DNA of 64,000 nt from a bacterium. Lineage in GTDB: Bacteria > Hinthialibacterota > Hinthialibacteria > OLB16. A program made the translations under genes and the position numbers. Below, one piece after another: positions 1-64,000 of this stretch (within the stretch, counting starts at the first letter, position 1; the number at the start of each line of letters is the position of its first letter). The notes under the pieces were generated by a model. It saw nothing but the letters and a program-made list of their open reading frames with translations. It was not told the DNA's origin and searched no databases. The stretch lies in contig JAJVIK010000001.1 in the NCBI GenBank assembly GCA_022072055.1, positions 124,001-188,000 on the forward strand, written 5' to 3'.

Positions 1-1
1 A

Positions 2-313
2 AAGATTGCGCTGGGTCGGGTTGAGGAGTTTGCGAAGGGGAAACGGCTTGGAGAAAAGCGGTATGCGCTCTTGCCATACGCGGAACTCGAAAACTCGGAA
101 TGGAACGGGATCTCACTTGGGGTCTTCAATCCTCAGGGCCTGATCTGGGGTGGCGGGCGAAGGGAGGGCTTGCTGCTCTCGCCCAGCGGGATTTATTACG
201 CCGGGCATCCTCGTCAGCGTGGAACTCAGATGATCCATTTCGATCAAGAAGATTTCGAGGATCCGAACCTCTTCACCGAGCATCTTCGTTGGCCCGGAAT
301 TCCCAAGGAGTGA
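2..313 (+). CDS. C-terminal fragment of an unrecognised protein
   Basis: An open frame enters from the left edge and ends at the TGA at 311-313, so only the last 103 residues are visible. The fragment reads KIALGRVEEFAKGKRLGEKR and continues into a segment rich in Gly, Trp and aromatic residues (NPQGLIWGGGRREGLLLSPS, then GIYYAGHP). It has no motif I can assign, no transmembrane segment and no signal peptide in view. The stop lies 12 bases before the ATG of the next gene, whose Shine-Dalgarno AAGGAG overlaps this stop, so the two are probably one operon. A TTG at 71 could be read as a start, but the frame is open to the edge and the codon use is continuous. Confidence 0.6.
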   Translation, partial: KIALGRVEEFAKGKRLGEKRYALLPYAELENSEWNGISLGVFNPQGLIWGGGRREGLLLSPSGIYYAGHPRQRGTQMIHFDQEDFEDPNLFTEHLRWPGIPKE

Positions 314-325
314 AGACCACCGCCC

Positions 326-1162
326 ATGTTCAATCGACTTGTTTACCTGCTCCTTTTCACCTTCTTTGCCTTCTCATCGCTTTCCGTGTACGGGCAGCAG
401 AACCGGGTCTGGCCGGACGATGAAAAGAGGGGAACGAAACGAAAGCCCGCCGCCGTGCAGAAGTCTCCAGCGAATGTCGAGGAAGGCTCCCATACGCCGG
501 AGGCTCGCCTTCAGAAGGCGGTGCGCCATTTTGACGAAAACGCCCTTGCGGTCCTGACCGAGGAACTGTCCGCGAATACCTTCGGGGAGGCCGAGTATAA
601 GGTCGAACTTCTGCTCGCGAAATGCCATCTCGCGCGCTGTGATCTGAGGCGCTTCATGCGCAAAACTTATGACCTGGAGAAGAAACAGGACAAGGAATAT
701 CGCAAAGAGGAGGCGGAGCTGGCCGAGGCGGGGCTTGTCCACGCTCAACGCGCGCTGGAGCTCGATCCCCGCTCCTCCGAGGCGCATCGGGTTGCCGGGG
801 AGCTCTATATCCACGAGATCACCGGACCGATCGCGGGCTTCCGCTTTGGTCCGAAGGGCCGGACCGAGATCGAAAAGGCGATAGAATTGGACCCCAAGAA
901 CCCGGAGGCGCGTCGGGCCATCGGCCTCATGTATCTCTACAACCCCGCCATCAACGGCGGCGATCCGAAGAAGGCCGCCGAAACCTTCGACTCCGTGGTG
1001 AAGATGGGCGGGGATGACCGGGCGTATGTGCTCGCCGGACGGGCGTACCTCAAGCTCGAGAACCTCTCCACCGCCAAGGAGCGCTTCGCGGCGGCGCTAA
1101 AGGCCAATCCGAAGAATGTGGAGGCCAAGGAGCTCTTGAAGCAGATGGAGGGAGGCAGGTGA
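326..1162 (+). CDS. Exported TPR-repeat protein
   Basis: The 278-residue product starts with a short basic segment and a hydrophobic stretch ending near VYG (residues 1-23), a typical Sec signal peptide, so it should act outside the cytoplasmic membrane. The mature part has a charged linker and then helical repeats of TPR type from about residue 120 to 275. The repeat signatures ALELDPRSSEAHRVAGELY, AIELDPKNPEARRAIGLMY and ALKANPKNVEAKELL are classic TPR helix B/helix A junctions. TPR proteins are protein-binding scaffolds; no catalytic residue is visible and no partner can be named. The start is supported by AAGGAG overlapping the stop of the preceding gene. The next gene is convergent. Confidence 0.8.
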   Translation: MFNRLVYLLLFTFFAFSSLSVYGQQNRVWPDDEKRGTKRKPAAVQKSPANVEEGSHTPEARLQKAVRHFDENALAVLTEELSANTFGEAEYKVELLLAKCHLARCDLRRFMRKTYDLEKKQDKEYRKEEAELAEAGLVHAQRALELDPRSSEAHRVAGELYIHEITGPIAGFRFGPKGRTEIEKAIELDPKNPEARRAIGLMYLYNPAINGGDPKKAAETFDSVVKMGGDDRAYVLAGRAYLKLENLSTAKERFAAALKANPKNVEAKELLKQMEGGR

Positions 1163-1183
1163 GGCAGGCTCGGAGGGGGAACG

Positions 1184-1252
1184 TTGGAGCGGCGCGCTCC
1201 GTCGCGTCCCGTTGCCGCGTAAGGATAGCCACGACTGAGCGTGGCCCTCCAA
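1184..1252. repeat. REP-like inverted pair of palindromic units
   Basis: The intergenic space between two convergent genes holds two related palindromic units in opposite orientation. The left unit (1184-1210) runs TTGGAGCGGCGCGCTCCGTC into GCGTCCC. The right unit (1228-1252) read on the other strand is TTGGAGGGCCACGCTCAGTC followed by GTGGC. Its core GCCACG-ACTGAG-CGTGGC is a perfect six-base stem. The same unit type makes the 30-base tandem array at 10787-11047. The pair can form a larger hairpin and may act as a bidirectional terminator. Confidence 0.6.
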
Positions 1253-1278
1253 TCAGCGACAACATGGCGCCCCTGTTC

Positions 1279-3405
1279 CTAATAGATCGACCAATTCTCC
1301 ACGGATGAGGTGTATTGTTGGAGATACGTGTAGGAGAGGTCGTCGAAATAGATGAACTGGGAATGTCCATCAATCTGAGTGGTGATGATGCCGAAGCGAT
1401 CGTAAAGGCCGCCCGCCTGCTTGTCTTGCGGGTCCAGGTTGACCGCCGCTTCTTCGTCATCAAGGAATAGAGATATCCGCCCGCTACCGGTTCCCCCGCT
1501 GGGATCGTAGAAAAGCTTCCAGTTATGAGTCGCGCCGTTGGGGAGGATGTGCGGACCGCTCGGCGGGATTTCTTGCCCAAGTTCGATCATCCGGAAAACC
1601 GGTCGAAAATAGAAACCCTCGCTGCTCGGTCCTTCGACCATGATTCCCAAGAAGCTCTGAGGGAGGGCGCTGGCGTCTGTCCCCGCCTCGCGGCTCAGGG
1701 TTGAATGGAACCACCCAATCAATGTGGTGCTGTCCGAGACCACTTGCCGGAAATTGACAGTCCCCGAGGCCATCAAGGGATGGTCGCTGCTCAAGAGATT
1801 GAGACGGTCCGCGTAGTGGGCCATTCGGTCCTCGAAATGCCAGTCGCCCCGGAAAACCACGCCGCCCATCTCGCCAGGCGCGGCGCCCGCATGGTTGGTC
1901 GGACTGAACCCGAAGTCGAACCGGGGGCGGATCACACAGTCGGTGTAAGAACGCCGATTCTGGAAGCCCTCCCATCCGGGGTCGGAGGCAAAACCCTCCG
2001 TGACCCCCTGAATGGTTAAGTCGTCCAGCCACACCTCGGTCCCGTTGTCGTTGGACTTCATCACGGGCAGCAGGCCGAAGCGATTGAACACCGCTCCGTC
2101 CGCCTTGTGGCCGGGATCGAGGTCGCAGATCAAGGTTTCGGAGCCAAACACAAGGGTTACCCTTCCGCCTCCGCCATTTCCGTTAGGGTCGTAAGTCAAG
2201 TTCCAGGAGTAGACCGTTGGACCGATGGGAAGGGTTGCCGCGGAGGTTCCCCCCGCGCGCCAAAGCTGGGTGGCGTACTCAGCGTAAAGGAAGAACGTGT
2301 TGCTTCCCCTGCCGTTGAGGCGCATAGCCAAGGAGTTGGGGGTCCGCCAACCGCGCGAATTCGCCGCGTTGAAGAAGCCGACCAGAAACTGGCCGGTGTT
2401 CCCGGTGTCCGGCATGATGAGCTTTCCCGAAGCGGAGATGGAATCGTTCAAGGTCAGCTCCGGGATCACCTTGCCGTAATAGGCCAGATCCGCCGCGGGC
2501 TGGATGAAACCTCCCATTTCGCCCGGCGCCCCGCCCGCGTGATTTGTGCTCGCGCTATAGCCGAAATCTTGAACAGTCGTCCGGCAGGCGGGGTCCGTGG
2601 CGCGGTTGTGAAGCCCCTCCCAGTTCGGGTCCGTGTCGAAATGCTCCTCGCGCTGGATCGCAGTGAGGATGGGAGGAGTGGGCGTTGGAGTCGGAAAGGG
2701 AACCGGGGTGGGAACCACGATCCCAGACTCGACCGTGTACTCAAGGTCATCAAACCAAAAGTTGCAGCCGTGGTCGCTGCTCTCCCCCAAGGTGAACAAC
2801 CCGAATCGGTTCAGCGCGAGGGTATCCCGAACGCCGGGGTCAAGAGTGACACTCACCGCGGCGCCGCCGTCGATGGACATCGCCCAAGTTCCCTGCCCCC
2901 CCGCTCCGTTGGGATCAAAGGTCAACTCACATTGAAATGGGACCCCGTAGGTCACTTGTCCGACCAAGGCTTCCACGCCGCTTCCGTTGCCGTTGGCGCG
3001 GACATAGACATTGTTGTCATCGATTCGGAACATCAAGGCGCTGGGCGGATAACCGGCAGTCCAGTTGGAATCGAAATAACCGAAGGAGGGGTTCCCGGCA
3101 TTTTCGATCATCAGGGTGGCCGAGAAGGTGATCGTATCGACGGTCGGATCAAGCGCCCCGATGTATGAGTCGGCGAGCCAAGCCGGGGCGCCGCGCTCGA
3201 TGTAGCCCCCACCCTCGCCCGAGGCTGTTCCGCCCGCGTTTGTTGTGGAAGCGCTCACCCCGAAGGATTGGGGTGGGGTCTGGTTCCCGACTCCCTCCCA
3301 GGCTGGGATTGCGGAAAACGACTCGATTCTCTGCTCGGTGGCCCCGAAAGCGGAGGAGGCAAGGACGGACAGGATGAGGACAACCGCGCCCGGCGTTCGA
3401 GACAT
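1279..3405 (-). CDS. Secreted protein of three LamG-like beta-sandwich repeats
   Basis: The 708-residue product has a signal peptide (MSRTPGAVVLILSVLASSAFG). Three homologous units of about 220 residues follow. Each starts near an F..DP.W.G..N segment, carries a (T)NHAGGAPGEMGG-like glycine-rich motif, a YDPNGNGG-type motif, and ends with W(F/L)DDL. A Thr/Pro linker (PTPVPFPTPTPTPP) separates units one and two. The layout suggests concanavalin/LamG-like carbohydrate- or surface-binding modules, but I cannot name the family. I chose the ATG at 3405 because it begins the signal peptide and follows GGGAG; an open frame extends 21 codons further upstream. Nothing catalytic is visible. Confidence 0.75.
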   Translation of the reverse strand: MSRTPGAVVLILSVLASSAFGATEQRIESFSAIPAWEGVGNQTPPQSFGVSASTTNAGGTASGEGGGYIERGAPAWLADSYIGALDPTVDTITFSATLMIENAGNPSFGYFDSNWTAGYPPSALMFRIDDNNVYVRANGNGSGVEALVGQVTYGVPFQCELTFDPNGAGGQGTWAMSIDGGAAVSVTLDPGVRDTLALNRFGLFTLGESSDHGCNFWFDDLEYTVESGIVVPTPVPFPTPTPTPPILTAIQREEHFDTDPNWEGLHNRATDPACRTTVQDFGYSASTNHAGGAPGEMGGFIQPAADLAYYGKVIPELTLNDSISASGKLIMPDTGNTGQFLVGFFNAANSRGWRTPNSLAMRLNGRGSNTFFLYAEYATQLWRAGGTSAATLPIGPTVYSWNLTYDPNGNGGGGRVTLVFGSETLICDLDPGHKADGAVFNRFGLLPVMKSNDNGTEVWLDDLTIQGVTEGFASDPGWEGFQNRRSYTDCVIRPRFDFGFSPTNHAGAAPGEMGGVVFRGDWHFEDRMAHYADRLNLLSSDHPLMASGTVNFRQVVSDSTTLIGWFHSTLSREAGTDASALPQSFLGIMVEGPSSEGFYFRPVFRMIELGQEIPPSGPHILPNGATHNWKLFYDPSGGTGSGRISLFLDDEEAAVNLDPQDKQAGGLYDRFGIITTQIDGHSQFIYFDDLSYTYLQQYTSSVENWSIY

Positions 3406-3643
3406 GACCCTGGCTCCCAACGGGTGCTGGATAGATCTGCAAGCACTCACCCGGATCTTCCCGCCCAAGGGCGCGCGGCCCCTCAGAGATCCTCCCGATG
3501 ATGATCCTCAGGCTCATCTCGGATGTCAAGAAGATTCTTCCGAAGTTCGTGGTTCAATTCCATAACCGTAAACTTGAGAGTCTCCAAGCCAGGTGGGTGG
3601 GCGGAATCCCGTAAGGAATGGCCAAGTTCCGCTCGGCTAAGGG

Positions 3644-4228
3644 ATGGTTGCCGCCGATCCGATAACCCAAGACACCATGATCGCAAGGGAAAAGAAGTCA
3701 GCGTTCGCGCTTGCGGGGGCGATGGTTGTGGCGCTCTGGGCGGTTTTTCCCGCCGAGACCCGCGAGGTGCGGGTCCGCATGGTCGCCACCGCGTACTGCG
3801 GCTGCTCCGAGTGTTGCGGATGGGAGCGCGGAAGTTGGAAGTTCCTCAAATTGGATCAGTGGAATCGCTATGTCGCGACCGGCCCACGCGCCGGAAGGAC
3901 CTACGACGGAAGGACCGCCTCCGGCGAGAGGCCGAGGGAGCCGCAGCCGGGCCTCTTCTCGCTGGATACCCTCCAGCGCCCCTGGATGGCCCCTCCGAGG
4001 ATTCTCTTCCCCTGGAAGATCCCTTCACGCATGGGAACCATCGCGGCGGACACGCGGTATTATCCGATCGGCACGGTGATGTATGTCCCCGGCTATGGGT
4101 GGGGGACCGTTCAGGATCGCGGCTCGGCGATCAAAGGCCCGAATCGGATCGATGTCTTCATGAAGTCGCACTCGGATGCCCTGGAGTGGGGGCGGCGCGA
4201 GGTGGAGGTTGTGGTTCAAGAACCTTGA
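3644..4228 (+). CDS. 3D-domain (MltA/YuiC-like) exported protein
   Basis: The 194-residue product has a hydrophobic N-terminal segment (AFALAGAMVVALWAVFPAE) that is a signal peptide or anchor. The C-terminal half matches the 3D domain, named for three conserved aspartates. These appear in IAADTRYYPIGTVMYVPGYG, in GTVQDRGSAIKG and in RIDVFM. In MltA lytic transglycosylases and Bacillus YuiC/YocH proteins this domain forms the peptidoglycan-cleaving site, so a cell-wall role is inferred. The N-terminal half has a cysteine-rich motif, AYCGCSECCGW, also common before 3D domains. A second ATG at 3677 is an alternative start; neither has a good ribosome binding site. The protein is compact, with no extra LysM or SH3 module. 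Confidence 0.75.
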   Translation: MVAADPITQDTMIAREKKSAFALAGAMVVALWAVFPAETREVRVRMVATAYCGCSECCGWERGSWKFLKLDQWNRYVATGPRAGRTYDGRTASGERPREPQPGLFSLDTLQRPWMAPPRILFPWKIPSRMGTIAADTRYYPIGTVMYVPGYGWGTVQDRGSAIKGPNRIDVFMKSHSDALEWGRREVEVVVQEP

Positions 4229-4250
4229 GTGTGTACCGCCCGGTGAGGGT

Positions 4251-5801
4251 TCAGGGACTCACCACCACCAGTGGGGGGGACTCGATCTCCGGTAGCGAAA
4301 TCGTGGTCTCGGCGGGTTTCGGATCGTCCGGCTTCCAGGGGTCCGCGTTCCGAAGCGGATCTTGATCCAGATCCCAAAGGTCTTCCTCCACCGGGGGAGC
4401 CGACGGGAGCTCTTCGGCGGGTTTCTCCTCGTGAAGCCGTGGAGGCTGCTTCTCCACCGTTGACTGCGCGGGAGCCGGCGGAGCGACCAGAGGAGTAGGC
4501 GGAACCGGTGGGCTGGGCGGCGCAGCTTCCCCTTTCGCCGGTTCCACTTCCATTGGGAGGTCCGCAAGGGAGGGCATTGTGGACACCGACATGGCCTGCG
4601 TGGTCGGAGGAACTGACAGACTCAGGCCACCGTCGGCCCCGCTCCAGTCCGGCCTTGCCAGGGTCGCTTTCCAATACCCGATGCACTCGCTGCCGGAATA
4701 AACCGACTGTTCCAGGTCGATCATCGGCCAGGAGGACAGGGTGGCGAGCGGCACGCGAAGCGGAGAGGTTGGAGACAGCTTCGAGCGCTGGTGGTAGGTC
4801 GGCGCGAGCGAGACCTTTCGACCCTGCTCATACACCTGGCTGAACACCCGGAAGCGTCGCGCTTCTTTCGGCATCCCAAAGAGGCGGGATTCGAGCTGAA
4901 ATCCCCGCCCTGAGATTGAGGGCGCCCAAGAGGCGCTCGCCACCAGCCTGGGAGTGACGGTAATCGGTAGGCCCACATCCTGAAACAGGGCGATAAAGAA
5001 GGTTCCCTCTGCGGATTCGGATGGCCCCAGGATTCCCTCCCAGAGCACCAACTCCAGGGTGCGCGCCCCGCCTTGGGGAGCGGCGAGGGTCATTCCCTGG
5101 AAGGGATTGTCCGCCACCACGAAAACCGACACCGGTTTCCGGATGGATTCGACACACAGCCACGGATCACGGAGCTCCGCCGGGGCGACTGCCATGTCAT
5201 CCGCGGAGAAGTCGGCATCCAGACGGCGAATCCCATCCTGGAGCGGAAGGTGATAGCGGCAAGGGGACAGACCCCCGCCCCAGGGGAGAACCACCGAATA
5301 GCGGGTCGCGCGCGGAAGGGGTCCCGCGTTGGTGACCCGATAGTCCACGACAAGCTGCGCCCCATCGGGCAGAAGTCGGATGCGCTTGTCCAATCGGAAC
5401 CAATCCCCATCCGGACTGGGGAAGCGATACCTCTGCACAATCAACCCCGAGCCATCGCGCTCCGAATGGACCTCGGTTGTGGCCGAAGCGATCTCCACGG
5501 ATTGCCCATTCAACCGGTCAATCAGAGAGAGGCCCCCCTCTCCGATGAGAGGGAGATTGAGCGGGCGATACCGGATCGAGCCGGGGAGGTGGTGGCGCGC
5601 GCTGGAGAAATCAATCTCCAGTTCCTGGTTGCGGAGGCGAAACCAAGTAGACTGGGCATCCGTGGATGCGAACTCGAACGTCTCGGTGGGCCGGGCTTGA
5701 GCGTCCGAAAGGGGAACCCAACCGGATAAGACAAGGGCCATGCCGATCGGGAAGAGCCCGCGAACACGGCTCCAGCGTGTCAGAAAACTCGTTGCGCCCA
5801 T
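4251..5801 (-). CDS. Exported protein with proline-rich tail, function unknown
   Basis: The 516-residue product begins with a signal peptide (TRWSRVRGLFPIGMALVLSG then WVPLSDAQA). The middle (about residues 40-400) looks all-beta, with repeated aromatic/Arg strands such as RYSVVLPWGGGLSPCRYHLP and FFIALFQDVGLPITV. It loosely recalls mutarotase-type sugar-binding sandwiches, but I cannot assign a family. The last 120 residues are low-complexity and rich in Pro, Glu and Ala (PPSPPVPPTPLVAPPAPAQ), typical of an extended periplasmic or wall-spanning segment. The ATG at 5801 follows GGAGGGG; an open frame extends further upstream but lacks a signal peptide. It converges on the 3D-domain gene and is divergent from the sulfatase. 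Confidence 0.65.
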   Translation of the reverse strand: MGATSFLTRWSRVRGLFPIGMALVLSGWVPLSDAQARPTETFEFASTDAQSTWFRLRNQELEIDFSSARHHLPGSIRYRPLNLPLIGEGGLSLIDRLNGQSVEIASATTEVHSERDGSGLIVQRYRFPSPDGDWFRLDKRIRLLPDGAQLVVDYRVTNAGPLPRATRYSVVLPWGGGLSPCRYHLPLQDGIRRLDADFSADDMAVAPAELRDPWLCVESIRKPVSVFVVADNPFQGMTLAAPQGGARTLELVLWEGILGPSESAEGTFFIALFQDVGLPITVTPRLVASASWAPSISGRGFQLESRLFGMPKEARRFRVFSQVYEQGRKVSLAPTYHQRSKLSPTSPLRVPLATLSSWPMIDLEQSVYSGSECIGYWKATLARPDWSGADGGLSLSVPPTTQAMSVSTMPSLADLPMEVEPAKGEAAPPSPPVPPTPLVAPPAPAQSTVEKQPPRLHEEKPAEELPSAPPVEEDLWDLDQDPLRNADPWKPDDPKPAETTISLPEIESPPLVVVSP

Positions 5802-5935
5802 TGTTCCCCTCCGCCCCTTTTCTACCGGCGGTCCGCCGGACTGGCCCCATCCCAGGGCGACATCATCCCCTTCAGGTATCGGCCAGAATGGGCCGGAATT
5901 AAGGTTGGAACGTTCATTCAAGAGCCGATTCTCGG

Positions 5936-5964
5936 TTGCGCGCCCGGCTAGCCTCCACTATCTT
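5936..5964 (+). promoter_or_regulatory. Candidate sigma-70-type promoter for the sulfatase gene
   Basis: TTGCGC (5936-5941) and TATCTT (5959-5964) are separated by 17 bases, 30 bases before the sulfatase ATG. The match is only partial (three of six and four of six to consensus), but position and spacing are right. Confidence 0.35.
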
Positions 5965-5994
5965 AGGGCCACTTCCCCCGTTGGAGGCTCAGCC

Positions 5995-7752
5995 ATGCGC
6001 ACGGTCATCCCCTCTCTCTTCCTGATCGCGACCCTGCTCCTTTTTGATGCCGAGTCCGCAATCTCCGCCGATGCCCGGCGACCGAATATTGTCCTGATCA
6101 TGACCGACGACCAGGGGTATGGAGACTTCGGGTTCACGGGAAACCCGGTCATCGGAACCCCCAACTTGGATCGTCTTGCGGGGGAAGCGGTTTTCCTGAC
6201 CAACTTCTATGTCTCGCCGGTCTGCACCCCCACCCGGGCCTGCTTGATGACCGGGCGGTACAACTATCGGACCCGCGCCATCGACACCTACCGTGGGCGG
6301 GCGATGATGGACCCGGAAGAGATCACGATCGCGGAAATCCTCAGGTCGTCGGGATACAAGACCGGTATCTTCGGCAAGTGGCACCTGGGTGATTGCTTCC
6401 CGATGCGGGCGATGGATCAGGGGTTTGAGGAGTCCCTGGTGCTGCGCGGTGGGGGCCTCAGGCAACCCTCCGACCCGCCGGAGAGTGGTGGCTATTTCGA
6501 CCCGATCCTGTTCCGGAACGGCGAGCCGGTTCAGACCAAGGGTTACTGCACGGATATCTTCACGGATGCCGCGCTGGAGTTTGTCGAGAAGAACCGGGAG
6601 CAACCGTTCTTCCTGTATCTCCCCTACAACTGCCCCCACACTCCCCTCCTTCTCCCGGATGAGTATTACAACCGCTATAAGGGGAAGGACCTTTCTCCGG
6701 CCCGCTTTCCCGCGACCGGGTATCCGATAGGGGAAGAATATGACCCGGATGTCACCGCCAAAGTTTATGGCATGGTGACGAATATCGACGACAACATCGG
6801 TCGGATGCTCGCCAAGCTCGATGAGCTCCACCTGGCCGAGAACACGGTGGTGGTTTTTCTCACCGATAACGGTCCGCAGCAAACCCGCTACAAGGCGGGA
6901 TTCCGGGGTCACAAGGCCAGTGTGTACGAGGGCGGGATTCATGTGCCTTGCCTTGTGCGCTGGAAGGGGAAGTTGGAGTCCGGCAAGAAGGTGGACACGC
7001 CGCTCGCACACATCGATATGACTCCGACCTTGCTGGAAGTGGCTGGGGTGAGGCGTGACGGGTTGAACCTGGATGGGCGCAGTTTTGTCTCCCTGCTTGT
7101 GGGAGGACTTGCGGCATGGGATGAGCGGACCTTGTTTTTCCAATGGCATCGTGGAGACAAGGCGGAGCTATACCGCGCCTTCGCGGCACGGGGACCGCGC
7201 TATAAGTTGGTTCAAGCCGAGGGCACGGCGCATCTGTCCGCGCAGTCCCCTGACTGGAAGCCGAAGTTCGAGCTCTTCGACCTGCTTGAAGACCCTTACG
7301 AAACCAAGGATCTGGCGGCGGAGAAGCCGGAAATTGCGGAGAGTCTCAAGAAGGAATATGAGGCTTGGTTCCAGGATGTGAGCGCCACGCGCGGGTACGA
7401 TCCCCCGCGGATTGTGGTTGGAGATCCGCGTGCGAAGGTGGTGAACCTCACGCGCCAGGACTGGAGGGGGTCCGCCAGCGACTCTCAAGCGGAGGCGCTG
7501 GGTTGGTGGGAATTGCGGGTGACGGATCCGGGTCCCTACAAGGTGACCCTGCTGTTCGACAAGCTGCCGGGGGCGCGCACGTTGCATCTCAGTTTCGGAG
7601 GATCTCCGATTGCTCAGGATCTCACCGAAGGGGTGGAGACGCACACCTTTGAGCAGGTGGCTCTCAATCCGGGTGACGGGAACCTGGAGGCATGGACCCA
7701 AGAGGGTGACCGAAGATTCGGAGTGAAATACATCGATCTGGAGATGCGATAG
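5995..7752 (+). CDS. Exported type I arylsulfatase with C-terminal beta module
   Basis: The 585-residue product has a signal peptide to about residue 25. The alkaline-phosphatase-fold sulfatase domain follows. The metal site NIVLIMTDDQGYGD includes Asp38 and Asp39. The sulfatase signature is CTPTRACLMTGRY, in which Cys77 is the residue converted to formylglycine. KWHLGD and VVFLTDNGP are also conserved. It should hydrolyse sulfate esters, probably on carbohydrates, in the periplasm. After about residue 465 an extra domain (KVVNLTRQDWRGSASDS to the end) looks like a beta-sandwich and may bind substrate. The ATG at 5995 follows GGAGG with seven bases; an upstream open frame is not supported. 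The signature Cys needs a maturase. The only SUMF1-like protein here (20813-21796) lacks the catalytic cysteines, so the maturase must lie elsewhere. A dienelactone hydrolase follows after nine bases, probably co-transcribed. Confidence 0.92.
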   Translation: MRTVIPSLFLIATLLLFDAESAISADARRPNIVLIMTDDQGYGDFGFTGNPVIGTPNLDRLAGEAVFLTNFYVSPVCTPTRACLMTGRYNYRTRAIDTYRGRAMMDPEEITIAEILRSSGYKTGIFGKWHLGDCFPMRAMDQGFEESLVLRGGGLRQPSDPPESGGYFDPILFRNGEPVQTKGYCTDIFTDAALEFVEKNREQPFFLYLPYNCPHTPLLLPDEYYNRYKGKDLSPARFPATGYPIGEEYDPDVTAKVYGMVTNIDDNIGRMLAKLDELHLAENTVVVFLTDNGPQQTRYKAGFRGHKASVYEGGIHVPCLVRWKGKLESGKKVDTPLAHIDMTPTLLEVAGVRRDGLNLDGRSFVSLLVGGLAAWDERTLFFQWHRGDKAELYRAFAARGPRYKLVQAEGTAHLSAQSPDWKPKFELFDLLEDPYETKDLAAEKPEIAESLKKEYEAWFQDVSATRGYDPPRIVVGDPRAKVVNLTRQDWRGSASDSQAEALGWWELRVTDPGPYKVTLLFDKLPGARTLHLSFGGSPIAQDLTEGVETHTFEQVALNPGDGNLEAWTQEGDRRFGVKYIDLEMR

Positions 7753-7761
7753 GAGGACATA

Positions 7762-8544
7762 ATGCATAGGATGTGGATTCTCTTAATCGGGTTGTGGATT
7801 GGAACATCGGCGCGCAGCGAGTTGGTTTCCAAGGCAGTGGAATACAAACAGGGCGACACAGTGCTGGAGGGGTATTTGGTCTATGACGACGCCAAGGCGG
7901 AGAAGCGCCCCGGGGTGTTGGTGGTCCATGAGTGGTGGGGCTTGAATGACTATGCCAAACACCGCGCGGATGAACTTGCCAAGCTGGGATATGTGGCCTT
8001 CGCGGTGGACATGTACGGGAAAGGGGTGCTCGCCAAAACGCGTGAGGAAGCGGGCAAGCTCGCGGGCGAGATTCGCGGTAAGCCGATCATGCGCGAACGC
8101 GCCCGGGCCGGATTCGATGTGCTCGCCGCGCACGAACTGGTGGATCCCAAGGCCATTGCGGCCATCGGCTACTGCTTCGGGGGAACCACGGTCCTTGAGT
8201 TGGCCTACAGTGGCGCGCCGCTGGCCGGGGTGGTCAGCTTCCACGGCGGCATCACCGCGCCGAAGCCGGAGGACGACAAGGGGATCCAAGCCAAGATCCT
8301 GGTGTGCCATGGGGCGGATGATCCGCATGTGCCCGACGAGCAAGTTCAAGCCTTTGTGGACGCCATGCGCCGAGTGGGAGCGGACTGGCAACTGATCGCC
8401 TATGGCGGGGCTGTTCACACCTTCACCAACCCCGCCGCCGGAAACAACAAGTCCGGCGGATCAGCCTATGACGAAAAGGCCGACAAGCGGTCCTGGGAGC
8501 ACATGCTGGACTTCTTCGCGGAGATTCTGAAAAGCGACGGCTGA
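7762..8544 (+). CDS. Exported dienelactone-hydrolase-family alpha/beta hydrolase
   Basis: The 260-residue product is an alpha/beta hydrolase of the dienelactone hydrolase family. The catalytic triad is visible: nucleophile Cys138 in IGYCFGGTT, Asp187 in HGADDPHV and His219 in GGAVHTFTNP. The oxyanion motif HEWWGLND is also typical. Classic members open the lactone of dienelactones, but secreted members of this size are often of unknown substrate. The first 19 residues (MHRMWILLIGLWIGTSARS) form a signal peptide. AGGAGG lies six bases before the ATG. It sits nine bases after the sulfatase and probably shares its transcript, which suggests action on an ester or lactone in the same exported pathway. 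Confidence 0.9.
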   Translation: MHRMWILLIGLWIGTSARSELVSKAVEYKQGDTVLEGYLVYDDAKAEKRPGVLVVHEWWGLNDYAKHRADELAKLGYVAFAVDMYGKGVLAKTREEAGKLAGEIRGKPIMRERARAGFDVLAAHELVDPKAIAAIGYCFGGTTVLELAYSGAPLAGVVSFHGGITAPKPEDDKGIQAKILVCHGADDPHVPDEQVQAFVDAMRRVGADWQLIAYGGAVHTFTNPAAGNNKSGGSAYDEKADKRSWEHMLDFFAEILKSDG

Positions 8545-8583
8545 GACCTCGGCGCTTCGATTTTGGGGAATGGGTCAGCTCCC

Positions 8584-8612
8584 TTAATCACCTAATCAGG
8601 ATCGTCTATAAT
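8584..8612 (+). promoter_or_regulatory. Candidate promoter for the URO-D-family gene pair
   Basis: A perfect TATAAT (8607-8612) has TTAATC (8584-8589) 17 bases upstream. The -35 matches only three of six, but the -10 is exact and lies 37 bases before the ATG at 8650. This is the best -10 element I saw in the window. Confidence 0.5.
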
Positions 8613-8649
8613 CCAATCCAGCGTCACCCACCGAAAGCGGAGGACAGCC

Positions 8650-9666
8650 ATGAACGGTCGCGAGCGAGTGCTCGGCATGATCGAAGGACAGGAAACGGAC
8701 TCGCTCCCCTTCATGCCCATCACCATGATGTTCGCGGCGGACCGCGCGGGGGTCCTGTATGGGGACTACGCCCGCGACCACCGGGTCCTGGTGGAGGCGC
8801 AGCTCCGGGTGGCCGAGGAATTCGACATCGATCATGTCTCCGCGATCTCCGACCCGGCGCGGGAAGCGGCGGATTGCGGGGCGACGGTGGCCTATTTCCC
8901 AAATCAACCTCCGGCCATCGATGAGGCCAACGCCCTGCTCGCCGACAAGACCGTCTTGACGCGCCTCAAGGCCCCGGCTCCGGGTTTCGGCGCGCGGATG
9001 CGGGATCGGGTCGAGGCTGTGGCGCTCTTCAAGGAGAGGGTCGGCGGCGAGAAGGCCATCGAGGGCTGGGTGGAGGGGCCTTGCGCCGAGGCGGCGGACC
9101 TCCGCGGTATCAACACCTTGCTGCTGGATTTCTACGACGACCCCGGCTTTGTGCGCGACCTTTTCGAGTTTGTGATCGAGATGGAGCTCGACTTCGCCAA
9201 GGCGCAGATCGACGCGGGGGCCGACTTGATCGGGGTTGGGGACGCCGCCGCCTCGCTGGTCAGCAAGACCTTCTATGAAGATCTGATCTGGCCCTTTGAG
9301 AAACGTCTGGTGTCCGGAATCCACGCGCTCGGTGGACGAGTGCGGCTCCACATCTGCGGCGACACGCGCCGTCACTACGAGGGCCTGGGGCGATTGGGTT
9401 GCGAGATTGTCGATTTGGATTGGATGAACCCGATTGGGGACGCCCGTAAGGCGGTCGGTCGAGACCAGGTGCTTCTCGGCAACATCGATCCGGTCGCGGT
9501 CCTCCGAAACTCCTTGCCCAGGGATGTCTATTGCGCCATCGAACAGTGCCATCGCCAAGCCGGACGGAGGTACATTGTGAGCGCGGGATGCGAGGTTCCG
9601 CGCGACACCCCACCGGAAAACATGGAGGCGATGCGCTATTACGCCCGCACCCATGGACCGTCTTGA
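8650..9666 (+). CDS. URO-D superfamily methyltransferase-like protein (MtaA/MtbA type)
   Basis: The 338-residue product has the TIM-barrel pattern of the uroporphyrinogen decarboxylase superfamily. It has the zinc-binding set His-x-Cys (VRLHICGDT) plus a distal Cys (YIVSAGCEVPRDTPPENM) seen in methylcobamide:thiol methyltransferases such as MtaA and MtbA. It is therefore more likely a corrinoid-linked methyltransferase, or a demethylase component of an aromatic or amine substrate, than HemE. No corrinoid protein gene is visible in the window, so the methyl donor is unknown. GGAGGA precedes the ATG. The next gene, a distant paralogue, begins 14 bases before this stop, so the two are translationally coupled and may form a heterodimer or act in sequence. 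Confidence 0.85.
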   Translation: MNGRERVLGMIEGQETDSLPFMPITMMFAADRAGVLYGDYARDHRVLVEAQLRVAEEFDIDHVSAISDPAREAADCGATVAYFPNQPPAIDEANALLADKTVLTRLKAPAPGFGARMRDRVEAVALFKERVGGEKAIEGWVEGPCAEAADLRGINTLLLDFYDDPGFVRDLFEFVIEMELDFAKAQIDAGADLIGVGDAAASLVSKTFYEDLIWPFEKRLVSGIHALGGRVRLHICGDTRRHYEGLGRLGCEIVDLDWMNPIGDARKAVGRDQVLLGNIDPVAVLRNSLPRDVYCAIEQCHRQAGRRYIVSAGCEVPRDTPPENMEAMRYYARTHGPS

Positions 9667-11062
9667 GGGCTTCGATTTCGCGCGCCACAACGCGGAGGTC
9701 CGCGCGCTCTGGGATGCCTGGAACGCGGGGAAGCCGACGCGCGTCCCGGTCATCTTCGGGTTCAATTCTCGCTATTTCATGATCAATCCCGAAACCAACC
9801 CGCAAGGTCTCGATTTCCGAACCTATTCCGAGGACCCCGATCTGATGTTTGACACCCTCCTCGGGTTTGTCCGATGGAGACAGTTCAACATCTTGATGGA
9901 CGCCGAACTGGGACTTCCCGAGAAATGGGAGCTGTGGGTCGATTTCCAGAATTATCACGAAGCGGCGTGGTTGGGTTGCCCGATTGAATACCGTGACGGA
10001 CAGGTTCCGGACACCTCTCCGCTTTTCAAGGATCGCCCCGAGAAGGTCATGGAAAACGGCATCCCGGACCCGATGGGTGGGTTGCTCGCGCGCGGCCTGG
10101 AGTATTACGAACACTTCAAGGAGCGAGCCTCCCGCGAGGAGTTCCTGGGGAGGCCGATCGCGATCCCGCCTCCATTCACGGGAAGCGATGGAGTGATGAC
10201 CGTGGCCTGCAACCTCTTCGGGCCGGAGTTTGTCTGCACGGAGATGGCTCGCGATCCCGACCGTATCCGGGTCCTCTTCGGATTCATCAACGACTGCACA
10301 GTCGCGCGCATGAGAGCCTGGCGCGCGCTCACCGGCGTGCCGGTTCCCCAGGATGGGTTCTGGTATGCCGACGACAGCATCGCCCTGATCTCGACCCGCA
10401 TGTACCGCGAGCATGTCTTACCCCACCACCGTCGCGTGTATGCGGAATTCGGGACCGAGAAGGGGCGTTTCATCCACCTCTGCGGAAATGCCACACGGCA
10501 CTTCAAGACCATTCAGGAAGAGCTCGGCATGGAGGGTTTCGACACCGGATATCCGGTGGACTTTGGCAGACTCCGACGGGAGCTTGGGCCGCGCGCCCGA
10601 ATCTGGGGAGGCCCCAGGGTGGAGCTTCTCCGCGCGGGAACGGAATCCGAGGTGGTCGAGGAAACCCGCCGTATCCTTCGGTCCGGAATCCTCGATCAGG
10701 GTGGGCTGTTTGTCCTCCGCGAGGGGAACAACCTCGCACCGGGAACCCCGCATGCCAATCTGGAGGCGATGTACCGAACAGGGATAGAGGAGGGGCGCGC
10801 TCTGTCGCGTCCTGTGGAGGAGGGGCGCGCTCTGTCGCGTCCCGTGGAGGAGGGGCGCGCCCTGTCGCGTCCTGTCGAGGAGGGGCGCGCTCTGTCGCGT
10901 CCCGTGGAGGAGGGGCGCGCTCTGTCGCGTCCCGTGGAGGAGGGGCGCGCTCTGTCGCGTCCCGTGGAGGAGGGGCGCGCTCTGTCGCGTCCCGTGGAGG
11001 AGGGGCGCGCTCCCTCGCGTCCTGGACACGACGAAGCGTGTCCCTCCAAGCGCCATCTCTAG
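9653..11062 (+). CDS. URO-D superfamily paralogue with repeat-derived C-terminal tail
   Basis: The first ~378 residues are a URO-D-like barrel. Only the HLCGNAT half of the zinc motif is kept: the distal Cys of its neighbour (SAGCEVP) aligns with Asn in REGNNLAPGTPHANLEAM. It may be a divergent, perhaps zinc-free, methyltransferase-like subunit. After EAMYRTG, where the neighbour's protein ends, the frame runs into a 30-base tandem repeat. This adds seven copies of EEGRALSRPV, one EEGRAPSRPG and a short tail. The tail is almost certainly an insertion of REP-like DNA that removed the native stop. The gene starts inside the preceding gene and its stop TAG lies in the palindrome CTAG, which is also the stop of the convergent SDR gene. 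Confidence 0.85.
   Translation: MDRLEGFDFARHNAEVRALWDAWNAGKPTRVPVIFGFNSRYFMINPETNPQGLDFRTYSEDPDLMFDTLLGFVRWRQFNILMDAELGLPEKWELWVDFQNYHEAAWLGCPIEYRDGQVPDTSPLFKDRPEKVMENGIPDPMGGLLARGLEYYEHFKERASREEFLGRPIAIPPPFTGSDGVMTVACNLFGPEFVCTEMARDPDRIRVLFGFINDCTVARMRAWRALTGVPVPQDGFWYADDSIALISTRMYREHVLPHHRRVYAEFGTEKGRFIHLCGNATRHFKTIQEELGMEGFDTGYPVDFGRLRRELGPRARIWGGPRVELLRAGTESEVVEETRRILRSGILDQGGLFVLREGNNLAPGTPHANLEAMYRTGIEEGRALSRPVEEGRALSRPVEEGRALSRPVEEGRALSRPVEEGRALSRPVEEGRALSRPVEEGRALSRPVEEGRAPSRPGHDEACPSKRHL
10787..11047 (+). repeat. REP-like 30-bp tandem repeat, eight units plus one inverted unit
   Basis: Eight 30-base units (start GAGGAGGGGCGCGCTCTGTC, then GCGTCCCGTG) run head to tail from 10787 to 11026 with few substitutions. 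An oppositely oriented relative, GGACACGACGAAGCGTGTCC then CTCC, ends the array at 11024-11047. Each unit is itself an imperfect palindrome (arms GGGGCGCG and CGCGTCCC around CTCTGT). There are no spacers, so it is not a CRISPR. The unit length is a multiple of three, so the frame of the overlapping gene is kept. Confidence 0.9.
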
Positions 11063-11796
11063 CTGCCCTTCAGGAGCTGCCCGCCCTCCACCGGGAGGAA
11101 CACCCCGGTCACAAAATCCGAACGGCAGAAGAATTCAACGGCAAGCGCGACATCCATCGGGGTCCCTTCGCGCTTGACCAGCGTGTTCTCGACAATCGCC
11201 TTGCGGGTCTCCTCCGAATACTCCGGCGGGAACAGAACCGGGCCGGGGCCGATGGCGTTGACCTGAACCTGGGGGGCATACGCCTTGGCCAATCCCATGG
11301 TGAGCGAAACCAACGCCCCCTTGGAGACACAGTAGGGGAGCCTGCCGGTCCAGGGAGAGAGCCAGCTGATGTCCGCGATGTTCACAATCTTCCCGGATCC
11401 GGACTCCATCATCCTGGGACCGATCACCTGGGAGAGCCAAAAGGGTCCGAGGAGGTTGGCCTCCAGGGAGAAGTCCCAATCGGCTTCGGAAACCTCCCCG
11501 AGCGGGGCCTTGCCGTAGGTCGCGGCGGAATTGACCAGGACGGCGAGGTTCCCTTTCCAGTCGAGCGCCTCGCGCGCGGCGCGCTCCGCCTCCTCGCGGC
11601 GCGCCAGGTCCGCCTGAATCAGGGTCGCCTCCCGTCCAAGGCCGCGGATCTCCTCACGGACACCCTCCGCCTCCGCTTTCGAGGAGCGGTAGTGGACCAC
11701 GATGTGGCATCCGAGGGACGCCAAATGCAGTGCGATCACCCGACCCACGCGCTTGGCGGAGCCGGTCACCAGCGCGACAGCGCCTACGAGGTTCAT
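11059..11796 (-). CDS. Short-chain dehydrogenase, pteridine-reductase-like
   Basis: The 245-residue product is a classical SDR. The cofactor motif is TGSAKRVG (residues 11-18), which matches the TGxxxRxG form seen in pteridine reductases and FolM rather than the usual TGxxxGxG. An Arg there favours NADPH. NSA(A) and the catalytic YCVSK with an upstream Ser complete the active site. FolM/PTR1-like enzymes reduce dihydropterins, but many other SDRs share this motif, so the substrate is a guess. The protein is cytoplasmic and of normal family length. GGAGAAGG precedes the ATG. It converges on the repeat-extended URO-D gene and shares the CTAG stop palindrome. Confidence 0.85.
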   Translation of the reverse strand: MNLVGAVALVTGSAKRVGRVIALHLASLGCHIVVHYRSSKAEAEGVREEIRGLGREATLIQADLARREEAERAAREALDWKGNLAVLVNSAATYGKAPLGEVSEADWDFSLEANLLGPFWLSQVIGPRMMESGSGKIVNIADISWLSPWTGRLPYCVSKGALVSLTMGLAKAYAPQVQVNAIGPGPVLFPPEYSEETRKAIVENTLVKREGTPMDVALAVEFFCRSDFVTGVFLPVEGGQLLKGS

Positions 11797-11918
11797 GCTT
11801 TTGCCTTCTCCCTGCTGTCTTGTCGTTTCAACCGGTCTGCTTGTAACATAACCAGGAAAAAGGCGGAACCGCCCTCCGCGCGAATCGATTTCAATCCGAA
11901 ACTTCTGGAGTCTGTCTC

Positions 11919-12764
11919 ATGCCGAATTGGCTATCGAAACTTCTCGGATCGAAGGAATCCCCCGCGCCCGTCGCGCCGGCCCCCCCATCCGGGGCCGCGG
12001 GCGAACCCGGGTACATCCCGCTGACCGCGCGTCCCCTCTCGGACCGCGCGGACTCACCCGCCATGCGCCGCCCGGAGGCCCCTCCATCGAGGAAGGTGGT
12101 CTCGGCCCCGGTGTTGGTGGATGAGGAGGAGATGTCCGGATGGAGCAGCGAAATTCGTATCAAGGCCCGCCCGGATCTTGGAATGGCCTCCTGCGTCTTT
12201 CTGGTGGATCGTCCGGTCCTCCAAGGGTACTCGACCTGGATTCCGACCGCTACTGACGCGACCGAATCCCCGTTGGCCGCCGAGCTCTTTCAAATCCCCG
12301 GCGTGGAATCGATCCTGATCCACGAGATGACCGTGACAGTCACCCGCCACCCCTCCGTTCATGGCCCGTGGGAGCCGATGGCGAAGGAGATCGGAGCCAA
12401 GATCCGCGCGCACCTGCTCTCCGGGCAGCCGGTTGTGAGCGAGGCCTTCCTTGCAAGCATCCCTCCCGAGGAGGAGATTTGGAGGCGGGTCCAGCAAGTG
12501 ATCGATCTGGAGGTCAACCCGGGGGTGGCCGCGCATTCCGGAGTGATCACTCTGCTTGGGGTCAAGGGCAACACGGTCACCATCAGCATGGGAGGCGGCT
12601 GCCAGGGGTGCGCCGCCTCAACCATCACCTTGAAGGACGGGATTCATCGCGCCTTCCGGAGCGCGGTTCCGGAGCTTGGGGCGATCCTTGACGACACCGA
12701 CCACGCCGCCGGAACGAATCCCTTCTTCAAAGAGCTTCCGGAGGGAATGCGATCCTATGCCTAA
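11919..12764 (+). CDS. Nfu-type iron-sulfur carrier (Nfu N and NifU C domains)
   Basis: The 281-residue product starts with a Pro/Ala-rich segment (to about residue 75). An Nfu N-terminal domain follows, with LFQIPGVESILIHEMTVTVT typical of that family. The C-terminal NifU domain carries the Fe-S-binding pair in GGCQGCAASTITLKDGI (Cys228 and Cys231). A C-terminal THxxGxNPFF-like end (DHAAGTNPFF) recalls NfuA. Nfu proteins hold a [4Fe-4S] cluster at the interface of a dimer and deliver it to target enzymes. GGAG lies eight bases before the ATG. The stop overlaps the next ATG by eight bases, and the third gene is a radical SAM enzyme that needs [4Fe-4S] clusters, so this carrier may serve that enzyme. 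The unusual N-terminal extension is not part of the known domain. Confidence 0.85.
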   Translation: MPNWLSKLLGSKESPAPVAPAPPSGAAGEPGYIPLTARPLSDRADSPAMRRPEAPPSRKVVSAPVLVDEEEMSGWSSEIRIKARPDLGMASCVFLVDRPVLQGYSTWIPTATDATESPLAAELFQIPGVESILIHEMTVTVTRHPSVHGPWEPMAKEIGAKIRAHLLSGQPVVSEAFLASIPPEEEIWRRVQQVIDLEVNPGVAAHSGVITLLGVKGNTVTISMGGGCQGCAASTITLKDGIHRAFRSAVPELGAILDDTDHAAGTNPFFKELPEGMRSYA

Positions 12765-13101
12765 ACTCCAAATCTTCCGGATTCGGATTGCAACCGGGGA
12801 GCAAGGACGGACCGATATCCCCGAATTCAAGATCAACGGCTTCAAGATTCCCTTTGACAATCCGCGGGGGGGTGTGGGACCGGGGGAGACCTTCGAGGCC
12901 GAGGGGGCCCCTCAGAGCTTCGCGCATAGCCTTCACCTGTGCGGGCCGACCGAGGGGACCTGGGTGATTCGGGAAACGACTTTGACATACAACCTCATGG
13001 GTGAGCCGCCATACACGATCCGTCTCGGAAGGGTCGTTTTGGATAGCGAGTCCGATCTCAACATCTGGCATGAACGCCAGCCGGTGGTCTTCGATGTCTG
13101 A
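12757..13101 (+). CDS. Small protein between Nfu and radical SAM genes, unknown
   Basis: The 114-residue product starts at an ATG eight bases inside the Nfu gene (ATGCCTAA) and its stop overlaps the next ATG by eight bases (ATGTCTGA). Translation of all three genes is therefore probably coupled. The sequence looks beta-rich, with the signature PEFKINGFKIPFDNPRGGVG, a single Cys in HSLHLCGPTEG, and an ending NIWHERQPVVFDV. It has no signal peptide or membrane segment and I do not recognise a family. Its place between an Fe-S carrier and a radical SAM enzyme suggests a partner, substrate or chaperone of that enzyme, but nothing in the sequence proves it. Confidence 0.75.
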   Translation: MPKLQIFRIRIATGEQGRTDIPEFKINGFKIPFDNPRGGVGPGETFEAEGAPQSFAHSLHLCGPTEGTWVIRETTLTYNLMGEPPYTIRLGRVVLDSESDLNIWHERQPVVFDV

Positions 13102-14581
13102 AAGCCGTTGCGCGGGAGGCGTGGACCTGGGTTCGGACCCGACCGAGGGCATGCGCGCCGCGGACGATGCGGTTCGTTCGGGCGACCTGCAAGCCGCGCG
13201 CGAGAGCTACCGCGCCTTGCTCGCCCGGGCTCCGGGTAGCCTGGACGCGAGGGTCGCGTTGGACTATGTGGAGTACCGCCTGGGGGGAAAGCACTCGCGC
13301 TACCAGGGCCTGGAGCTCAACCCCTCAACCGAAACCCTTGACGCCAAGCAGAGGAACCTCGCCGTGTGGGAGGAAGAGGCCGCCAAAGGACGAGTTCGCC
13401 TCCAGTCCAGGCCAATCCATATCTTCCTGGAGCACACCACCCGCTGCAATTTCTACTGTCTGCATTGCAGCAAGGGATACGACGAATATGAGGCCCTCGA
13501 CATGGATCAGGGGGCCTTGGAGAAGGTGTTCGAACCGCTCCTGCCGACCACCTTGGGCGCCTGCATCACCGGTTTCGGCGAGCCGACCATCAGCAAGGAA
13601 TACCTCTATATCCTCCGTCGCCTCGCGGAGAATGGAGTCTCCCCGCACTTCAGCACGAACACCTCCACCCTGACCATCCCTCACCTGGACCTGCTCCTGC
13701 GAATCCATGCCGATGTGATTCTGTCTCTGGATGGGGCCACGCGCGAGACCTTCGAGACCATCCGAACCGGGGGAAAATGGGAGCATCTGCTCTACTCCCT
13801 GCACGCAATCCGCTGGATGCGCTCGATCCTTCCGAGCCGGGCGCGATTCAGCGTGACCTTCGTGGCGATGAAAATGAATGTCCATGAGCTCCCCGAAATG
13901 GTTCGGCTGGTGCATCGCTACGGGCTGGATTCGCTCAAGGTGCATGATTTCAATCCGATCGGCTCGGCTCACGAGCAAGCCCACCGTGTGGACGCGGGAC
14001 AATCCTTGTGGGACGACGCCAAACGGGCGAACGCGATCTTCGACGAAGCCGAGAAGGCGGCTCGCGAGTTGGGAGTCGAAATTCACATCCCGCCCCGGTA
14101 TGTCGAAAATTCGCCGGGACGAACGGATAGCCGCTGGCGGAAACTGCTGGCGACTCGCGGGTTTTTCCCGGCCCGTCGCCGGTTCCCGCAACCGTGCTTG
14201 CTTCCCTGGCGGGCCGCGCAGGTTCGAGTCAACGGGGTGGTGAGCCCGTGTTGCGTGAGCACGCGGGAGATGGGAAACCTCTCCAAGAAACCGTTCCTCG
14301 AGATCTGGAATGATAGGCCCTTTCGGGCGTTCCGCCGGCGAATGAAGACCTTCTTCCCGCCGCCGGAATGCCGCAAGTGCCATGTGTTCGAGGGGATCAA
14401 CAACGGGAATCCGGCCAACACGATGGCCAAGGAGGGGCTGCTGCTCAAGGTCCTTTACTTCATCGAGGATTTCTTTGCCCGAGAATGGGCGCGATATAAG
14501 GATTCGCGCCGCGAGCCGGGCGAGGCTCCCGCTCCCCGTTACTTTAAGGGCAAATACCTGAGGACAAGCTCCACGGACTGA
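13094..14581 (+). CDS. Radical SAM protein with twitch/SPASM-like C-terminal domain
   Basis: The 495-residue product has a TPR-like N-terminal stretch (about residues 15-70, DAVRSGDLQAARESYRALLA). The radical SAM core follows, with CNFYCLHC: Cys118, 122 and 125 in the CxxxCxxC spacing that binds the SAM-reducing [4Fe-4S] cluster. GFGEPTI matches the GGE-type SAM site. A C-terminal cysteine set (PCLLPWR, then VVSPCCVST, then CRKCHVF) fits a SPASM/twitch domain holding one further cluster. Such enzymes modify peptides or small metabolites; the substrate is not evident. I chose the ATG at 13094 because of the eight-base overlap with the upstream gene; an open frame exists further upstream. The Nfu-type carrier two genes upstream may supply its clusters. 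Confidence 0.85.
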   Translation: MSESRCAGGVDLGSDPTEGMRAADDAVRSGDLQAARESYRALLARAPGSLDARVALDYVEYRLGGKHSRYQGLELNPSTETLDAKQRNLAVWEEEAAKGRVRLQSRPIHIFLEHTTRCNFYCLHCSKGYDEYEALDMDQGALEKVFEPLLPTTLGACITGFGEPTISKEYLYILRRLAENGVSPHFSTNTSTLTIPHLDLLLRIHADVILSLDGATRETFETIRTGGKWEHLLYSLHAIRWMRSILPSRARFSVTFVAMKMNVHELPEMVRLVHRYGLDSLKVHDFNPIGSAHEQAHRVDAGQSLWDDAKRANAIFDEAEKAARELGVEIHIPPRYVENSPGRTDSRWRKLLATRGFFPARRRFPQPCLLPWRAAQVRVNGVVSPCCVSTREMGNLSKKPFLEIWNDRPFRAFRRRMKTFFPPPECRKCHVFEGINNGNPANTMAKEGLLLKVLYFIEDFFAREWARYKDSRREPGEAPAPRYFKGKYLRTSSTD

Positions 14582-14584
14582 CTT

Positions 14585-15367
14585 TCAGCGCAGCTCCTTC
14601 GCCGCCGCGATCCATTCCTCAATGAGGGTTCGCGCCTCGGCCACATAGAGGTCCGTGTTCTCCGGATCCCGCACCTCGAGTTCCAAACTCACCCAGCCGT
14701 TGTATCCGATCTCCGCGAGGCGAAGTAGGACCTCCCGGTTCGGAGTCTCTCCTCTCCCGATGGCGACCGACTCCTCGCCCACATGATCCTTCAGGTGGAC
14801 ATGCTTCACCCTCGCCCCGAACTCCTCGATCAGGGCGAACATGTCCACCCGCGAAGAGGTGAAATGCCCCGTGTCCAGGGTGATCCCCAGGTTGGGCGAG
14901 TCGAGGGCCTCGAAGACCGCGCGATAGTCCTCAATGGTCTCCAGACGGTTCCTGAAATGGTTCTCCAGGGCAATCACCACCCTACTTCCCTTGAGATGTT
15001 CGGCGAGCTCGGAGTAGGCGGAGATGCTCGCCGACAGCGGGGTCTCGCGGGCGCACCCGGTGAACACAACCCGCTCCAGGCCCAGTTCCACCGCGTATTC
15101 GCAGGCGCGCTTGATGTAATCGATGTTCCTCCGGGCCGTTCGCGGATCGGAAACATCCACTCCCCCGGGATAAAGGGCGATCAGTTCCATGCCATGGTCC
15201 CGAACCTGTCGCGCGAGCTCGCGCGCCGTGATTTCGCGAAGATCGACATGAATCCAACCGGGAATGCAGATGAGCTCCAAATGTCGGTAGCCGCGGGCGA
15301 CGGCCCGACGCATCATCTCCTCGAAACCGATATGGGCGTAACAAACCGAGCCAAGCGATAGGCGCAT
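14585..15367 (-). CDS. Sugar phosphate isomerase/epimerase-like TIM-barrel protein
   Basis: The 260-residue product is of the xylose-isomerase-like (AP endonuclease family 2) TIM barrel. Motifs include YAHIGFEEMMRRAVARGYRH near the start, ALENHFRN, GITLDTGHF and VKHVHLKDHV, which contribute the Glu, Asp and His metal ligands of this superfamily. It ends with YNGWVSLELEVRDPEN. Such proteins isomerise or epimerise sugars or inositol derivatives. The start at 15367 lies one base after the stop of the oxidoreductase gene, so the two are co-transcribed. That pairing, an isomerase with a Gfo/Idh/MocA dehydrogenase, is typical of sugar or inositol catabolism. The exact sugar cannot be read from the sequence. 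Confidence 0.88.
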   Translation of the reverse strand: MRLSLGSVCYAHIGFEEMMRRAVARGYRHLELICIPGWIHVDLREITARELARQVRDHGMELIALYPGGVDVSDPRTARRNIDYIKRACEYAVELGLERVVFTGCARETPLSASISAYSELAEHLKGSRVVIALENHFRNRLETIEDYRAVFEALDSPNLGITLDTGHFTSSRVDMFALIEEFGARVKHVHLKDHVGEESVAIGRGETPNREVLLRLAEIGYNGWVSLELEVRDPENTDLYVAEARTLIEEWIAAAKELR

Positions 15368-15368
15368 C

Positions 15369-16382
15369 TCAGCCCTCCACCCACTCTTCACCCGACCGGA
15401 CATAGCTCGCGTGGAGAGCGGTCCTTTCCATCAGTTCCATGAGACGCATCGCCTCGACTCCATCCTCGATGGTCACGGAGGGGGCGCGCTTCTCCAGGAC
15501 CGCGCTCGCGAACTCCTTGAGCTCATCCGCGTATCCTTGCAGGAAGAGCGTGTTCTGATTCGGATTGGGGATCGCGAAATCCGGGCGAACCAGGTCGATA
15601 TCCCCCAGATCGTTGGTGAAATGACGGCGCGCCTCGACACGTCGGTGGTATTCCAGCTCCACCAAGTTGTTCACCGCGACAAAGGCTCCCTCGCCCACGA
15701 CCTCCAGGCGCTCCTTGAGCCTCGGTTGGTGGGCGCCGGTGAGAAGATTGCCGATGGCTCCGCCTCTCGCGCGGAAGACCAGGGTGTAGGCCGACTGTCC
15801 TCCCCGTTCCACGCGGTCGATGGTGACCCGCTCGATCTCTCCGAGGAAGAAGCGCATCAGGTCCAGCGGGTGGACTGTCATGTACATCAGCATGTCGTGC
15901 GGGGTCGGCATGTCCCAGTGCGAATACTTGAAAAAGACATGTGTGAGCGCCCCAAAGTCCGGGCCGGCGGCGATCTCCTTGGCCTCGCGGTAACGCAGCG
16001 CGAAGCGCTTCATGAACCCGACCATGCAGATCACCCCGCTCGCGCGCGCGGCCTCGCGGACCTCGAGCGCCCCCGCGAGGTTTTCGGCGGGCGGCTTCTC
16101 CATGAACACCGGCTTGCCCGCGCGCAACGCCGCGACGCCCGCGCTCCGGTGCAGGTCGGGCGGCCCACAAACCAGGACCGCGTCAATCGGGGGACCCGCG
16201 AGCAACTCCTCGATGCTCGCATAGGCCGCCTCCGCGCCAAACCACTTTCTCGCGTTCTCCCGACGTTCCGTGTCCAGATCGCACACCGAAACCAGATCGA
16301 TGGGGGCATACGGAATCGAGGGGTACAGGTTCATCGTTGAATGGATCCCGCAACCGACAAAACCGACTCGAATTCGCTTCAT
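15369..16382 (-). CDS. Gfo/Idh/MocA-family NAD(P)-dependent oxidoreductase
   Basis: The 337-residue product begins with the Rossmann motif VGFVGCGIHSTMNLYPSIP. It carries the family EKPPAENLAGA motif, in which the Lys is catalytic, followed by a C-terminal alpha/beta domain that includes YMTVHPLDLMRFFLGEIERV. These enzymes oxidise or reduce cyclic sugars, inositols or sugar acids using NAD(P). No signal peptide is present, unlike many planctomycete homologues with Tat signals, so it is cytoplasmic. The preceding region is divergent with the matrixin gene. A GGAGGGGATC sequence precedes the ATG. It is the first gene of a two-gene operon with the TIM-barrel isomerase. Confidence 0.9.
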   Translation of the reverse strand: MKRIRVGFVGCGIHSTMNLYPSIPYAPIDLVSVCDLDTERRENARKWFGAEAAYASIEELLAGPPIDAVLVCGPPDLHRSAGVAALRAGKPVFMEKPPAENLAGALEVREAARASGVICMVGFMKRFALRYREAKEIAAGPDFGALTHVFFKYSHWDMPTPHDMLMYMTVHPLDLMRFFLGEIERVTIDRVERGGQSAYTLVFRARGGAIGNLLTGAHQPRLKERLEVVGEGAFVAVNNLVELEYHRRVEARRHFTNDLGDIDLVRPDFAIPNPNQNTLFLQGYADELKEFASAVLEKRAPSVTIEDGVEAMRLMELMERTALHASYVRSGEEWVEG

Positions 16383-16489
16383 GATCCCCTCCCATTGCCC
16401 GCCGAGGATTTGGTCTCATGGCGCCGGATAGGCTACGATGAGGGTAGCACCCCGGCTGGCGGGAACAAGCGGTTTTCCGGTTTTTTCAA

Positions 16490-16518
16490 TTGACTTCATC
16501 GTCACGCGGCGAGAGAAT
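16490..16518 (+). promoter_or_regulatory. Candidate promoter for the matrixin gene
   Basis: TTGACT (16490-16495, five of six to consensus) and GAGAAT (16513-16518, four of six) are 17 bases apart and end 37 bases before the ATG at 16556. The -35 lies in a 15-mer, ATTGACTTCATCGTC, that recurs upstream of the tRNA-Ser gene at 19471. Confidence 0.5.
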
Positions 16519-16555
16519 TCCGATGTGCGAAGTTCGATGTTCGAGGGGTCGATCG

Positions 16556-17671
16556 ATGTTTCCTTCCCTTTATCGACCCGCCCGCATCCTTGCCTTGTTC
16601 GTGGCCTCCTATCCGTGTCTTCAAGCTGTGTCGGCCTATCAGGTCAATGAGGCCAAATGGGACATCTCCGACTTTCCGGTCCGCTACTGGATTGATCCCC
16701 AAGTGGCCGCCGAGGTGGCGAGCGGGAATGGCGTGCAGATCCTCCAGGCGGCTTTCCAGAAATGGGCCACGGTGGAGTCCTCGTCCTTTGACGCGGCCTT
16801 TCAAGGGCTCAAGGAAGGCTATGTCGCGCAGGACCAGGAGTGTCACCTGATGTGGGCGGATCTGGGCGGCGGCGGGCCATTCCCGCCCCCGCTCGGGCAA
16901 ACCTTCACACACTCCGGTGGAGGAAGGATTTGGGACGCCGACATCGTGTTCAACAACTTCTACGCCTGGACCGATGAGCAGCTCGCCATCACCGCCTTGC
17001 ACGAGATCGGGCATCTCCTCGGGCTCGGTCATTCCTCCAGCGTCTACGCGGTGATGTATCCCACCAGCAATCGTTCGGAGCTCCACTTTGATGATATCGA
17101 AGGGGCGACTTTTCTTTATCCCTCGTCCAACCTGAGCGACCTGCTTCCGGTTTCGATGCTCTACCCGCTGTACGCCTCCCCGGACAGTTCGGGGCCGCTC
17201 GCGGCGCGCATCCGGAACGCTGGGTTTCCCTCAAGCATCACCATCGAGACCACCGTGTATGTTTCAAACACTCCCGATTTCTCGGCGGTGACCACGTATA
17301 TCGGGAAAGAGGATGTCCACCTCGAAACTTCCGACCCGGTGACAGTTCACTTCCCGAGACGCGCTTTCGGACAGGCCGGACCGCTCTTCTTCGGACTTGA
17401 GGTGGACAGCGCGCGTCAAGCCTTCGAGTCGGACGAGACCAACAATCTGCTTGTGGTGGAAATCCCGATTGTTCCTTGGGAGGCCAATGGGGACGAGAAC
17501 CTGAGCGGGCGAGTGGAGGGACTGGATTTGTTTGAGTTTTCACGCCACTGGCTGGAGAACTACCAGCTCCCCTGGCGCTACCGTTTCGATTTCGACCCGC
17601 GCAACCATGTCGAGGAAGATGACCTGCTCGCCCTCCTCGGTCGCTGGCGAAATGGGACGCTGCCCCGCTGA
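16556..17671 (+). CDS. Exported matrixin-like metalloprotease with CARDB-like and dockerin-like tail
   Basis: The 371-residue product has a signal peptide ending near AVSA. The catalytic domain has the metzincin zinc motif HEIGHLLGLGH (His149, Glu150, His153, His159) and a Met-turn VYAVMYPTSN, so it should be an active secreted zinc endopeptidase of M10 type. A segment like CARDB (LSDLLPVSMLYPLY onward, ending in DETNNLLVVEI) follows. The C-terminus (GDENLSGRVEGLDLFEFSRH and FDFDPRNHVEEDDLLALLGR) looks like two EF-hand loops of a dockerin-type I module, usually used for calcium-dependent docking. The ATG at 16556 follows GAGGGG and lies 37 bases after the candidate promoter. The upstream in-frame ATGs would place the promoter inside the gene. 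Confidence 0.8.
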   Translation: MFPSLYRPARILALFVASYPCLQAVSAYQVNEAKWDISDFPVRYWIDPQVAAEVASGNGVQILQAAFQKWATVESSSFDAAFQGLKEGYVAQDQECHLMWADLGGGGPFPPPLGQTFTHSGGGRIWDADIVFNNFYAWTDEQLAITALHEIGHLLGLGHSSSVYAVMYPTSNRSELHFDDIEGATFLYPSSNLSDLLPVSMLYPLYASPDSSGPLAARIRNAGFPSSITIETTVYVSNTPDFSAVTTYIGKEDVHLETSDPVTVHFPRRAFGQAGPLFFGLEVDSARQAFESDETNNLLVVEIPIVPWEANGDENLSGRVEGLDLFEFSRHWLENYQLPWRYRFDFDPRNHVEEDDLLALLGRWRNGTLPR

Positions 17672-17722
17672 AGGAATCCCGTGGCTTGCCCGTCCCGCCC
17701 AAGCCGCCCCCGAACGCGGATT

Positions 17723-19285
17723 TCAGGCGGAAGATGCTTGCTGAAAAGCCTCCCGGAGCTGGCGTTTGAGCACTTTCCCCAAGGCGTTTCGGGGGAATTC
17801 GCCCATGAACTTCACCGCGAAAACACGCTGGTGCTTGCCCAAGCGCTGGTTTGCCCAATCCTTTAGCTGTTCCTCGGTGGCGGTGGCGGTCGGCTTTCGG
17901 ATCACCAGGGCGAGCGGAGTCTCGCCCCATTTCTCGTGCGGAACGCCGATCACCGCCACATCCTGGACATCCGGATGCTTCCCGAAGATCTCCTCGATAT
18001 CAATGGCGTAAACATTCAGCCCCCCCGAGACAATCATGTCCTTCTTGCGGTCGAGGATGGTCAGGAAACCCTCCTCATCCAACACGCCGATATCGCCGGT
18101 CTTGAGATAGGTGCGCCCTCGCTCATCAAGCCAGATGGCTTCCTCGGTGAGATCGGGTCGGTTGTGATAGCCCTTCATGAGGAAACTCGCGTGGCCCACG
18201 ATCTCCCCCTTCTCGCCCGCCGGAAGTTCGTTCCCCGCGTCATCGATAATCCGGATGTCGTTGCCCGCTCCGGGTTTCCCGACCGTTCCGGGTTTGCGGG
18301 CCATCTGTTCGCGGTCTATCACGGTGGATATCCCCTCGGTCAGGCCGTAGGTTTCGATGAAGTTGCAGGTGAACCTCTCAAGGACCCGCTGTCGCAGCTC
18401 GGAGCGCATGCTGGAGCCGACCGAGGCCAACAGTCGCAGCGAACTTGTGTCGCGGGATTCCAGGTCGGGGTGGCTCAGGATCGCCGCGAACTGGGGCGGG
18501 GCCATGATGGCATGGGTGATGCGCTCCGCCTCCACGGTCTGGAGGAACAGACCGGGGTCAAACTTGGGCGCCATGAAAACGGTCCCGCCGCTGGAAACGG
18601 TTGGGAGCATCATCGCCCAGGTGCCATTGGTGAAGAGCGGCGTGGTGAGCAGGGTCCGCGCGCGGTGGTCCACTCCGAAGGCCACCGCCGCGGTGGTCCC
18701 AAACCGGTCGCGCCCGTAATGGGTGTGGACTATCCCCTTGGGGACGCCGGTGGTGCCGGAGGTGTAAACGATGATGTATTCATCCTCGGGCCGAACCGGG
18801 ACATTCGGCTCCTCAATGGAGGCGCTCCTTACCCACTCCCCAAAGGGACGCCAGCCCGCCAGGTCGAACCCCAGGGCAATTTGGCCACCGGGAATCACGG
18901 TGGGTGGGGGTGACGAAAACCTCTGGATGACAGCCTCCAGCGGCGCGCCCACAAGCAACGCCTTGGCGGCGCAATCCTGGAGCATCCGCTCCAGCGCCGG
19001 CGGGGAGGTCATGGGGGAGAGCGGCACGGTGACACAACCGGCTTTGACTGTCCCGAAGATCACCTCGGCGGTTTCAATTCCGTCGAGCATGAGCAGGGCA
19101 ACCTTGTCTCCTTTCCGGAGACCGAGATCGATCAGCGCGTTGGCGACCCGATTGACCCCTTCATTGAACTCGCGCCAAGTGACCCGTCGATCCCGATAAA
19201 CCCAGGCCTCTTTGTCTCCGAACCACTTGGAGTAACCGCGAATCATGTCCGAAACGGTCAGGAAGGGGGCGTCGAAGGATCGCAT
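17723..19285 (-). CDS. Acyl-CoA synthetase (AMP-forming, class I adenylate-forming)
   Basis: The 520-residue product is a full-length AMP-dependent synthetase. The P-loop motif is IIVYTSGTTGVPKGIVHTH, YGLTEG is the A5 core motif, YLKTGDIG is A7 and DRKKDMIVSGGLN precedes the hinge. The C-terminal catalytic Lys lies in GKVLKRQLR. It should activate a carboxylic acid to an acyl-adenylate and then a CoA thioester. The overall length and the FIETYGLTEG context fit medium- or long-chain acyl-CoA ligases, but substrate cannot be set from motifs. It has no signal peptide. AAGGAG precedes the ATG. The gene is convergent with the matrixin gene and stands alone. Confidence 0.92.
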   Translation of the reverse strand: MRSFDAPFLTVSDMIRGYSKWFGDKEAWVYRDRRVTWREFNEGVNRVANALIDLGLRKGDKVALLMLDGIETAEVIFGTVKAGCVTVPLSPMTSPPALERMLQDCAAKALLVGAPLEAVIQRFSSPPPTVIPGGQIALGFDLAGWRPFGEWVRSASIEEPNVPVRPEDEYIIVYTSGTTGVPKGIVHTHYGRDRFGTTAAVAFGVDHRARTLLTTPLFTNGTWAMMLPTVSSGGTVFMAPKFDPGLFLQTVEAERITHAIMAPPQFAAILSHPDLESRDTSSLRLLASVGSSMRSELRQRVLERFTCNFIETYGLTEGISTVIDREQMARKPGTVGKPGAGNDIRIIDDAGNELPAGEKGEIVGHASFLMKGYHNRPDLTEEAIWLDERGRTYLKTGDIGVLDEEGFLTILDRKKDMIVSGGLNVYAIDIEEIFGKHPDVQDVAVIGVPHEKWGETPLALVIRKPTATATEEQLKDWANQRLGKHQRVFAVKFMGEFPRNALGKVLKRQLREAFQQASSA

Positions 19286-19471
19286 GGCGTGCTCCTTGGG
19301 GTTAGATCGGGGGAAGATAGGGGGAATGATACCTCAAAGCGGGGTGAGTGACACGCGGGGACTCCGCAAATCAAGCTCCCCGCGGAGGGTCGGCGCTCGG
19401 AGTCCTTCTCAAGCCACCCCGCCGCGAGGGGAAAAGGAGGGAAGGTCTCCGCCTGGGAGAGGAAGCGCGGA

Positions 19472-19500
19472 TTGACTTCATCGTCCGAATTCGGGAACAT
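19472..19500 (+). promoter_or_regulatory. Candidate promoter of the tRNA-Ser gene
   Basis: TTGACT (19472-19477) and GAACAT (19495-19500) are separated by 17 bases and end 12 bases before the tRNA. The -10 matches only three of six, but the -35 matches five of six and lies in the same 15-mer as the matrixin promoter. Confidence 0.45.
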
Positions 19501-19512
19501 GAAAGTCCACAG

Positions 19513-19604
<92 letters not shown>

Positions 19605-19654
19605 GGAATCCGCCTTCGGGAAACCCCAACCCATCCCTCACAGGAGGCCCCGCC

Positions 19655-20566
19655 ATGAATCTCATCACCCGTTCCGATCTGGATGGTCTGACTTGCGCTG
19701 TGTTGCTGAAGGAGGTGGAGATCATCGAGAGGATCACCTTCGCGCACCCCCGGGATGTTCAAGACCGAACGCTGGATGTCACGGAAAATGACATCCTCAC
19801 GAACCTCCCGTACCACCCCGACTGTGGGATGTGGTTCGATCATCACTCCAGCGAGGAGGAGCGCCTCGACATTCCTGCGGCCTTTGAGGGCCGTTTCGAG
19901 GTGGCTCCCAGCGCGGCGCGCGTGGTTTACAACCACTACCGAAGCCACCGTTTCCACAAGTACGACTATCTTGTGTCGCAGGTGGACAAGGTCGATTCGG
20001 CGCAGCTTTCGGTGGAGGATGTCACCGAGCCGAGCGGTTGGGTCCTGGTTTCCTATATCACCGACCCGAGAACCGGACTGGGCCGCTACCACGACTATGG
20101 CATCAGCAACAAGGACTTGATGCACCGAATGATCGACTTGATCGGAACCCACTCCGCGGAGGAGATTCTCGCGATGCGCGATATCCGCCAGCGGGTGCGC
20201 AGGTACTTCGAGCAGGAGGACGAATTCAGGGCGTTTCTCCAGAAGGCTTCAAAACGGGACGGGAACGTGGTCCTCACCGACACGCGCGGGATGGCGGAGG
20301 TGCCCACCGGGAACCGCTTCCTCGTGTATACCCTGTTTCCCGAGGCCAACATCTCGGTGCGGGTCATGGACGGACGGGACGGCATGAACGCGGTCATCAC
20401 CATCGGTCACAGTATTTTCAACCGGACTTCTCGAACCAATGTCGGGGAGCTGTGCGCCAAGCATGGCGGCGGCGGCCACCGCAAGGTGGGCACAATCCAG
20501 GTGGAGGGGGACTACGCCGACGACACCCTGGCGGTTGTGCTGGAGCAGATCAAGAAGGACGGATGA
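19655..20566 (+). CDS. DHH-family phosphoesterase
   Basis: The 303-residue product has the DHH phosphoesterase layout. A DxDG motif (ITRSDLDGLTCAV) at residues 4-16, the family-naming DHHSSEE, and a C-terminal DHHA1 domain with GGGGHRKVGTIQ are all present. Members include exopolyphosphatases, RecJ and NrnA-like nanoRNases and cyclic-di-AMP phosphodiesterases. This length and domain order fit the NrnA/exopolyphosphatase-like group, but no motif singles one out. It is cytoplasmic. AGGAGG precedes the ATG and the gene starts 50 bases after the tRNA. The following region, 246 bases, is intergenic. Confidence 0.88.
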   Translation: MNLITRSDLDGLTCAVLLKEVEIIERITFAHPRDVQDRTLDVTENDILTNLPYHPDCGMWFDHHSSEEERLDIPAAFEGRFEVAPSAARVVYNHYRSHRFHKYDYLVSQVDKVDSAQLSVEDVTEPSGWVLVSYITDPRTGLGRYHDYGISNKDLMHRMIDLIGTHSAEEILAMRDIRQRVRRYFEQEDEFRAFLQKASKRDGNVVLTDTRGMAEVPTGNRFLVYTLFPEANISVRVMDGRDGMNAVITIGHSIFNRTSRTNVGELCAKHGGGGHRKVGTIQVEGDYADDTLAVVLEQIKKDG

Positions 20567-20665
20567 TCTCAGTCGCGGCGGAGACAGCGCGTGGATCCGC
20601 GTGTCCGGGAGTAGCGCGAATCGGACCTATCGGGGCCGAGACTCTATGTGGCGGCGACCCTCAAG

Positions 20666-20692
20666 TTGAACGGGAAAGGCCGATAATACAAT
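20666..20692 (+). promoter_or_regulatory. Possible promoter for the SUMF1-domain gene
   Basis: TTGAAC (20666-20671) and TACAAT (20687-20692) are recognisable elements, 120 bases before the ATG at 20813, but the spacer is only 15 bases, short for sigma-70. Confidence 0.3.
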
Positions 20693-20812
20693 CATGGGGG
20701 CTCGCACCTTCTCCCACTTACCCTCCTCCCTGATGGGGAACCGATGGGGGAACCCAGTCCGCCAGGGAAGTTTGACCTTGGGATGGGACAAATTCGTACT
20801 CCAGGGATACTG

Positions 20813-21796
20813 ATGCGTCTTTCCACGGCAGCTGTCCTATTCGCTTTCCTTGTGTCCCCGCCATATTCCGGCGCTGGCGAACATCCCATTTCAAGGAAAG
20901 TCCCCGGTGATATCGACCGAGATGGTTTCGTGGGGGAGGGTGATTTGATCATTCTCCAACAGAATTGGCACAAGGGAGTGCCTCCCCCCACCGACGTGAT
21001 TACGGTCTTTCTGCCCAACCTTGCTCCGAGCGCCCGCCCTCTCCGGTTTGTCAGGATACCAGCGGGGTCCTATCAGATGGGGAACACGGGGGACCCGAGG
21101 GACCATGACTGCGGGTGCACAGGCTGCGTGTGCGAGCTCCCCCGTCATGAAGTTGTCATCCCTCACGATTTCTACCTTGGGGAGACCGAGGTGACTCAGG
21201 CCCAATGGCACGCTGTGATGGACATCGACGCTAACCTGGATTTCTGCGAGGGGAATGACCTGCCCATGAGCGGGATATCCTGGAACCAGATTACCGAGCC
21301 GGAAGGGTTCCTTGCGAACCTGGATCCACATCATGCCGGATCGTTCAGACTGCCGAGCGAGTCGGAATGGGAGTACGCCTGCCGGGGTCCCGACACCAAC
21401 GCGTTCCGATACGAGCCGTATTCGTTTGGCTTCGACCCAGCGGCGGAATCCCGCTGCCAGTTCGGCCCTCTGGCTGACGGGTACATGTGGTGGTGTGGAA
21501 ACAACACGCCCTCAGGCCCGAAGATCGTAGCCTCCAAAACCTCCAATCCTTTCGGGCTATACGATATCCACGGCAATCTGTGGGAATGGTGTCAGGATTG
21601 CTGGCATCCGACGTACACCGGCGCGCCATCGGATGGAAGCGCGTGGGAGGATGGAGGGAACGCAGGCGCGAAACGGGTGGTTCGGGGCGGAGATTGGTTC
21701 AGCCGGGCATGGGGGTGTCGCTCGGCGAATCGTGGTTCCCACGATCCAGACGAGGGAAGCCCCTATGGGGGGGTGCGAATCGTTTTGGTCCCCTGA
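20813..21796 (+). CDS. Exported SUMF1-domain protein with dockerin-like segment
   Basis: The 327-residue product has a signal peptide (MRLSTAAVLFAFLVSPPYSG). A dockerin-like loop comes next, VPGDIDRDGFVGEGDLIILQ, with acidic calcium-binding spacing. The rest is a formylglycine-generating-enzyme-type (SUMF1) fold: RFVRIPAGSYQMGNTGD, LGETEVTQAQWHAVM, FRLPSESEWEYACRGP, GLYDIHGNLWEWCQDCW, RVVRGGDWFSRAWGCRSANR. The two active-site cysteines of true FGE, which lie in the GGS-type loop near the C-terminus, are not present: only one Cys is found there and it aligns with a later, non-catalytic position. It is therefore probably a non-catalytic SUMF1 protein, a fold often used for binding or scaffolding. 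I chose the ATG at 20813 for its signal peptide. Confidence 0.8.
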   Translation: MRLSTAAVLFAFLVSPPYSGAGEHPISRKVPGDIDRDGFVGEGDLIILQQNWHKGVPPPTDVITVFLPNLAPSARPLRFVRIPAGSYQMGNTGDPRDHDCGCTGCVCELPRHEVVIPHDFYLGETEVTQAQWHAVMDIDANLDFCEGNDLPMSGISWNQITEPEGFLANLDPHHAGSFRLPSESEWEYACRGPDTNAFRYEPYSFGFDPAAESRCQFGPLADGYMWWCGNNTPSGPKIVASKTSNPFGLYDIHGNLWEWCQDCWHPTYTGAPSDGSAWEDGGNAGAKRVVRGGDWFSRAWGCRSANRGSHDPDEGSPYGGVRIVLVP

Positions 21797-21949
21797 GTTT
21801 CTCTCGTCAGGCCCTCTCTTTTTGGGCATCTCAGAAAAAGAGAGCAATCCTTGAAATTCCTACTCCCGCATCCTGGAACCTTGGGTTATCTTCTCCGGAC
21901 TGGATATTGAATCGTTTCGCGCCGGCGCCCCCGGAAGGACAACCCGCCC

Positions 21950-22774
21950 ATGACCACGACGTCCTCTTTGACCCGCGAGTGTATCGCTGAATTGATCGGC
22001 GCCTTCATCCTGGTCTTCTTTGGAATCGGGGCAGTCCATGGGGCGGTGTTTGCGGGTTCGCAGTCGGGAATCTGGCAGGTCTCGATCGTGTTTGGGGTCG
22101 CGGTGACCGTGGCGATTTATGCAACAGGCGCGGTCTCGGGGGCGCACATCAACCCAGCGATCACTCTGTCGTTGGTGGTCCATCGCGGATTTCCCTTCGC
22201 GAAGGCGCTGTTTTATATCGGCTCGCAAGTGCTCGGAGCATTCCTCGCGGCGGCGACTCTCCATGCGCTCCTGAGTGGCGCTGCTCTAGCCTTCGAGGCG
22301 AATGGGGGGATCACGCGTGGCGCGCCGGGGAGTGAGCTCTCCGCCATGGTCTACGGCTGCTATTTCCCGAACCCGGCGGTGGCCAAGGCGATGAACTGGC
22401 CGGAAGGCACGGTCACTCAACTTCAGGCGATGCTCGCGGAAGGGATCGGGACCGCCCTGCTTGCCTTCTTTGTGTTCGCTCTGACCGATTCACGAAACGC
22501 GGGCGGTCCTGGCGGGAGCCTCGCGCCGCTGTTCATCGGGCTGGTTGTGGCCATCCTTATTTCAGTCATTGCACCTATCACGGAGTGCGCGATCAATCCC
22601 GCGCGGGACTTTGGGCCGAGGCTGTTCGCCTATTTCGCGGGTTGGGGCGAGATCGCCATCCCCGGGCCTCGCGGCGGCTTCTTCACGGTCTACATCCTGG
22701 CCCCGATCCTTGGGGCGCTTGCGGGGTCCTCCGCGTATGTGTTTCTTGTTCAGCCGCGTGAGCGTGAGGCATAG
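21950..22774 (+). CDS. glpF: Glycerol facilitator / aquaglyceroporin
   Basis: The 274-residue product has six membrane-spanning segments and two half-helices of the MIP family. The first NPA motif is SGAHINPAITL and the second is ECAINPARDFGPRL. The Asp after the second NPA (NPARD) is a mark of glycerol-conducting GlpF-type channels rather than water-selective aquaporins. It is predicted to be in the inner membrane and to pass glycerol and other small polyols. GGAAGGA precedes the ATG. No glycerol kinase or glycerol-3-phosphate dehydrogenase is adjacent, so the metabolic link is not visible here. Family length is normal. Confidence 0.9.
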   Translation: MTTTSSLTRECIAELIGAFILVFFGIGAVHGAVFAGSQSGIWQVSIVFGVAVTVAIYATGAVSGAHINPAITLSLVVHRGFPFAKALFYIGSQVLGAFLAAATLHALLSGAALAFEANGGITRGAPGSELSAMVYGCYFPNPAVAKAMNWPEGTVTQLQAMLAEGIGTALLAFFVFALTDSRNAGGPGGSLAPLFIGLVVAILISVIAPITECAINPARDFGPRLFAYFAGWGEIAIPGPRGGFFTVYILAPILGALAGSSAYVFLVQPREREA

Positions 22775-23019
22775 GCTGACAAATCGGGGGAACCAGGGAG
22801 CGCGCGGGTCTTCAGAGCCCCTGTTGGTCTGAGCAGAATTCTCTCAAAAATCTGAACTTCTTGCCAAAAACCTCAGATTCGACTTAAAAAGACGCTTCCG
22901 CACTCAGATTTCTGTAATCAAGTCCTTCCCCGCTTCGTACAATAGAGTAGCGGAACAGGCTGGTTTTCATCTGCCCTTGCGTGCGCCCCAGCAGATTCTC
23001 CTTGGTGGAGGTCAAGGCC

Positions 23020-23148
23020 ATGAAAATCGCGGAAAGGAACGGCATTGAGAGGTTCTGGGATAGCTTCTGGGTTGGGTGGACAGGCGCGGTCATCCTCCTG
23101 ATCGGGCTGGCGGTGTGGAAGATCGTCGACACAATCACCGAGTTTTGA
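23020..23148 (+). CDS. Small 42-residue single-span membrane protein
   Basis: This short frame, ATG at 23020 to TGA at 23146-23148, has a strong GGAGG eight bases upstream. The product starts MKIAERNGIERFWDSFWVGW, a basic/aromatic amphipathic leader. The hydrophobic run TGAVILLIGLAVWKIV is a single transmembrane helix, and it ends DTITEF. It lies in an AT-richer intergenic stretch between glpF and the convergent secreted-protein gene. No family is recognised. The ribosome binding site and clean transmembrane pattern argue it is real. It could be a small regulatory membrane protein or a toxin-like peptide, but nothing proves either. Confidence 0.55.
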   Translation: MKIAERNGIERFWDSFWVGWTGAVILLIGLAVWKIVDTITEF

Positions 23149-23235
23149 GCGTTCCGAATCTTCCCGGAGAGAGTCTCCAGTCCCTCCCGAACCCCAATCC
23201 GAGGAGGCGGAGGCGTATCCCACCGACGGATTCCC

Positions 23236-24123
23236 TCACTCAGCAACCAATGTGATTGTATCCACCTTCTCGGGGGCGTCGGATTCCCCTGGTTGGACAA
23301 AGCGCTGGTTCATCGGCTGAATCTGACGCACGGGTTCGTTGAAGGTCACCGGGTCAAACTCGCCCGCGGTGGCGATCCCCACCTCCAGTCCCCCATCCCC
23401 AAACGCCTGACGCTCACTGCTGGTGAAGGGAAAACCCTCCATCGGGGTTGGCGTGAAGGTGATCTCGTTGGCCCCCTTGGTAAGGTAAGGGTTGAGGTCA
23501 CAGTGGAAATCCGGCGAGGCGACATCCAGGATGGGGATGCCGTTCACCGCGACCTGGATCATGTGTCCGGTGAAGGCCCCGCCGGAATAGAGGATATACT
23601 TTTGGGCGAGCTTCCCGGGGTTCGGGTCATCCTTGAGGGTAAAGCGCATCTCGACCGTGCTCTCGCCGCCGGATCGATGCCCAAAGGGACGGACATATTG
23701 GACAGTTTTCTCGCGGAGTTCGACCGAGATGTTGTTGCCCAACGGGCCGGAGACCTGGCGACGGTATTCCGGTCCGAGAGTGAGGGTCAGCCTCGAGGCG
23801 GAATCGGCGCCGGCGGGATTGCGGCGCTCATCGATGGCGGTGAAGCGGATGGTGTTCAAGCCGAGGTGCAAGTGGCTGGTGACCTCCAGCGCCTCGCCCG
23901 GCTTCTTGATCGTGGTGACCTTATTCCCATTAATTTCCACGCGGACCTTGAAACCGACCGGAGCGCCCTCGGCCATCAGCCAGTAAGAATAGATCAGCCC
24001 GCTGGGTTGAGCGGCGCCAGGCGCGCCCCGCTTGGGCAGTAGGTCCAGGGCGGAACACGGTGTCAGAGACAGAAAACCGAAAGTTCCCAAGAGAACCCCC
24101 TTGAAGAGTGTCTTCATGAACAT
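23236..24123 (-). CDS. Exported beta-rich protein of unknown function
   Basis: The 295-residue product has a signal peptide (MFMKTLFKGVLLGTFGFLSL then TPCSALDLLPKRG). The rest is beta-strand rich, with Ig- or sandwich-like patterns such as VEINGNKVTTIKKPGEALEV and MIQVAVNGIPILDVASPDFH. It looks like two similar sandwich units. I do not recognise a family and no catalytic motif is visible. AAGGAGG precedes the ATG at 24123 by seven bases. It lies 35 bases after gltX and probably reads through from that gene, though the products do not suggest a shared role. Confidence 0.7.
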   Translation of the reverse strand: MFMKTLFKGVLLGTFGFLSLTPCSALDLLPKRGAPGAAQPSGLIYSYWLMAEGAPVGFKVRVEINGNKVTTIKKPGEALEVTSHLHLGLNTIRFTAIDERRNPAGADSASRLTLTLGPEYRRQVSGPLGNNISVELREKTVQYVRPFGHRSGGESTVEMRFTLKDDPNPGKLAQKYILYSGGAFTGHMIQVAVNGIPILDVASPDFHCDLNPYLTKGANEITFTPTPMEGFPFTSSERQAFGDGGLEVGIATAGEFDPVTFNEPVRQIQPMNQRFVQPGESDAPEKVDTITLVAE

Positions 24124-24158
24124 GACACGACCTCCCTTCCTCCAACCATTTCGGCGAA

Positions 24159-25646
24159 TCATAGACTTGCTCCCCCGGCGAGTTCGAGGCCCCGCTGGAG
24201 TCGCTCCTCCACCTTGGCCTTCCCGATGCTCTTTTCCAGGATCGACAGGGTTGTGTTGATCGGCGGCGATACAGTCCGTCCGGTCAATGACACGCGCACA
24301 GGCTGCGCGACCTTTCCCAGCCCCAACCCCAGCGATTCGGACAGGGAGACCAGAAAGTCGTGGATTCCCGCCTCATCCGGCAGCGAGAGGCTCCCTCGAA
24401 CCCAAGAGAGGACCTGCTCCAAAGGCTTGCGGGATTCCGGAGTGAGCACCTTGGCCACCGCCTTGGGATCATACTCCAAGGTCTCCGACAGAAACGGCTG
24501 GGCGTACTCGGTGATCTGAACGAGCGTTCCGCTCCGCTCCTGACAGGCGGCCACGAGCGCCTCGACCCAAGGGCGGTTATCCGGAGCCAGGAGCCGGTTC
24601 AAATCAGGCGCGGAGGGGATGTCCGCGCCCCTCCCTTCCTCCAGGTAGCGACGGTCCTGCTCCAGGCATTTCAAGTGGGCGAGCCAGGCGTCGGTCAGAT
24701 CCGACACTGAGAGCAAACGAATGTGCTCGCCATTGAGCCAGAGCAATTTCTCGGGGTTGAAGACCGCCGGCGCCTTGCCCACGGCCTCCAAGGTGAACTT
24801 CTCGATCATCTCCGAAAGGGTAAAGACTTCCTGGTCGCCGTGGGCCCAGCCGAGACGCACCAGATAATTGCACATCGCCTGGGGGAGGTAACCCATCGCG
24901 CGATACGCCAGGAGCGAGGTGGCGCCATGGCGTTTGGAGAGCTTCTGTTTGTCGGTCCCCAAGATCATCGGAAGATGGGCGAACCGCGGGGGTTCCCACC
25001 CGAGAGCGCGGTACAGGAGGACCTGTTTGGGGGTGCTGGGAAGCAGATCATTGCCGCGGATGATGAGAGTCACCCCCTGATCATAGTCATCGGCCACCAC
25101 CGCGAACTGGTAAGTGGGGGTCCCATCGCTCTTGGCGAGGACAAAGTCATCGATGTCCTCGGTCTTGAAATCGATCGTTCCATAGATCGGATCCTCGACC
25201 GTGATTCGCTCGGAATCGGGAACCTTGAGGCGGATCACGGCGCCCTCGGGATTCACATTCTTCCGGTCCCGGCAGCGATTGTCATAACGCGGAGTCCTCC
25301 CCGCCGCCGTTTGCTCGGCCCGGAGGGTGTCCAGACGCTCCTTCGAGCAGTCACAGTGATAGGCCGCGCCGGTCTCAACCAATTGACGAAAGAGTCCTCG
25401 ATAGTATTCAGTCCGTTCACTCTGGAAGATGGGCGGCTCATCCGATTGGAGTCCGAGCCATTCCAGCCCCTCGAGAATGGAGCGGGTGAACTCCTCCTTG
25501 CTGCGCTCTCTGTCGGTGTCCTCGATCCGGACCAGAAAGGCCCCGCCGTGATGACGGGCGTGGAGATAGTTGAATAGCGCGGTCCGGGTCACACCGACAT
25601 GGAGGTAACCGGTGGGCGAGGGCGCGCATCGAACTCGAACGGACAT
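24159..25646 (-). CDS. gltX: Glutamyl-tRNA synthetase
   Basis: The 495-residue product is a class I aminoacyl-tRNA synthetase. The HIGH-type motif lies in CAPSPTGYLHVGVTRTALFN and the KMSKS-type motif is KLSKRHG. DYDQGVTLIIRGNDLLPSTP and the preceding Glu/Gln-recognition segment are typical of bacterial GluRS. It charges tRNA-Glu, and possibly tRNA-Gln if the amidotransferase route is used. It is cytoplasmic and of normal length. AAGGAG precedes the ATG at 25646. It follows the NHL lipoprotein gene by 71 bases on the same strand, at the end of a core-function block that starts with dnaN. Confidence 0.95.
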   Translation of the reverse strand: MSVRVRCAPSPTGYLHVGVTRTALFNYLHARHHGGAFLVRIEDTDRERSKEEFTRSILEGLEWLGLQSDEPPIFQSERTEYYRGLFRQLVETGAAYHCDCSKERLDTLRAEQTAAGRTPRYDNRCRDRKNVNPEGAVIRLKVPDSERITVEDPIYGTIDFKTEDIDDFVLAKSDGTPTYQFAVVADDYDQGVTLIIRGNDLLPSTPKQVLLYRALGWEPPRFAHLPMILGTDKQKLSKRHGATSLLAYRAMGYLPQAMCNYLVRLGWAHGDQEVFTLSEMIEKFTLEAVGKAPAVFNPEKLLWLNGEHIRLLSVSDLTDAWLAHLKCLEQDRRYLEEGRGADIPSAPDLNRLLAPDNRPWVEALVAACQERSGTLVQITEYAQPFLSETLEYDPKAVAKVLTPESRKPLEQVLSWVRGSLSLPDEAGIHDFLVSLSESLGLGLGKVAQPVRVSLTGRTVSPPINTTLSILEKSIGKAKVEERLQRGLELAGGASL

Positions 25647-25717
25647 TCCTTGACTCCTTGGGCAAAATGCGAGTCTATCGAAAGGGGCCGCGGATTGGGA
25701 GGGAGCCGGATATAGCT

Positions 25718-26653
25718 TCAGCGAAGCAAACTTCCGAGGTTTTGGATCCGGTCGTTCTTGGTGTCGGCCACCAACACCTCGCCCGTGGAGAGCACGGTCA
25801 CCCCCCAAGGCTCGCTGAACTCGCCCCTTCCCCGACCCGCGCCGCCGTAAATGCCGAGAGCCTTTCCCTCGGGAGAGAAGACCTGAAGGCGGTGGTTGCC
25901 GAACTCGATGGCGTAGATCCTCCCGGATTTGTCCACCGCGACATCATAGGGGTAGTTGAGCTGCCCCCGGTCGCGTCCGAATTCGCCGATGATTCGCAGC
26001 AACTCCCCGCCGGGGCTGAAAACCTGGATGCGGTGGTTGACCGAATCGGCGACGACGAGGTTTCCATCGGGGGAAAGGGCAAGCCCCTGAGGACGTCGCA
26101 GCTCGCCTGGGGCGTCGCCGATTTGCCCCCACTCTCCAAGGAACCGCCCGTTAGGGTCCAAACGTTGGACCCGTACTTTGTCGCCATATTCCAGAGTGGT
26201 GAGCACTCCTGAGGAATCCTCGACCACATCCGTGACCAGGCAGAACTCTCCCGGCCCGCTCCCCGCCTTTCCGATCACCTGGAGGAGCGCGCCCTCTGGG
26301 GAATAGCGCAACACCTGGCCGTAGTGGGTGTCGGCCACCAGGATGTTTCCGGAGCGGTCCACATCCAGACCGCGCGGGTTGCCGCGACCGGTTTGGGGCG
26401 TGGTCCAGCCTCGAAGGAATTCCCCGTCGGGGGAGAAGACCTGGATCCGGTTGGTGCGGTCGAGCACGACCCAGCTTCCATCCGGCAAGGCTTCCACCGC
26501 GCGCGGATTGAAGAGCGCCCCCCTCCACTTGCCTCGTACACCCCAAGATCGGCTCGAGCCACCGATATCCTCGGAACACCCGCCGAGGAGCAATGTGACA
26601 AGGGCCGCAAGGGCTAACGGGAATCGGGAAAACTCAAGGCTTGGATGGCGCAT
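25718..26653 (-). CDS. NHL-repeat lipoprotein
   Basis: The 311-residue product has a lipoprotein signal (ALAALVTLLLGGCSED) with Cys as acceptor in the lipobox LLGGC. The rest is six NHL repeats forming a six-bladed beta-propeller; units such as NPRGLDVDRSGNILVADTHY, RPQGLALSPDGNLVVADSVN and YPYDVAVDKSGRIYAIEFGN show the repeating G-x-D-x-x-G-x-I-(Y/V)-V-A-D pattern. NHL propellers bind proteins or other ligands. As a lipoprotein it should be anchored on the outer or inner membrane surface. The ATG at 26653 lies inside the preceding gene (20-base overlap). It has no obvious functional link to the translation genes around it. Confidence 0.85.
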   Translation of the reverse strand: MRHPSLEFSRFPLALAALVTLLLGGCSEDIGGSSRSWGVRGKWRGALFNPRAVEALPDGSWVVLDRTNRIQVFSPDGEFLRGWTTPQTGRGNPRGLDVDRSGNILVADTHYGQVLRYSPEGALLQVIGKAGSGPGEFCLVTDVVEDSSGVLTTLEYGDKVRVQRLDPNGRFLGEWGQIGDAPGELRRPQGLALSPDGNLVVADSVNHRIQVFSPGGELLRIIGEFGRDRGQLNYPYDVAVDKSGRIYAIEFGNHRLQVFSPEGKALGIYGGAGRGRGEFSEPWGVTVLSTGEVLVADTKNDRIQNLGSLLR

Positions 26654-27266
26654 CGAGGAGGATGGGAGCGTGAAGGGTGATCCAACAGCGGTCGAAAAGG
26701 AGGGGAAACACCCAGCCGTTCGGGTTCAGCCCTTGCCTTGGCGCGCGGCAGAAAAAGAGTTCCCCATGGTAAGTCACGTTGTATCGGTAAACCGCCTCTC
26801 CGACTCGATTCAGGAAACAGAACGGAGTTTCCCAGTATCCGAGGGAGAAAAGCTTCTTGAATTCAACGGACACCTTGAGGCGTCCCTGGTCTCCGGACAC
26901 GCGCAGGCCATATTCGCCGAACTCCTCGAAGCTCCCCTCGACCTTGAGGATGCGCCAATGCCTGCGCCCGCCTTCGAGGGCATCCTCGAAATCCACCGCC
27001 ATCCGGGAAAGGACATAGCCCTTGGATCGACCGTGACCGGCGATGCAGGGGATATACCCGAACTCGTGGAACGGTTTCGAGAAGGTGGTGGTTTCGGTTG
27101 GGCGATAGCAGCCGAAGTAATGGCCCGAAAGGGTGTTGAAACCGAGGAAACGACGCTTGGTCAATCCCTTCGGAACCAGCTGATCCTTGATCTTCTTGTA
27201 TGAAATCCAGTCGATCAGCAGGCCCGCCCAACCGTACAGCAACCAGGGCGGCTCCGGGGGTCTCAT
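26634..27266 (-). CDS. Conserved-context protein between rlmN and NHL lipoprotein, unknown
   Basis: The 210-residue product starts at the ATG overlapping the rlmN stop by four bases (ATGA), and its own stop lies 20 bases inside the next gene, so it is tightly coupled with both. The sequence has an aromatic-rich N-terminal part (PPEPPWLLYGWAGLLIDW), then FLGFNTLSGHYFGCYRPTET and MAVDFEDALEGGRRHWRILK. The last segment, with GRR then K, weakly recalls acetoacetate decarboxylase-like folds, but I do not claim it. It has no clear signal peptide. I do not recognise a family. Its position suggests a link with translation quality or membrane lipid, without proof. Confidence 0.7.
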   Translation of the reverse strand: MRPPEPPWLLYGWAGLLIDWISYKKIKDQLVPKGLTKRRFLGFNTLSGHYFGCYRPTETTTFSKPFHEFGYIPCIAGHGRSKGYVLSRMAVDFEDALEGGRRHWRILKVEGSFEEFGEYGLRVSGDQGRLKVSVEFKKLFSLGYWETPFCFLNRVGEAVYRYNVTYHGELFFCRAPRQGLNPNGWVFPLLFDRCWITLHAPILLDAPSKP

Positions 27267-28360
27267 GGCGCCATCGCGGCGGGCTGTATCCGAACCCCCG
27301 CCTTTTCGTATTCGAGGCCGCGGAGCTGCCCGCAAGCCGCATCGATGTTTCGCCCGGGACTCTTCCGGAGGGTGGCGTCCAGTCCTCCATCGACCAACCG
27401 TTTCACAAAGGCGCGGGCGTCCGACTCCTTGGGAGCCTCCAGTCGGGTGAGGCCAATCGGGTTGTAGCGGATCAGGTTGATGTGAACCAGACTCCAGTTC
27501 CTGAACAGGTCCACAAGGCCCTTGGCCTCGGCGGGGCTGTCGTTGACCCCCTTGAGCAGGATGTATTCGAAGGTCAATCGGCGACCGGACTTTTCGATGT
27601 AAGTCTGACAGGCTCGCAGCAAGGTCTTGAGGGGATAGATCTCCTCAATGGGCATAAGGCTGCGGCGAAGCTCGGAGTTCGGGGCATGCAGCGAGACCGC
27701 CAGCCCAACCTGAAGCCCTTCTTCGGCGAACCGATAGATCTCCGGAACCATGCCGGCCGTGGAGAGGGTAATCCGACGGGCCCCAAGTCCTGGGCCGGTC
27801 GGATCGGTGAGGCGCTTGATGGATTCGAGAACCGCGGAGTAATTCTGGAAGGGTTCTCCCATCCCCATGTAGACCAAGCGGCTGGGCCACCCCTCCAAGC
27901 CGGTGGCCGTCGCGGTCTGGGCTCGAAGGGCGAGGACTTGGCCGACAATCTCCCCCACGCTCAGATTTCGGGTGAGACCAAACTTGCCGGAGGCGCAGAA
28001 GGCGCAGCGGAGTCCGCAGCCAACCTGGGTCGAGAGGCACGCCGTGTAGTCTTCCAGCGGGCCGATCCGGACACTTTCAATCGCCTCCCCATCGGGCAAC
28101 GTGAAGAGGAAACGGTCGGCGCCTTCCCCTTCGCCCTCAATCCATCGGGCCGGAACGGGATAGCCTTCGGTGAAGGCTTCCGCGAGGCTCACTCGGAGAC
28201 CTCTCGGAAGGTCGGACATCTGAGAAATGGGGGTGAGACGGAGGATTCCCCGATGGATCTGCTCGGCTCGGTAAGCCTCTTCTCCCAGGCTCGCCAGCCA
28301 AGCCCGAATGGAATCCCGCGTTTGGTCGATCAGGCGCGGGAGCGCCGCGTCCGCGACCAT
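27263..28360 (-). CDS. rlmN: 23S rRNA (adenine-2503-C2)-methyltransferase, radical SAM
   Basis: The 365-residue product is a RlmN-type radical SAM methyltransferase. The CxxxCxxC motif is CGLRCAFCASG, which binds [4Fe-4S]. The methylated Cys in RlmN enzymes is found near the C-terminus in DAACGQLRG. The conserved LVYMGMGEPFQNY and RRITLSTAGMVP complete the SAM and active-site regions. It methylates A2503 of 23S rRNA and also A37 of some tRNAs. It is cytoplasmic and of normal length. It starts seven bases after dnaN and its stop overlaps the next gene, so it belongs to the dnaN-led operon. Confidence 0.95.
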   Translation of the reverse strand: MVADAALPRLIDQTRDSIRAWLASLGEEAYRAEQIHRGILRLTPISQMSDLPRGLRVSLAEAFTEGYPVPARWIEGEGEGADRFLFTLPDGEAIESVRIGPLEDYTACLSTQVGCGLRCAFCASGKFGLTRNLSVGEIVGQVLALRAQTATATGLEGWPSRLVYMGMGEPFQNYSAVLESIKRLTDPTGPGLGARRITLSTAGMVPEIYRFAEEGLQVGLAVSLHAPNSELRRSLMPIEEIYPLKTLLRACQTYIEKSGRRLTFEYILLKGVNDSPAEAKGLVDLFRNWSLVHINLIRYNPIGLTRLEAPKESDARAFVKRLVDGGLDATLRKSPGRNIDAACGQLRGLEYEKAGVRIQPAAMAP

Positions 28361-28366
28361 TACGCG

Positions 28367-29542
28367 CTACTCCTCCTCGGACTCGTCTTCTTCCTCCTCG
28401 AGCTCCTCGTCCTCGTCCACTTCGTAATCGGATTCGGGCTCTTCATCGCGGATCGTCATCGGCATGATGATATGGAGGAAGGAATCGTCCTCTTCCTTGG
28501 TGAGATAGGCCGCCCCCCCATCGGCCACGAGGGACCACGCGAGCATCCCCGAGCCGAAAACGCGCAGGCATTCGAGGAGATAGGTGGCATTGTAGGCCAC
28601 TCGGGCGTTGCCCCCCTCGGTGTTGGCGTCGATCTCGGTCGTCGCGCCCCCCGCCTCCTGACGTTCCCCGGAGATGGTCAGGACACCATCCTTGGCGGTG
28701 AACTCCACCAGGCGGCTGCGCTCATTGGCCATAACATTGGCCCGGCGCACCGCCGCCATCAGTTCATCCCTGTCAACCAGGATGCGGATGCCGTAGGTGG
28801 ACGGGATCAGAGACTGGTAGGGGGGGAAGTTGTCCTCCAGGAGCGTGGAGGCCACCGTGGTGTTGCCGGCCTCGAACAGGACTCGCTTGTCTCCGACGGT
28901 GACATGGACCTCGCCCTCATCCGGCAAGGCGCGGAGAACCTCTTGCGCGGCGCGCGCGGGAACCAGCATGGTGGCCTTGGGTTTGGAGGTGTCATCAATT
29001 TCGTGGATGACCCGCGACATGCGCCGTCCGTCGGTCGCCACCCACTGAACCTTGCCGCCATCATGGACAAACTTGACTCCTCCAAGCTGGTAGCGAGCGC
29101 GCTCGTCGGAGGTCGCGAACACTGTCCGCTCCAAGGCCTGCCGAGCCACCGGGCAAGGAATGGAGATGACCGGTCCCTCCACCTTGGGAAGGAACGGAGG
29201 GAAATCATCGGTGGGCAGGGTGCAGAGATGGAATCGGCTCCTGCCCGCCTTGATCTCCAGCTCCTTCTTGACCAGCTTGAGGTCCACCTCTCCTTCGGGG
29301 AGCTCGCGCACGATCTGCGAAAGCAGCTTGGCGGGCACCGCGATCTCGCCCGCAGCGCCACTCTGAACCTCCAACGCGACCCGGATGCTGACCGAGAGAT
29401 TTGTGGCGAGGACCTGAAGGTCCTCCTTGCCGATCCGGAGGACCGTGTTCTCCACGATTGGGTTGGAAATTTTGCTCTGGGCAATGCCCTGGGCCAAGCT
29501 GATGGCGTTATGCAGCGCCGACTGATCCACCGTTCCGCGCAT
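28367..29542 (-). CDS. dnaN: DNA polymerase III beta sliding clamp with acidic C-terminal tail
   Basis: The 391-residue product is a full beta clamp: three homologous domains, with HLCTLPTDDFPPFLPKVEG at the first-second domain link and the normal C-terminal end LHIIMPMTI. A 27-residue tail follows with 20 Asp/Glu (EEPESDYEVDEDEELEEEEDESEEE type), absent from the usual clamp, which ends at MPM(R/T)(L/I). The tail follows the hydrophobic pocket used by clamp-binding motifs and could modulate partner binding. I chose the ATG at 29542, with AGGGG upstream; seven more codons precede it in frame. dnaA is not visible upstream, so no replication origin is proved. It is first in the operon dnaN, rlmN, unknown, NHL protein, gltX. 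Confidence 0.95.
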   Translation of the reverse strand: MRGTVDQSALHNAISLAQGIAQSKISNPIVENTVLRIGKEDLQVLATNLSVSIRVALEVQSGAAGEIAVPAKLLSQIVRELPEGEVDLKLVKKELEIKAGRSRFHLCTLPTDDFPPFLPKVEGPVISIPCPVARQALERTVFATSDERARYQLGGVKFVHDGGKVQWVATDGRRMSRVIHEIDDTSKPKATMLVPARAAQEVLRALPDEGEVHVTVGDKRVLFEAGNTTVASTLLEDNFPPYQSLIPSTYGIRILVDRDELMAAVRRANVMANERSRLVEFTAKDGVLTISGERQEAGGATTEIDANTEGGNARVAYNATYLLECLRVFGSGMLAWSLVADGGAAYLTKEEDDSFLHIIMPMTIRDEEPESDYEVDEDEELEEEEDESEEE

Positions 29543-29582
29543 GTGAGAATCCCCTCTGAACAAAGCAGTGCTTTAAGGAGCA

Positions 29583-29599
29583 GGATGGTGGCACCATCC
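29583..29599. promoter_or_regulatory. Perfect palindrome between dnaN and methyltransferase genes
   Basis: GGATGGTG-G-CACCATCC is a perfect eight-base inverted repeat with a one-base centre. It lies in the 123-base divergent region, 41 bases upstream of the dnaN ATG. The close spacing is more like a repressor operator than a transcription hairpin. No known regulator consensus is matched. Confidence 0.35.
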
Positions 29600-29665
29600 C
29601 CTAGAATTTCCAAGGGGTCTATCCCCCTTTCCGGAAGGCGGGCATTCGTGTAAACCGCAATTCTT

Positions 29666-30757
29666 GTGACACAGGAATTCGCCTTTCAAAGCGGCGCGCT
29701 TTGCTGCCCCGGGTGCGAAGGGGAGCTGGCGGAGACCTCCCCGGGAACCCTCTCCTGCCTCGGATGCGGAGGCCGATTTCCCCTCACCGAGGAGCGGCTG
29801 GCGAGTTTCTCGGACCCGGGGGCCTATTGGGGGGAGGAGTTCTCCCTGGAAGAGATGAGAGAGATCAACGCCCTGGCCCGCGCGCAAGGCTGGCGGGAGG
29901 CGGTGGAGCGGATTGTGGCCCCAAAGGCCCCGTCGCGAGCGCGTTACATCCGGGATTTCTTTCGGGCGGATTGGCGTTTCCTGTTCCCGGTTGAGGCGTG
30001 TTGGCGTGTGCTCGACATCGGAGCGGGTTGGGGTTCCCTCTCAGCGGCCCTTGCGACCCTCTGCGCGGAGGTGGTCGCTCTCGAATCCGCCCTTGAGCGG
30101 GCGCGGTTCATCCGGATCCGAGCCGAACAAGATCGGATCGGCAACCTGGTTCCGGTGCATGGGACCTTGGGCGCCCCACCGCTTCGTCGGAACCATTTCG
30201 ACCTTGTCGCCATGAACGGGGTGCTCGAATGGTTGGGCTGGGCGGACCTTTCCCGAGACACGCGAAGCGTTCAAGAGGAGCTCCTCCGGAGGGCCTGGGA
30301 GCGACTGCGACCGGGAGGGTGGCTGTATGTGGGGATCGAGAACCGCTTTGGAATCAGCTACTTCCTCGGGGCGATGGATCACAGCTATCTGAAATACACC
30401 TCGCTGCTCCCTCGACCGTTGGCGGATTGGGTCACACGGCGCAGACGCGGGCACGCCTACAGGACCTACACCTACTCGCCGATCGGGTATCGCCGCCTTC
30501 TGGAGGGAGCCGGTTTCGGCGAGATCCGATTCTTCGGCGTGATGCCGACCTACAGCCGCCCAATCAACTATTGGCCGCTTGGGGACGGCATCCCGATCCA
30601 ACGGTTCGCGCGGGTCCTCTTTTCGGAGAAGCCCAACACGCTTTCATTCAAGTCCCGATTGGCGCAGCGGATGGTGGAGTTGGTCCCTCCCGCGCTCTTG
30701 GCCGCGGGGGCCAAGTTTCTGGTTCCCCACTTGCTCATTGTGGCGAGGAGGCCCTAA
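29666..30757 (+). CDS. SAM-dependent methyltransferase with zinc-ribbon N-terminus
   Basis: The 363-residue product starts at GTG. An N-terminal pair of Cys-x-x-Cys motifs (CPGCEGELAE and CLGCGGRFPL) makes a small zinc ribbon. The class I methyltransferase fold follows, with motif I VLDIGAGWGSLSAALA binding SAM, an ESALERARFIRIRAEQD loop, and LRPGGWLYVGIENRFG as a later strand. The C-terminal segment MDHSYLKYTSLLPRPLAD is typical of methyltransferases in sugar or glycan gene clusters. The next gene, an APH-fold kinase, starts three bases later, so the two act together. The substrate is unknown; a glycan, lipid carrier or nucleotide sugar is likely. Confidence 0.8.
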   Translation: MTQEFAFQSGALCCPGCEGELAETSPGTLSCLGCGGRFPLTEERLASFSDPGAYWGEEFSLEEMREINALARAQGWREAVERIVAPKAPSRARYIRDFFRADWRFLFPVEACWRVLDIGAGWGSLSAALATLCAEVVALESALERARFIRIRAEQDRIGNLVPVHGTLGAPPLRRNHFDLVAMNGVLEWLGWADLSRDTRSVQEELLRRAWERLRPGGWLYVGIENRFGISYFLGAMDHSYLKYTSLLPRPLADWVTRRRRGHAYRTYTYSPIGYRRLLEGAGFGEIRFFGVMPTYSRPINYWPLGDGIPIQRFARVLFSEKPNTLSFKSRLAQRMVELVPPALLAAGAKFLVPHLLIVARRP

Positions 30758-30760
30758 GGG

Positions 30761-31786
30761 ATGCTCGATTGGATTCGCGGCGCCCTGAGCGATGAGGCCA
30801 GACGGGTAGGGATCGATCCCGGAAGGCTGACCTACTTCAAGCGAATCGGAGGAGACCTATCAGCTGGAGGGAAGGCGGTTTTCGAGGTGCTCGGCCCCAG
30901 GGAGGCGGTCCCGCTCTGGGTGGTGAAAGCCGCGCGCTCCCCAGAGGGGAGCAAGAACCTGGAAGAGGAGTTCAAGCGCCTTCGAGGTCTCGCCGAGTCG
31001 CTCCCCGAGACTTGTTCCAAGAGTATTCCGCGGGCGATAGCGTTCGAGGCGAGAGACACCGGAGCGGTGTCGGTGGAGACCTTCCTTCGGGGCGAGAAGC
31101 TTTCGCGACTTCTTCGCCTCCACAGGCAAGCGGATGTCTGGGGCCTGTGGCGAACGTGGGGAAATCGGGCCATCGAGTGGTTGATCGCGTTCTCCGGGTC
31201 GCAGCCGAGCGGGCGGTTCGATTTCTCCTCGGCGTGGTGGCGCGAACTGCTGGTGGACCCGCTCGCGTCTCACTCGCCGGTTCTCGAGAGTCTTTCCCCC
31301 CACTGGCAAAGCCTTTGGACCCGGATTCTTCAAACGGGGGATGCGGACTGGTCGATTCCGCTCGATTCACACCCTCCGCATGGGGATTTCACGCCGACCA
31401 ATATTGTCACCTTCGCGGACGAGATTGGGGTTTTCGATTGGTCCCCCGAGCAGAGGGATCAACCCCCAGGGCTGGACCTGTTCCAGTTTCTGATGAGTTC
31501 CTCGCTATACATGGGCCAGTGCCTCGAACGCAAGTCCCGCCTCGCGGACCTCTCAACCCCGGTGTGTGCGAGTCCCCAGTTCTTCGAGTGCGTTGGGGAA
31601 CCGATCCGGACTTGCCTTCAGCGAAATCGAATCCCGACAGCCGCGGTCAGCAAGCTCTCGCTCGCGGCGTTCAGTCTCAAGATTCTGAACCTTGTGAACC
31701 GCCCGGAGCCGGTTCGGGACTCGCTTGCGGGATGGATCTTGGGGGCGGATGGGTGGGTGACGAAGGGTGAGGAGATGGCACCTTGA
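30761..31786 (+). CDS. APH-fold phosphotransferase paired with methyltransferase
   Basis: The 341-residue product has the aminoglycoside-phosphotransferase/choline-kinase fold. The Brenner motif is HGDFTPTNIV (catalytic Asp and Asn) and the second metal-binding Asp lies in IGVFDWSPEQ. An N-terminal Lys-containing strand (WVVKAARS) fits the ATP-binding beta3 Lys. It should transfer a phosphate from ATP to a hydroxyl of a small molecule or sugar. Antibiotic resistance is possible for the family but not indicated, since the gene starts three bases after a glycan-type methyltransferase. It has no membrane segment. The function of the pair is likely modification of a cell-surface glycan or lipid head group. 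Confidence 0.75.
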   Translation: MLDWIRGALSDEARRVGIDPGRLTYFKRIGGDLSAGGKAVFEVLGPREAVPLWVVKAARSPEGSKNLEEEFKRLRGLAESLPETCSKSIPRAIAFEARDTGAVSVETFLRGEKLSRLLRLHRQADVWGLWRTWGNRAIEWLIAFSGSQPSGRFDFSSAWWRELLVDPLASHSPVLESLSPHWQSLWTRILQTGDADWSIPLDSHPPHGDFTPTNIVTFADEIGVFDWSPEQRDQPPGLDLFQFLMSSSLYMGQCLERKSRLADLSTPVCASPQFFECVGEPIRTCLQRNRIPTAAVSKLSLAAFSLKILNLVNRPEPVRDSLAGWILGADGWVTKGEEMAP

Positions 31787-32016
31787 GAACCCCTATTGAC
31801 CTGATGCCAAGGGCCTACGCACTACGAATGAGTCATAGCCAACATAGAGTCGCGGTGAGGGCTTCATGAATCCCATGACCCGTGCCATCTGCCTCTCTTG
31901 AAAGTCTAAACGCCAAAAAACAAAAGAACACTTTAGCTATTGACGGTCTGGCAACAAGGATCCACGATACCCCTATAGGTGAAGACACTAAAAACCTTAT
32001 CGGAGGTCCGGGAACC

Positions 32017-33363
32017 ATGGGTGCCACCCAGCTTTACATCGTTCGTAACAATCGCGCACGAGCCAGCCTGCTGACCTCCCTTGCAGCGCAGCGGCTGACT
32101 CGCGATGCTCGAATCTCTCAGATTAGAGAGCTCCTTCGGGTCCGCGACGCAAGTGAAGCGGAGAAGACTTTTCAGTCATGGATTGTCGACGCCGGCGCGA
32201 AGCTCATGAGACTGCTCCAGACAGATGTGGGGACACTCTTGTCACAGTTTGAAACGGGCGCCGCCAACAAAGCCCCGTTCGGCTCCGTGACCGGGATGAG
32301 CCTTGTCCGCATGAGTGAAGAGGACGCGGACCGGATGCGGAAGGAGTTGCCCGGTGTGGCCGTCGTTCGTGATCGACCGCTCTCACTCATCCGTCCCAAC
32401 AGGCCGACCGGGGGGAAACAAGCCAGAGTAGCTCGCGCGGATATCTGGCATCAGGAGGCGACCTGGTGGAGTGCCGCGAAGCGAACCGGAATGGCTGCCA
32501 CCGGACAGGGCGTGACCATCGCGGTCCTTGATACCGGGGTGGATGAAACCCATCCCGAGATCCAAGGCAAGGTTTCCGCGGGATATCGGTTTGACGTTGC
32601 CAAGGGAGAGGTCGTGAGAATGACGCCGTCAACCGACACGGAGGGTCATGGGACTCATGTCGCGGGACTGATTTGCGGAAACACTGTCGGGCATGCCCCC
32701 GGAGCCCGAGTCCTGAACGGGACTATGATCCCAAACGGGGAAGGCAATCTCTCCGACTTTGCCTTCGCGTTGGAGTGGACCGCCCTCCGCCCCGAGGTTC
32801 AAATCATGAACATGTCGGCGGGCATCCCAGGGTTCATCCCTGAACTACGCAGCGCGATGGAGGAGCTCGTGGCGGTGGGGGTCCTTCCGGTCATTGCCGT
32901 CGGAAATGAAGGGCGGCACCGAACCCGCAGTCCTGGGAATTTCCTCGAGGCGCTATCTGTCGGCGCGACGAACAAAGAGGGGCGTGTGGCAAGTTTCAGC
33001 GGATCCGGAACCATGATCGTCGACAATAGCGAATACAATGTCCCCGATCTTGTGGCCCCCGGAGAAGGAGTCTTGTCGTGCGTGGTTGGAGGAGGGTACG
33101 AGCCTTGGGATGGAACCTCCATGGCCACCCCGATTGTTTCCGGGATTGCGGCGCTGATCATCGAGAAGTACCCTAACATCACCGTAACTGATCTTTCGGA
33201 TGAGCTCGTCGCGAATTGCGCTAAACTCGAGCGCAGTCCTGAGTGGCGACAGGGACATGGCCTTGTCCAAGTCCCGAAAAAGCTCGCCAGGGGTCACGCG
33301 CGGAAGAAATCGACAACTGGGAAGAAAAAGGCCGCTGGTAAGCGACCGAAAAGGGGTCAATGA
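32017..33363 (+). CDS. Subtilisin-like (S8) serine protease without signal peptide
   Basis: The 448-residue product has the full S8 catalytic set: Asp172 in VLDTGVDETHPE, His211 in EGHGTHVAGL, oxyanion Asn297 in AVGNEG and Ser368 in DGTSMATPIVSG. Residues about 40-130 resemble a short I9-like propeptide ending at a Lys/Arg-rich linker. The C-terminus is very basic (KKSTTGKKKAAGKRPKRG). No Sec signal is visible, so it looks like an intracellular or non-classically exported subtilase. I chose the ATG at 32017, after GGAGG; an in-frame GTG at 31882 is possible but lacks a ribosome binding site. Its stop overlaps the next ATG by four bases. Upstream DNA is AT-richer than the neighbours, suggesting transfer. 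Confidence 0.88.
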   Translation: MGATQLYIVRNNRARASLLTSLAAQRLTRDARISQIRELLRVRDASEAEKTFQSWIVDAGAKLMRLLQTDVGTLLSQFETGAANKAPFGSVTGMSLVRMSEEDADRMRKELPGVAVVRDRPLSLIRPNRPTGGKQARVARADIWHQEATWWSAAKRTGMAATGQGVTIAVLDTGVDETHPEIQGKVSAGYRFDVAKGEVVRMTPSTDTEGHGTHVAGLICGNTVGHAPGARVLNGTMIPNGEGNLSDFAFALEWTALRPEVQIMNMSAGIPGFIPELRSAMEELVAVGVLPVIAVGNEGRHRTRSPGNFLEALSVGATNKEGRVASFSGSGTMIVDNSEYNVPDLVAPGEGVLSCVVGGGYEPWDGTSMATPIVSGIAALIIEKYPNITVTDLSDELVANCAKLERSPEWRQGHGLVQVPKKLARGHARKKSTTGKKKAAGKRPKRGQ

Positions 33364-33770
33364 GATTAAAGCCGATCCACCGGTCAAAAATTGACCCGGA
33401 GTTCGTGGCCGCTTTGGAGGAGGCAACGGGAGACGAACCCATTCGAGCGCTTATGCTGCTCGGAGGGTCCTCCTCGACCACCTCGGTGGAGACGGTCGAG
33501 GAGGGGCGTGATTCGACCGATCGAGTGACGCTCAGAAAGAGACTCATCGAGGCTCGCGGGAAGGAACTGCAGGGGGAGATCGGCACCACGCTGGACAAGC
33601 TGAGGGAGCTTTCTCTATCTCCCCGTGGCGGAAGAGTTCTTCACACGGTGGTGGTCGAGGGCCCGGCGCAATCGATTGTGAAGGCGCTTGAGATGTCCGA
33701 GGTTCAGCATGCCACCCTGGACCGCAAGGTCAGGGTGGTTCACCCACGCCCCCCAAGGACCTTCAAGTAA
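33360..33770 (+). CDS. Free-standing I9-like subtilase propeptide/inhibitor candidate
   Basis: The 136-residue product starts at an ATG overlapping the protease stop (ATGA), so it is translated with it. The C-terminal segment GGRVLHTVVVEGPAQSIV followed by KALEMSEVQHATLDRKVRVV has the beta-alpha-beta ending of I9-type inhibitor/propeptide domains, in which the last strand runs through the enzyme's active site. An N-terminal part (IDPEFVAALEEATGDEPIRA) is helical. The likely role is an inhibitor or folding chaperone of the adjacent subtilase, encoded as a separate protein rather than as its prodomain. I infer this from the pattern and the overlap; the similarity is by eye only. No signal peptide is present. 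Confidence 0.6.
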   Translation: MRLKPIHRSKIDPEFVAALEEATGDEPIRALMLLGGSSSTTSVETVEEGRDSTDRVTLRKRLIEARGKELQGEIGTTLDKLRELSLSPRGGRVLHTVVVEGPAQSIVKALEMSEVQHATLDRKVRVVHPRPPRTFK

Positions 33771-33805
33771 TGCCCGCCGTCCACATGAATGCGCCCTGGC
33801 GGGAC

Positions 33806-35161
33806 TTATTCCCGTGGACCGGCATGTCCACTGTTTTCAATCCGATACACTCTCGATGCGGTTCGGAGGATCAGGCTCCCGCTCGCGATGGCGGGGGTCG
33901 CCAGGCACATTTCATTGAGCGGGTTTGAGTGGAGGATATTAAGCTCCTTACCCGCTTCAATCACGTGCGTTTCGCCGTCCTCCGAGAGACAGAACACCTT
34001 GCCGTTGTAAGCCCAGGGCGAGGCGGTGTAGGCGTTGCCGCGCGCGAGGCGCTCCGCGCCATGGACCGGTTCCCCCGTCCTTGCATCGGAACAAGCCACC
34101 AGACCCCGGTCATACAAGACATACAGGTGGTCCCCATACACCAGCGGGCTGGGGTTGTAAGCCGCGAGCGTGGGATCCTTCCAGGCGATGAACTCACTGG
34201 AGGCGGCTCCGTCCGGTAACGTGATGTCGCCTGTCGCCCCGGGTCGGATCGCATAGACGGGGCGGTGGGAATCGAGAATGAACCCAGAGGCGATGTACAG
34301 GAGACCAAATGCCGCGAACGGGGTGGGGATTGTTATCTTGGACATCCCCTTGAAGCTCCAGAGCAGCTCGCCGTTCAGGTCATACGAGCGGGTCAAGCCC
34401 GTGCCGGCGGTCACAATCTCGGTCCGCTTCTCGTTTTCCCAAATGAAGGGAGTGGACCAGTTGCTTTTTTCGTCACGGTCCTTGCGCCAGATTTCCTTCC
34501 CGGTCTTGGAATCGAGGGCCGTGATGAAGGACTGTGTGTCGTTGTCATTGACCAGAATGAGGCGATCCCCGTGGAGGACCGGAGAAGCGGCGGTTCCCCA
34601 CCCGGCCTTGACCTTGACCGGGTCCCACGACTTGCTCCACGCCGGATTCCCCTCCATGTCATACACAAAGAGTCCGGTGTTCCCGAAGTAGGCGTAGACC
34701 CGCTCTCCATCGGTGACCGGGGTTTCCGAGGCATAGGAGTTCTTCATGTGGCGCGAGCCTTGCGGGACCCCGGAATGGGCCTCGCGCTCCCACAGGAACT
34801 TGCCGCTGTCAAAGTCCAGACAATACACCTTCCAATGGTGCACGCTTTCGGGGGCATCCCGCTCTCCACCCAAGTAAAGCCCCGGTTTCGGCGGCTCGAC
34901 CTCTCCTTCCTGAATCACCGTGGTGACAAAGACCCGCTTGCCCCACACGATGGGAGAGGACCATCCCATGCCGGGGATCTCCGCGCTCCAGACCACGTTT
35001 TGGGTCGCGCTCCACACCTCGGGGAGCGAGCGGTTGTCCTCGGCCCAACCTCGCGAGCCCGGGCCGCGAAACTGGGGCCAGTTCTCCGCGGCGTGGGAAA
35101 TCAGTTGGGAGAGCAGGGTGAGCGCGAATACGAGGATCAGGCGTTGGAAGGAACGATTCAT
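33806..35161 (-). CDS. Exported PQQ-like beta-propeller protein
   Basis: The 451-residue product has a signal peptide ending near SHA, then ENWPQFRGPGSRGWAEDNRS, the start typical of planctomycete-type PQQ-like propellers. Repeats with the strand pattern ALDSKTGKEIWRKDRD, YCLDFDSGKFLWEREAHSG and GRLILV-type strands form an eight-bladed or similar propeller. There are no visible PQQ-ligand or calcium residues, so binding of the cofactor is not implied; most such proteins are structural or substrate-binding. It should be periplasmic. AGGAG precedes the ATG. It is followed convergently by the subtilase-inhibitor pair and is divergent from the six-hairpin protein. Confidence 0.82.
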   Translation of the reverse strand: MNRSFQRLILVFALTLLSQLISHAAENWPQFRGPGSRGWAEDNRSLPEVWSATQNVVWSAEIPGMGWSSPIVWGKRVFVTTVIQEGEVEPPKPGLYLGGERDAPESVHHWKVYCLDFDSGKFLWEREAHSGVPQGSRHMKNSYASETPVTDGERVYAYFGNTGLFVYDMEGNPAWSKSWDPVKVKAGWGTAASPVLHGDRLILVNDNDTQSFITALDSKTGKEIWRKDRDEKSNWSTPFIWENEKRTEIVTAGTGLTRSYDLNGELLWSFKGMSKITIPTPFAAFGLLYIASGFILDSHRPVYAIRPGATGDITLPDGAASSEFIAWKDPTLAAYNPSPLVYGDHLYVLYDRGLVACSDARTGEPVHGAERLARGNAYTASPWAYNGKVFCLSEDGETHVIEAGKELNILHSNPLNEMCLATPAIASGSLILRTASRVYRIENSGHAGPRE

Positions 35162-35285
35162 ACGGGCAGGCTCCTATCGGGCGTCGAGGAGTTCAAGCTA
35201 ACCGCCGGATCGGTGGGCGTCAACAGGCGGTTCCAGTTCCCTCCGGGGGGTGCGAACAGGGCCAGGGTGTGGAATCATTCCGCGC

Positions 35286-37577
35286 ATGTCGATGAAAACG
35301 CTTGGACAGATCCTCTTCTGTGCTCCGATGTTCATCCTTCCTTGGGAGTGCGCATCCATGGAAATCCTTGAGCGCTCAGCGCCCCTTCTGAACCCAACGT
35401 TCCGCGTCTCGAACGGGGCCCACGAGGTCTTGATCGGAGAGGAGTGTCTGCTCCGATTCCGAACGCCCACCATTGCCGGGGAATACGGGGCCCGGGTGAG
35501 CTTCCAGCGCGCGGGAGGCGGTTGGACTCGGGTGCGTTTGTTCTGGGAGACTCCCGAGGAGATCCATCAGCCTGAGCTCTCAGTGGAGTTCGATCTGGCC
35601 CTTGCTCCGACCTTTCATTGGATGCCGCACCTCGCGCCCGAGGAAGGATTTGTCGCCGCCCAACACGTGTTCCGCTCCCCGGCGTTGATCTTCGCCCGGG
35701 GCAACTTGGGGCTGGCGATTGTCCCCGATCTCGGGCAAGTGGGACGCGATCCGGAGGCGCCTTGGTTCCTGGACCTCCACGCACCCGAGCGGAAGGCGTG
35801 GCTTGGACTTTGCCAAACCCGGATCGAAGGGCATGTGGGGTTCAAGAAACGCGAAGGGATGACTTTGGGTCCCGGATCGGTCGAGATTGCTTTCTTCCTG
35901 GCCGTGTATGAGGGGAAGGAAGCGCCATTCAATCCCTGGAAGCCGGTCGCGGATTTTCTGTGGACCCGTTGGGGGCATCCGTTGTTCGCCAAAGGCGAAC
36001 CCGGACGGGTCCCCATGGACTTGTATGTGAAGCGAACCTACGACTGGGCTTTCGGGTCCTGGAAGGATGCGGTTTGGCAGGAATTCGATCTCGACGGCAA
36101 ACGGGTCGGCGCGCCCCAGTTCATTGTGAATGTCAGCCAGTCCCCCAACTACAAAGGACCTTGGTTCCAGCGCGAGGTGCTTTCGATCTGGAACCAGGCG
36201 TGGTTCTCTTCCTTGCGGAGCGCCTCGGGCCTAGCGCGCTGGGCGCGACGAACCGAGGATCCGCGCCTCTCCGCCAAAACCGCGATGACCAAGGAACTCG
36301 CGCTCGCCGCGCCGCGCAAGGAGGGGCTCTTTCCCTCGGTGATCCGGACCGAGAACGAAGAAGTGGTGGTTGAGGGGAAAGAGGTGGAACGCCCGCGCCC
36401 GTGGTCCGAGGCCTTCTGGACCAACTCCAACCGCTGCCCACGAGACCACGGAGTCACCGAGGATTGGTTTCATGTTCTCGACTCGAGTTGGACCGCCCTG
36501 TTGATGCTGAGGTGGCACACGGAGATCGAGGCGGACCCGAGGCTCCTGGACTTCGCGCGGACTTACGCGGACAAACTGTTGACACTCCAGGATGCCGACG
36601 GTTATTTCCCCGGCTGGCTCGATCCGATAACCCTCGAACCGGCGCCGATCATGGCCCAAACCCCGGAGAGCGCTTTGAGCGCCACCTTCCTCCTCAAACT
36701 CTCCGAGGTGACCGGCGAAGCGAAATATAGCCCCCCCGCGCTACGCGCCCTGGAGGCGCTGCTCGGTGAACCGGTCCCCTCCGGTCGCTGGGAGGACTTT
36801 GAGACTTATTGGTCCTGCAACGGGTTCGGGTCCAAGACCATGGTGGGCAAGAAGTTCCCGCGCAACGACATGTACAAACAAAACAACTTCTGCATCTTCT
36901 GGACCGCGGAGGCGCTCCTGGCCGCCTATCAGACCACCGCTGAGGAGCGATATCTACGCTGGGGGTTGCGGACTCTGGATGAGCTCTCCATGTGCCAGCA
37001 GGTCTGGCAGCCCCCGTTCATCCATGTCCCCGCCCTGGGTGGGTTTGGCGTGATGAACTATGACGGCGAATGGAACGACTCCAGACAGTCCCTCTTCGCC
37101 GAACTTTTCATGGATTACTATCGGACGACCGGCGACCCGATCCTGTTCGAGCGCGGAGTGGCGGCGCTCAAGGCCTCCTTCGTGATGATGTACTGCCCCG
37201 AGAATGCCAAACAGAAGAAGCAGTGGGAGAAGGCGCACCCATTCTTCGGCAAGGAAGATTACGGGTTCATGATGGAGAACTATGGGCATGGCGGAGAGAC
37301 AAGCGCCGAGGGGCTGGGGATCGGGGAGTTCACCATCTACGACTGGGGCAACGGCGCGGCCAGCGAGGCGCGCAACCGGATTTATGACCATTATGGGGAT
37401 GTCTATATCGACCGTGCCCGCGGCCGGGGATTCGGCATCGATTCCGTTTCGGTGAACCGAACCGAAGGCGGCTGGCGGCTGAAGAACCTTTCTCACCGAT
37501 CTCGAGAAATCAAGGTGGTGTTCGAGGACGGGTCATCCAAGGTGGTCAAGCTCGTCCGGGAGGCGCATGTCCGGTAG
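35286..37577 (+). CDS. Exported six-hairpin-like glycosidase-superfamily protein
   Basis: The 763-residue product has a hydrophobic N-terminal segment (LGQILFCAPMFILPWECAS) that serves as signal peptide. The central part (about residues 400-660) has regularly spaced alpha-helical pairs with motifs such as DADGYFPGWLDP, PESALSATFLLKLSEVTGEA and NNFCIFWTAEALLAAYQTTA, the pattern of (alpha/alpha)6 six-hairpin enzymes. The likely catalytic acids cannot be named from the sequence. A role in breakdown of extracellular polysaccharide fits the neighbourhood. The N-terminal third is beta-rich and may be a binding domain. The ATG at 35286 lies within an open frame that starts earlier; the signal peptide decides it. 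Confidence 0.75.
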   Translation: MSMKTLGQILFCAPMFILPWECASMEILERSAPLLNPTFRVSNGAHEVLIGEECLLRFRTPTIAGEYGARVSFQRAGGGWTRVRLFWETPEEIHQPELSVEFDLALAPTFHWMPHLAPEEGFVAAQHVFRSPALIFARGNLGLAIVPDLGQVGRDPEAPWFLDLHAPERKAWLGLCQTRIEGHVGFKKREGMTLGPGSVEIAFFLAVYEGKEAPFNPWKPVADFLWTRWGHPLFAKGEPGRVPMDLYVKRTYDWAFGSWKDAVWQEFDLDGKRVGAPQFIVNVSQSPNYKGPWFQREVLSIWNQAWFSSLRSASGLARWARRTEDPRLSAKTAMTKELALAAPRKEGLFPSVIRTENEEVVVEGKEVERPRPWSEAFWTNSNRCPRDHGVTEDWFHVLDSSWTALLMLRWHTEIEADPRLLDFARTYADKLLTLQDADGYFPGWLDPITLEPAPIMAQTPESALSATFLLKLSEVTGEAKYSPPALRALEALLGEPVPSGRWEDFETYWSCNGFGSKTMVGKKFPRNDMYKQNNFCIFWTAEALLAAYQTTAEERYLRWGLRTLDELSMCQQVWQPPFIHVPALGGFGVMNYDGEWNDSRQSLFAELFMDYYRTTGDPILFERGVAALKASFVMMYCPENAKQKKQWEKAHPFFGKEDYGFMMENYGHGGETSAEGLGIGEFTIYDWGNGAASEARNRIYDHYGDVYIDRARGRGFGIDSVSVNRTEGGWRLKNLSHRSREIKVVFEDGSSKVVKLVREAHVR

Positions 37578-37596
37578 CAGGGGCGGGACGCTTGCC

Positions 37597-39096
37597 CTAT
37601 GCCAGGAATCGGTCCAGGAGATTCCGGGTTATTCGCTCCACGCGTGGGTCGGGCCCATGCGGGCGACCGTAGTGGGAATAGGGGATCATGTGGCCGGGGG
37701 GCGAGGAGAGTCCCTGCGCCCACCAGATGGTTGAGGCGTTGAAAACCCAGTTACCCTTGGGGCCGGGGTAGAGAGTCGCGGTCCAGTTCGCCTTCTGTCC
37801 ACCCGAGTTGATCGTTTCGCCGCCCGCGACAACTTGAAGTCCGGCAATGTCCGCCGGATCCCCATGAAACTCCCAGCCGACCAGACCGGGGATGGAGTCG
37901 CCCTCTTTCATCCCCGTCCCCTCGAAGATCCAGGAAGTGGCCTCTTTCACAATCCAATCTCCCGCGCCGTTGAAGGGGCTGATTGTGCGCGCGCCGATGA
38001 GGGTTGCCTCGTTGGGGCCTTCAATGTCGAAAGGTCCCATCGGGTAAGCTTTTTCGGCCTCGGAAAGGCCTCCGTATCTCCCGGCGCGGGTGAGGATGCG
38101 ATTGGGGATCCCGCTGGAGCTCGAAGAGAAGGGCGACACAAAGCAGCAGGTGTTCCCCGATAGAAACGCCAGGTTCACACCGGCATCCCTCGCGGCCATT
38201 ACGTTCTTGAATTGCTCCAAACTCCAGTATTCATCATGGCCGACGGAGAGGAAGCCACGTCCCCGCGTGAGACAGCCGGGGTCGGAGTGGACATCCGTGT
38301 TGGAAACATAGGTCACATCAAACCCCTCCCGTTCGAGCCAGAAGGCGAGAGGAAACTCCCATAGGAGAAACTCACCGGAGCCTTGCGAGAGCGGCGCATC
38401 CAGTATCTGACAGTACTTGCCGTAAGGACGGTCGTAACTGACCTGGGAGACATTGTTCAGCGCCCACTCGCTCTTGCCGTCATCATAGAGCGCGAAGTTG
38501 TCGGGCCAGCGGTTGTAAGCGACCCATGTGTTATCGCTGCACTGAAAGATGAGGTCCGCCCTCCTGTCGTCGCGGACAATGAAAACCACATAGCTCTGAT
38601 ACCGTTCCTTGAGATGCGACAGTTTCCCCAGGTAGACGCCGCTGACCCAATCCTTCGGGATGGTGAGCGAGGCGCATGGCGCCCAGGCGCACTCGCGCAG
38701 GCGCTTCTCGCCGACCGGAGGGTCCGGTTGGACACAGCCCTCAAAAGGTCCCAGGGTGAGCACATGCCGGGCCCCCTGCCCGCCATAGTATCCCATCCGA
38801 TAGATGTCCACCTTGAAGGGGCCGGCGGGATTGGCGGAGACCATCAGGTCGAGGGACTCCCCCGCGCGCAGACTGGCGCGCGAGACATACCCCTCGATCC
38901 AGGGTGAGCGGTAGCGGGTCTTGGGGTCCACGCGCGTGTATGTCAATTGCCAGTCGGTGGTTCCGGGTTTGGCGTTCTCGGAGCGGATAAGATCCGAGGT
39001 TTCCCCCGCGCGGACAATTCCGGATGCGAGGGTCAGCGCACCCGTGGCCGCGGCGGACTTCAGTAGTTGGCGTCTGAGGATTCTCGAAGAGGGCAT
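37597..39096 (-). CDS. Tat-exported N,N-dimethylformamidase beta-subunit-like protein
   Basis: The 499-residue product has a twin-arginine signal (ILRRQLLKSAAATGALTLAS), so it is probably exported folded. The mature part matches the large-subunit-like domain of dimethylformamidase (DMFase beta), as in DIYRMGYYGGQGARHV, DNTWVAYNRWPD, LSVGHDEYWSLEQFKNVMAA and a glutamine-amidotransferase-like fold. The Fe-binding Tyr and Glu residues of true DMFase were not verified. In planctomycetes and related phyla this domain is widespread and usually of unknown activity, so amide hydrolysis is a guess. It converges on the six-hairpin gene. Confidence 0.75.
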   Translation of the reverse strand: MPSSRILRRQLLKSAAATGALTLASGIVRAGETSDLIRSENAKPGTTDWQLTYTRVDPKTRYRSPWIEGYVSRASLRAGESLDLMVSANPAGPFKVDIYRMGYYGGQGARHVLTLGPFEGCVQPDPPVGEKRLRECAWAPCASLTIPKDWVSGVYLGKLSHLKERYQSYVVFIVRDDRRADLIFQCSDNTWVAYNRWPDNFALYDDGKSEWALNNVSQVSYDRPYGKYCQILDAPLSQGSGEFLLWEFPLAFWLEREGFDVTYVSNTDVHSDPGCLTRGRGFLSVGHDEYWSLEQFKNVMAARDAGVNLAFLSGNTCCFVSPFSSSSSGIPNRILTRAGRYGGLSEAEKAYPMGPFDIEGPNEATLIGARTISPFNGAGDWIVKEATSWIFEGTGMKEGDSIPGLVGWEFHGDPADIAGLQVVAGGETINSGGQKANWTATLYPGPKGNWVFNASTIWWAQGLSSPPGHMIPYSHYGRPHGPDPRVERITRNLLDRFLA

Positions 39097-39177
39097 GGGA
39101 ACTCGCTATCGTTGCACGGAACGTGAGGATGAAGAAACAGGTTCGATCACGGCTGGGTTATTCTAGGTCCAAATGCT

Positions 39178-39549
39178 TCACATGGACCAGTCGATGTCCA
39201 ACCATGTCAACCGCCGCTTGGGTTGCTCCAAAACGATGTAGCCGACCAACCGTTCATTGGCCCCATCTCCTGGGTTCATGTCGATGAAAAAAAACTCGCT
39301 GAAGATTGGCCGGAAGCCTTGCACTTGGATACGAACCGGCCCACAGACAGTCGCCTCCACAACATCCTGGGCGGCGATTTCCACTTCCACGCTGCCGATC
39401 TCCACCAGATTCCCCAAACGGTCCCTCCAGGCGGAGGGCAGAACCATGTGCGAGGCGCCGGTGTCCACCCGAGCATCACACCGAATACTCGCGTCCATTT
39501 CAGATGGATTGTCGATCCTCACCGATGTCCGAATTCGTCCCATGATCAT
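39178..39549 (-). CDS. Clan AA (retropepsin-like) aspartic protease domain
   Basis: The 123-residue product has the aspartic protease signature VDTGASHMVLPSAW, and a flap-like strand and the psi-loop ending LVGYIVLEQPKRRLTWLD, like single-domain retroviral-type proteases that work as homodimers. It starts five bases after the DUF1501 stop, so it is co-transcribed. No signal peptide or transmembrane segment is seen, so it is cytoplasmic. A second ATG two codons later (39543) is an alternative start. Its substrate is unknown; association with a Tat-exported DUF1501 protein is unusual. Confidence 0.75.
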   Translation of the reverse strand: MIMGRIRTSVRIDNPSEMDASIRCDARVDTGASHMVLPSAWRDRLGNLVEIGSVEVEIAAQDVVEATVCGPVRIQVQGFRPIFSEFFFIDMNPGDGANERLVGYIVLEQPKRRLTWLDIDWSM

Positions 39550-39554
39550 CTCAT

Positions 39555-40991
39555 CTACGCCAACACCTTCTGGATCACATTCCCGTACACATCCGTCAGC
39601 CGGTAATCCCTGCCCTGGAAACGGAAGGTGAGCTTGGTGTGGTCCAGGCCAAGCAGGTGGAGGAGGGTGGCTTGGAGGTCATGGACATGAACCGGGTCCT
39701 CGGTGATGTGGAAACCGATGTCGTCCGTCGCGCCAAGCGCAAGGCCCGGTTTGACCCCACCACCGGCGAGCCACATGGTAAAGGCCTGCGGGTGATGATC
39801 GCGCCCCTTGCTCCGACCGAGGGCGACATTGCTCTCGACCATCGGGGTGCGCCCGAACTCCCCTCCCCAGACCACCAGGGTGTCATCGAGCAGCCCGCGC
39901 TGCTTGAGGTCCTTGATGAGCGCCGCGGCGGCGCGGTCGGTGTTGGCGCATTGCGCCTCCAGACCCCCCTTCACATCGCTGTGGTGGTCCCAGGCCTCAT
40001 GGTAGCAGTTCACGAAACGAACCCCCTTCTCGACCAACCGGCGAGCCAGGATGCAATTGTTGGCGAAGGACTTCTCGCCCGGCTTCGCGCCATACAGGGC
40101 CAAGGTCTCCGGGCTTTCCTTGGAGATGTCCATCACCTCGGGGGCGCTGGTTTGGAGGCGGTAGGCCATCTCATAGGAGCTGATCCGCGTGGCGATTTCC
40201 GGATCGCCGACCAGGTCCAGATGGTCCTGATTCAAGGCATTGATCACATCCAGGGACTCGCGCTGGAGCTTGGCATCCACCCCGGGCGGGTTCGAGAGGA
40301 ACAAGATCGGGTCCCCCACCGAGCGGAGCAGCACCCCTTGGTGGACTGTGGGGAGGAAGCCGCACCCGTAGTTGGCCGCGCCGCCGGAAAGACCCCCGCC
40401 GGAGTTGAGCACCACGAACGCCGGGAGGTCTTCGGCCTCGCTTCCCAGCCCATAGGTCACCCAGGACCCCATGCACGGACGTCCCAGTTGCTGCGAGCCG
40501 GTGTTCATGAAGATCTGCGCCGGGGCGTGATTGAACGCATCGGTGTGCATCGAACGGATCAGGCAAATCTCATCGACGACCTCGGCCAGGTGGGGGAGAA
40601 CATCGGCGAGAACCGCGCCGGATTGACCGTGCGGTTTGAAGTCGAAGGGAGAGGCCATCAAAGAGGCGTTCCGTTCGATGAAAGCGTAACGCTGGTCCTT
40701 GACCACCTCGGCGGGAACCGGCTCGCCGTCATACTTCACCAAAGCCGGTTTGGGATCAAAGAGATCGAGCTGGCTGGGACCGCCGGCCATGAAAAGGTAG
40801 ATGACCCGCTTGGCCTTGGTGGGAAAGTGAGGCGGCTTGGGCGCGAGTGGACTAGCGGGTGACGGCCCGGCGAGGGCGGAGAGGCTTTTTCCGCCGAGGA
40901 GCGCGGCCAGGGCGATCTTCCCGATCCCGACCCCGCATTCCTGGAAGAAATACCTCCGCGTGACAGCTTGCTTCAGATCGAGGTCGATCAT
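39555..40991 (-). CDS. Tat-exported DUF1501 protein
   Basis: The 478-residue product has a twin-arginine signal ([20 protein letters not shown]). The mature part is DUF1501, an alkaline-phosphatase-superfamily fold: [18 protein letters not shown] near the start, [14 protein letters not shown] in the middle and [20 protein letters not shown] near the end, which should supply the metal-binding residues. These proteins are abundant in planctomycetes and relatives; the function is unknown. It starts at ATG 40991, with AAGGA upstream. It is first of a two-gene operon with the clan AA protease, and has a paralogue at 42751-44121 that shares all three motifs. Confidence 0.88.
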
Positions 40992-41036
40992 GCCCCTCGC
41001 GTCCTTTCTTGTGTTCAATCTTCCCTTTCAATATCC

Positions 41037-41042
41037 AGTATA
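41037..41042 (-). promoter_or_regulatory. Candidate -10 element for the DUF1501/protease operon
   Basis: On the minus strand TATACT (five of six to consensus) lies 45 bases before the ATG at 40991. No convincing -35 hexamer is found at the right distance, so this is a weak call. Confidence 0.3.
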
Positions 41043-41126
41043 GAATCGAGGCGGGCATCCTGGAAGCGGTAAAAGAATCACTTTCTCGCCAGGATCAAGT
41101 CTTTCCTCCATCGCGGTGTTGGCCGC

Positions 41127-41849
41127 TCACCGGATCAGAGGGCGCTTGGAGGGTATCCCAGGCTTGCGTGGGTAGCGCGAATCCAGGTCTCCCATGCGGC
41201 GGATGGAGATCACATAGCGGTCGCGCGTTTCGCTCGGGAGACGGTACCGGAGCGTGTGTGAAATCTCGGCGGATAGGGCGGAGAGAGCCGCTCCCGCACC
41301 GACAACCTCCTCCAGGTCCGATTTCCAACACCACAGCTCGCCTCCCTTCCGAAGGAAAGGGGTCCCCAGTTCAATCAGCACCGGGAGCGAGGCCACCGCG
41401 CGGGTCACCACCACCGAGTATTGCCCTCGCCGCGAAGGGTGATGCGCGGCCGTCTCCGCTCGCTCCGCAAGAGCCTCGCCTCGTGAACGAAGGGATGAGG
41501 TGGCCATGAACTGGCCCAGGAGGTTGGCCGGTTTGGCCTTGCTCTCCAGGAGAGTGAATGCGGCTTCCTCGAAACGCGCGGCCAAGGGAACCCCGGGAAA
41601 ACCGGCGCCGGACCCCAGGTCCAGAAAACGCTCTCCCACATCCCAGCCCGCGATGGCGGGCGCGAGGCTGTCCAACACATGTCGTTCCAACCAATCCTGC
41701 TTTGGAACCGAGGTGAGATTGTGAATCCGGGATTCGCGTTCGAGCCATTCCAAGTGGCCCTGGACAAGCGGGTGTGATTCCAGCGGCGAGGCTCCCTCCA
41801 GCGAGACCCTCTCGATTGGGAATTCCCTGCCCCCGCTCATGCCTTCCAA
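41127..41849 (-). CDS. rsmG: 16S rRNA (guanine-527-N7)-methyltransferase
   Basis: The 240-residue product has all RsmG (GidB) landmarks: NLTSVPKQDWLERHVLDSLA upstream of the SAM-binding motif FLDLGSGAGFPGVPLAARFE, then ESKAKPANLL, VVTRAVASLPVL and the C-terminal YPRKPGIPSKRPLIR. It methylates G527 of 16S rRNA at N7. It is cytoplasmic and of usual length (about 210-240). It starts 14 bases after the prepilin gene on the same strand and could be co-transcribed. The usual neighbours (mnmG, parA/parB) are not visible here. Confidence 0.95.
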   Translation of the reverse strand: MEGMSGGREFPIERVSLEGASPLESHPLVQGHLEWLERESRIHNLTSVPKQDWLERHVLDSLAPAIAGWDVGERFLDLGSGAGFPGVPLAARFEEAAFTLLESKAKPANLLGQFMATSSLRSRGEALAERAETAAHHPSRRGQYSVVVTRAVASLPVLIELGTPFLRKGGELWCWKSDLEEVVGAGAALSALSAEISHTLRYRLPSETRDRYVISIRRMGDLDSRYPRKPGIPSKRPLIR

Positions 41850-41863
41850 ACCCAGCGATCCGG

Positions 41864-42547
41864 TCAGTTGCTGGTGAGCGGCTCGTACTCCAGCTTGGCA
41901 AGCGTGGTGTTGATCGGCACCACGGTCCAGAGCTCCCCGATGCTATGTGTCCCGTTGGTAGGGTTGTAAGCCAGCGCCTTGCCCGTGGTGTTCCCGGGAT
42001 AGGCCCGGTACCAGTGGCCGGCGATCCGATCCGGCCCGGACACGAAGTAGGACCCCAGGAAGATGATCTTGGGATCATCGCCGACCGTCGTGGTGCGGCG
42101 AGAGTCATAGCCGATGGGAACAGTGCCATCCGACCAGGGATCGATGAAGGCACCGGCGTCGATGAAGCGGATTGGGGTGGTCAAGGGGCAGTGTATGGCC
42201 AAACCATAGTTCCCCTTCTGGCTCACGAGGAATGTGAGCCCGCCGGTGTTGGTGGGCTCGGGGGCATCCGTCGGACAGGGGATGTCCGGACTGCCGGTGG
42301 ACTTGTTCCGGGTGGTGATCCGGAGATCGAGTTGATCGTTGTAATCCGAATAAAGAAAATTGTACTGGACCAAGTGCTCGTGCTCCGCTGTCGCGATCGA
42401 CCTGAGGTTCCCCTTGGCGCGGGCCACCCGCGCGCGCTCTTGGGCCTCGAGGAAATTCGGGAGGGCAATCGCGATGAGGATCAGCACGATGGCGATGACG
42501 ATGAGCAGTTCGATGAGGGTGAACCCCTTCCTCTTCCCGGCGCACAT
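41864..42547 (-). CDS. Type II secretion/type IV pilus-like prepilin (pseudopilin)
   Basis: The 227-residue product has a short basic leader (MCAGKRKG) cut before Phe9 by a prepilin peptidase. The mature N-terminus is FTLIELLIVIAIVLILIAIA, with Glu13 at the +5 position needed for methylation and assembly. The segment LPNFLEAQERARVARAKGNL then follows; this extension is common in the many pseudopilin-like proteins of Hydrogenedentota, Sumerlaeota and Lentisphaerota-type genomes. The C-terminal globular part has a beta-rich pattern. It probably forms part of a secretion or surface appendage. AAGGATGGAG precedes the ATG at a slightly long spacing. Confidence 0.9.
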   Translation of the reverse strand: MCAGKRKGFTLIELLIVIAIVLILIAIALPNFLEAQERARVARAKGNLRSIATAEHEHLVQYNFLYSDYNDQLDLRITTRNKSTGSPDIPCPTDAPEPTNTGGLTFLVSQKGNYGLAIHCPLTTPIRFIDAGAFIDPWSDGTVPIGYDSRRTTTVGDDPKIIFLGSYFVSGPDRIAGHWYRAYPGNTTGKALAYNPTNGTHSIGELWTVVPINTTLAKLEYEPLTSN

Positions 42548-42750
42548 GACTTTTTCACTCCATCCTTAAACGTTTTATGATATCTGGCGGTTTGAAGCCT
42601 CTCTGCAAAGCGCCTGGGCATTTTTCTGTGGCGCAACCCACGAATTCCCTGTAAACTGAGTCCCAGCCTTGGGAAGCGCGGGAGATGTCCCGGTCCGCTT
42701 CTCCAGGGGTGAAGCTATTCCTGGGAGAGAGAAAAAGGAAGGACGGAGCC

Positions 42751-44121
42751 ATGTTTCGAGTCGATGCTCGCAAGGCGGTTCATTTCTGTGACGGACTGAC
42801 CCGTCGCGATTTCCTCCATGCCGGCGCGCTCGCGGGCCTGGGACTCACCTTGCCCGGCTTCCTCAAATTGAAGGCCGAGGGGGCGGTCCAAGACACCGAC
42901 AAGAACTGTATTTTCCTGTTCCTGGTGGGGGGTCCGAGCCAGCTCGACACCTTTGATCCCAAGCCGGACGCCCCGCGAGAAATCCGCGGCCCTTTCAAGC
43001 CGATCAAGACCGCCTGCCCGGACATTCAGATCACCGAGATCTTCCCCCAAGTCGCAAAGGTCGCCGACAAATTCTCGATCATCCGCTCGATGCACCATAA
43101 GGGAACCGGGGTTCATGATGTGGGGCACCAAGCCATGCAGACCGGGCGCATCTATTTGAACGGCCTGGAGCAGCCGCATGTGGGTTGTGTCCTCGGCTTC
43201 CTCAAAGGCTCGCGCAATGACCTTCCTCCGCATGTTTTGATGCCCCGCCCGATCGGAAACACCGGCGGGAACATGCCCCATGGCCAAAGCGCCGGATTCC
43301 TCGGCAAGACCCACGATCCCTTTATCCTGAACGCCGACCCATCCGACCCGAATTTCAAGGTCCCTGACCTGCTTCCCCCGGAATACATCTCCACCGTGCG
43401 CCTCGAACGGAGGAAGAATCTGCGCGACTTGGTGGACCAGTCGGTGGCGCAGCTCGAAACCAGCGAGGATGCCCGCCTCCTGGATGAGAATTTCCATCAG
43501 GCCTATTCGCTGATGTCCTCCCCTACCGCGCGCGAAGCCTTCGACCTCTCCAAGGAGCCGGACTCGGTGCGAGATCGCTACGGGTGGAACAAATTCGGCC
43601 AGGGTTGCCTCCTCTCCCGGCGACTGATCGAACGGGGAGTGCGTTTCACCACGGTCAACATGTTCGAGACCGTGTTCAACGAAACCACCTGGGATATTCA
43701 TGGCTCCGCCCCGTTCAGCGCGATCGAGTGTTACAGCGATCTGGTCGGTCCGATGTTTGATCAGGGATACAGCGCCCTGATCGAGGACCTTTCCCAGCGC
43801 GGGATGCTGGAGACCACGATGGTGGTCGCGATGGGCGAGTTTGGCCGCACCCCCAAGATCAATCCGGCCGGTGGACGCGACCATTGGCCGCAAGCATGGT
43901 CGGTGTTGGTCGCGGGAGGCGGGGTTGAAGGGGGTCGTGTCATCGGCAAGACCGATGAGATCGGCGCGTACCCGTCCGAGCGTCCAGTCACCGCCGCGGA
44001 GCTGGTCGCCACGGTCTACCACACCCTGGGTGTCGATCTCGAAACCGAACTTCCCAGTCCAGGCACACGGCCGGTCCCTGTCGTTGATTTCGGGGTGAAA
44101 CCGGTCAAAGAGCTGCTTTAG
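42751..44121 (+). CDS. Tat-exported DUF1501 protein, first gene of the PSD1 operon
   Basis: The 456-residue product has a Tat-type signal (LTRRDFLHAGALAGLGLTLP). DUF1501 motifs follow: IFLFLVGGPSQLDTFDPKPD, VVAMGEFGRTPKIN, GGRDHWPQAWSVLVAGGG. It is a paralogue of 39555-40991 but lacks the clan AA partner. AAGGAC precedes the ATG at 42751. It is followed by the PSD1 gene after 39 bases and then by the cytochrome-WD40 gene; these three families commonly occur together in planctomycetes. The fixed association implies a shared periplasmic pathway, but the chemistry is not known. Confidence 0.88.
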   Translation: MFRVDARKAVHFCDGLTRRDFLHAGALAGLGLTLPGFLKLKAEGAVQDTDKNCIFLFLVGGPSQLDTFDPKPDAPREIRGPFKPIKTACPDIQITEIFPQVAKVADKFSIIRSMHHKGTGVHDVGHQAMQTGRIYLNGLEQPHVGCVLGFLKGSRNDLPPHVLMPRPIGNTGGNMPHGQSAGFLGKTHDPFILNADPSDPNFKVPDLLPPEYISTVRLERRKNLRDLVDQSVAQLETSEDARLLDENFHQAYSLMSSPTAREAFDLSKEPDSVRDRYGWNKFGQGCLLSRRLIERGVRFTTVNMFETVFNETTWDIHGSAPFSAIECYSDLVGPMFDQGYSALIEDLSQRGMLETTMVVAMGEFGRTPKINPAGGRDHWPQAWSVLVAGGGVEGGRVIGKTDEIGAYPSERPVTAAELVATVYHTLGVDLETELPSPGTRPVPVVDFGVKPVKELL

Positions 44122-44160
44122 GGGAGTTCTTTCATCCTGACTCATTCTTGGAAGGGATCC

Positions 44161-46593
44161 ATGAAAAGAAGCCTGTTCCTTGCTCTTCTCTGTCTGCTGA
44201 CATCACGCCCCGCGCCCGCCGAGATTCGGGTCCTTCCCAGCGAAATCACCCTGAGCCGCGCGGGTGAGGCGCAGCGCCTCTTGATCGAGGGGGTCGAAGG
44301 CTCCCTCTGGACCGGCGACCGAACCAGTGAGGCGGAGATATCCACCTCCGATCCGAAGGTGGCCAGGGTCGAGGGAGGGGTTCTGCGCGCGGTTGGCAAC
44401 GGCGAGGCAGTCCTCTCCGCGAGCGTGGAGGGCCAATCCGCGACCGCCACGGTGCGGGTGACCGGGGCGGACTCGCCCTTCACTTGGAGCTTCCGAAACC
44501 ATATCCAACCGGCGCTTTTCAAGATGGGTTGCAGCACGGGCGCCTGCCACGGCGCGGCCTCGGGAAAGAACGGTTTTCGCCTGTCCCTACGAAGCTTTGA
44601 CCACGAATGGGACCATCAGGCCCTGACCCGCCAAGCTCAGGGCCGTCGGGTCTCACTCGCGGAGCCTGAGGAGAGCCTGATCCTGCTCAAACCCACCATG
44701 CAGGTCCCCCACGAAGGGGGAGAGCGTTTCGCCCAAGGCTCCGAGCCTTACAACCGATTGATCGAATGGATCCGCGCCGGTGCGCCGCCCGCCCGGGAGG
44801 AGGATCCGCGAGTGGAGCGGATCGAGGTTCTGCCCCCATCGATGACCCTCGCGCTGGGAAAGCCCCAGCAGATTCTGGTCCGAGCGCATTACACGGATGG
44901 CCACGCCGAGGATGTCACCCAGTGGGTCAAGTATGGGACCACCGAGGAGGGGGTGGCCGGGGTGGACGATTTCGGCCTGGTGACAGTCAAAGGCCCCGGA
45001 TCGGGAGCGATCACGGTGTGGTACGCGAGCAAGGTCGCCACGGTGGAGTTCACTGTCCCGCGCGAGAGGGCGGTTCCGGATGAGGTCTACGCCCGGGCCG
45101 AGCGCCGGAACTTCGTGGATGACCTGATCCTCGAGAAGCTTGCCAGCCTCGAAATCGCTCCCTCGGGGATGGCGGATGACGAAACCTTCATCCGCCGGGC
45201 GTTTCTGGACTGCATCGGAACCTTGCCCACACCCAAGGAGGTCTTTTCGTTTGTTTCCGGCAAAGATCCGGACAAGCGTTCAAACCTGGTGAACTCGCTC
45301 TTGGAACGTCCCGAATATGTGGATTACTGGGCCTACAAGTGGTCCGACCTGCTGCTGCTCTCCTCGAAGAACCTTCCACAGGCCGAAGAGCTGAACTCCT
45401 TCTACCGATTCATCCGGGAGAGTGTGGAGCGCAACAAACCCTGGGATCAGTTCGCGCGCGAGATCCTCACCGCGAAGGGGAGCACACTGGAGAACGGCGC
45501 GGGGGCCTTCTTCAAGATGCATCGGGACATCACCGACCTCACCGAAACCACCTCGCAGGCGTTCCTCGGAATGTCGATCACCTGCGCCCGCTGTCATAAC
45601 CACCCCCTCGAAAAATGGACCCAGGACGATTACTACGGAATGGCCAACCTGCTCGCGCGGGTGAAGCTCAAGAACGCGAGGATGGAGGGGATCACCGAGG
45701 TTTCCGCCAACAGCTTTGGGGATGTGCTCCACCCGCGCCTCGGGGCTCCCGTTCCGCCTCGTCCGCTGGATGGAACCGCGATTCCCCTTGAGGAGCCGGG
45801 CGACCGCCGCGAGCACCTGGCCAAGTGGCTGACCGCTCCGGAGAACCCCTATTTCACCCGCGCGGTGGTCAATCGGGTGTGGCGGAATTTCATGGGGCGA
45901 GGTCTGGTGGAGCCGGAAGACGACCTCCGCCTCACCAATCCCCCCTCCAATGAAAAACTCCTTGCGGCGCTCGCCAAGGATCTGGCGGAGCACGGGTACG
46001 ATATCAAGCGCCTGATCCAGGTCATCATGAACTCGGCCTCGTACCAGCGCTCCTCGAAACCCTCGGACCCCGAGCACCCGGATGACCGCTACTACTCCCA
46101 ATACATCATCCGCCGTCTCCCGGCGGAGGTTCTCCTGGACTCTTTCTCGCAGGTGACCGGAGTCCCGACTTCGTTTTCGGGCTATCCGGAGGGGGCGCGC
46201 GCGATTCAGTTGCGGGATTCGCAGGTGGCCTCTTATTTCCTCACCGCCTTTGGTCGCCCGATTCGCCGTCAAACCTGCTCCTGCGAACGAACCGAGGATC
46301 CGAGCATCGCCCAGACCCTGCACCTGGCTAATGGGGCCACGGTCAACGACAAGCTCAAGGCGGAGAACTCCTTTGTCACTCGGATGGTCGAGGAGGAGTG
46401 GAGCGATTGGATCATTGTCGAGGAGATCTTCCAGCGGGCGCTGTCGCGGTCCCCATCGGAGCAAGAACGAGCGAAGGCCCTGGAGGCGCTTGCGGAGTCC
46501 CCGGTCGAAGGGTCCGATCAAGCTCGGCGCGAGGCCATTGAGGACCTTGCCTGGGCGGCGATGAGCAGCAAGGAATTCCTATTCAATCACTGA
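44161..46593 (+). CDS. Exported PSD1-type protein (Ig-like, DUF1549 and DUF1553)
   Basis: The 810-residue product has a signal peptide to about residue 20 (LFLALLCLLTSRPAPA). An Ig-like (BIG2) domain comes first (about residues 22-100). A heme-type segment GCSTGACHGAASGKNGF follows, with the first Cys and CH at 124, 129 and 130 (CX4CH, not the normal CXXCH). DUF1549 (FVDDLILEKLASLEIAPSG onward) holds a standard CXXCH motif, CARCH at residues 475-479. DUF1553 (LTAPENPYFTRAVVNRVWRN onward) ends it. Such PSD1 proteins are periplasmic and probably bind heme c. GGAAGGG precedes the ATG. It stands between DUF1501 and the cytochrome-WD40 protein. Confidence 0.88.
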   Translation: MKRSLFLALLCLLTSRPAPAEIRVLPSEITLSRAGEAQRLLIEGVEGSLWTGDRTSEAEISTSDPKVARVEGGVLRAVGNGEAVLSASVEGQSATATVRVTGADSPFTWSFRNHIQPALFKMGCSTGACHGAASGKNGFRLSLRSFDHEWDHQALTRQAQGRRVSLAEPEESLILLKPTMQVPHEGGERFAQGSEPYNRLIEWIRAGAPPAREEDPRVERIEVLPPSMTLALGKPQQILVRAHYTDGHAEDVTQWVKYGTTEEGVAGVDDFGLVTVKGPGSGAITVWYASKVATVEFTVPRERAVPDEVYARAERRNFVDDLILEKLASLEIAPSGMADDETFIRRAFLDCIGTLPTPKEVFSFVSGKDPDKRSNLVNSLLERPEYVDYWAYKWSDLLLLSSKNLPQAEELNSFYRFIRESVERNKPWDQFAREILTAKGSTLENGAGAFFKMHRDITDLTETTSQAFLGMSITCARCHNHPLEKWTQDDYYGMANLLARVKLKNARMEGITEVSANSFGDVLHPRLGAPVPPRPLDGTAIPLEEPGDRREHLAKWLTAPENPYFTRAVVNRVWRNFMGRGLVEPEDDLRLTNPPSNEKLLAALAKDLAEHGYDIKRLIQVIMNSASYQRSSKPSDPEHPDDRYYSQYIIRRLPAEVLLDSFSQVTGVPTSFSGYPEGARAIQLRDSQVASYFLTAFGRPIRRQTCSCERTEDPSIAQTLHLANGATVNDKLKAENSFVTRMVEEEWSDWIIVEEIFQRALSRSPSEQERAKALEALAESPVEGSDQARREAIEDLAWAAMSSKEFLFNH

Positions 46594-46613
46594 ATCCGGA
46601 GGATCCCACGCGG

Positions 46614-49600
46614 ATGAGAGTTCGGTTTACCAACCTTCCAATCCTCGCGGCGCTGCTCACCCTTGGGGTTGCGCCTTCGCGCCCGGCCATTGGCGCGGGT
46701 GTTGTCGATTTCGAGCGGGATGTTCGCCCGATCTTCGCGCGCGCCTGCGCGGGGTGCCATTTCCCCGAGGCGGAGAACCTCCAAGCCGAGCTCGATCTCT
46801 CCACCGAGGAATCCGCGCTCAAGGGGGGAGCGGGTGGCCTATCGGTCCTCCCGGGAAATGCCGAGGAGAGTCCGCTGGTGGCGATGATCGAGCACCGTGA
46901 AGGGGTCGCCAAGATGCCGCCCCCGAAAAAGGGGAAGCCGCTCGGTTCGGAGGAGATCGCCCGAATCCGCGAGTGGATCGACCAGGCGCCCGCTTCCCCG
47001 GCCCCAAGCGCGCCGGCTGAGCAAGTAATCCAACCCGTGGACCACGGATCAGAACAGGTCGCCCCGGCGGAGCGACACGAAACCGAAGCGCCCGAGCAGT
47101 CGAAAGGCGCGGCCCCGGTCGGCGCGCTCGCCTTTTCCCCGGATGGGAAGCTGCTCGCTCGCGGAGGGTTGCACAAAGTCGAGATTGTGACCTTGGACCC
47201 GGCGAGCGGGGCCGAAAGCGCCATCAGGACCCTGGAGGGGCATGCCGACCTGGTGCGCTCTCTGGCGTTCTCTTCGGATGGAACCCTGCTCGCGGCGGCG
47301 GGAGGGAAGCCGGGAAGGTTTGGAGAAGTGAAGATCTGGAGGGTCGCGGATGGCTCGCAGGCGGCCACCATTCAGGGCCACAAGGACAACATCCTGGAGA
47401 TTGCCTTCAGCCCGGATGGAAAGCGTGTCGCCACCTGCAGCTACGACAAGTTCATCAAGGTGTGGGATGCATCGAGTGGGGCCGAACTGCTCTCCCTCAA
47501 GGACCATGTGGACGCGGTCTATTCGGTGGCCTACAGCCCGGATGGGAAGCTGATCGCTTCCGGGGCCGGGGATCGGACGGTGAAGATTTGGGACGCGGAG
47601 ACCGGAGAGCGGCTGATCACCTTCTCGGACTGCCGGGATGCCGTGCGGACAGTCGCGTTCTCCCCCTCGGGTAAGCTCGTGGCCGCCGGAGCCGCGGACA
47701 AGATGATCCGGGTATGGGACCTCGAGGCCTCGAAAAAGGTCTTCACCCAGTCCTCGACCACCACGGGGGTTTTGGAAAGTTCAACCTTCGCGCATGAAGG
47801 CGCGGTGCTTAAGCTCGTCTATTCCGGCGATGGCGCCACCCTTTACTCCACGGGCGAGGATCGGCTGGTCAAGGCTTGGGCCACGGACACTTTCACGGAG
47901 CGGTTTATGCTGGAACGTCAATCGGACTGGGTCACCGCGATGGCGCTTTCACCCGATGGAGAGCTACTCGCCCTGGGATGCTTTGATTCAACGCGCGGAA
48001 TCCACAGCGCGCGGACCGGGGAGCGGCTGGAGGGGGTCTCGGGGGTGTCCGCCGGACGGATGGCGGAAGCGGCCCCGGCCAAGCCGGAGACCATCCTCGC
48101 GAGCCTCAAGAGCGGGGAGAAACGTCCCTCGGGGCTTTCCGTGGACGCGGTGGTCATCAACGCCACAATCCCCCCCTCAATCACTTCGATTTCCCCGCAA
48201 CGCCGGCCGCGCGGTTCCGAGTTCGAGATGACTGTTGAGGGGAATGACCTTCCCCAAGCCGAACCGTACTTTACCGACCCAGCCGTCCAGGTACGGGTGG
48301 TCGAAAACGAGGCCTTGCTCATTCCGGAGTTCAATTATGATCCGATGAGCACCGCCGCGCAGGTCTTCGATTATGCCCGCCCACACCGCCTGAAGCTGAA
48401 GGTCACCCTCCCGGCCGATATCTCCTTGGGAGAGAAGTTCCTGATCTTTGAGACCCCGCTGGGGGTCTCCAATCCGATGCCGCTCACTGTATTGGCGCGA
48501 GCGGATGTGGGCGAAGTGGAACCCAACAACTCCGACAGCGAGGCTCAGACCGTGGTCCTCGCGGCGACTCCGACCACTCTAATCGGGGCGATCAACGCGG
48601 CTGGGGATCCGGATCTGGCGCGTATCCGGGGCGAGGCTGGGCAGGAGCTGGTCTGCGCGCTCACCGATTCCGCGCCGGGACTCGCGCTCCGGCTTCGGGA
48701 TGCTACTGGGACGGTGCTGGCTGATAGCGACCAGTTCGACCCGCCGCCCACCGCTCGGTTGGGGTACCGCCTTCCCTCCTCGGGGGAATGGATTCTTGAG
48801 GTCCGCGACAAAGACCTCCGTGGAGGGATGGGGTATCGCCTACACATCGGCCAGTTCCCGTTTGTCCACCAGACCTCCCAGCTCGGTCTGCGCGCGGGGA
48901 ATTCCATGAGCTTAGGAGTGAACGGGTTCAACCTCGGCGGAGCGACCCAGGTCGCGATAGCCGCCCCCGCCGAGGTTCACCCGGATCAGACCATGCCGCT
49001 CCCGATTCCTTTCGTGGAAGGCAACCCGATCCCCGCCCCGCGGATTGCGGTAGGGAGATTCCCCGAGCGGATGGAGACGCCCCCCAATGGGACCGCCGCC
49101 GAGGCTGAAAAAGTCTCCTTCCCGACCACGATCAACGGCGTGATTGGGGAAAAGGGGGATCTGGACCTGTTCATGTTCTCGGCGATTCGCGGGGAGAAGC
49201 TGGTGCTTGAGGTCTCCGCCGCGCGGCTCGGATCGCGTCTCGATTCGGTGGTCGAGGTGCTCGATACGGAGGGGAATCCGCTCCGGCGCGGCGAAGTGCG
49301 CTGTGTCGCGCAAACCGCTCTCACACTCGCGGATCGGGATTCGAAAACCGCCGGTCTTCGGCTGGAGAGCTGGAAAGACTTGCGCATCGGGGACTATGTG
49401 GCGGTCGGCTCCGAGATTCTGAGGGTCTCCGACCTGCCCGACTACAACGATGAGGACGCGCTCTTTGAAGCTTACCCGGGAGGGCAACGGAAGGGCCACT
49501 TCGCGACCACGCCGGAACACCACGCGGTGGGTTCCCCGCTCTATAAGGTGGAAATCCATCCACCCGGCGCGGAGTTCCCCCCCAACGGCATGCCGGTCTT

Positions 49601-50531
49601 TCCTCTGTATTGGCGCAACGATGACTCCTTTTATGAAGGGGCCATGGGCAAGGATTCCCTGCTGGTGTTCGAGGCGCCCTCGACCGGGAACTACATCGCG
49701 CGGATCAGTGACGCCATCGGTGGAGGAGGGGAGGACTACCAGTATCGTCTGGCGATCCGATACCTCGAACCCGACTTTGATATCTCGATCAACCCCTATC
49801 GGGTGAATGTTCCCGCGGGCGGGAGGACCTCGCTTTCGGTTCAAATCGTTCGACGGGATGGATTTGATCTCCCGGTGACCGTGGAGGTCCCCAATCTGCC
49901 CAAGGGGCTTTCCGTAACGCCGGGCGTGATCCTCCCGAATGAGAACAGCGTGGACCTCTTGCTGGCCGCGGACGCGGATGCGGTCTCGACCACTCGCGAA
50001 CTTCCCTGGAAGGCGCTCGCCACTTATGTGAAGAATGGGAGAGAACAGGTCAAGGAGTCGGTCATGGGACCGGTGTATGTGGTCCACCGGGACCCGGATC
50101 TCGCGGTCAAGACCGATATCGAGACGGTGGCCATCCCACCCGGCGGAGTCGCCAAGCTCAAAGTCACCCTCGATCGATTCAACGGCTTCACGAGTCGAGT
50201 GCCGATCTCGGTGCTCAATCTCCCGACCGGAGTCCGAGTGTTGGACACCGGCCTCAACGGAATCCTGGTGCGCGCCGCCGAGAACGACCGGGAGATGGAA
50301 GTTTACGCGGAGCCGTGGGTGTCCCCCATCTCCCGCACCATCTATGTCCAGGCCAAGGTGGAGTCGCGCGCTCCGGGAAGGATGGTGTTCCTCAGCGCTC
50401 CCCTTCAATTGCGGATCGGCCCGGAATTCGAGACGCCCCCCCAGGCGCCAAGCGGACCTCAAGTCGCCTCCGAGGCCGCGCACAACGCGCGACCGGTCGC
50501 CAAGGTGGACAACGCCCCGGGGGCTGAATAG
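46614..50531 (+). CDS. Exported cytochrome c-domain, WD40 and PPC-domain giant protein
   Basis: The 1305-residue product has a signal peptide to about residue 28. A planctomycete cytochrome domain follows: heme motif CAGCH at 45-49 and likely axial Met101 in AKMPPPKKGKPL. Seven or so WD40 repeats (about 150-465) have units such as FSPDGKRVATCSYDKFIKVW and YSPDGKLIASGAGDRTVKIW. Next is a region like bacterial pre-peptidase C-terminal domains (DVGEVEPNNSDSEAQTV onward). The rest is beta-rich, with more Ig-like units. It likely forms a heme-bearing periplasmic scaffold. GGAGGATCC precedes the ATG at 46614. It is the third gene of the DUF1501-PSD1 operon. No membrane anchor is visible. Confidence 0.88.
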   Translation: MRVRFTNLPILAALLTLGVAPSRPAIGAGVVDFERDVRPIFARACAGCHFPEAENLQAELDLSTEESALKGGAGGLSVLPGNAEESPLVAMIEHREGVAKMPPPKKGKPLGSEEIARIREWIDQAPASPAPSAPAEQVIQPVDHGSEQVAPAERHETEAPEQSKGAAPVGALAFSPDGKLLARGGLHKVEIVTLDPASGAESAIRTLEGHADLVRSLAFSSDGTLLAAAGGKPGRFGEVKIWRVADGSQAATIQGHKDNILEIAFSPDGKRVATCSYDKFIKVWDASSGAELLSLKDHVDAVYSVAYSPDGKLIASGAGDRTVKIWDAETGERLITFSDCRDAVRTVAFSPSGKLVAAGAADKMIRVWDLEASKKVFTQSSTTTGVLESSTFAHEGAVLKLVYSGDGATLYSTGEDRLVKAWATDTFTERFMLERQSDWVTAMALSPDGELLALGCFDSTRGIHSARTGERLEGVSGVSAGRMAEAAPAKPETILASLKSGEKRPSGLSVDAVVINATIPPSITSISPQRRPRGSEFEMTVEGNDLPQAEPYFTDPAVQVRVVENEALLIPEFNYDPMSTAAQVFDYARPHRLKLKVTLPADISLGEKFLIFETPLGVSNPMPLTVLARADVGEVEPNNSDSEAQTVVLAATPTTLIGAINAAGDPDLARIRGEAGQELVCALTDSAPGLALRLRDATGTVLADSDQFDPPPTARLGYRLPSSGEWILEVRDKDLRGGMGYRLHIGQFPFVHQTSQLGLRAGNSMSLGVNGFNLGGATQVAIAAPAEVHPDQTMPLPIPFVEGNPIPAPRIAVGRFPERMETPPNGTAAEAEKVSFPTTINGVIGEKGDLDLFMFSAIRGEKLVLEVSAARLGSRLDSVVEVLDTEGNPLRRGEVRCVAQTALTLADRDSKTAGLRLESWKDLRIGDYVAVGSEILRVSDLPDYNDEDALFEAYPGGQRKGHFATTPEHHAVGSPLYKVEIHPPGAEFPPNGMPVFPLYWRNDDSFYEGAMGKDSLLVFEAPSTGNYIARISDAIGGGGEDYQYRLAIRYLEPDFDISINPYRVNVPAGGRTSLSVQIVRRDGFDLPVTVEVPNLPKGLSVTPGVILPNENSVDLLLAADADAVSTTRELPWKALATYVKNGREQVKESVMGPVYVVHRDPDLAVKTDIETVAIPPGGVAKLKVTLDRFNGFTSRVPISVLNLPTGVRVLDTGLNGILVRAAENDREMEVYAEPWVSPISRTIYVQAKVESRAPGRMVFLSAPLQLRIGPEFETPPQAPSGPQVASEAAHNARPVAKVDNAPGAE

Positions 50532-50540
50532 CCTCGCCGG

Positions 50541-52787
50541 ATGAAGCTCCGTTTTCACCCAGGCTGGGTGGCTGTCCCGTGGATCGTGGCGGCCCTCGGC
50601 TGGACTTTCCGTGACCTGATCTTTCGCGGGTTCATCATCGCCCAGGGGGATGTCCCCGACCAGTTCCTCCCCTGGCGGGAGTTCACCGCCGAGGAAATCG
50701 GGCAAGGCCGGATTCCTCTCTGGAACCCCTACTCGTTCTGCGGGGCGCCGTTTCTCGCAAACATGCAGTCCTGCGTCCTGTACCCTGTGGACCGTATCCT
50801 GGATCTGTTCTTCCCCCCCGGCTGGGCAATGTCCATCGGATTGGTTCTGCACCTCCTGCTCGGCGCGGTTTCCCTCCACTTCCTGGCGATTCGGTTCGGC
50901 GCGGGAGCGGCATGCGCGGCCCTGGCCGCGGCCGGGTACTCGCTCGGCGGGTTTCATGCCATCCACCTGTTGGGTGGGAACCTCCTGACCATCACCTCCT
51001 CGACTTATCTCCCGGCCCATCTTCTGGTCATTTCCGCGCTTTCCGACCGCCTGCAGAAGGGGGAACGAGTCGGTTCCCTTCCTTTCTGGGGAGCCTTTCT
51101 GGTCGCGCTACAAGTCCTTTCCGGTCACGCGCAGATGACCTTTTACAATGGGGTCTTCGCGGGAGTGTTCGCGCTCGCGCAAATGGCGCTCATGCGACAC
51201 GGGCGCGCGGCGCTGCTCCTCCACCATGTCCTAATCTGGGGGGTTGGGGCCTTGCTCGCCGCGCCGCAGCTTCTCCCTTCCCTGGAATACAGTCGGCTTT
51301 CCTCCCGCACGGAATCTCTCCCTTACGAAGCGGCCACGGAGTTCTCCTTCGGGTGGGAGGTCCTCCCCACCCTGTTCCTCCCTGAGTATCTGGGGAGTCG
51401 GGTGGATGGGTTTCGTCCGCCGGGGCGGGATACATTCTGGGGGAGTTGGCGAAACTGGTCGGCGGTGTATATCGGAATCATCCCCTTCTGCGGGTTCGTT
51501 TTCCTCATCCTCTCCAGGGCCACGCGGCGCGCGCGGGCCATGGCCCTCAAAGCCTTCGCGCCGCTGCTCTTGGTGGGTCTGTTCCTCGCGCTGGGGCGCA
51601 ACAACCCGCTCTATCGCCTTGTCCATGAGCTCCCTCTGTTCGGTCAATTCCGCGCTCCCAGCAAGTATCTCCCTGGGTTCATCGCACCCTTCACAGTTCT
51701 GGCCGCCGTTGGGTTGAGCTCGCTGCTCGACAAGCTCGAACAAGCGCGGTCCGACTTGTCCCGGGGAGCGGTCATGGCCGCTTCGGTTGCGCTCCCGGCG
51801 ATCCTTGTCGCTTCGGTGGCGATGCTGAACCTCCAGCGAATCTGGCCGGAAGGAATTGTCACTCCACTCGCGCTGTTCCTCTGGAATCTCGCGCGTTCGC
51901 TCAGTCTGGCGCTTCTCGCGCTCCTCGGATGGATGGCGCTGGGCAAACTGAGCGCCCCTCAGGGGAGTCGCCTTTGGGCAAATGCGCCCACACTCTTTCT
52001 GCTGGCTGTCGCTTTCCTCGATTCGGACGCCTACCACTCCCGTTATATTCTCAGCGCCCCCGCCGAGTGGGTCCGGACCTTCCCCACCGAACTGGTCAAG
52101 AAAAACCTCCCGGAAGAGGAGCGGGTCCTGCTCACCCCAGACTATCTCCGTCAGAACGACCCGGTGCCAAGACGCATCCCCTCCGCAAGCGGGTATGATC
52201 CCTTCCAGCTGGGGGTCTTCGTGGATACTTTTCGCGCGGAAGGATATCTGTCAAAAGACCTGATTCCGGATTCCTGGGCCCCGTCGCTCGACTGGGCGCG
52301 CCGATTGGGCGTGGGGGTGGTTCTCTCGACCACCGCGCAACGTCACCGCGACCTTTCCCCCTTGGCCCTTGAACGTCCCTTCTTCCTGTACAAGGTCGCC
52401 AATCCCGCTCCGCTGGTTGAGTTTCAGGGTCACGACCAAGCCCCTCCGCGAAGCAGTCCTTTTCGATGCCGTTGGGAAGATGGGGCTCTCCATGTCACCG
52501 GAACCGCGCCCACGGACGGGAGACTGGTCATCCGGCAGGTGTACGCCCCCGGCTGGAGGGCCGTTGACCCACAAGGAAGCATGGTGGAAGTGGAATTGGC
52601 CGAGCCGTTTTGGCAGAGCATTGCGATCACGGCGGGAGAGGTGGCTTTGACACTCAAGTATGAGCCGTGGGGATGGACCTGGGGCCTCCGCCTCTTCCCG
52701 CTCGCCCTCCTGGCCTGGATGGCGTTGGGGTGGGCGGGTCTCAAGGCCCCAGGCACGGCGCTACACAAAGATCCCCCAAGCCACTAG
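50541..52787 (+). CDS. YfhO-like polytopic membrane protein
   Basis: The 748-residue product has about 11-13 transmembrane segments and the N-terminal loop motif GDVPDQFLPWREF, followed by RIPLWNPYSFCGAPFLAN, which is typical of YfhO (DUF6044-like) membrane proteins. The C-terminal soluble domain includes WRAVDPQGSMVEVELAEPFW. YfhO proteins take part in lipid-linked sugar or lipoteichoic acid glycosylation in Gram-positives; in this group the role is not known. It starts nine bases after the cytochrome-WD40 stop and has a weak ribosome binding site, so it may depend on coupling. The Asp in GDVPD is the likely catalytic residue for a GT-C-type transferase. Confidence 0.8.
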   Translation: MKLRFHPGWVAVPWIVAALGWTFRDLIFRGFIIAQGDVPDQFLPWREFTAEEIGQGRIPLWNPYSFCGAPFLANMQSCVLYPVDRILDLFFPPGWAMSIGLVLHLLLGAVSLHFLAIRFGAGAACAALAAAGYSLGGFHAIHLLGGNLLTITSSTYLPAHLLVISALSDRLQKGERVGSLPFWGAFLVALQVLSGHAQMTFYNGVFAGVFALAQMALMRHGRAALLLHHVLIWGVGALLAAPQLLPSLEYSRLSSRTESLPYEAATEFSFGWEVLPTLFLPEYLGSRVDGFRPPGRDTFWGSWRNWSAVYIGIIPFCGFVFLILSRATRRARAMALKAFAPLLLVGLFLALGRNNPLYRLVHELPLFGQFRAPSKYLPGFIAPFTVLAAVGLSSLLDKLEQARSDLSRGAVMAASVALPAILVASVAMLNLQRIWPEGIVTPLALFLWNLARSLSLALLALLGWMALGKLSAPQGSRLWANAPTLFLLAVAFLDSDAYHSRYILSAPAEWVRTFPTELVKKNLPEEERVLLTPDYLRQNDPVPRRIPSASGYDPFQLGVFVDTFRAEGYLSKDLIPDSWAPSLDWARRLGVGVVLSTTAQRHRDLSPLALERPFFLYKVANPAPLVEFQGHDQAPPRSSPFRCRWEDGALHVTGTAPTDGRLVIRQVYAPGWRAVDPQGSMVEVELAEPFWQSIAITAGEVALTLKYEPWGWTWGLRLFPLALLAWMALGWAGLKAPGTALHKDPPSH

Positions 52788-52837
52788 TCTCTGTTTGTCG
52801 CCGGAAGCAGACCCGCTTGCGAAAAGGAAACCACGCC

Positions 52838-54880
52838 ATGCCCATTTCCCGCGTCTTTCTCATCCTTTCCACCCTACTCGCTCTGACCCAATTTACACCC
52901 GCTCGCGCCGAGGAGATCTCCAAGGACCCGCTCAAGTTGTATGTGTCTCCCAAGGGGAGCGACACTTGGTCGGGACGGCTCCGGGAGCCGAACCGCGAGA
53001 AGAATGATGGCCCACTGGCCACTTTCGCGGGCGCTCGGGATGCCGTTCGATCCCTGAAAGGCGCCGGGAAGGCGGTCAACGGGGTGACCGTCCTGTTCCG
53101 GACGGGAACTTACGCGCTTGAGGACACGGTGGTCCTGGGTCCCCAGGATTCGGGAACGGAGAACGCCCCGATTGTCTACTCGGCCTACACGGGCGAGCGC
53201 CCGGTGATCAGCGGCGGGCGCGAGATCAAGGGTTGGATTCGGTCTCGGCTCGGTAAAAAGATGGGGCGGGAGATGTGGGAGGCGCACCTCCCCGAGGTGA
53301 AAGAGGGAGATTGGTGGTTCCGGGAACTGTTCGTTGAAGGAAAGCGCCAACCCCGAACCCGGCTCCCCAAGCAGGGGTTTCACAATTTCACCTCCCTGGT
53401 GGAGTCACCCGGGAAACATGAATGGTCCGAGGGAGTTTGGGGGGCGGGGTTCGCCCCGGGTAATATCCAGAATTGGAAGAACCTCCAGGATGTGGAAATC
53501 GTGGCGCTCACTCGTTGGATCGAGAGCCGCAGCCCGATCGCCTCGGTGAACATCGAGGGCGGCACGGTCACGTTCAAGAAGAAGAGCACCTTCCGTCTGG
53601 AGGACACCAAACATCCGGACCGCTTCGCGCCCTATTATGTGGAAAATATCTGGGAGGAGTTGGACGAGCCGGGGGAATGGTATCTGGATCGAGGCGCGGG
53701 GATTCTCTACTACCTCCCTCGACCTGGCGAAGGTCCGCGAACCTTGGAGGTGGTTGCGCCGAGGCTAAGCCGGATCCTGGGTCTGGAGGGAGCTGAGGGC
53801 AACCCGGTTCACGACATTCGTTTTGAGGGTTTGACCTTCCGTTACGCGGAGTGGGAGTACCCGGAGGACGACGCCGGGTCCAACCAAGCCGCGCATGAGG
53901 TTCCGGGCGCGCTTCGCCTGGAGCACGCCACCCGCTGCGCCTTCGAGCGCTGCAAGGTCGAGCGGGTGGGGATCTATGGGATTGAAATCGGCCCCGGCTG
54001 CTCGGGTATCTCCGTCGCGCGCTGCACAATCCGCGATCTCGGCGCGGGTGGAGTGAAGATGGGGCATGGGAGCAAGGCAAGCGCCCTCACGGACTGCGTG
54101 CTCGAGGAGGGTGGCAGAATCTACCCCAGCGCAGTGGGGGTTTGGATCGGCAATAGCGGGCATAACCGTGTGGAGCACAACGAAATCCGGGACTTTTATT
54201 ATACCGGGATCTCGGTCGGCTGGACCTGGGGTTATGGCGAAAGCAACGCGATCGAAAACAAGATCGAATACAACCACATCCACAAGATCGGTCAGGGCCT
54301 GCTCAGCGACATGGGCGGAATCTATTCGCTGGGAATCTCACCGGGGACTCGTCTCTCGCACAATCTCATCCACGATGTCACCTCCTACGACTATGGCGGA
54401 TGGGGCATCTATCCGGATGAAGGCAGCAGCCGGATCGTGATCGAGAACAACGTGGTCCATCACACCAAGACCGGCGGATTCCACCAGCACTATGGAAAGG
54501 AGAACATTGTCCGCAACAACATCTTCGCCCTCGCGCATCTCGCGCAGATCATCCGCACCCGCGAGGAGGAGCACAAATCCTTCGATTTCGTGGGCAATAT
54601 TGTCTACTTCACCGAGGGAGAGCTGCTTGGAAGCAACTGGAAGAACGACGAGTTCTTCCTGGACAAGAATCTTTACTGGAACCCCGATTCCTCCAAGGTG
54701 AACTTCAAGGGGGCCACGCTCGAGGAGTGGCGTAAGCGCGGGCATGACTTAAGTAGCAGGATCGCGGACCCGCTTTTCGCTGATCCGGAGAAGGGCGATT
54801 TCACCCTCAAGCCGGAGTCACCCGCCTTCGAGCTCGACTTCCAACCGATCGACCTCTCCACCGTGGGGCCACGGAATTGA
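52838..54880 (+). CDS. Exported right-handed parallel beta-helix protein (GH141-like)
   Basis: The 680-residue product has a signal peptide (SRVFLILSTLLALTQFTPAR). The start of the mature part, KLYVSPKGSDTWSGRLREPN, then the ATFAGARDAVRSLK segment, is typical of GH141-like and other secreted beta-helix proteins. Successive repeats with Asn and Gly at turns (IEYNHIHKIGQGLLSDMGGI, SHNLIHDVTSYDYGGWGIYP, VIENNVVHHTKTGGFHQHYG) give a right-handed parallel helix of about 12 coils. These act on polysaccharides such as pectin or xylan. No catalytic residues can be fixed. The ATG at 52838 was chosen because it begins the signal peptide; AAAAGG is nearby. The membrane glycosyltransferase-like gene begins directly after its stop. 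Confidence 0.82.
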   Translation: MPISRVFLILSTLLALTQFTPARAEEISKDPLKLYVSPKGSDTWSGRLREPNREKNDGPLATFAGARDAVRSLKGAGKAVNGVTVLFRTGTYALEDTVVLGPQDSGTENAPIVYSAYTGERPVISGGREIKGWIRSRLGKKMGREMWEAHLPEVKEGDWWFRELFVEGKRQPRTRLPKQGFHNFTSLVESPGKHEWSEGVWGAGFAPGNIQNWKNLQDVEIVALTRWIESRSPIASVNIEGGTVTFKKKSTFRLEDTKHPDRFAPYYVENIWEELDEPGEWYLDRGAGILYYLPRPGEGPRTLEVVAPRLSRILGLEGAEGNPVHDIRFEGLTFRYAEWEYPEDDAGSNQAAHEVPGALRLEHATRCAFERCKVERVGIYGIEIGPGCSGISVARCTIRDLGAGGVKMGHGSKASALTDCVLEEGGRIYPSAVGVWIGNSGHNRVEHNEIRDFYYTGISVGWTWGYGESNAIENKIEYNHIHKIGQGLLSDMGGIYSLGISPGTRLSHNLIHDVTSYDYGGWGIYPDEGSSRIVIENNVVHHTKTGGFHQHYGKENIVRNNIFALAHLAQIIRTREEEHKSFDFVGNIVYFTEGELLGSNWKNDEFFLDKNLYWNPDSSKVNFKGATLEEWRKRGHDLSSRIADPLFADPEKGDFTLKPESPAFELDFQPIDLSTVGPRN

Positions 54881-56161
54881 ATGGAAAGGTCGGGTGAGGA
54901 GCGCGCTCTCACGCGCGAGTGTTGGCGCCGGATGGTGGGGGTCTTCGCCCTCGCGCTCGTGCTGCGCTGGGGAGCGACCGCCTGGTTCCTTCCTCAATTC
55001 AAGCCGGACCTGAACCTCGATCAGTACCGGAGCCTGGCGCGCACTCTCGCGTCGGGAGAGGGGTTCATCTGCGGCGGTGAGGCGGCGGGAAGCCCCTACA
55101 TTCGACGCACTCCGGGGTACTCCTTCTACCTCGCTGGGCTGATCCTCCTGTTCGGGGACCGATTGGACATCTTCCTTTATTCGCAAGGGATCCTCGGGGC
55201 GCTGTCGGCGGCGCTTTCGATCCCGCTCGCGCGACGGTGGTTGAGTTGGAGACCCTCCATCCTGGTGGGAGTGCTCGTGGCGCTTGATCCCCAATCGATC
55301 TTGCGCTGCGCGGACCTGCGCTCCGACACCCTTTTCACCGTGCTTTTCCTTTGCGGGCTGCTTCACCTCGTTTGGCGGGAGGATCGGGCCTCGGCCTGGC
55401 TTTTCTGCGGTGTTTGGTGGGGAGCCGCCACCCTGTGCCGACCGATTTCGATGTTCCTGTGGGGACCGGCGCTCCTTTACGCCCTTCTCCGGCGCCTGGG
55501 CCGGCGGTCGCCGATTCTCTTTGTGGTCGGTTTCGCCTCCCTAACCCTCCCTTGGATGGCGCGCAACGCCTACCATACCGGCCACTTTTTCCTCGGGATG
55601 ATCGGAGAGGAGAACCTGCTCGCTTATCGCGCGGCGGGGGTCCTCGCGCGCCAAGGCGGGAGGGAGTTCGATGAGGTGCGGGATGAGATTTACTCCCGCT
55701 ATGGCAGCTTCGCCTGCTTCCAGGGACGTGAGGAGTTCGAGAAAAAACGCGAAGCCTACCGCGCGGAGGCTCGTCGCATCTTGCTTGGCTCGCCGGGCGT
55801 TGTTTTCCGCCAATTCATTGAAGGGATCGGTCGAATCCTGGTCGGCCCCGGATTGAACGCTTTCGACAGCTCGCTCAAGAATCCCAGACCCTTCAGCGGA
55901 ATCTGGCCGATGATCTATGTCGGCGTGATGGGCGTGGTGTGCCTGTTTGCCGCCTTCGGGGCCTACCTCCTCCGCTGGAAGGGCTATTGGCCGGTGATCC
56001 TGATCCTGTATTTCACACTGCTTGCGGCCGGGCCGGAGGGAAGCAGCCGTTTTCGCCTCCCGATCACGCCGCTCATGGTTGTCCTCGCGCTCTCGTCGCA
56101 ACCGTTGATTGAGCGGGTGTGGCGACGCGGTCAAGGTTCGGGGACGGCGCCCTCAGGGTGA
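54881..56161 (+). CDS. GT-C-fold polytopic membrane glycosyltransferase-like protein
   Basis: The 426-residue product has about nine transmembrane segments and an early loop LPQFKPDLNLDQYRSLARTL with an Asp, typical of ArnT/PMT-type GT-C enzymes that use polyprenyl-phosphate sugar donors. The motif RRTPGYSFYLAGLILLFGD follows, as in the dolichyl-mannosyltransferase-like family. The sugar and acceptor are not known; transfer to a lipid or protein in the periplasm is likely. It starts at the ATG directly adjoining the beta-helix stop, so they are coupled. The last 31 bases overlap the 3' end of the convergent YncE/phosphatase gene. Confidence 0.72.
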   Translation: MERSGEERALTRECWRRMVGVFALALVLRWGATAWFLPQFKPDLNLDQYRSLARTLASGEGFICGGEAAGSPYIRRTPGYSFYLAGLILLFGDRLDIFLYSQGILGALSAALSIPLARRWLSWRPSILVGVLVALDPQSILRCADLRSDTLFTVLFLCGLLHLVWREDRASAWLFCGVWWGAATLCRPISMFLWGPALLYALLRRLGRRSPILFVVGFASLTLPWMARNAYHTGHFFLGMIGEENLLAYRAAGVLARQGGREFDEVRDEIYSRYGSFACFQGREEFEKKREAYRAEARRILLGSPGVVFRQFIEGIGRILVGPGLNAFDSSLKNPRPFSGIWPMIYVGVMGVVCLFAAFGAYLLRWKGYWPVILILYFTLLAAGPEGSSRFRLPITPLMVVLALSSQPLIERVWRRGQGSGTAPSG

Positions 56162-58938
56162 GGTTGATTGGGGGCAGCAGATTCCCCTTCCCTGGGGCCA
56201 TGTCCTTCCTCGCCGCTGTGGCCGTATTTGTCCGTGTCCAGATACGGCTGATGATCGAGCGGCACGAACTCCTTGGCCGCCTTCCAGTTGAAGTCGGCAT
56301 CGAAGGGATCAAGGGCCTTCTGAGGGTCGAAGACCCGAGGGTCCACCGGCAGGGCGTTGTAGGGTTCAAGGTCCACCGCGCTGTCCGCGAAGGCGTCCGA
56401 GAGATCCGAGGCGAATCCATCGTACTGATTGAGCGGAGGGAGTCCCAGAATCAGGAACATGGTTTTGAGGATGCTCGCGATGCTTGAATGGGTATGGGAG
56501 ATGAAACCCTTCTTGGCGTATGGGCCGAGGACCATGCAGATCGAGCGGTGAGCATCCACCGTGTCCCGGTAACCTTGGGCGTCATCCTCGGTGACAAAGA
56601 TGACTGTCTCCTTCCAAATCGGGCTGTGGCTGAGGAGTTCCACCAGTCGCCCTAGCGCCAAATCGTTGTCGCTCATATAGGAGCCCCAGAAGGGATAACC
56701 GTCCTCGGGACGTTCATCCGCGCCGTGGTCGTTGGGGAGCATGAGGGTGATGACGCGCGGGAACGGCTCCTTGCCGGAGAGCCACTTCTCCTTGAACTCC
56801 TTCTCGAACATGTCCATGCGGAACTGGTCGGGGATGTTCGTGTTGTAAGTGGCGAACATCCGCGAGGTGTTTTCAAACAGCGGCTTGGGCATGGGATAGT
56901 TCACCGGCAGTCGGATCCCCGTGTAGCGGTCCTGCTGCTCTTCGATCTGCGGGGCGAACTCGAACCCGAGACCATAGTTCCTGAAGGAAATTCCTCCACG
57001 CTCGAAGTGCTCCCAAATGGACCCGGCCTCGTTGTAATCCTCCGGGTAAATCGCCCCCGATGAGCCGATAAAAGCGAAGTTTCCCGGACCCTCCCCCTCG
57101 GCCTTTTCGCCGATCCGCGCCTCCATGAACTCGTTGGGGTAGGTGCCGACAAGCCAGCGGTGCCCATCCACCGAATGGTCCGAATCGCAGTAGAAGTTGT
57201 CATTGATCGCGTAACGCCTGGCAAGGGCTATGTGGTTGGGCATCAGCAGCACATTCTCGACCGACCTTGAATTGTCCTTGCCGGCGACCGTGATCGGCCT
57301 GCCGAGACGGCACAGCTCCGGATCGCCGCGCCCTCCCGGGAGCGCGCCGAACACTTCATCATAGGTCCGGTTTTCCTTGGTCACATACACCACATGCCTG
57401 ATCGGGCTTTTCCAGGCCCCCGCATGGGGGGGAACGGGATGGCCCGGCTTACGGGGGTCCTGATCCGCGCGAGTGATCCTGACATTGTTCGCCACCACCT
57501 TTTCGGTGAGCTTGGGCAGCTCGGACTCCGAGGGGATTGGGATGATCGAAACATACCCGCGCATCAGGTCTCCAATCCCCGTGGGATCGCCGGGATGGTG
57601 ATTGGGGCCGGCGTTGGGCCCCGAGCCGACCCCCTTGGCGTTGGAGACATACAGGAACTTCCCATCCGAGGAAACGGCGAGCTTGCTCGGAAACCAGGCG
57701 GTTGGAATGTGGCCGAGAACTTGGAAATCCGAAAGGCGGACAACCCCCACGGCATTGATGCCGGCCTCCGCGACATAAAGTGTCGAATGGTCGGGGGAAA
57801 GCGCCACCCCAAATGGGATCATCCCGCGCAGGTTCCCCAGTTTCGGATCCAATACAAGGTCGATCTCCCGGACACGTTCCCCGGTCTTGGCATCGAGGAC
57901 GGTCAGGCTGTCGTTGCTGCCGTTGGAGACAAACACATGCTGACGGGTCACCGCGATGGAGTTCGGGCTGCTGCCCCCAACCGCCGGAAAACCCTCCAAC
58001 TGTTCGCCCACCAAGTGACCTGTCTTGGCCTTCGCGACCACTCGCTCCGCGCCGCGCTCGGAGACATCCACGCTGAACACCGACATTCCGCGGATGTCAT
58101 TCGGATCCCCCAGCGCGGGAACTTGAAGCGGTCCGATGGCGACCCCCTCCCGCGACTCTCGCGAGGGAACGCCGAATGGAGGAAAGTCCAGCATCGCCCG
58201 GTTTCCGGAGGCATCCCGGATATATCCATACTCATACATCCCCACATTGGCCACGAAGGCGCGCCTCCCGTCGGGGGAGAGAGCGATTCCGAAGGGATAG
58301 CGACCGACCGGAATCGAGCGGATCACCTTGCGACGCTCGGTGTCGATGATGAGCATCCTGAAGTTCGATTGATCCACGGCGTAAAGGGTCCGGCCGTCCA
58401 GGGAGATCCGCATGTCTCCAAGGTAGCCGTGCTCGAACCTCTCGCCGTCCGTTTCATGCGCGCAATCGATCTTGAAGAGGAGTGAGCGGCTCTCCAAATC
58501 AAAAGCGGAGACGCTCCAATCCCGACCCCCGGCGGCGTACAAGACTTTGCCGGAGGGATCGAAGGCAAGCCCCATGAACACCGCCTCAAGCACTCCCTCG
58601 CGCTTCTTGGGGTCTTCCGGAATCTGATAAACCTTGGGATTCTCGGCATCCGCCAGGTCGATCACGGAAAGGCAGATCGGGTTGCCGCTGTTCGCGGTGA
58701 CCACAAAGCGCCCATTGGGACTAAGCGCCAAACCGTACGGGTGGGGCTGCACGCGCAGCAGGTGACCGACGGGGGTAATCAAGCGGCCGTTCGGGAGGAC
58801 AGTCTCACCAGTCGGATCGACCTCAACATAACGCTTGACGGAGGGCGCCGAGAGCAACAGGGTCTCCGGAGCGCCCAGCGATGGCCAAGCGCCGAGGAGC
58901 AAATTGAGAGCAGGAAGTAATGCCGGAAGACGGGTCAC
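56131..58938 (-). CDS. Exported YncE-like propeller/alkaline phosphatase-superfamily fusion
   Basis: The 935-residue product starts at GTG, with GGGAGG seven bases upstream. The signal peptide (MTRLPALLPALNLLLGAW) is followed by a seven-bladed YVTN/YncE beta-propeller (about residues 60-440; repeats such as GIALSPDGRRAFVANVG and GVALSPDHSTLYVAEAGINA). A phosphoesterase domain (about 500-900) follows: HVVYVTKENRTYDEVFGALP is the metal-binding start, DNFYCDSDHSVDGHRWLVGT and VIFVTEDDAQGYRDTVDAHR the later metal ligands. This layout is the known bifunctional YncE/alkaline phosphatase family. It probably hydrolyses extracellular phosphodiesters or phospholipids. It lies 21 bases after the response-regulator gene, which may control it. 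Confidence 0.88.
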   Translation of the reverse strand: MTRLPALLPALNLLLGAWPSLGAPETLLLSAPSVKRYVEVDPTGETVLPNGRLITPVGHLLRVQPHPYGLALSPNGRFVVTANSGNPICLSVIDLADAENPKVYQIPEDPKKREGVLEAVFMGLAFDPSGKVLYAAGGRDWSVSAFDLESRSLLFKIDCAHETDGERFEHGYLGDMRISLDGRTLYAVDQSNFRMLIIDTERRKVIRSIPVGRYPFGIALSPDGRRAFVANVGMYEYGYIRDASGNRAMLDFPPFGVPSRESREGVAIGPLQVPALGDPNDIRGMSVFSVDVSERGAERVVAKAKTGHLVGEQLEGFPAVGGSSPNSIAVTRQHVFVSNGSNDSLTVLDAKTGERVREIDLVLDPKLGNLRGMIPFGVALSPDHSTLYVAEAGINAVGVVRLSDFQVLGHIPTAWFPSKLAVSSDGKFLYVSNAKGVGSGPNAGPNHHPGDPTGIGDLMRGYVSIIPIPSESELPKLTEKVVANNVRITRADQDPRKPGHPVPPHAGAWKSPIRHVVYVTKENRTYDEVFGALPGGRGDPELCRLGRPITVAGKDNSRSVENVLLMPNHIALARRYAINDNFYCDSDHSVDGHRWLVGTYPNEFMEARIGEKAEGEGPGNFAFIGSSGAIYPEDYNEAGSIWEHFERGGISFRNYGLGFEFAPQIEEQQDRYTGIRLPVNYPMPKPLFENTSRMFATYNTNIPDQFRMDMFEKEFKEKWLSGKEPFPRVITLMLPNDHGADERPEDGYPFWGSYMSDNDLALGRLVELLSHSPIWKETVIFVTEDDAQGYRDTVDAHRSICMVLGPYAKKGFISHTHSSIASILKTMFLILGLPPLNQYDGFASDLSDAFADSAVDLEPYNALPVDPRVFDPQKALDPFDADFNWKAAKEFVPLDHQPYLDTDKYGHSGEEGHGPREGESAAPNQPHPEGAVPEP

Positions 58939-58959
58939 CGTGGAGCCTCCCCAAAGGAA

Positions 58960-59769
58960 TCATTTCTCATGCATGTCGATGTACTGAATCACGGCATCCA
59001 GCCGCGCGGAAGTGTCCTTGAGGGAATCGCGCAAGGCTCGAAGCAGGGCGTAGACCTTGGCCATCTCGGCGCTGGGCGGCGCCTGGGCCGGGGCGGAAGT
59101 CTGGGAGGCCGAATAGGGTTGGAATTTGGGCTCCTCGAATTCGTAATCCGACACGCTTCCGTGATGGTCATGTTCGACCATCTCGGGCGCGTGAGTCTCC
59201 GGCGGATGGGGGGGGGCCTTGGCGTAAGGATAATCAATGTGTTCGTGCCCCCGGTGGGTCTGAAAATGAATCGGGGGATGTTCAACCCCCGCCTGTTGAT
59301 AGGCGGTTTGGCTGGTCCCAGTGAGCCGTGGGACCTGCTTGGTGACCCGCAGCTGCTTGAAATCCTCAGGCGTTAGATCGAAATCGCGCTCAAAAAGGAA
59401 GTACAGGTCGGCGCCGACATCGTTGGGGTCGACCGGCTTGGCGATCCAGAAGTCGGCGCAGGCCTTGGCCCCCTTGATATGGACCTCGGAGGCTTTCTTG
59501 GCGGTAATGAACACCACTTTGGTGTCCATCGTGATCGGGTCCCCCTTGATGCGCTTGCAGCACTCGAAGCCATCGCTGCCGGGAAGCATGATGTCGAGCA
59601 GCACCGCGCGGGGTCGATGTTCGAGACAGAGCCGAAGCCCCTCGTCGGCGTCTCGGGCGGTCAAAACCTTGTAGCCGATCTTTCCGAGAAAGTACTCCAA
59701 GGTGAGACGAAGGTCCGCGTCATCCTCAATAATCAAGAGCGAACGAGACGATTTGGCCGTGGTGGTCAT
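58960..59769 (-). CDS. Response regulator with histidine-rich tail
   Basis: The 269-residue product has a receiver domain (residues 10-135): acidic pair in LLIIEDDADLRLTLEYFL, phosphoacceptor Asp in AVLLDIMLPGSDGFECCKRI, Thr/Lys in VVFITAKKASEVHIKGAKAC and WIAKPVDP. There is no DNA-binding output domain. The C-terminal 130 residues hold a segment with ten His in about 45 residues (HPPIHFQTHRGHEHIDYPYA, PPHPPETHAPEMVEHDHHG) and a final helix (MAKVYALLRALRDSLKDTSA). The His-rich stretch could bind metal ions or sense pH. AAGGAGG lies six bases before the ATG. It follows the kinase/STAS fusion by 27 bases, so the two are probably one signalling unit. Confidence 0.85.
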   Translation of the reverse strand: MTTTAKSSRSLLIIEDDADLRLTLEYFLGKIGYKVLTARDADEGLRLCLEHRPRAVLLDIMLPGSDGFECCKRIKGDPITMDTKVVFITAKKASEVHIKGAKACADFWIAKPVDPNDVGADLYFLFERDFDLTPEDFKQLRVTKQVPRLTGTSQTAYQQAGVEHPPIHFQTHRGHEHIDYPYAKAPPHPPETHAPEMVEHDHHGSVSDYEFEEPKFQPYSASQTSAPAQAPPSAEMAKVYALLRALRDSLKDTSARLDAVIQYIDMHEK

Positions 59770-59796
59770 GGCGACCTCCTTGAGGTTGAGATGGTG

Positions 59797-60552
59797 TTAG
59801 TCGGCGCGCGCGATATGATCGAGCGCGAGCTTCAGATTGGCGAAAAGACGCAGGTCACCCTCCGCTTCCGCCTCTTGGATTGCGCGTTCCACTTCCGGTT
59901 GGGGACGGATCAGCAGAAGCCGGGCCTCGCGCCTCGCCACCTCCTCGTGGGCCGCGCGAAGCAGTTCCAGGGTCTTGGAATCGATCTGGTCGATGAAACG
60001 AAGATCGAGGACAATTTGACGCGCCCCGTTGTCCAGGAGGGAAACCACCGACTCAAGGATGATGTTTGGGCAACGGTCAATCCGGACGGGATCGAGTTCA
60101 ATAACCTCCGCGGCATCGAACTTCCAGTGCGAGAGTCCATGCTCGTTCACGCCCAAGTCGGGACGTCGCTCGTAGGTGAAGGTGATCCGATTGCCGCGCT
60201 CGTTGAACAGGATCGAGGACATGAATTGGCGGATCAGGAATATACCCCTACCGCTGGTCCGGTGTAGCCCATCTCCCATGCGCGGGTCATCCAGCGTGTG
60301 AACCTCGAAGCCGGGACCCTCATCCTCAACCTCGAACTCCACTTCCTCATCCCGCACCACGAATCGAACACGGATGTTTCGGCGAGGATCCTCGCCGTTA
60401 CCGTGTTTATACGCATTGATCAGGGCTTCATCCAAGGCAAGGCGGATCGCGAAGCGCGCGTTCTCGTCGTACCCCGCCCGCTCAACCTGCTCGAGGATCC
60501 GCGCCTCCAGTTCATAGATGTCTTCGAGACGATTGGGAATGACGGATTCCAT
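59797..60552 (-). CDS. RsbW-like anti-sigma kinase fused to STAS domain
   Basis: The 251-residue product has an N-terminal HATPase domain of anti-sigma kinase type: N box DEALINAYKHGN, G1 box DEGPGF and G2 box GRGIFLIRQF. The C-terminal part (about 150-251) is a STAS domain with IVLDLRFIDQIDSKTLELLR. In SpoIIAA-type proteins the phosphorylated residue lies in DSSG; here that position is Lys (DSKT), so this STAS may be a phosphorylation-resistant antagonist. Kinase and antagonist fused in one chain is unusual. I chose the ATG at 60552, since a TTG at 60597 adds residues not typical of the domain; GGAGGG is close to the ATG. The response regulator gene follows. Confidence 0.8.
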   Translation of the reverse strand: MESVIPNRLEDIYELEARILEQVERAGYDENARFAIRLALDEALINAYKHGNGEDPRRNIRVRFVVRDEEVEFEVEDEGPGFEVHTLDDPRMGDGLHRTSGRGIFLIRQFMSSILFNERGNRITFTYERRPDLGVNEHGLSHWKFDAAEVIELDPVRIDRCPNIILESVVSLLDNGARQIVLDLRFIDQIDSKTLELLRAAHEEVARREARLLLIRPQPEVERAIQEAEAEGDLRLFANLKLALDHIARAD

Positions 60553-60661
60553 ACCCTCCACCGCCCGGCGGACCCTGGCCAAGGGGTAATCTAACAAACG
60601 GCCCTAGCCTCGGCAATCCACTCTTCGTCCGGGACTCTATCATGAAGATTCCCACGGCGCA

Positions 60662-60680
60662 GGCGGGAATTCATCCCGCC
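60662..60680. repeat. Short palindrome, GGCGGGA arms
   Basis: GGCGGGA-ATTCA-TCCCGCC, a seven-base stem with a five-base loop, lies 15 bases beyond the stop of the 60696-63731 gene. On the plus strand a TTTTT run follows five bases later. The same arms recur at 63698-63721. Confidence 0.55.
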
Positions 60681-60695
60681 GGAGGGTTTTTCTTC

Positions 60696-63600
60696 TTATC
60701 TGGGAACCGCATAGATCCAACGCCCAGCCGCCTGGGGCGGAATCTCAAGAATGACCGAAGAGGGATCGCGCTGGTGCGGCGCCGCAAGGCTGCGGGAACC
60801 GAGCCTTTCCCCTTCCGCGATGAACTCAGCCTTTTCCGGAATCAAGGAAGCCGGGAGCCGAATCGAGCCGGCCCCATGAACCTGACACTGGAAAACCGCG
60901 CCATTCGGAACCTGTCGGTTCTCCTCCACCGGTCCCCAGCCGATGTGTGGAACCTTCGAATCAGCGAACACCGTGGTCCTCCCATCCACGGTGACCCGGT
61001 CACAGGCATAGCCCGCGAAGGCCGCGAGATTCCCCGCCGAATCCACTCGGAAGCTCATCGAACCACTTCCCGAGTAAGTCACGGAATGACCATCCACCTT
61101 GAAATCCTCAAGGTGGATTTCGTCTGTCGGCAAGGGACGCGACTCTAGAATTCTCTTGTCCTCCTCGGCGTTCCGCGCGAAGCCGCCCGACCAGCCCTCC
61201 TCATATTCCCTGAAGTGACGGGCGACCGACACCGCCCCATTCGGGAAGCGGCACACCAAGTAATCCGTCGTTCGAGAAAGGTGTTCCGGGTTGTCGTTGG
61301 TCTCGGGGAAGACGCCCGTGGGGGGGTGCGCGCCGAGGGTGTCGAGAACCTCGAACCAGTTGCGCGTCTCATATCCAAGGCTCTTGGATTGGTCGTCGCG
61401 CGGGCGGTATCCGAGAAAGACCGCGGTTCCTTTCTCCGTTCGCCGGAGCGTTCCGATCACGCTCCCCCGGCAGTGGGCGATCGGTTCGGTTCCCTCGCGT
61501 GGCGCCACCGGGTAGATCGAATCCACAACAAAATCCGTGAGGATGGTTTGAGGCGAAACTCCTTGGAGGGGGCCACCAAAGGTGATTTCTCGTCCGGGGG
61601 CCATCCTCCCCTCGTTTCTGGCGGGCGCATAATCCACTCCGAACAGGTCAGTCCATGCCGAAAGCGCATCGCCACCCTCGAAAGTCAACACAGGCGGCGG
61701 TCCCGACCAGATGAGCCTTCCACCCCCGCGCGCGAAAGCGGCCATCATCTCCAGAAGCGCCTGGGAGGGGAACGGCTCGAAAGCGGCCGCCAAGGTGGTG
61801 AAACGGTTCCCGCCCAATTCAATGGCGCCCTCCACCACTTTGCCGCGCTCGAGCAGCTTCGCCTGGGTCACCATGTCGGCGTACCCGTATTGAGTCATCC
61901 AACTTCCGAAGCGCTCCTCCGCGGCGACCAGGTCGAGGGGGTACAACATCAGGACCTCGACGCGCCTGTGCCTCATCCCCTGAACCAGCCCGAACACCGG
62001 CGAACCGGCGGAGCCGAAGGCGTTATTGATGTGGGAGCGGCGGTGCGAGATCTCACCGGGCATGCCCCAGTGGGCGGCGTAGGAATAGGGGACCTCGTTC
62101 AAGAGGCCGGTGGAGCAAGCCAGGGCGTGGGCGTAATAATCGCGGTCGATCCAACCCCCTTCGGCATGGTCGTTTCCGTTGCCGGTGAGAAAGTCGCCCC
62201 ACTTGAAGATGTCGAAACAGGCCGAGGCCGCCTGGTGGACGGTGTTCGACCAAACGAAATTGGGGGTGTACTCGTACTGGTGGGGTGGAAGCGGCTCCTC
62301 GCCCACGTTCCAGGAGTCGATGGTCGGGCTTTCCGCCCAGGTGGCGTGCGCGCGAGCCTCCAGGCGATGGCCCATCCGCTTTTCAGCGTGGCGTTTCGCG
62401 CCGACAAACAGATCGACCACCCCATCCTGGAGCAGGTGGTAATAGCGCGCGCGGAACAGCGCGGTGCGGCGGATGTCCTCCGGCGTGGAGCCGAACACAT
62501 GCGACACCTCGCCTTTGGCGGAGAGATCGGGGGCGAAATCTTCCTGTCCGGTTGTGAAATAGAGCAGATACTTGGCGAAGTCGAGGTATTCGTCCCCGTA
62601 CTTCTCCGCATACCGTTGGGCCAGGCCCGGACTCACATATCGCTGAGTGAATTCGCCGTGGTCATGGTGACGGAAGTAGTGCCAATCCTGTTGGATGTGC
62701 ATCTCATCCGAGTACAATCCGTTCAGCTTCACCCCCGCGTCCGCGTAACGATCCACCAGTCCGGTAAGGTAAGGCAGCGCCTTGTCGCTAAAGTAATCCA
62801 TCTCGGGGGAGCGATACACCTGGACAACAAGGACCTTGTCGAGCGCCCCCACCTCCGTGTGACCGGTCCCGAAGATCCGAACGCGCTCCAGTTGTTCCCC
62901 CTTTTCCCCGAGGCTTTCGACATTCACCCCCTCGCTGATCTCCACAATCCCCTTCGGGTCCACGGCGCGGTAAAGGGTTCCCCGAACGCCCTCCTCGCGA
63001 AAGGCGAACACGCGAATACCCGCGTCCGCCAGGGCGATGGTTCCCTTGTTGTTCTCCCATTTCTTCTGACGCCACATCTGGACGCTAAACGCGCCGGTTG
63101 CGGGGGTGCGAAGCCCCTTGCGATACTGCATCCAGATCCCGGACTCTCCGGTGGCCTCCTGGTAGGCGGGGCCGATCTCGAGCGGGGAGAGGAGGCTGAG
63201 CTCCAGCCCCAGGCCATGTTCTCCGGCGAACTTGCCGAGGGCGGCGATGCGCTGGATATACTCGTCGCGGTCCGGGGTCAAAGTTCGAGGCTTGAGTCCC
63301 TGCCCCGGACGGTATTGGCTGAAGAAATGATCGAAGGCGACAATCAGCGTTCTCGCGCCTTGGGATTGGGCCTGTTTGCAGACGTCGCGAAGCGATTCCA
63401 TCCGGGGCGTCCGTGAAAGCGAAAGGTTGATGGCTTTGTCCGGATCGGCGAGGTCGCGAAGCTCTTGGTCGCTCACCAGGATCAAGTGCGGCCTGCGGAG
63501 CTGAAAGGCCCACGGTCCTGGGAAGGAGACCAGCTCTCCGGAATAGAGGTTTTCTGGAACAGATTCCGGGTCAGCGAGAGCCGCATCCGCGGCGATGGCC

Positions 63601-63731
63601 GGGTGAGGAGCTGCCGCGAGGCACAGCCACAAGGAAAGGAGAAACACGGCGCGACAGGTCCCCCCGCTCCCACGCTCCGAGGGGGGGAGTGGCGCCGAAG
63701 GCGGGATGGGAGTCCCGCCTTCCTGGGTCAC
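60696..63731 (-). CDS. Large exported GH42-like TIM-barrel/trimerisation protein
   Basis: The 1011-residue frame starts at a GTG overlapping the rplU stop (GTGA). The first 25 residues are Pro/Gly-rich and include a palindrome, then a hydrophobic signal (AVFLLSLWLCLAAAPHPAIA). A barrel-like region (about 60-540) has motifs such as VDRYADAGVKLNGLYSDEMH and ATWAESPTIDSWNVGEEPLP. It is followed by a glutamine-amidotransferase-like trimerisation domain (MLYPLDLVAAEERFGSWMTQ and GGGRLIWSGPPPVL), the order seen in GH42-type beta-galactosidases. It probably works on a sugar polymer. The catalytic Glu pair is not proven. The start is uncertain: GTG may be wrong because of the palindrome, and translation may start further in. 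Confidence 0.68.
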   Translation of the reverse strand: MTQEGGTPIPPSAPLPPSERGSGGTCRAVFLLSLWLCLAAAPHPAIAADAALADPESVPENLYSGELVSFPGPWAFQLRRPHLILVSDQELRDLADPDKAINLSLSRTPRMESLRDVCKQAQSQGARTLIVAFDHFFSQYRPGQGLKPRTLTPDRDEYIQRIAALGKFAGEHGLGLELSLLSPLEIGPAYQEATGESGIWMQYRKGLRTPATGAFSVQMWRQKKWENNKGTIALADAGIRVFAFREEGVRGTLYRAVDPKGIVEISEGVNVESLGEKGEQLERVRIFGTGHTEVGALDKVLVVQVYRSPEMDYFSDKALPYLTGLVDRYADAGVKLNGLYSDEMHIQQDWHYFRHHDHGEFTQRYVSPGLAQRYAEKYGDEYLDFAKYLLYFTTGQEDFAPDLSAKGEVSHVFGSTPEDIRRTALFRARYYHLLQDGVVDLFVGAKRHAEKRMGHRLEARAHATWAESPTIDSWNVGEEPLPPHQYEYTPNFVWSNTVHQAASACFDIFKWGDFLTGNGNDHAEGGWIDRDYYAHALACSTGLLNEVPYSYAAHWGMPGEISHRRSHINNAFGSAGSPVFGLVQGMRHRRVEVLMLYPLDLVAAEERFGSWMTQYGYADMVTQAKLLERGKVVEGAIELGGNRFTTLAAAFEPFPSQALLEMMAAFARGGGRLIWSGPPPVLTFEGGDALSAWTDLFGVDYAPARNEGRMAPGREITFGGPLQGVSPQTILTDFVVDSIYPVAPREGTEPIAHCRGSVIGTLRRTEKGTAVFLGYRPRDDQSKSLGYETRNWFEVLDTLGAHPPTGVFPETNDNPEHLSRTTDYLVCRFPNGAVSVARHFREYEEGWSGGFARNAEEDKRILESRPLPTDEIHLEDFKVDGHSVTYSGSGSMSFRVDSAGNLAAFAGYACDRVTVDGRTTVFADSKVPHIGWGPVEENRQVPNGAVFQCQVHGAGSIRLPASLIPEKAEFIAEGERLGSRSLAAPHQRDPSSVILEIPPQAAGRWIYAVPR
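63698..63721. repeat. Short palindrome in the 5' part of the GH42-like gene
   Basis: AAGGCGGGA-TGGGAG-TCCCGCCTT has a perfect nine-base stem and six-base loop. The GGCGGGA/TCCCGCC arms match the palindrome at 60662-60680. The element lies inside the first ten codons of the open frame and seven bases after the rplU stop, so it may be an rplU terminator-like hairpin. Confidence 0.6.
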
Positions 63732-64000
63732 GATTCGGTCACGGGGGCGGATTCGGGCTGGCGCACTTTGGGATCGGTCGCGTGAATTCCGGCGCCGGAA
63801 ATCTCATCGATCCGAACGCGCGTGAAGGATTGTCGATGGCCGTTCTTGCGGTAGTAGTTCTTGCGTCGGCGGTATTTCCCCACCAGCACCTTGCGGGCGC
63901 GATCCTGAAGGACCACCTCGCAGGTGACCTTGGCGTCTGGGATCACCGGGCTTCCAACTTCGAGGTTGTCACCCTCCCCCACCGCCAGGACCTGGTCGAT
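63728..64000 (-). CDS. rplU: Ribosomal protein L21, 5' end outside the window
   Basis: The frame enters from the right edge and the last 90 residues are visible. IDQVLAVGEGDNLEVGSPVI, then KVTCEVVLQDRARKVLVGKY, and the basic RRRKNYYRKNGHRQSFTRVR then IDEI are clear L21 features. The remaining tail (SGAGIHATDPKVRQPESAPV) goes about 20 residues past the usual L21 end. L21 is a 23S-rRNA-binding protein of the large subunit, usually encoded with rpmA. The partner rpmA is not downstream here: the next gene is the GH42-like protein, whose GTG overlaps this TGA. That is unusual, since rplU-rpmA is a widely conserved pair. Confidence 0.93.
   Translation of the reverse strand: MDQVLAVGEGDNLEVGSPVIPDAKVTCEVVLQDRARKVLVGKYRRRKNYYRKNGHRQSFTRVRIDEISGAGIHATDPKVRQPESAPVTES

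What the first reader, a model, noticed from the sequence alone, without database searches (positions are those of the whole stretch)
32017..33770. Subtilase and free-standing inhibitor-like protein in a four-base overlap: possible protease-antidote pair
The protease has the complete S8 catalytic set and no secretion signal. Its stop overlaps a gene for a 136-residue protein ending in an I9-like strand pattern. A cytoplasmic protease encoded with a separate inhibitor recalls toxin-antidote logic or a controlled effector, and the leader region is AT-richer than the surroundings, as in acquired islands. I do not know a described system with this exact layout.
Basis: partly seen in the sequence, partly recalled or inferred. 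Interest (0 to 1): 0.7.

Follow-up and report, generated by a model that had tools for sequence, protein, structure and literature searches.

The report
Cytoplasmic protease with co-encoded prodomain-like inhibitor
Two overlapping genes encode a protein-cutting enzyme kept inside the cell and a small partner whose tail copies the enzyme's own built-in blocking segment, so the partner probably holds the enzyme in check, as in the known PopC/PopD pair of Myxococcus.

Summary
A 448-residue subtilase (32017-33363) has Asp172, His211, Asn297 and Ser368, has no signal peptide, and overlaps by four bases a gene for a 136-residue protein (33360-33770). The pair is real and conserved. The same two genes, in the same order, occur in six Chloroflexia genomes (4-base overlap in five, 1-base in one). 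In 158 Chloroflexia genomes the protease clade and the small protein occur in exactly the same six. In the three closest of these genomes both genes are under purifying selection. The best evidence for inhibition is internal. The protease has its own N-terminal I9-like domain ending (D)(R/Q)P(L/I)xLIxPR, and the small protein ends in the same motif (profile score 28.7 against 11.3 +/- 2.0 for shuffles, 0 of 1000). The small protein therefore looks like a free-standing copy of the prodomain's active-site strand. Toxin-antidote, defence-island and acquired-island readings found no support: the neighbours are dnaN, rlmN, lon and feoB. A described system has nearly this layout: Myxococcus PopC/PopD. 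By sequence the pair is not PopCD (separate protease clade, unrelated inhibitor). Fold prediction was too weak to prove the I9 fold, and no docking could be run. Verdict: a new variant of a known kind.

The parts
31787..32016 (.). AT-richer leader between the upstream APH-like kinase gene and the protease; Shine-Dalgarno-like GGAGG near 32001-32007
   Evidence: GC 49.1% vs window 61.7%; sequence
32017..33363 (+). signal-less S8 subtilase, 448 aa, catalytic D172/H211/S368, oxyanion N297
   Evidence: PF00082 E 2e-48; motifs
32017..32406 (+). N-terminal domain of the protease (residues 1-130), inferred built-in I9-like prodomain ending RDRPLSLIRPN
   Evidence: alignment; weak in-register match to I9 propeptides, hhalign P 0.011
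33286..33360 (+). Lys/Arg-rich C-terminal tail of the protease (residues 424-448), absent from the Chloroflexota homologues compared
   Evidence: alignment
33360..33363 (+). ATGA overlap: protease stop and start of the small gene (likely translational coupling)
   Evidence: same 4-base overlap in five Chloroflexia loci, 1-base TAATG in a sixth
33360..33770 (+). 136-aa small protein, inferred free-standing prodomain-like inhibitor of the protease
   Evidence: conserved pair and co-occurrence; C-terminal half matches the protease's own N-terminal domain; secondary structure
33717..33758 (+). C-terminal segment LDRKVRVVHPRPPR (residues 120-133), counterpart of RDRPLSLIRPNRPT in the protease's N-terminal domain
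   Evidence: 12-mer profile score 28.7, shuffles 11.3 +/- 2.0, 0/1000

Best explanation
A two-gene regulatory module: a subtilase made without a signal peptide, and a free-standing prodomain-like protein that binds its active-site cleft and holds it inactive in the cell. The protease has a built-in I9-like N-terminal domain (foldase and first lock). The small protein, whose start overlaps the protease stop and is therefore probably translated in step with it, inserts its C-terminal strand (LDRKVRVVHPRPP) where the protease's own prodomain end (RDRPLSLIRPNRP) would lie, and so acts in trans as a second lock. The protease would work when the small protein is removed (degraded or out-competed), or after the protease leaves the compartment, as PopC does when PopD is degraded. 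Shown: the gene pair, its conservation and co-occurrence, the shared C-terminal motif, no signal peptide. Inferred: I9 fold, binding, inhibition, coupling, release signal, substrate.
For: Same gene order, adjacent or overlapping, in six Chloroflexia genomes. Protease clade and small protein found in exactly the same 6 of 158 Chloroflexia genomes. Protease clade supported 100/99. Purifying selection on both genes, omega 0.15-0.18 (small) and 0.09-0.13 (protease) among the three closest loci. Small protein aligns to the protease's own N-terminal domain over their C-terminal halves, E 6e-4, motif 0/1000 in shuffles, reversed control P 0.28. Secondary structure E27-34 H53-85 E95-102 H103-112 E115-120 fits the I9 order. 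Precedent: PopD forms a complex with signal-less subtilase PopC and holds it back until degraded (PMC6434023, PMC4320627). Further signal-less subtilases followed by small I9-like ORFs: Azospirillum plasmid, L031, L115, Rhizobium plasmid.
Against: The small protein has no significant match to Pfam I9; match to an I9 profile built here is only P 0.026, and the reversed control gives 0.052. AlphaFold model is low confidence (mean pLDDT 57.8) and fold search finds nothing significant. No complex could be modelled. The pair is rare: one genome outside Chloroflexia among those searched, so support rests on seven loci. A foldase acting in trans, or a substrate, would leave much the same sequence traces.
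Confidence: 0.68

Rival explanations
1. The small protein is an intermolecular chaperone (foldase in trans) that helps the protease fold, rather than a regulatory inhibitor.
For: Subtilisin prodomains act as foldases and inhibitors (established knowledge); prodomain-like C-terminus and coupled genes fit both.
Against: The protease already has its own N-terminal I9-like domain, so a second foldase is less needed. The two roles are not exclusive.
Confidence: 0.14
2. The small protein is a dedicated substrate or propeptide-bearing effector that the protease cuts, for example at the shared DRPL..PR segment.
For: Dedicated proteases are often encoded beside their substrate (general knowledge); the shared segment could be a cleavage sequence in both proteins.
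Against: No gasdermin, lantibiotic or other substrate family is recognised. The conserved block (GG...HTVVVEGPA...L) covers the C-terminal half rather than only a cleavage site, and almost nothing would be left after the shared site.
Confidence: 0.08
3. Toxin-antitoxin or anti-phage protease module in which the small protein is the antidote.
For: Overlapping gene pair; PADLOC 'subtilase' model matches the S8 domain, E 1e-31.
Against: That match is to the generic S8 fold. Neighbours are dnaN, rlmN, PQQ, DUF1501 in the window and lon, feoB, dnaK, mnmE-like genes elsewhere. Not found in phages, plasmids or viral contigs. Normal GC of both genes does not suggest recent transfer.
Confidence: 0.06
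4. A true PopC/PopD orthologue that matures an intercellular signal after starvation.
For: Same anatomy: signal-less subtilase of about 50 kDa with N-terminal domain of no recognised family, small inhibitor gene directly downstream.
Against: The proteases lie on different well-supported branches, about 30% identical. PopD and the small protein share no detectable similarity (hhalign E 0.62), and the shared-terminus test that works here fails for PopC/PopD.
Confidence: 0.04

Closest known systems
PopC/PopD of Myxococcus xanthus (regulated protease PopC and its inhibitor PopD)
   Same: Subtilase without signal peptide, about 470 aa, N-terminal part without a recognised domain; small inhibitor encoded directly downstream in one operon; inhibitor complexes the protease (PMC6434023, PMC4320627). 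In related genomes read here the PopD start overlaps or follows the popC stop within about 65 nt.
   Different: Separate S8 branch, about 30% identity; inhibitor sequences unrelated; no shared C-terminal motif between PopC and PopD; the G659 copy (L087) has a 9-nt gap and TTG start, not the ATGA overlap. Secretion, ppGpp and FtsH control are unknown here.
Subtilase propeptides (Inhibitor_I9, PF05922) and free-standing I9 inhibitors such as fungal POIA1 and yeast Pbi2 (the last two recalled, not tested)
   Same: Inhibition by a C-terminal tail lying in the subtilisin cleft; beta-alpha-beta-alpha-beta order predicted.
   Different: Below Pfam detection; weak profile match only.
Bacillus intracellular subtilisin Isp1 and inhibitor IPI/BsuPI
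   Same: Cytoplasmic subtilisin with a separate intracellular protein inhibitor (PMC3901451); nearest solved structure to the protease is an intracellular serine protease.
   Different: IPI is an Ig-like all-beta protein; Isp1 has an 18-residue propeptide, not a full N-terminal domain.
S8 proteases paired with gasdermins or in defence operons (HET-Q2, IetS)
   Same: S8 catalytic domain; two-gene cluster (PMC10989679).
   Different: Partner is not a gasdermin or ATPase; IetS match covers only part of the S8 fold; no defence genes nearby.

Membership tests
Peptidase family S8 (subtilase) | Asp/His/Ser triad and S8 fold | tested here: met
   PF00082 E 2e-48; D172, H211, S368, N297
PopC/PopD | Signal-less subtilase followed directly by a small gene | tested here: met
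   layout compared
PopC/PopD | Protease in the PopC clade | tested here: not met
   tree: window with Chloroflexota 100/99, PopC apart 100/100
PopC/PopD | Small protein homologous to PopD | tested here: not met
   hhalign E 0.62
PopC/PopD | Small protein binds and holds back the protease | not testable with these tools
   needs biochemistry
Inhibitor_I9 (propeptide-like inhibitors) | Match to PF05922 above cut-off | tested here: not met
   no match
Inhibitor_I9 (propeptide-like inhibitors) | I9 fold (beta-alpha-beta-beta-alpha-beta) | tested here: inconclusive
   predicted order fits but mean pLDDT 57.8 and no significant fold match
Inhibitor_I9 (propeptide-like inhibitors) | C-terminal strand equivalent to a prodomain's cleft-binding end | tested here: met
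   shared motif with the protease's own N-terminal domain, 0/1000 shuffles; that this strand lies in the cleft is inferred
Toxin-antitoxin / defence module | Association with defence islands or mobile elements | tested here: not met

The most novel reading that the evidence does not exclude
Signal-less subtilases with a built-in prodomain plus a second, separately encoded prodomain-like protein are a widespread but unrecognised control device, evolved several times (window/Chloroflexia clade, Azospirillum-type clade, Rhizobium type, PopCD), with PopD itself a degenerate I9 inhibitor; in the window clade the second lock arose by copying the protease's own prodomain.
Probability: 0.3. Interest if true: 0.6.

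Novelty: new variant of a known kind. Interest (0 to 1): 0.42.

Why it matters
It extends the PopC/PopD principle, a potent protease kept safe by a co-encoded partner, beyond myxobacteria. It also suggests how such a partner arises: by copying the protease's own blocking domain. If true, it predicts a testable inhibitor, with a mapped binding segment, for an uncharacterised protein family that no library used here recognises.

Tried and rejected
Defence or acquired island: rejected on neighbours, absence from mobile collections and gene GC. Direct PopCD orthology: rejected by tree and profile comparison. Same C-terminal test on PopC/PopD: no signal (one search was a failed first run). AlphaFold of the protease (four-sequence alignment) failed, mean pLDDT 33.7; fold search of the small protein gave nothing with E <= 0.001 (ProN-Tk-SP, a subtilase with its propeptide, was rank 7 at E 2.5, not counted). 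Viral-contig scans for the protease and small protein: none. PDB profile search with the small family: nothing. Weak hits L011-L014 and L103 were not part of a matching gene pair and were dropped.

Full report
WHAT IS THERE. The window holds a 448-residue subtilase at 32017-33363 and a 136-residue protein at 33360-33770, sharing the four bases ATGA. The protease matches Peptidase_S8 at E 2e-48 with Asp172, His211, Asn297 and Ser368 and no hydrophobic N-terminal stretch. A longer GTG start (31882) is open, but the Shine-Dalgarno-like GGAGG before ATG 32017 and the start of the homologues favour 32017. The small protein matches nothing in Pfam, NCBIfam or PADLOC. The genome has nine S8 matches but only this one copy of the small gene.

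CONSERVATION. The first relative, 33% identical over residues 1-130, came from a Chloroflexales genome, where an S8 gene 48% identical to the window's protease overlaps it by the same four bases. Further searches gave six Chloroflexia genomes in all: five with the 4-base overlap and one with a 1-base TAATG overlap. In 158 Chloroflexia genomes the protease clade (E below 1e-200) and the small protein occur in the same six; a seventh small-protein hit (E 7e-4) was a false lead, and a seventh protease hit (E 1e-62) belongs to another clade. In the three closest genomes dN/dS is 0.15-0.18 for the small gene and 0.09-0.13 for the protease. Outside Chloroflexia no member was found: 14 genomes of the window's own phylum, 386 genomes drawn across the domain, phages, plasmids and viral contigs. 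The pair is rare.

THE KEY INTERNAL TEST. The protease's residues 1-130 form a domain of no recognised family that ends RDRPLSLIRPN; in the homologues it ends ANQPISVIHPRR, ADQPISVIHPRQ, RDRPLDLIHPRQ and so on. The small proteins end LDRKVRVVHPRP, LDQPLDLVEPRQ, LDRPLELVEPRP and so on. Profile comparison aligns residues 87-134 of the small protein to 86-132 of the protease with E 6e-4; the reversed control gives 0.28. The best 12-residue block scores 28.7 against 11.3 +/- 2.0 in 1000 column shuffles, never reached. In known I9 propeptides this last strand leads into the subtilisin active site (established knowledge), so the small protein is best read as a free-standing prodomain mimic. Direct I9 homology stays weak: P 0.026 for the small protein and 0.011 for the protease's domain against a profile of secreted subtilase propeptides, with 0.052 in one reversed control. 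The AlphaFold model shows beta-alpha-beta-alpha-beta but at mean pLDDT 57.8, and fold search is not significant. The protease model failed.

KNOWN SYSTEMS. PopC of Myxococcus xanthus is a signal-less 50.8 kDa subtilisin with an N-terminal part of no recognised domain; PopD forms a complex with it, inhibits its secretion and is degraded on starvation by a ppGpp- and FtsH-dependent route (PMC6434023, PMC4320627). In a Myxococcus-like genome (G659, in the family of the DUF2378-rich genome G041) the popC-like gene encodes 475 aa, 50.9 kDa, and a TTG-started popD-like gene begins 1437 bases after the popC start, matching the spacing implied by PMC4320627. The layout is thus known. Membership is not: the window clade (100/99) and PopC (100/100) are separate branches, PopD and the small protein show no similarity, and the shared-terminus test fails for PopC/PopD. 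Bacillus Isp1 with IPI is a second functional analogue, with an Ig-like inhibitor (PMC3901451).

OTHER PAIRS. Signal-less subtilases followed by small I9-like ORFs were also seen on an Azospirillum plasmid (sub-threshold Pfam I9 at 13.3 bits), in L031, in L115 and on a Rhizobium plasmid. The first three small proteins together match the I9 profile at P 5e-4. These suggest a broader theme, but are few and partly unannotated.

CONTEXT. Neighbours are an NHL protein, rlmN, dnaN, a methyltransferase and an APH-like kinase upstream, and PQQ, DMFA2_C and DUF1501 genes downstream. The one PADLOC match nearby is a generic methyltransferase domain. Chloroflexota loci lie near lon, feoA/feoB, dnaK, mnmE-like and MglA-like genes, named here from sequence inspection only. 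No defence or mobile context was seen. The leader is AT-rich (49.1% GC), the genes are not.

HOW IT LIKELY WORKS. Shown: paired, conserved genes; catalytic set; no signal peptide; shared C-terminal strand. Inferred: the small protein folds like an I9 domain, places its C-terminal strand in the cleft and holds the protease inactive in the cytoplasm, with release when it is removed. Whether the protease is then secreted, and what it cuts, is unknown.

Noticed in passing
L088-L096 (Myxococcaceae genomes): Most Myxococcaceae genomes searched hold 1-3 further PopD-like genes of about 97 aa away from popC, with no S8 gene beside those read; several sit next to a large PAS-like sensor ORF (identified by eye only).
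   Followed up: partly
L016 93-3246 (Rhizobium sp. BG6 plasmid): MBL-fold-like ORF, signal-less S8 protease and a 120-aa I9-like ORF in a row.
   Followed up: partly
L019 341-4639 (Sphingomonas plasmid): Caspase-family protein, S8 protease and TIR-domain protein in one cluster, a possible conflict system.
   Followed up: no
L007, L031, L115: A second clade of signal-less subtilases, each followed by a small I9-like ORF (gap about 100, 35 and 570 nt).
   Followed up: partly
window 33286-33360: Lys/Arg-rich 25-residue tail on the protease, absent from the Chloroflexota homologues compared.
   Followed up: no
L009 311-430: Start of this protease copy does not read in frame with its relatives, so the start or assembly is uncertain there.
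   Followed up: no
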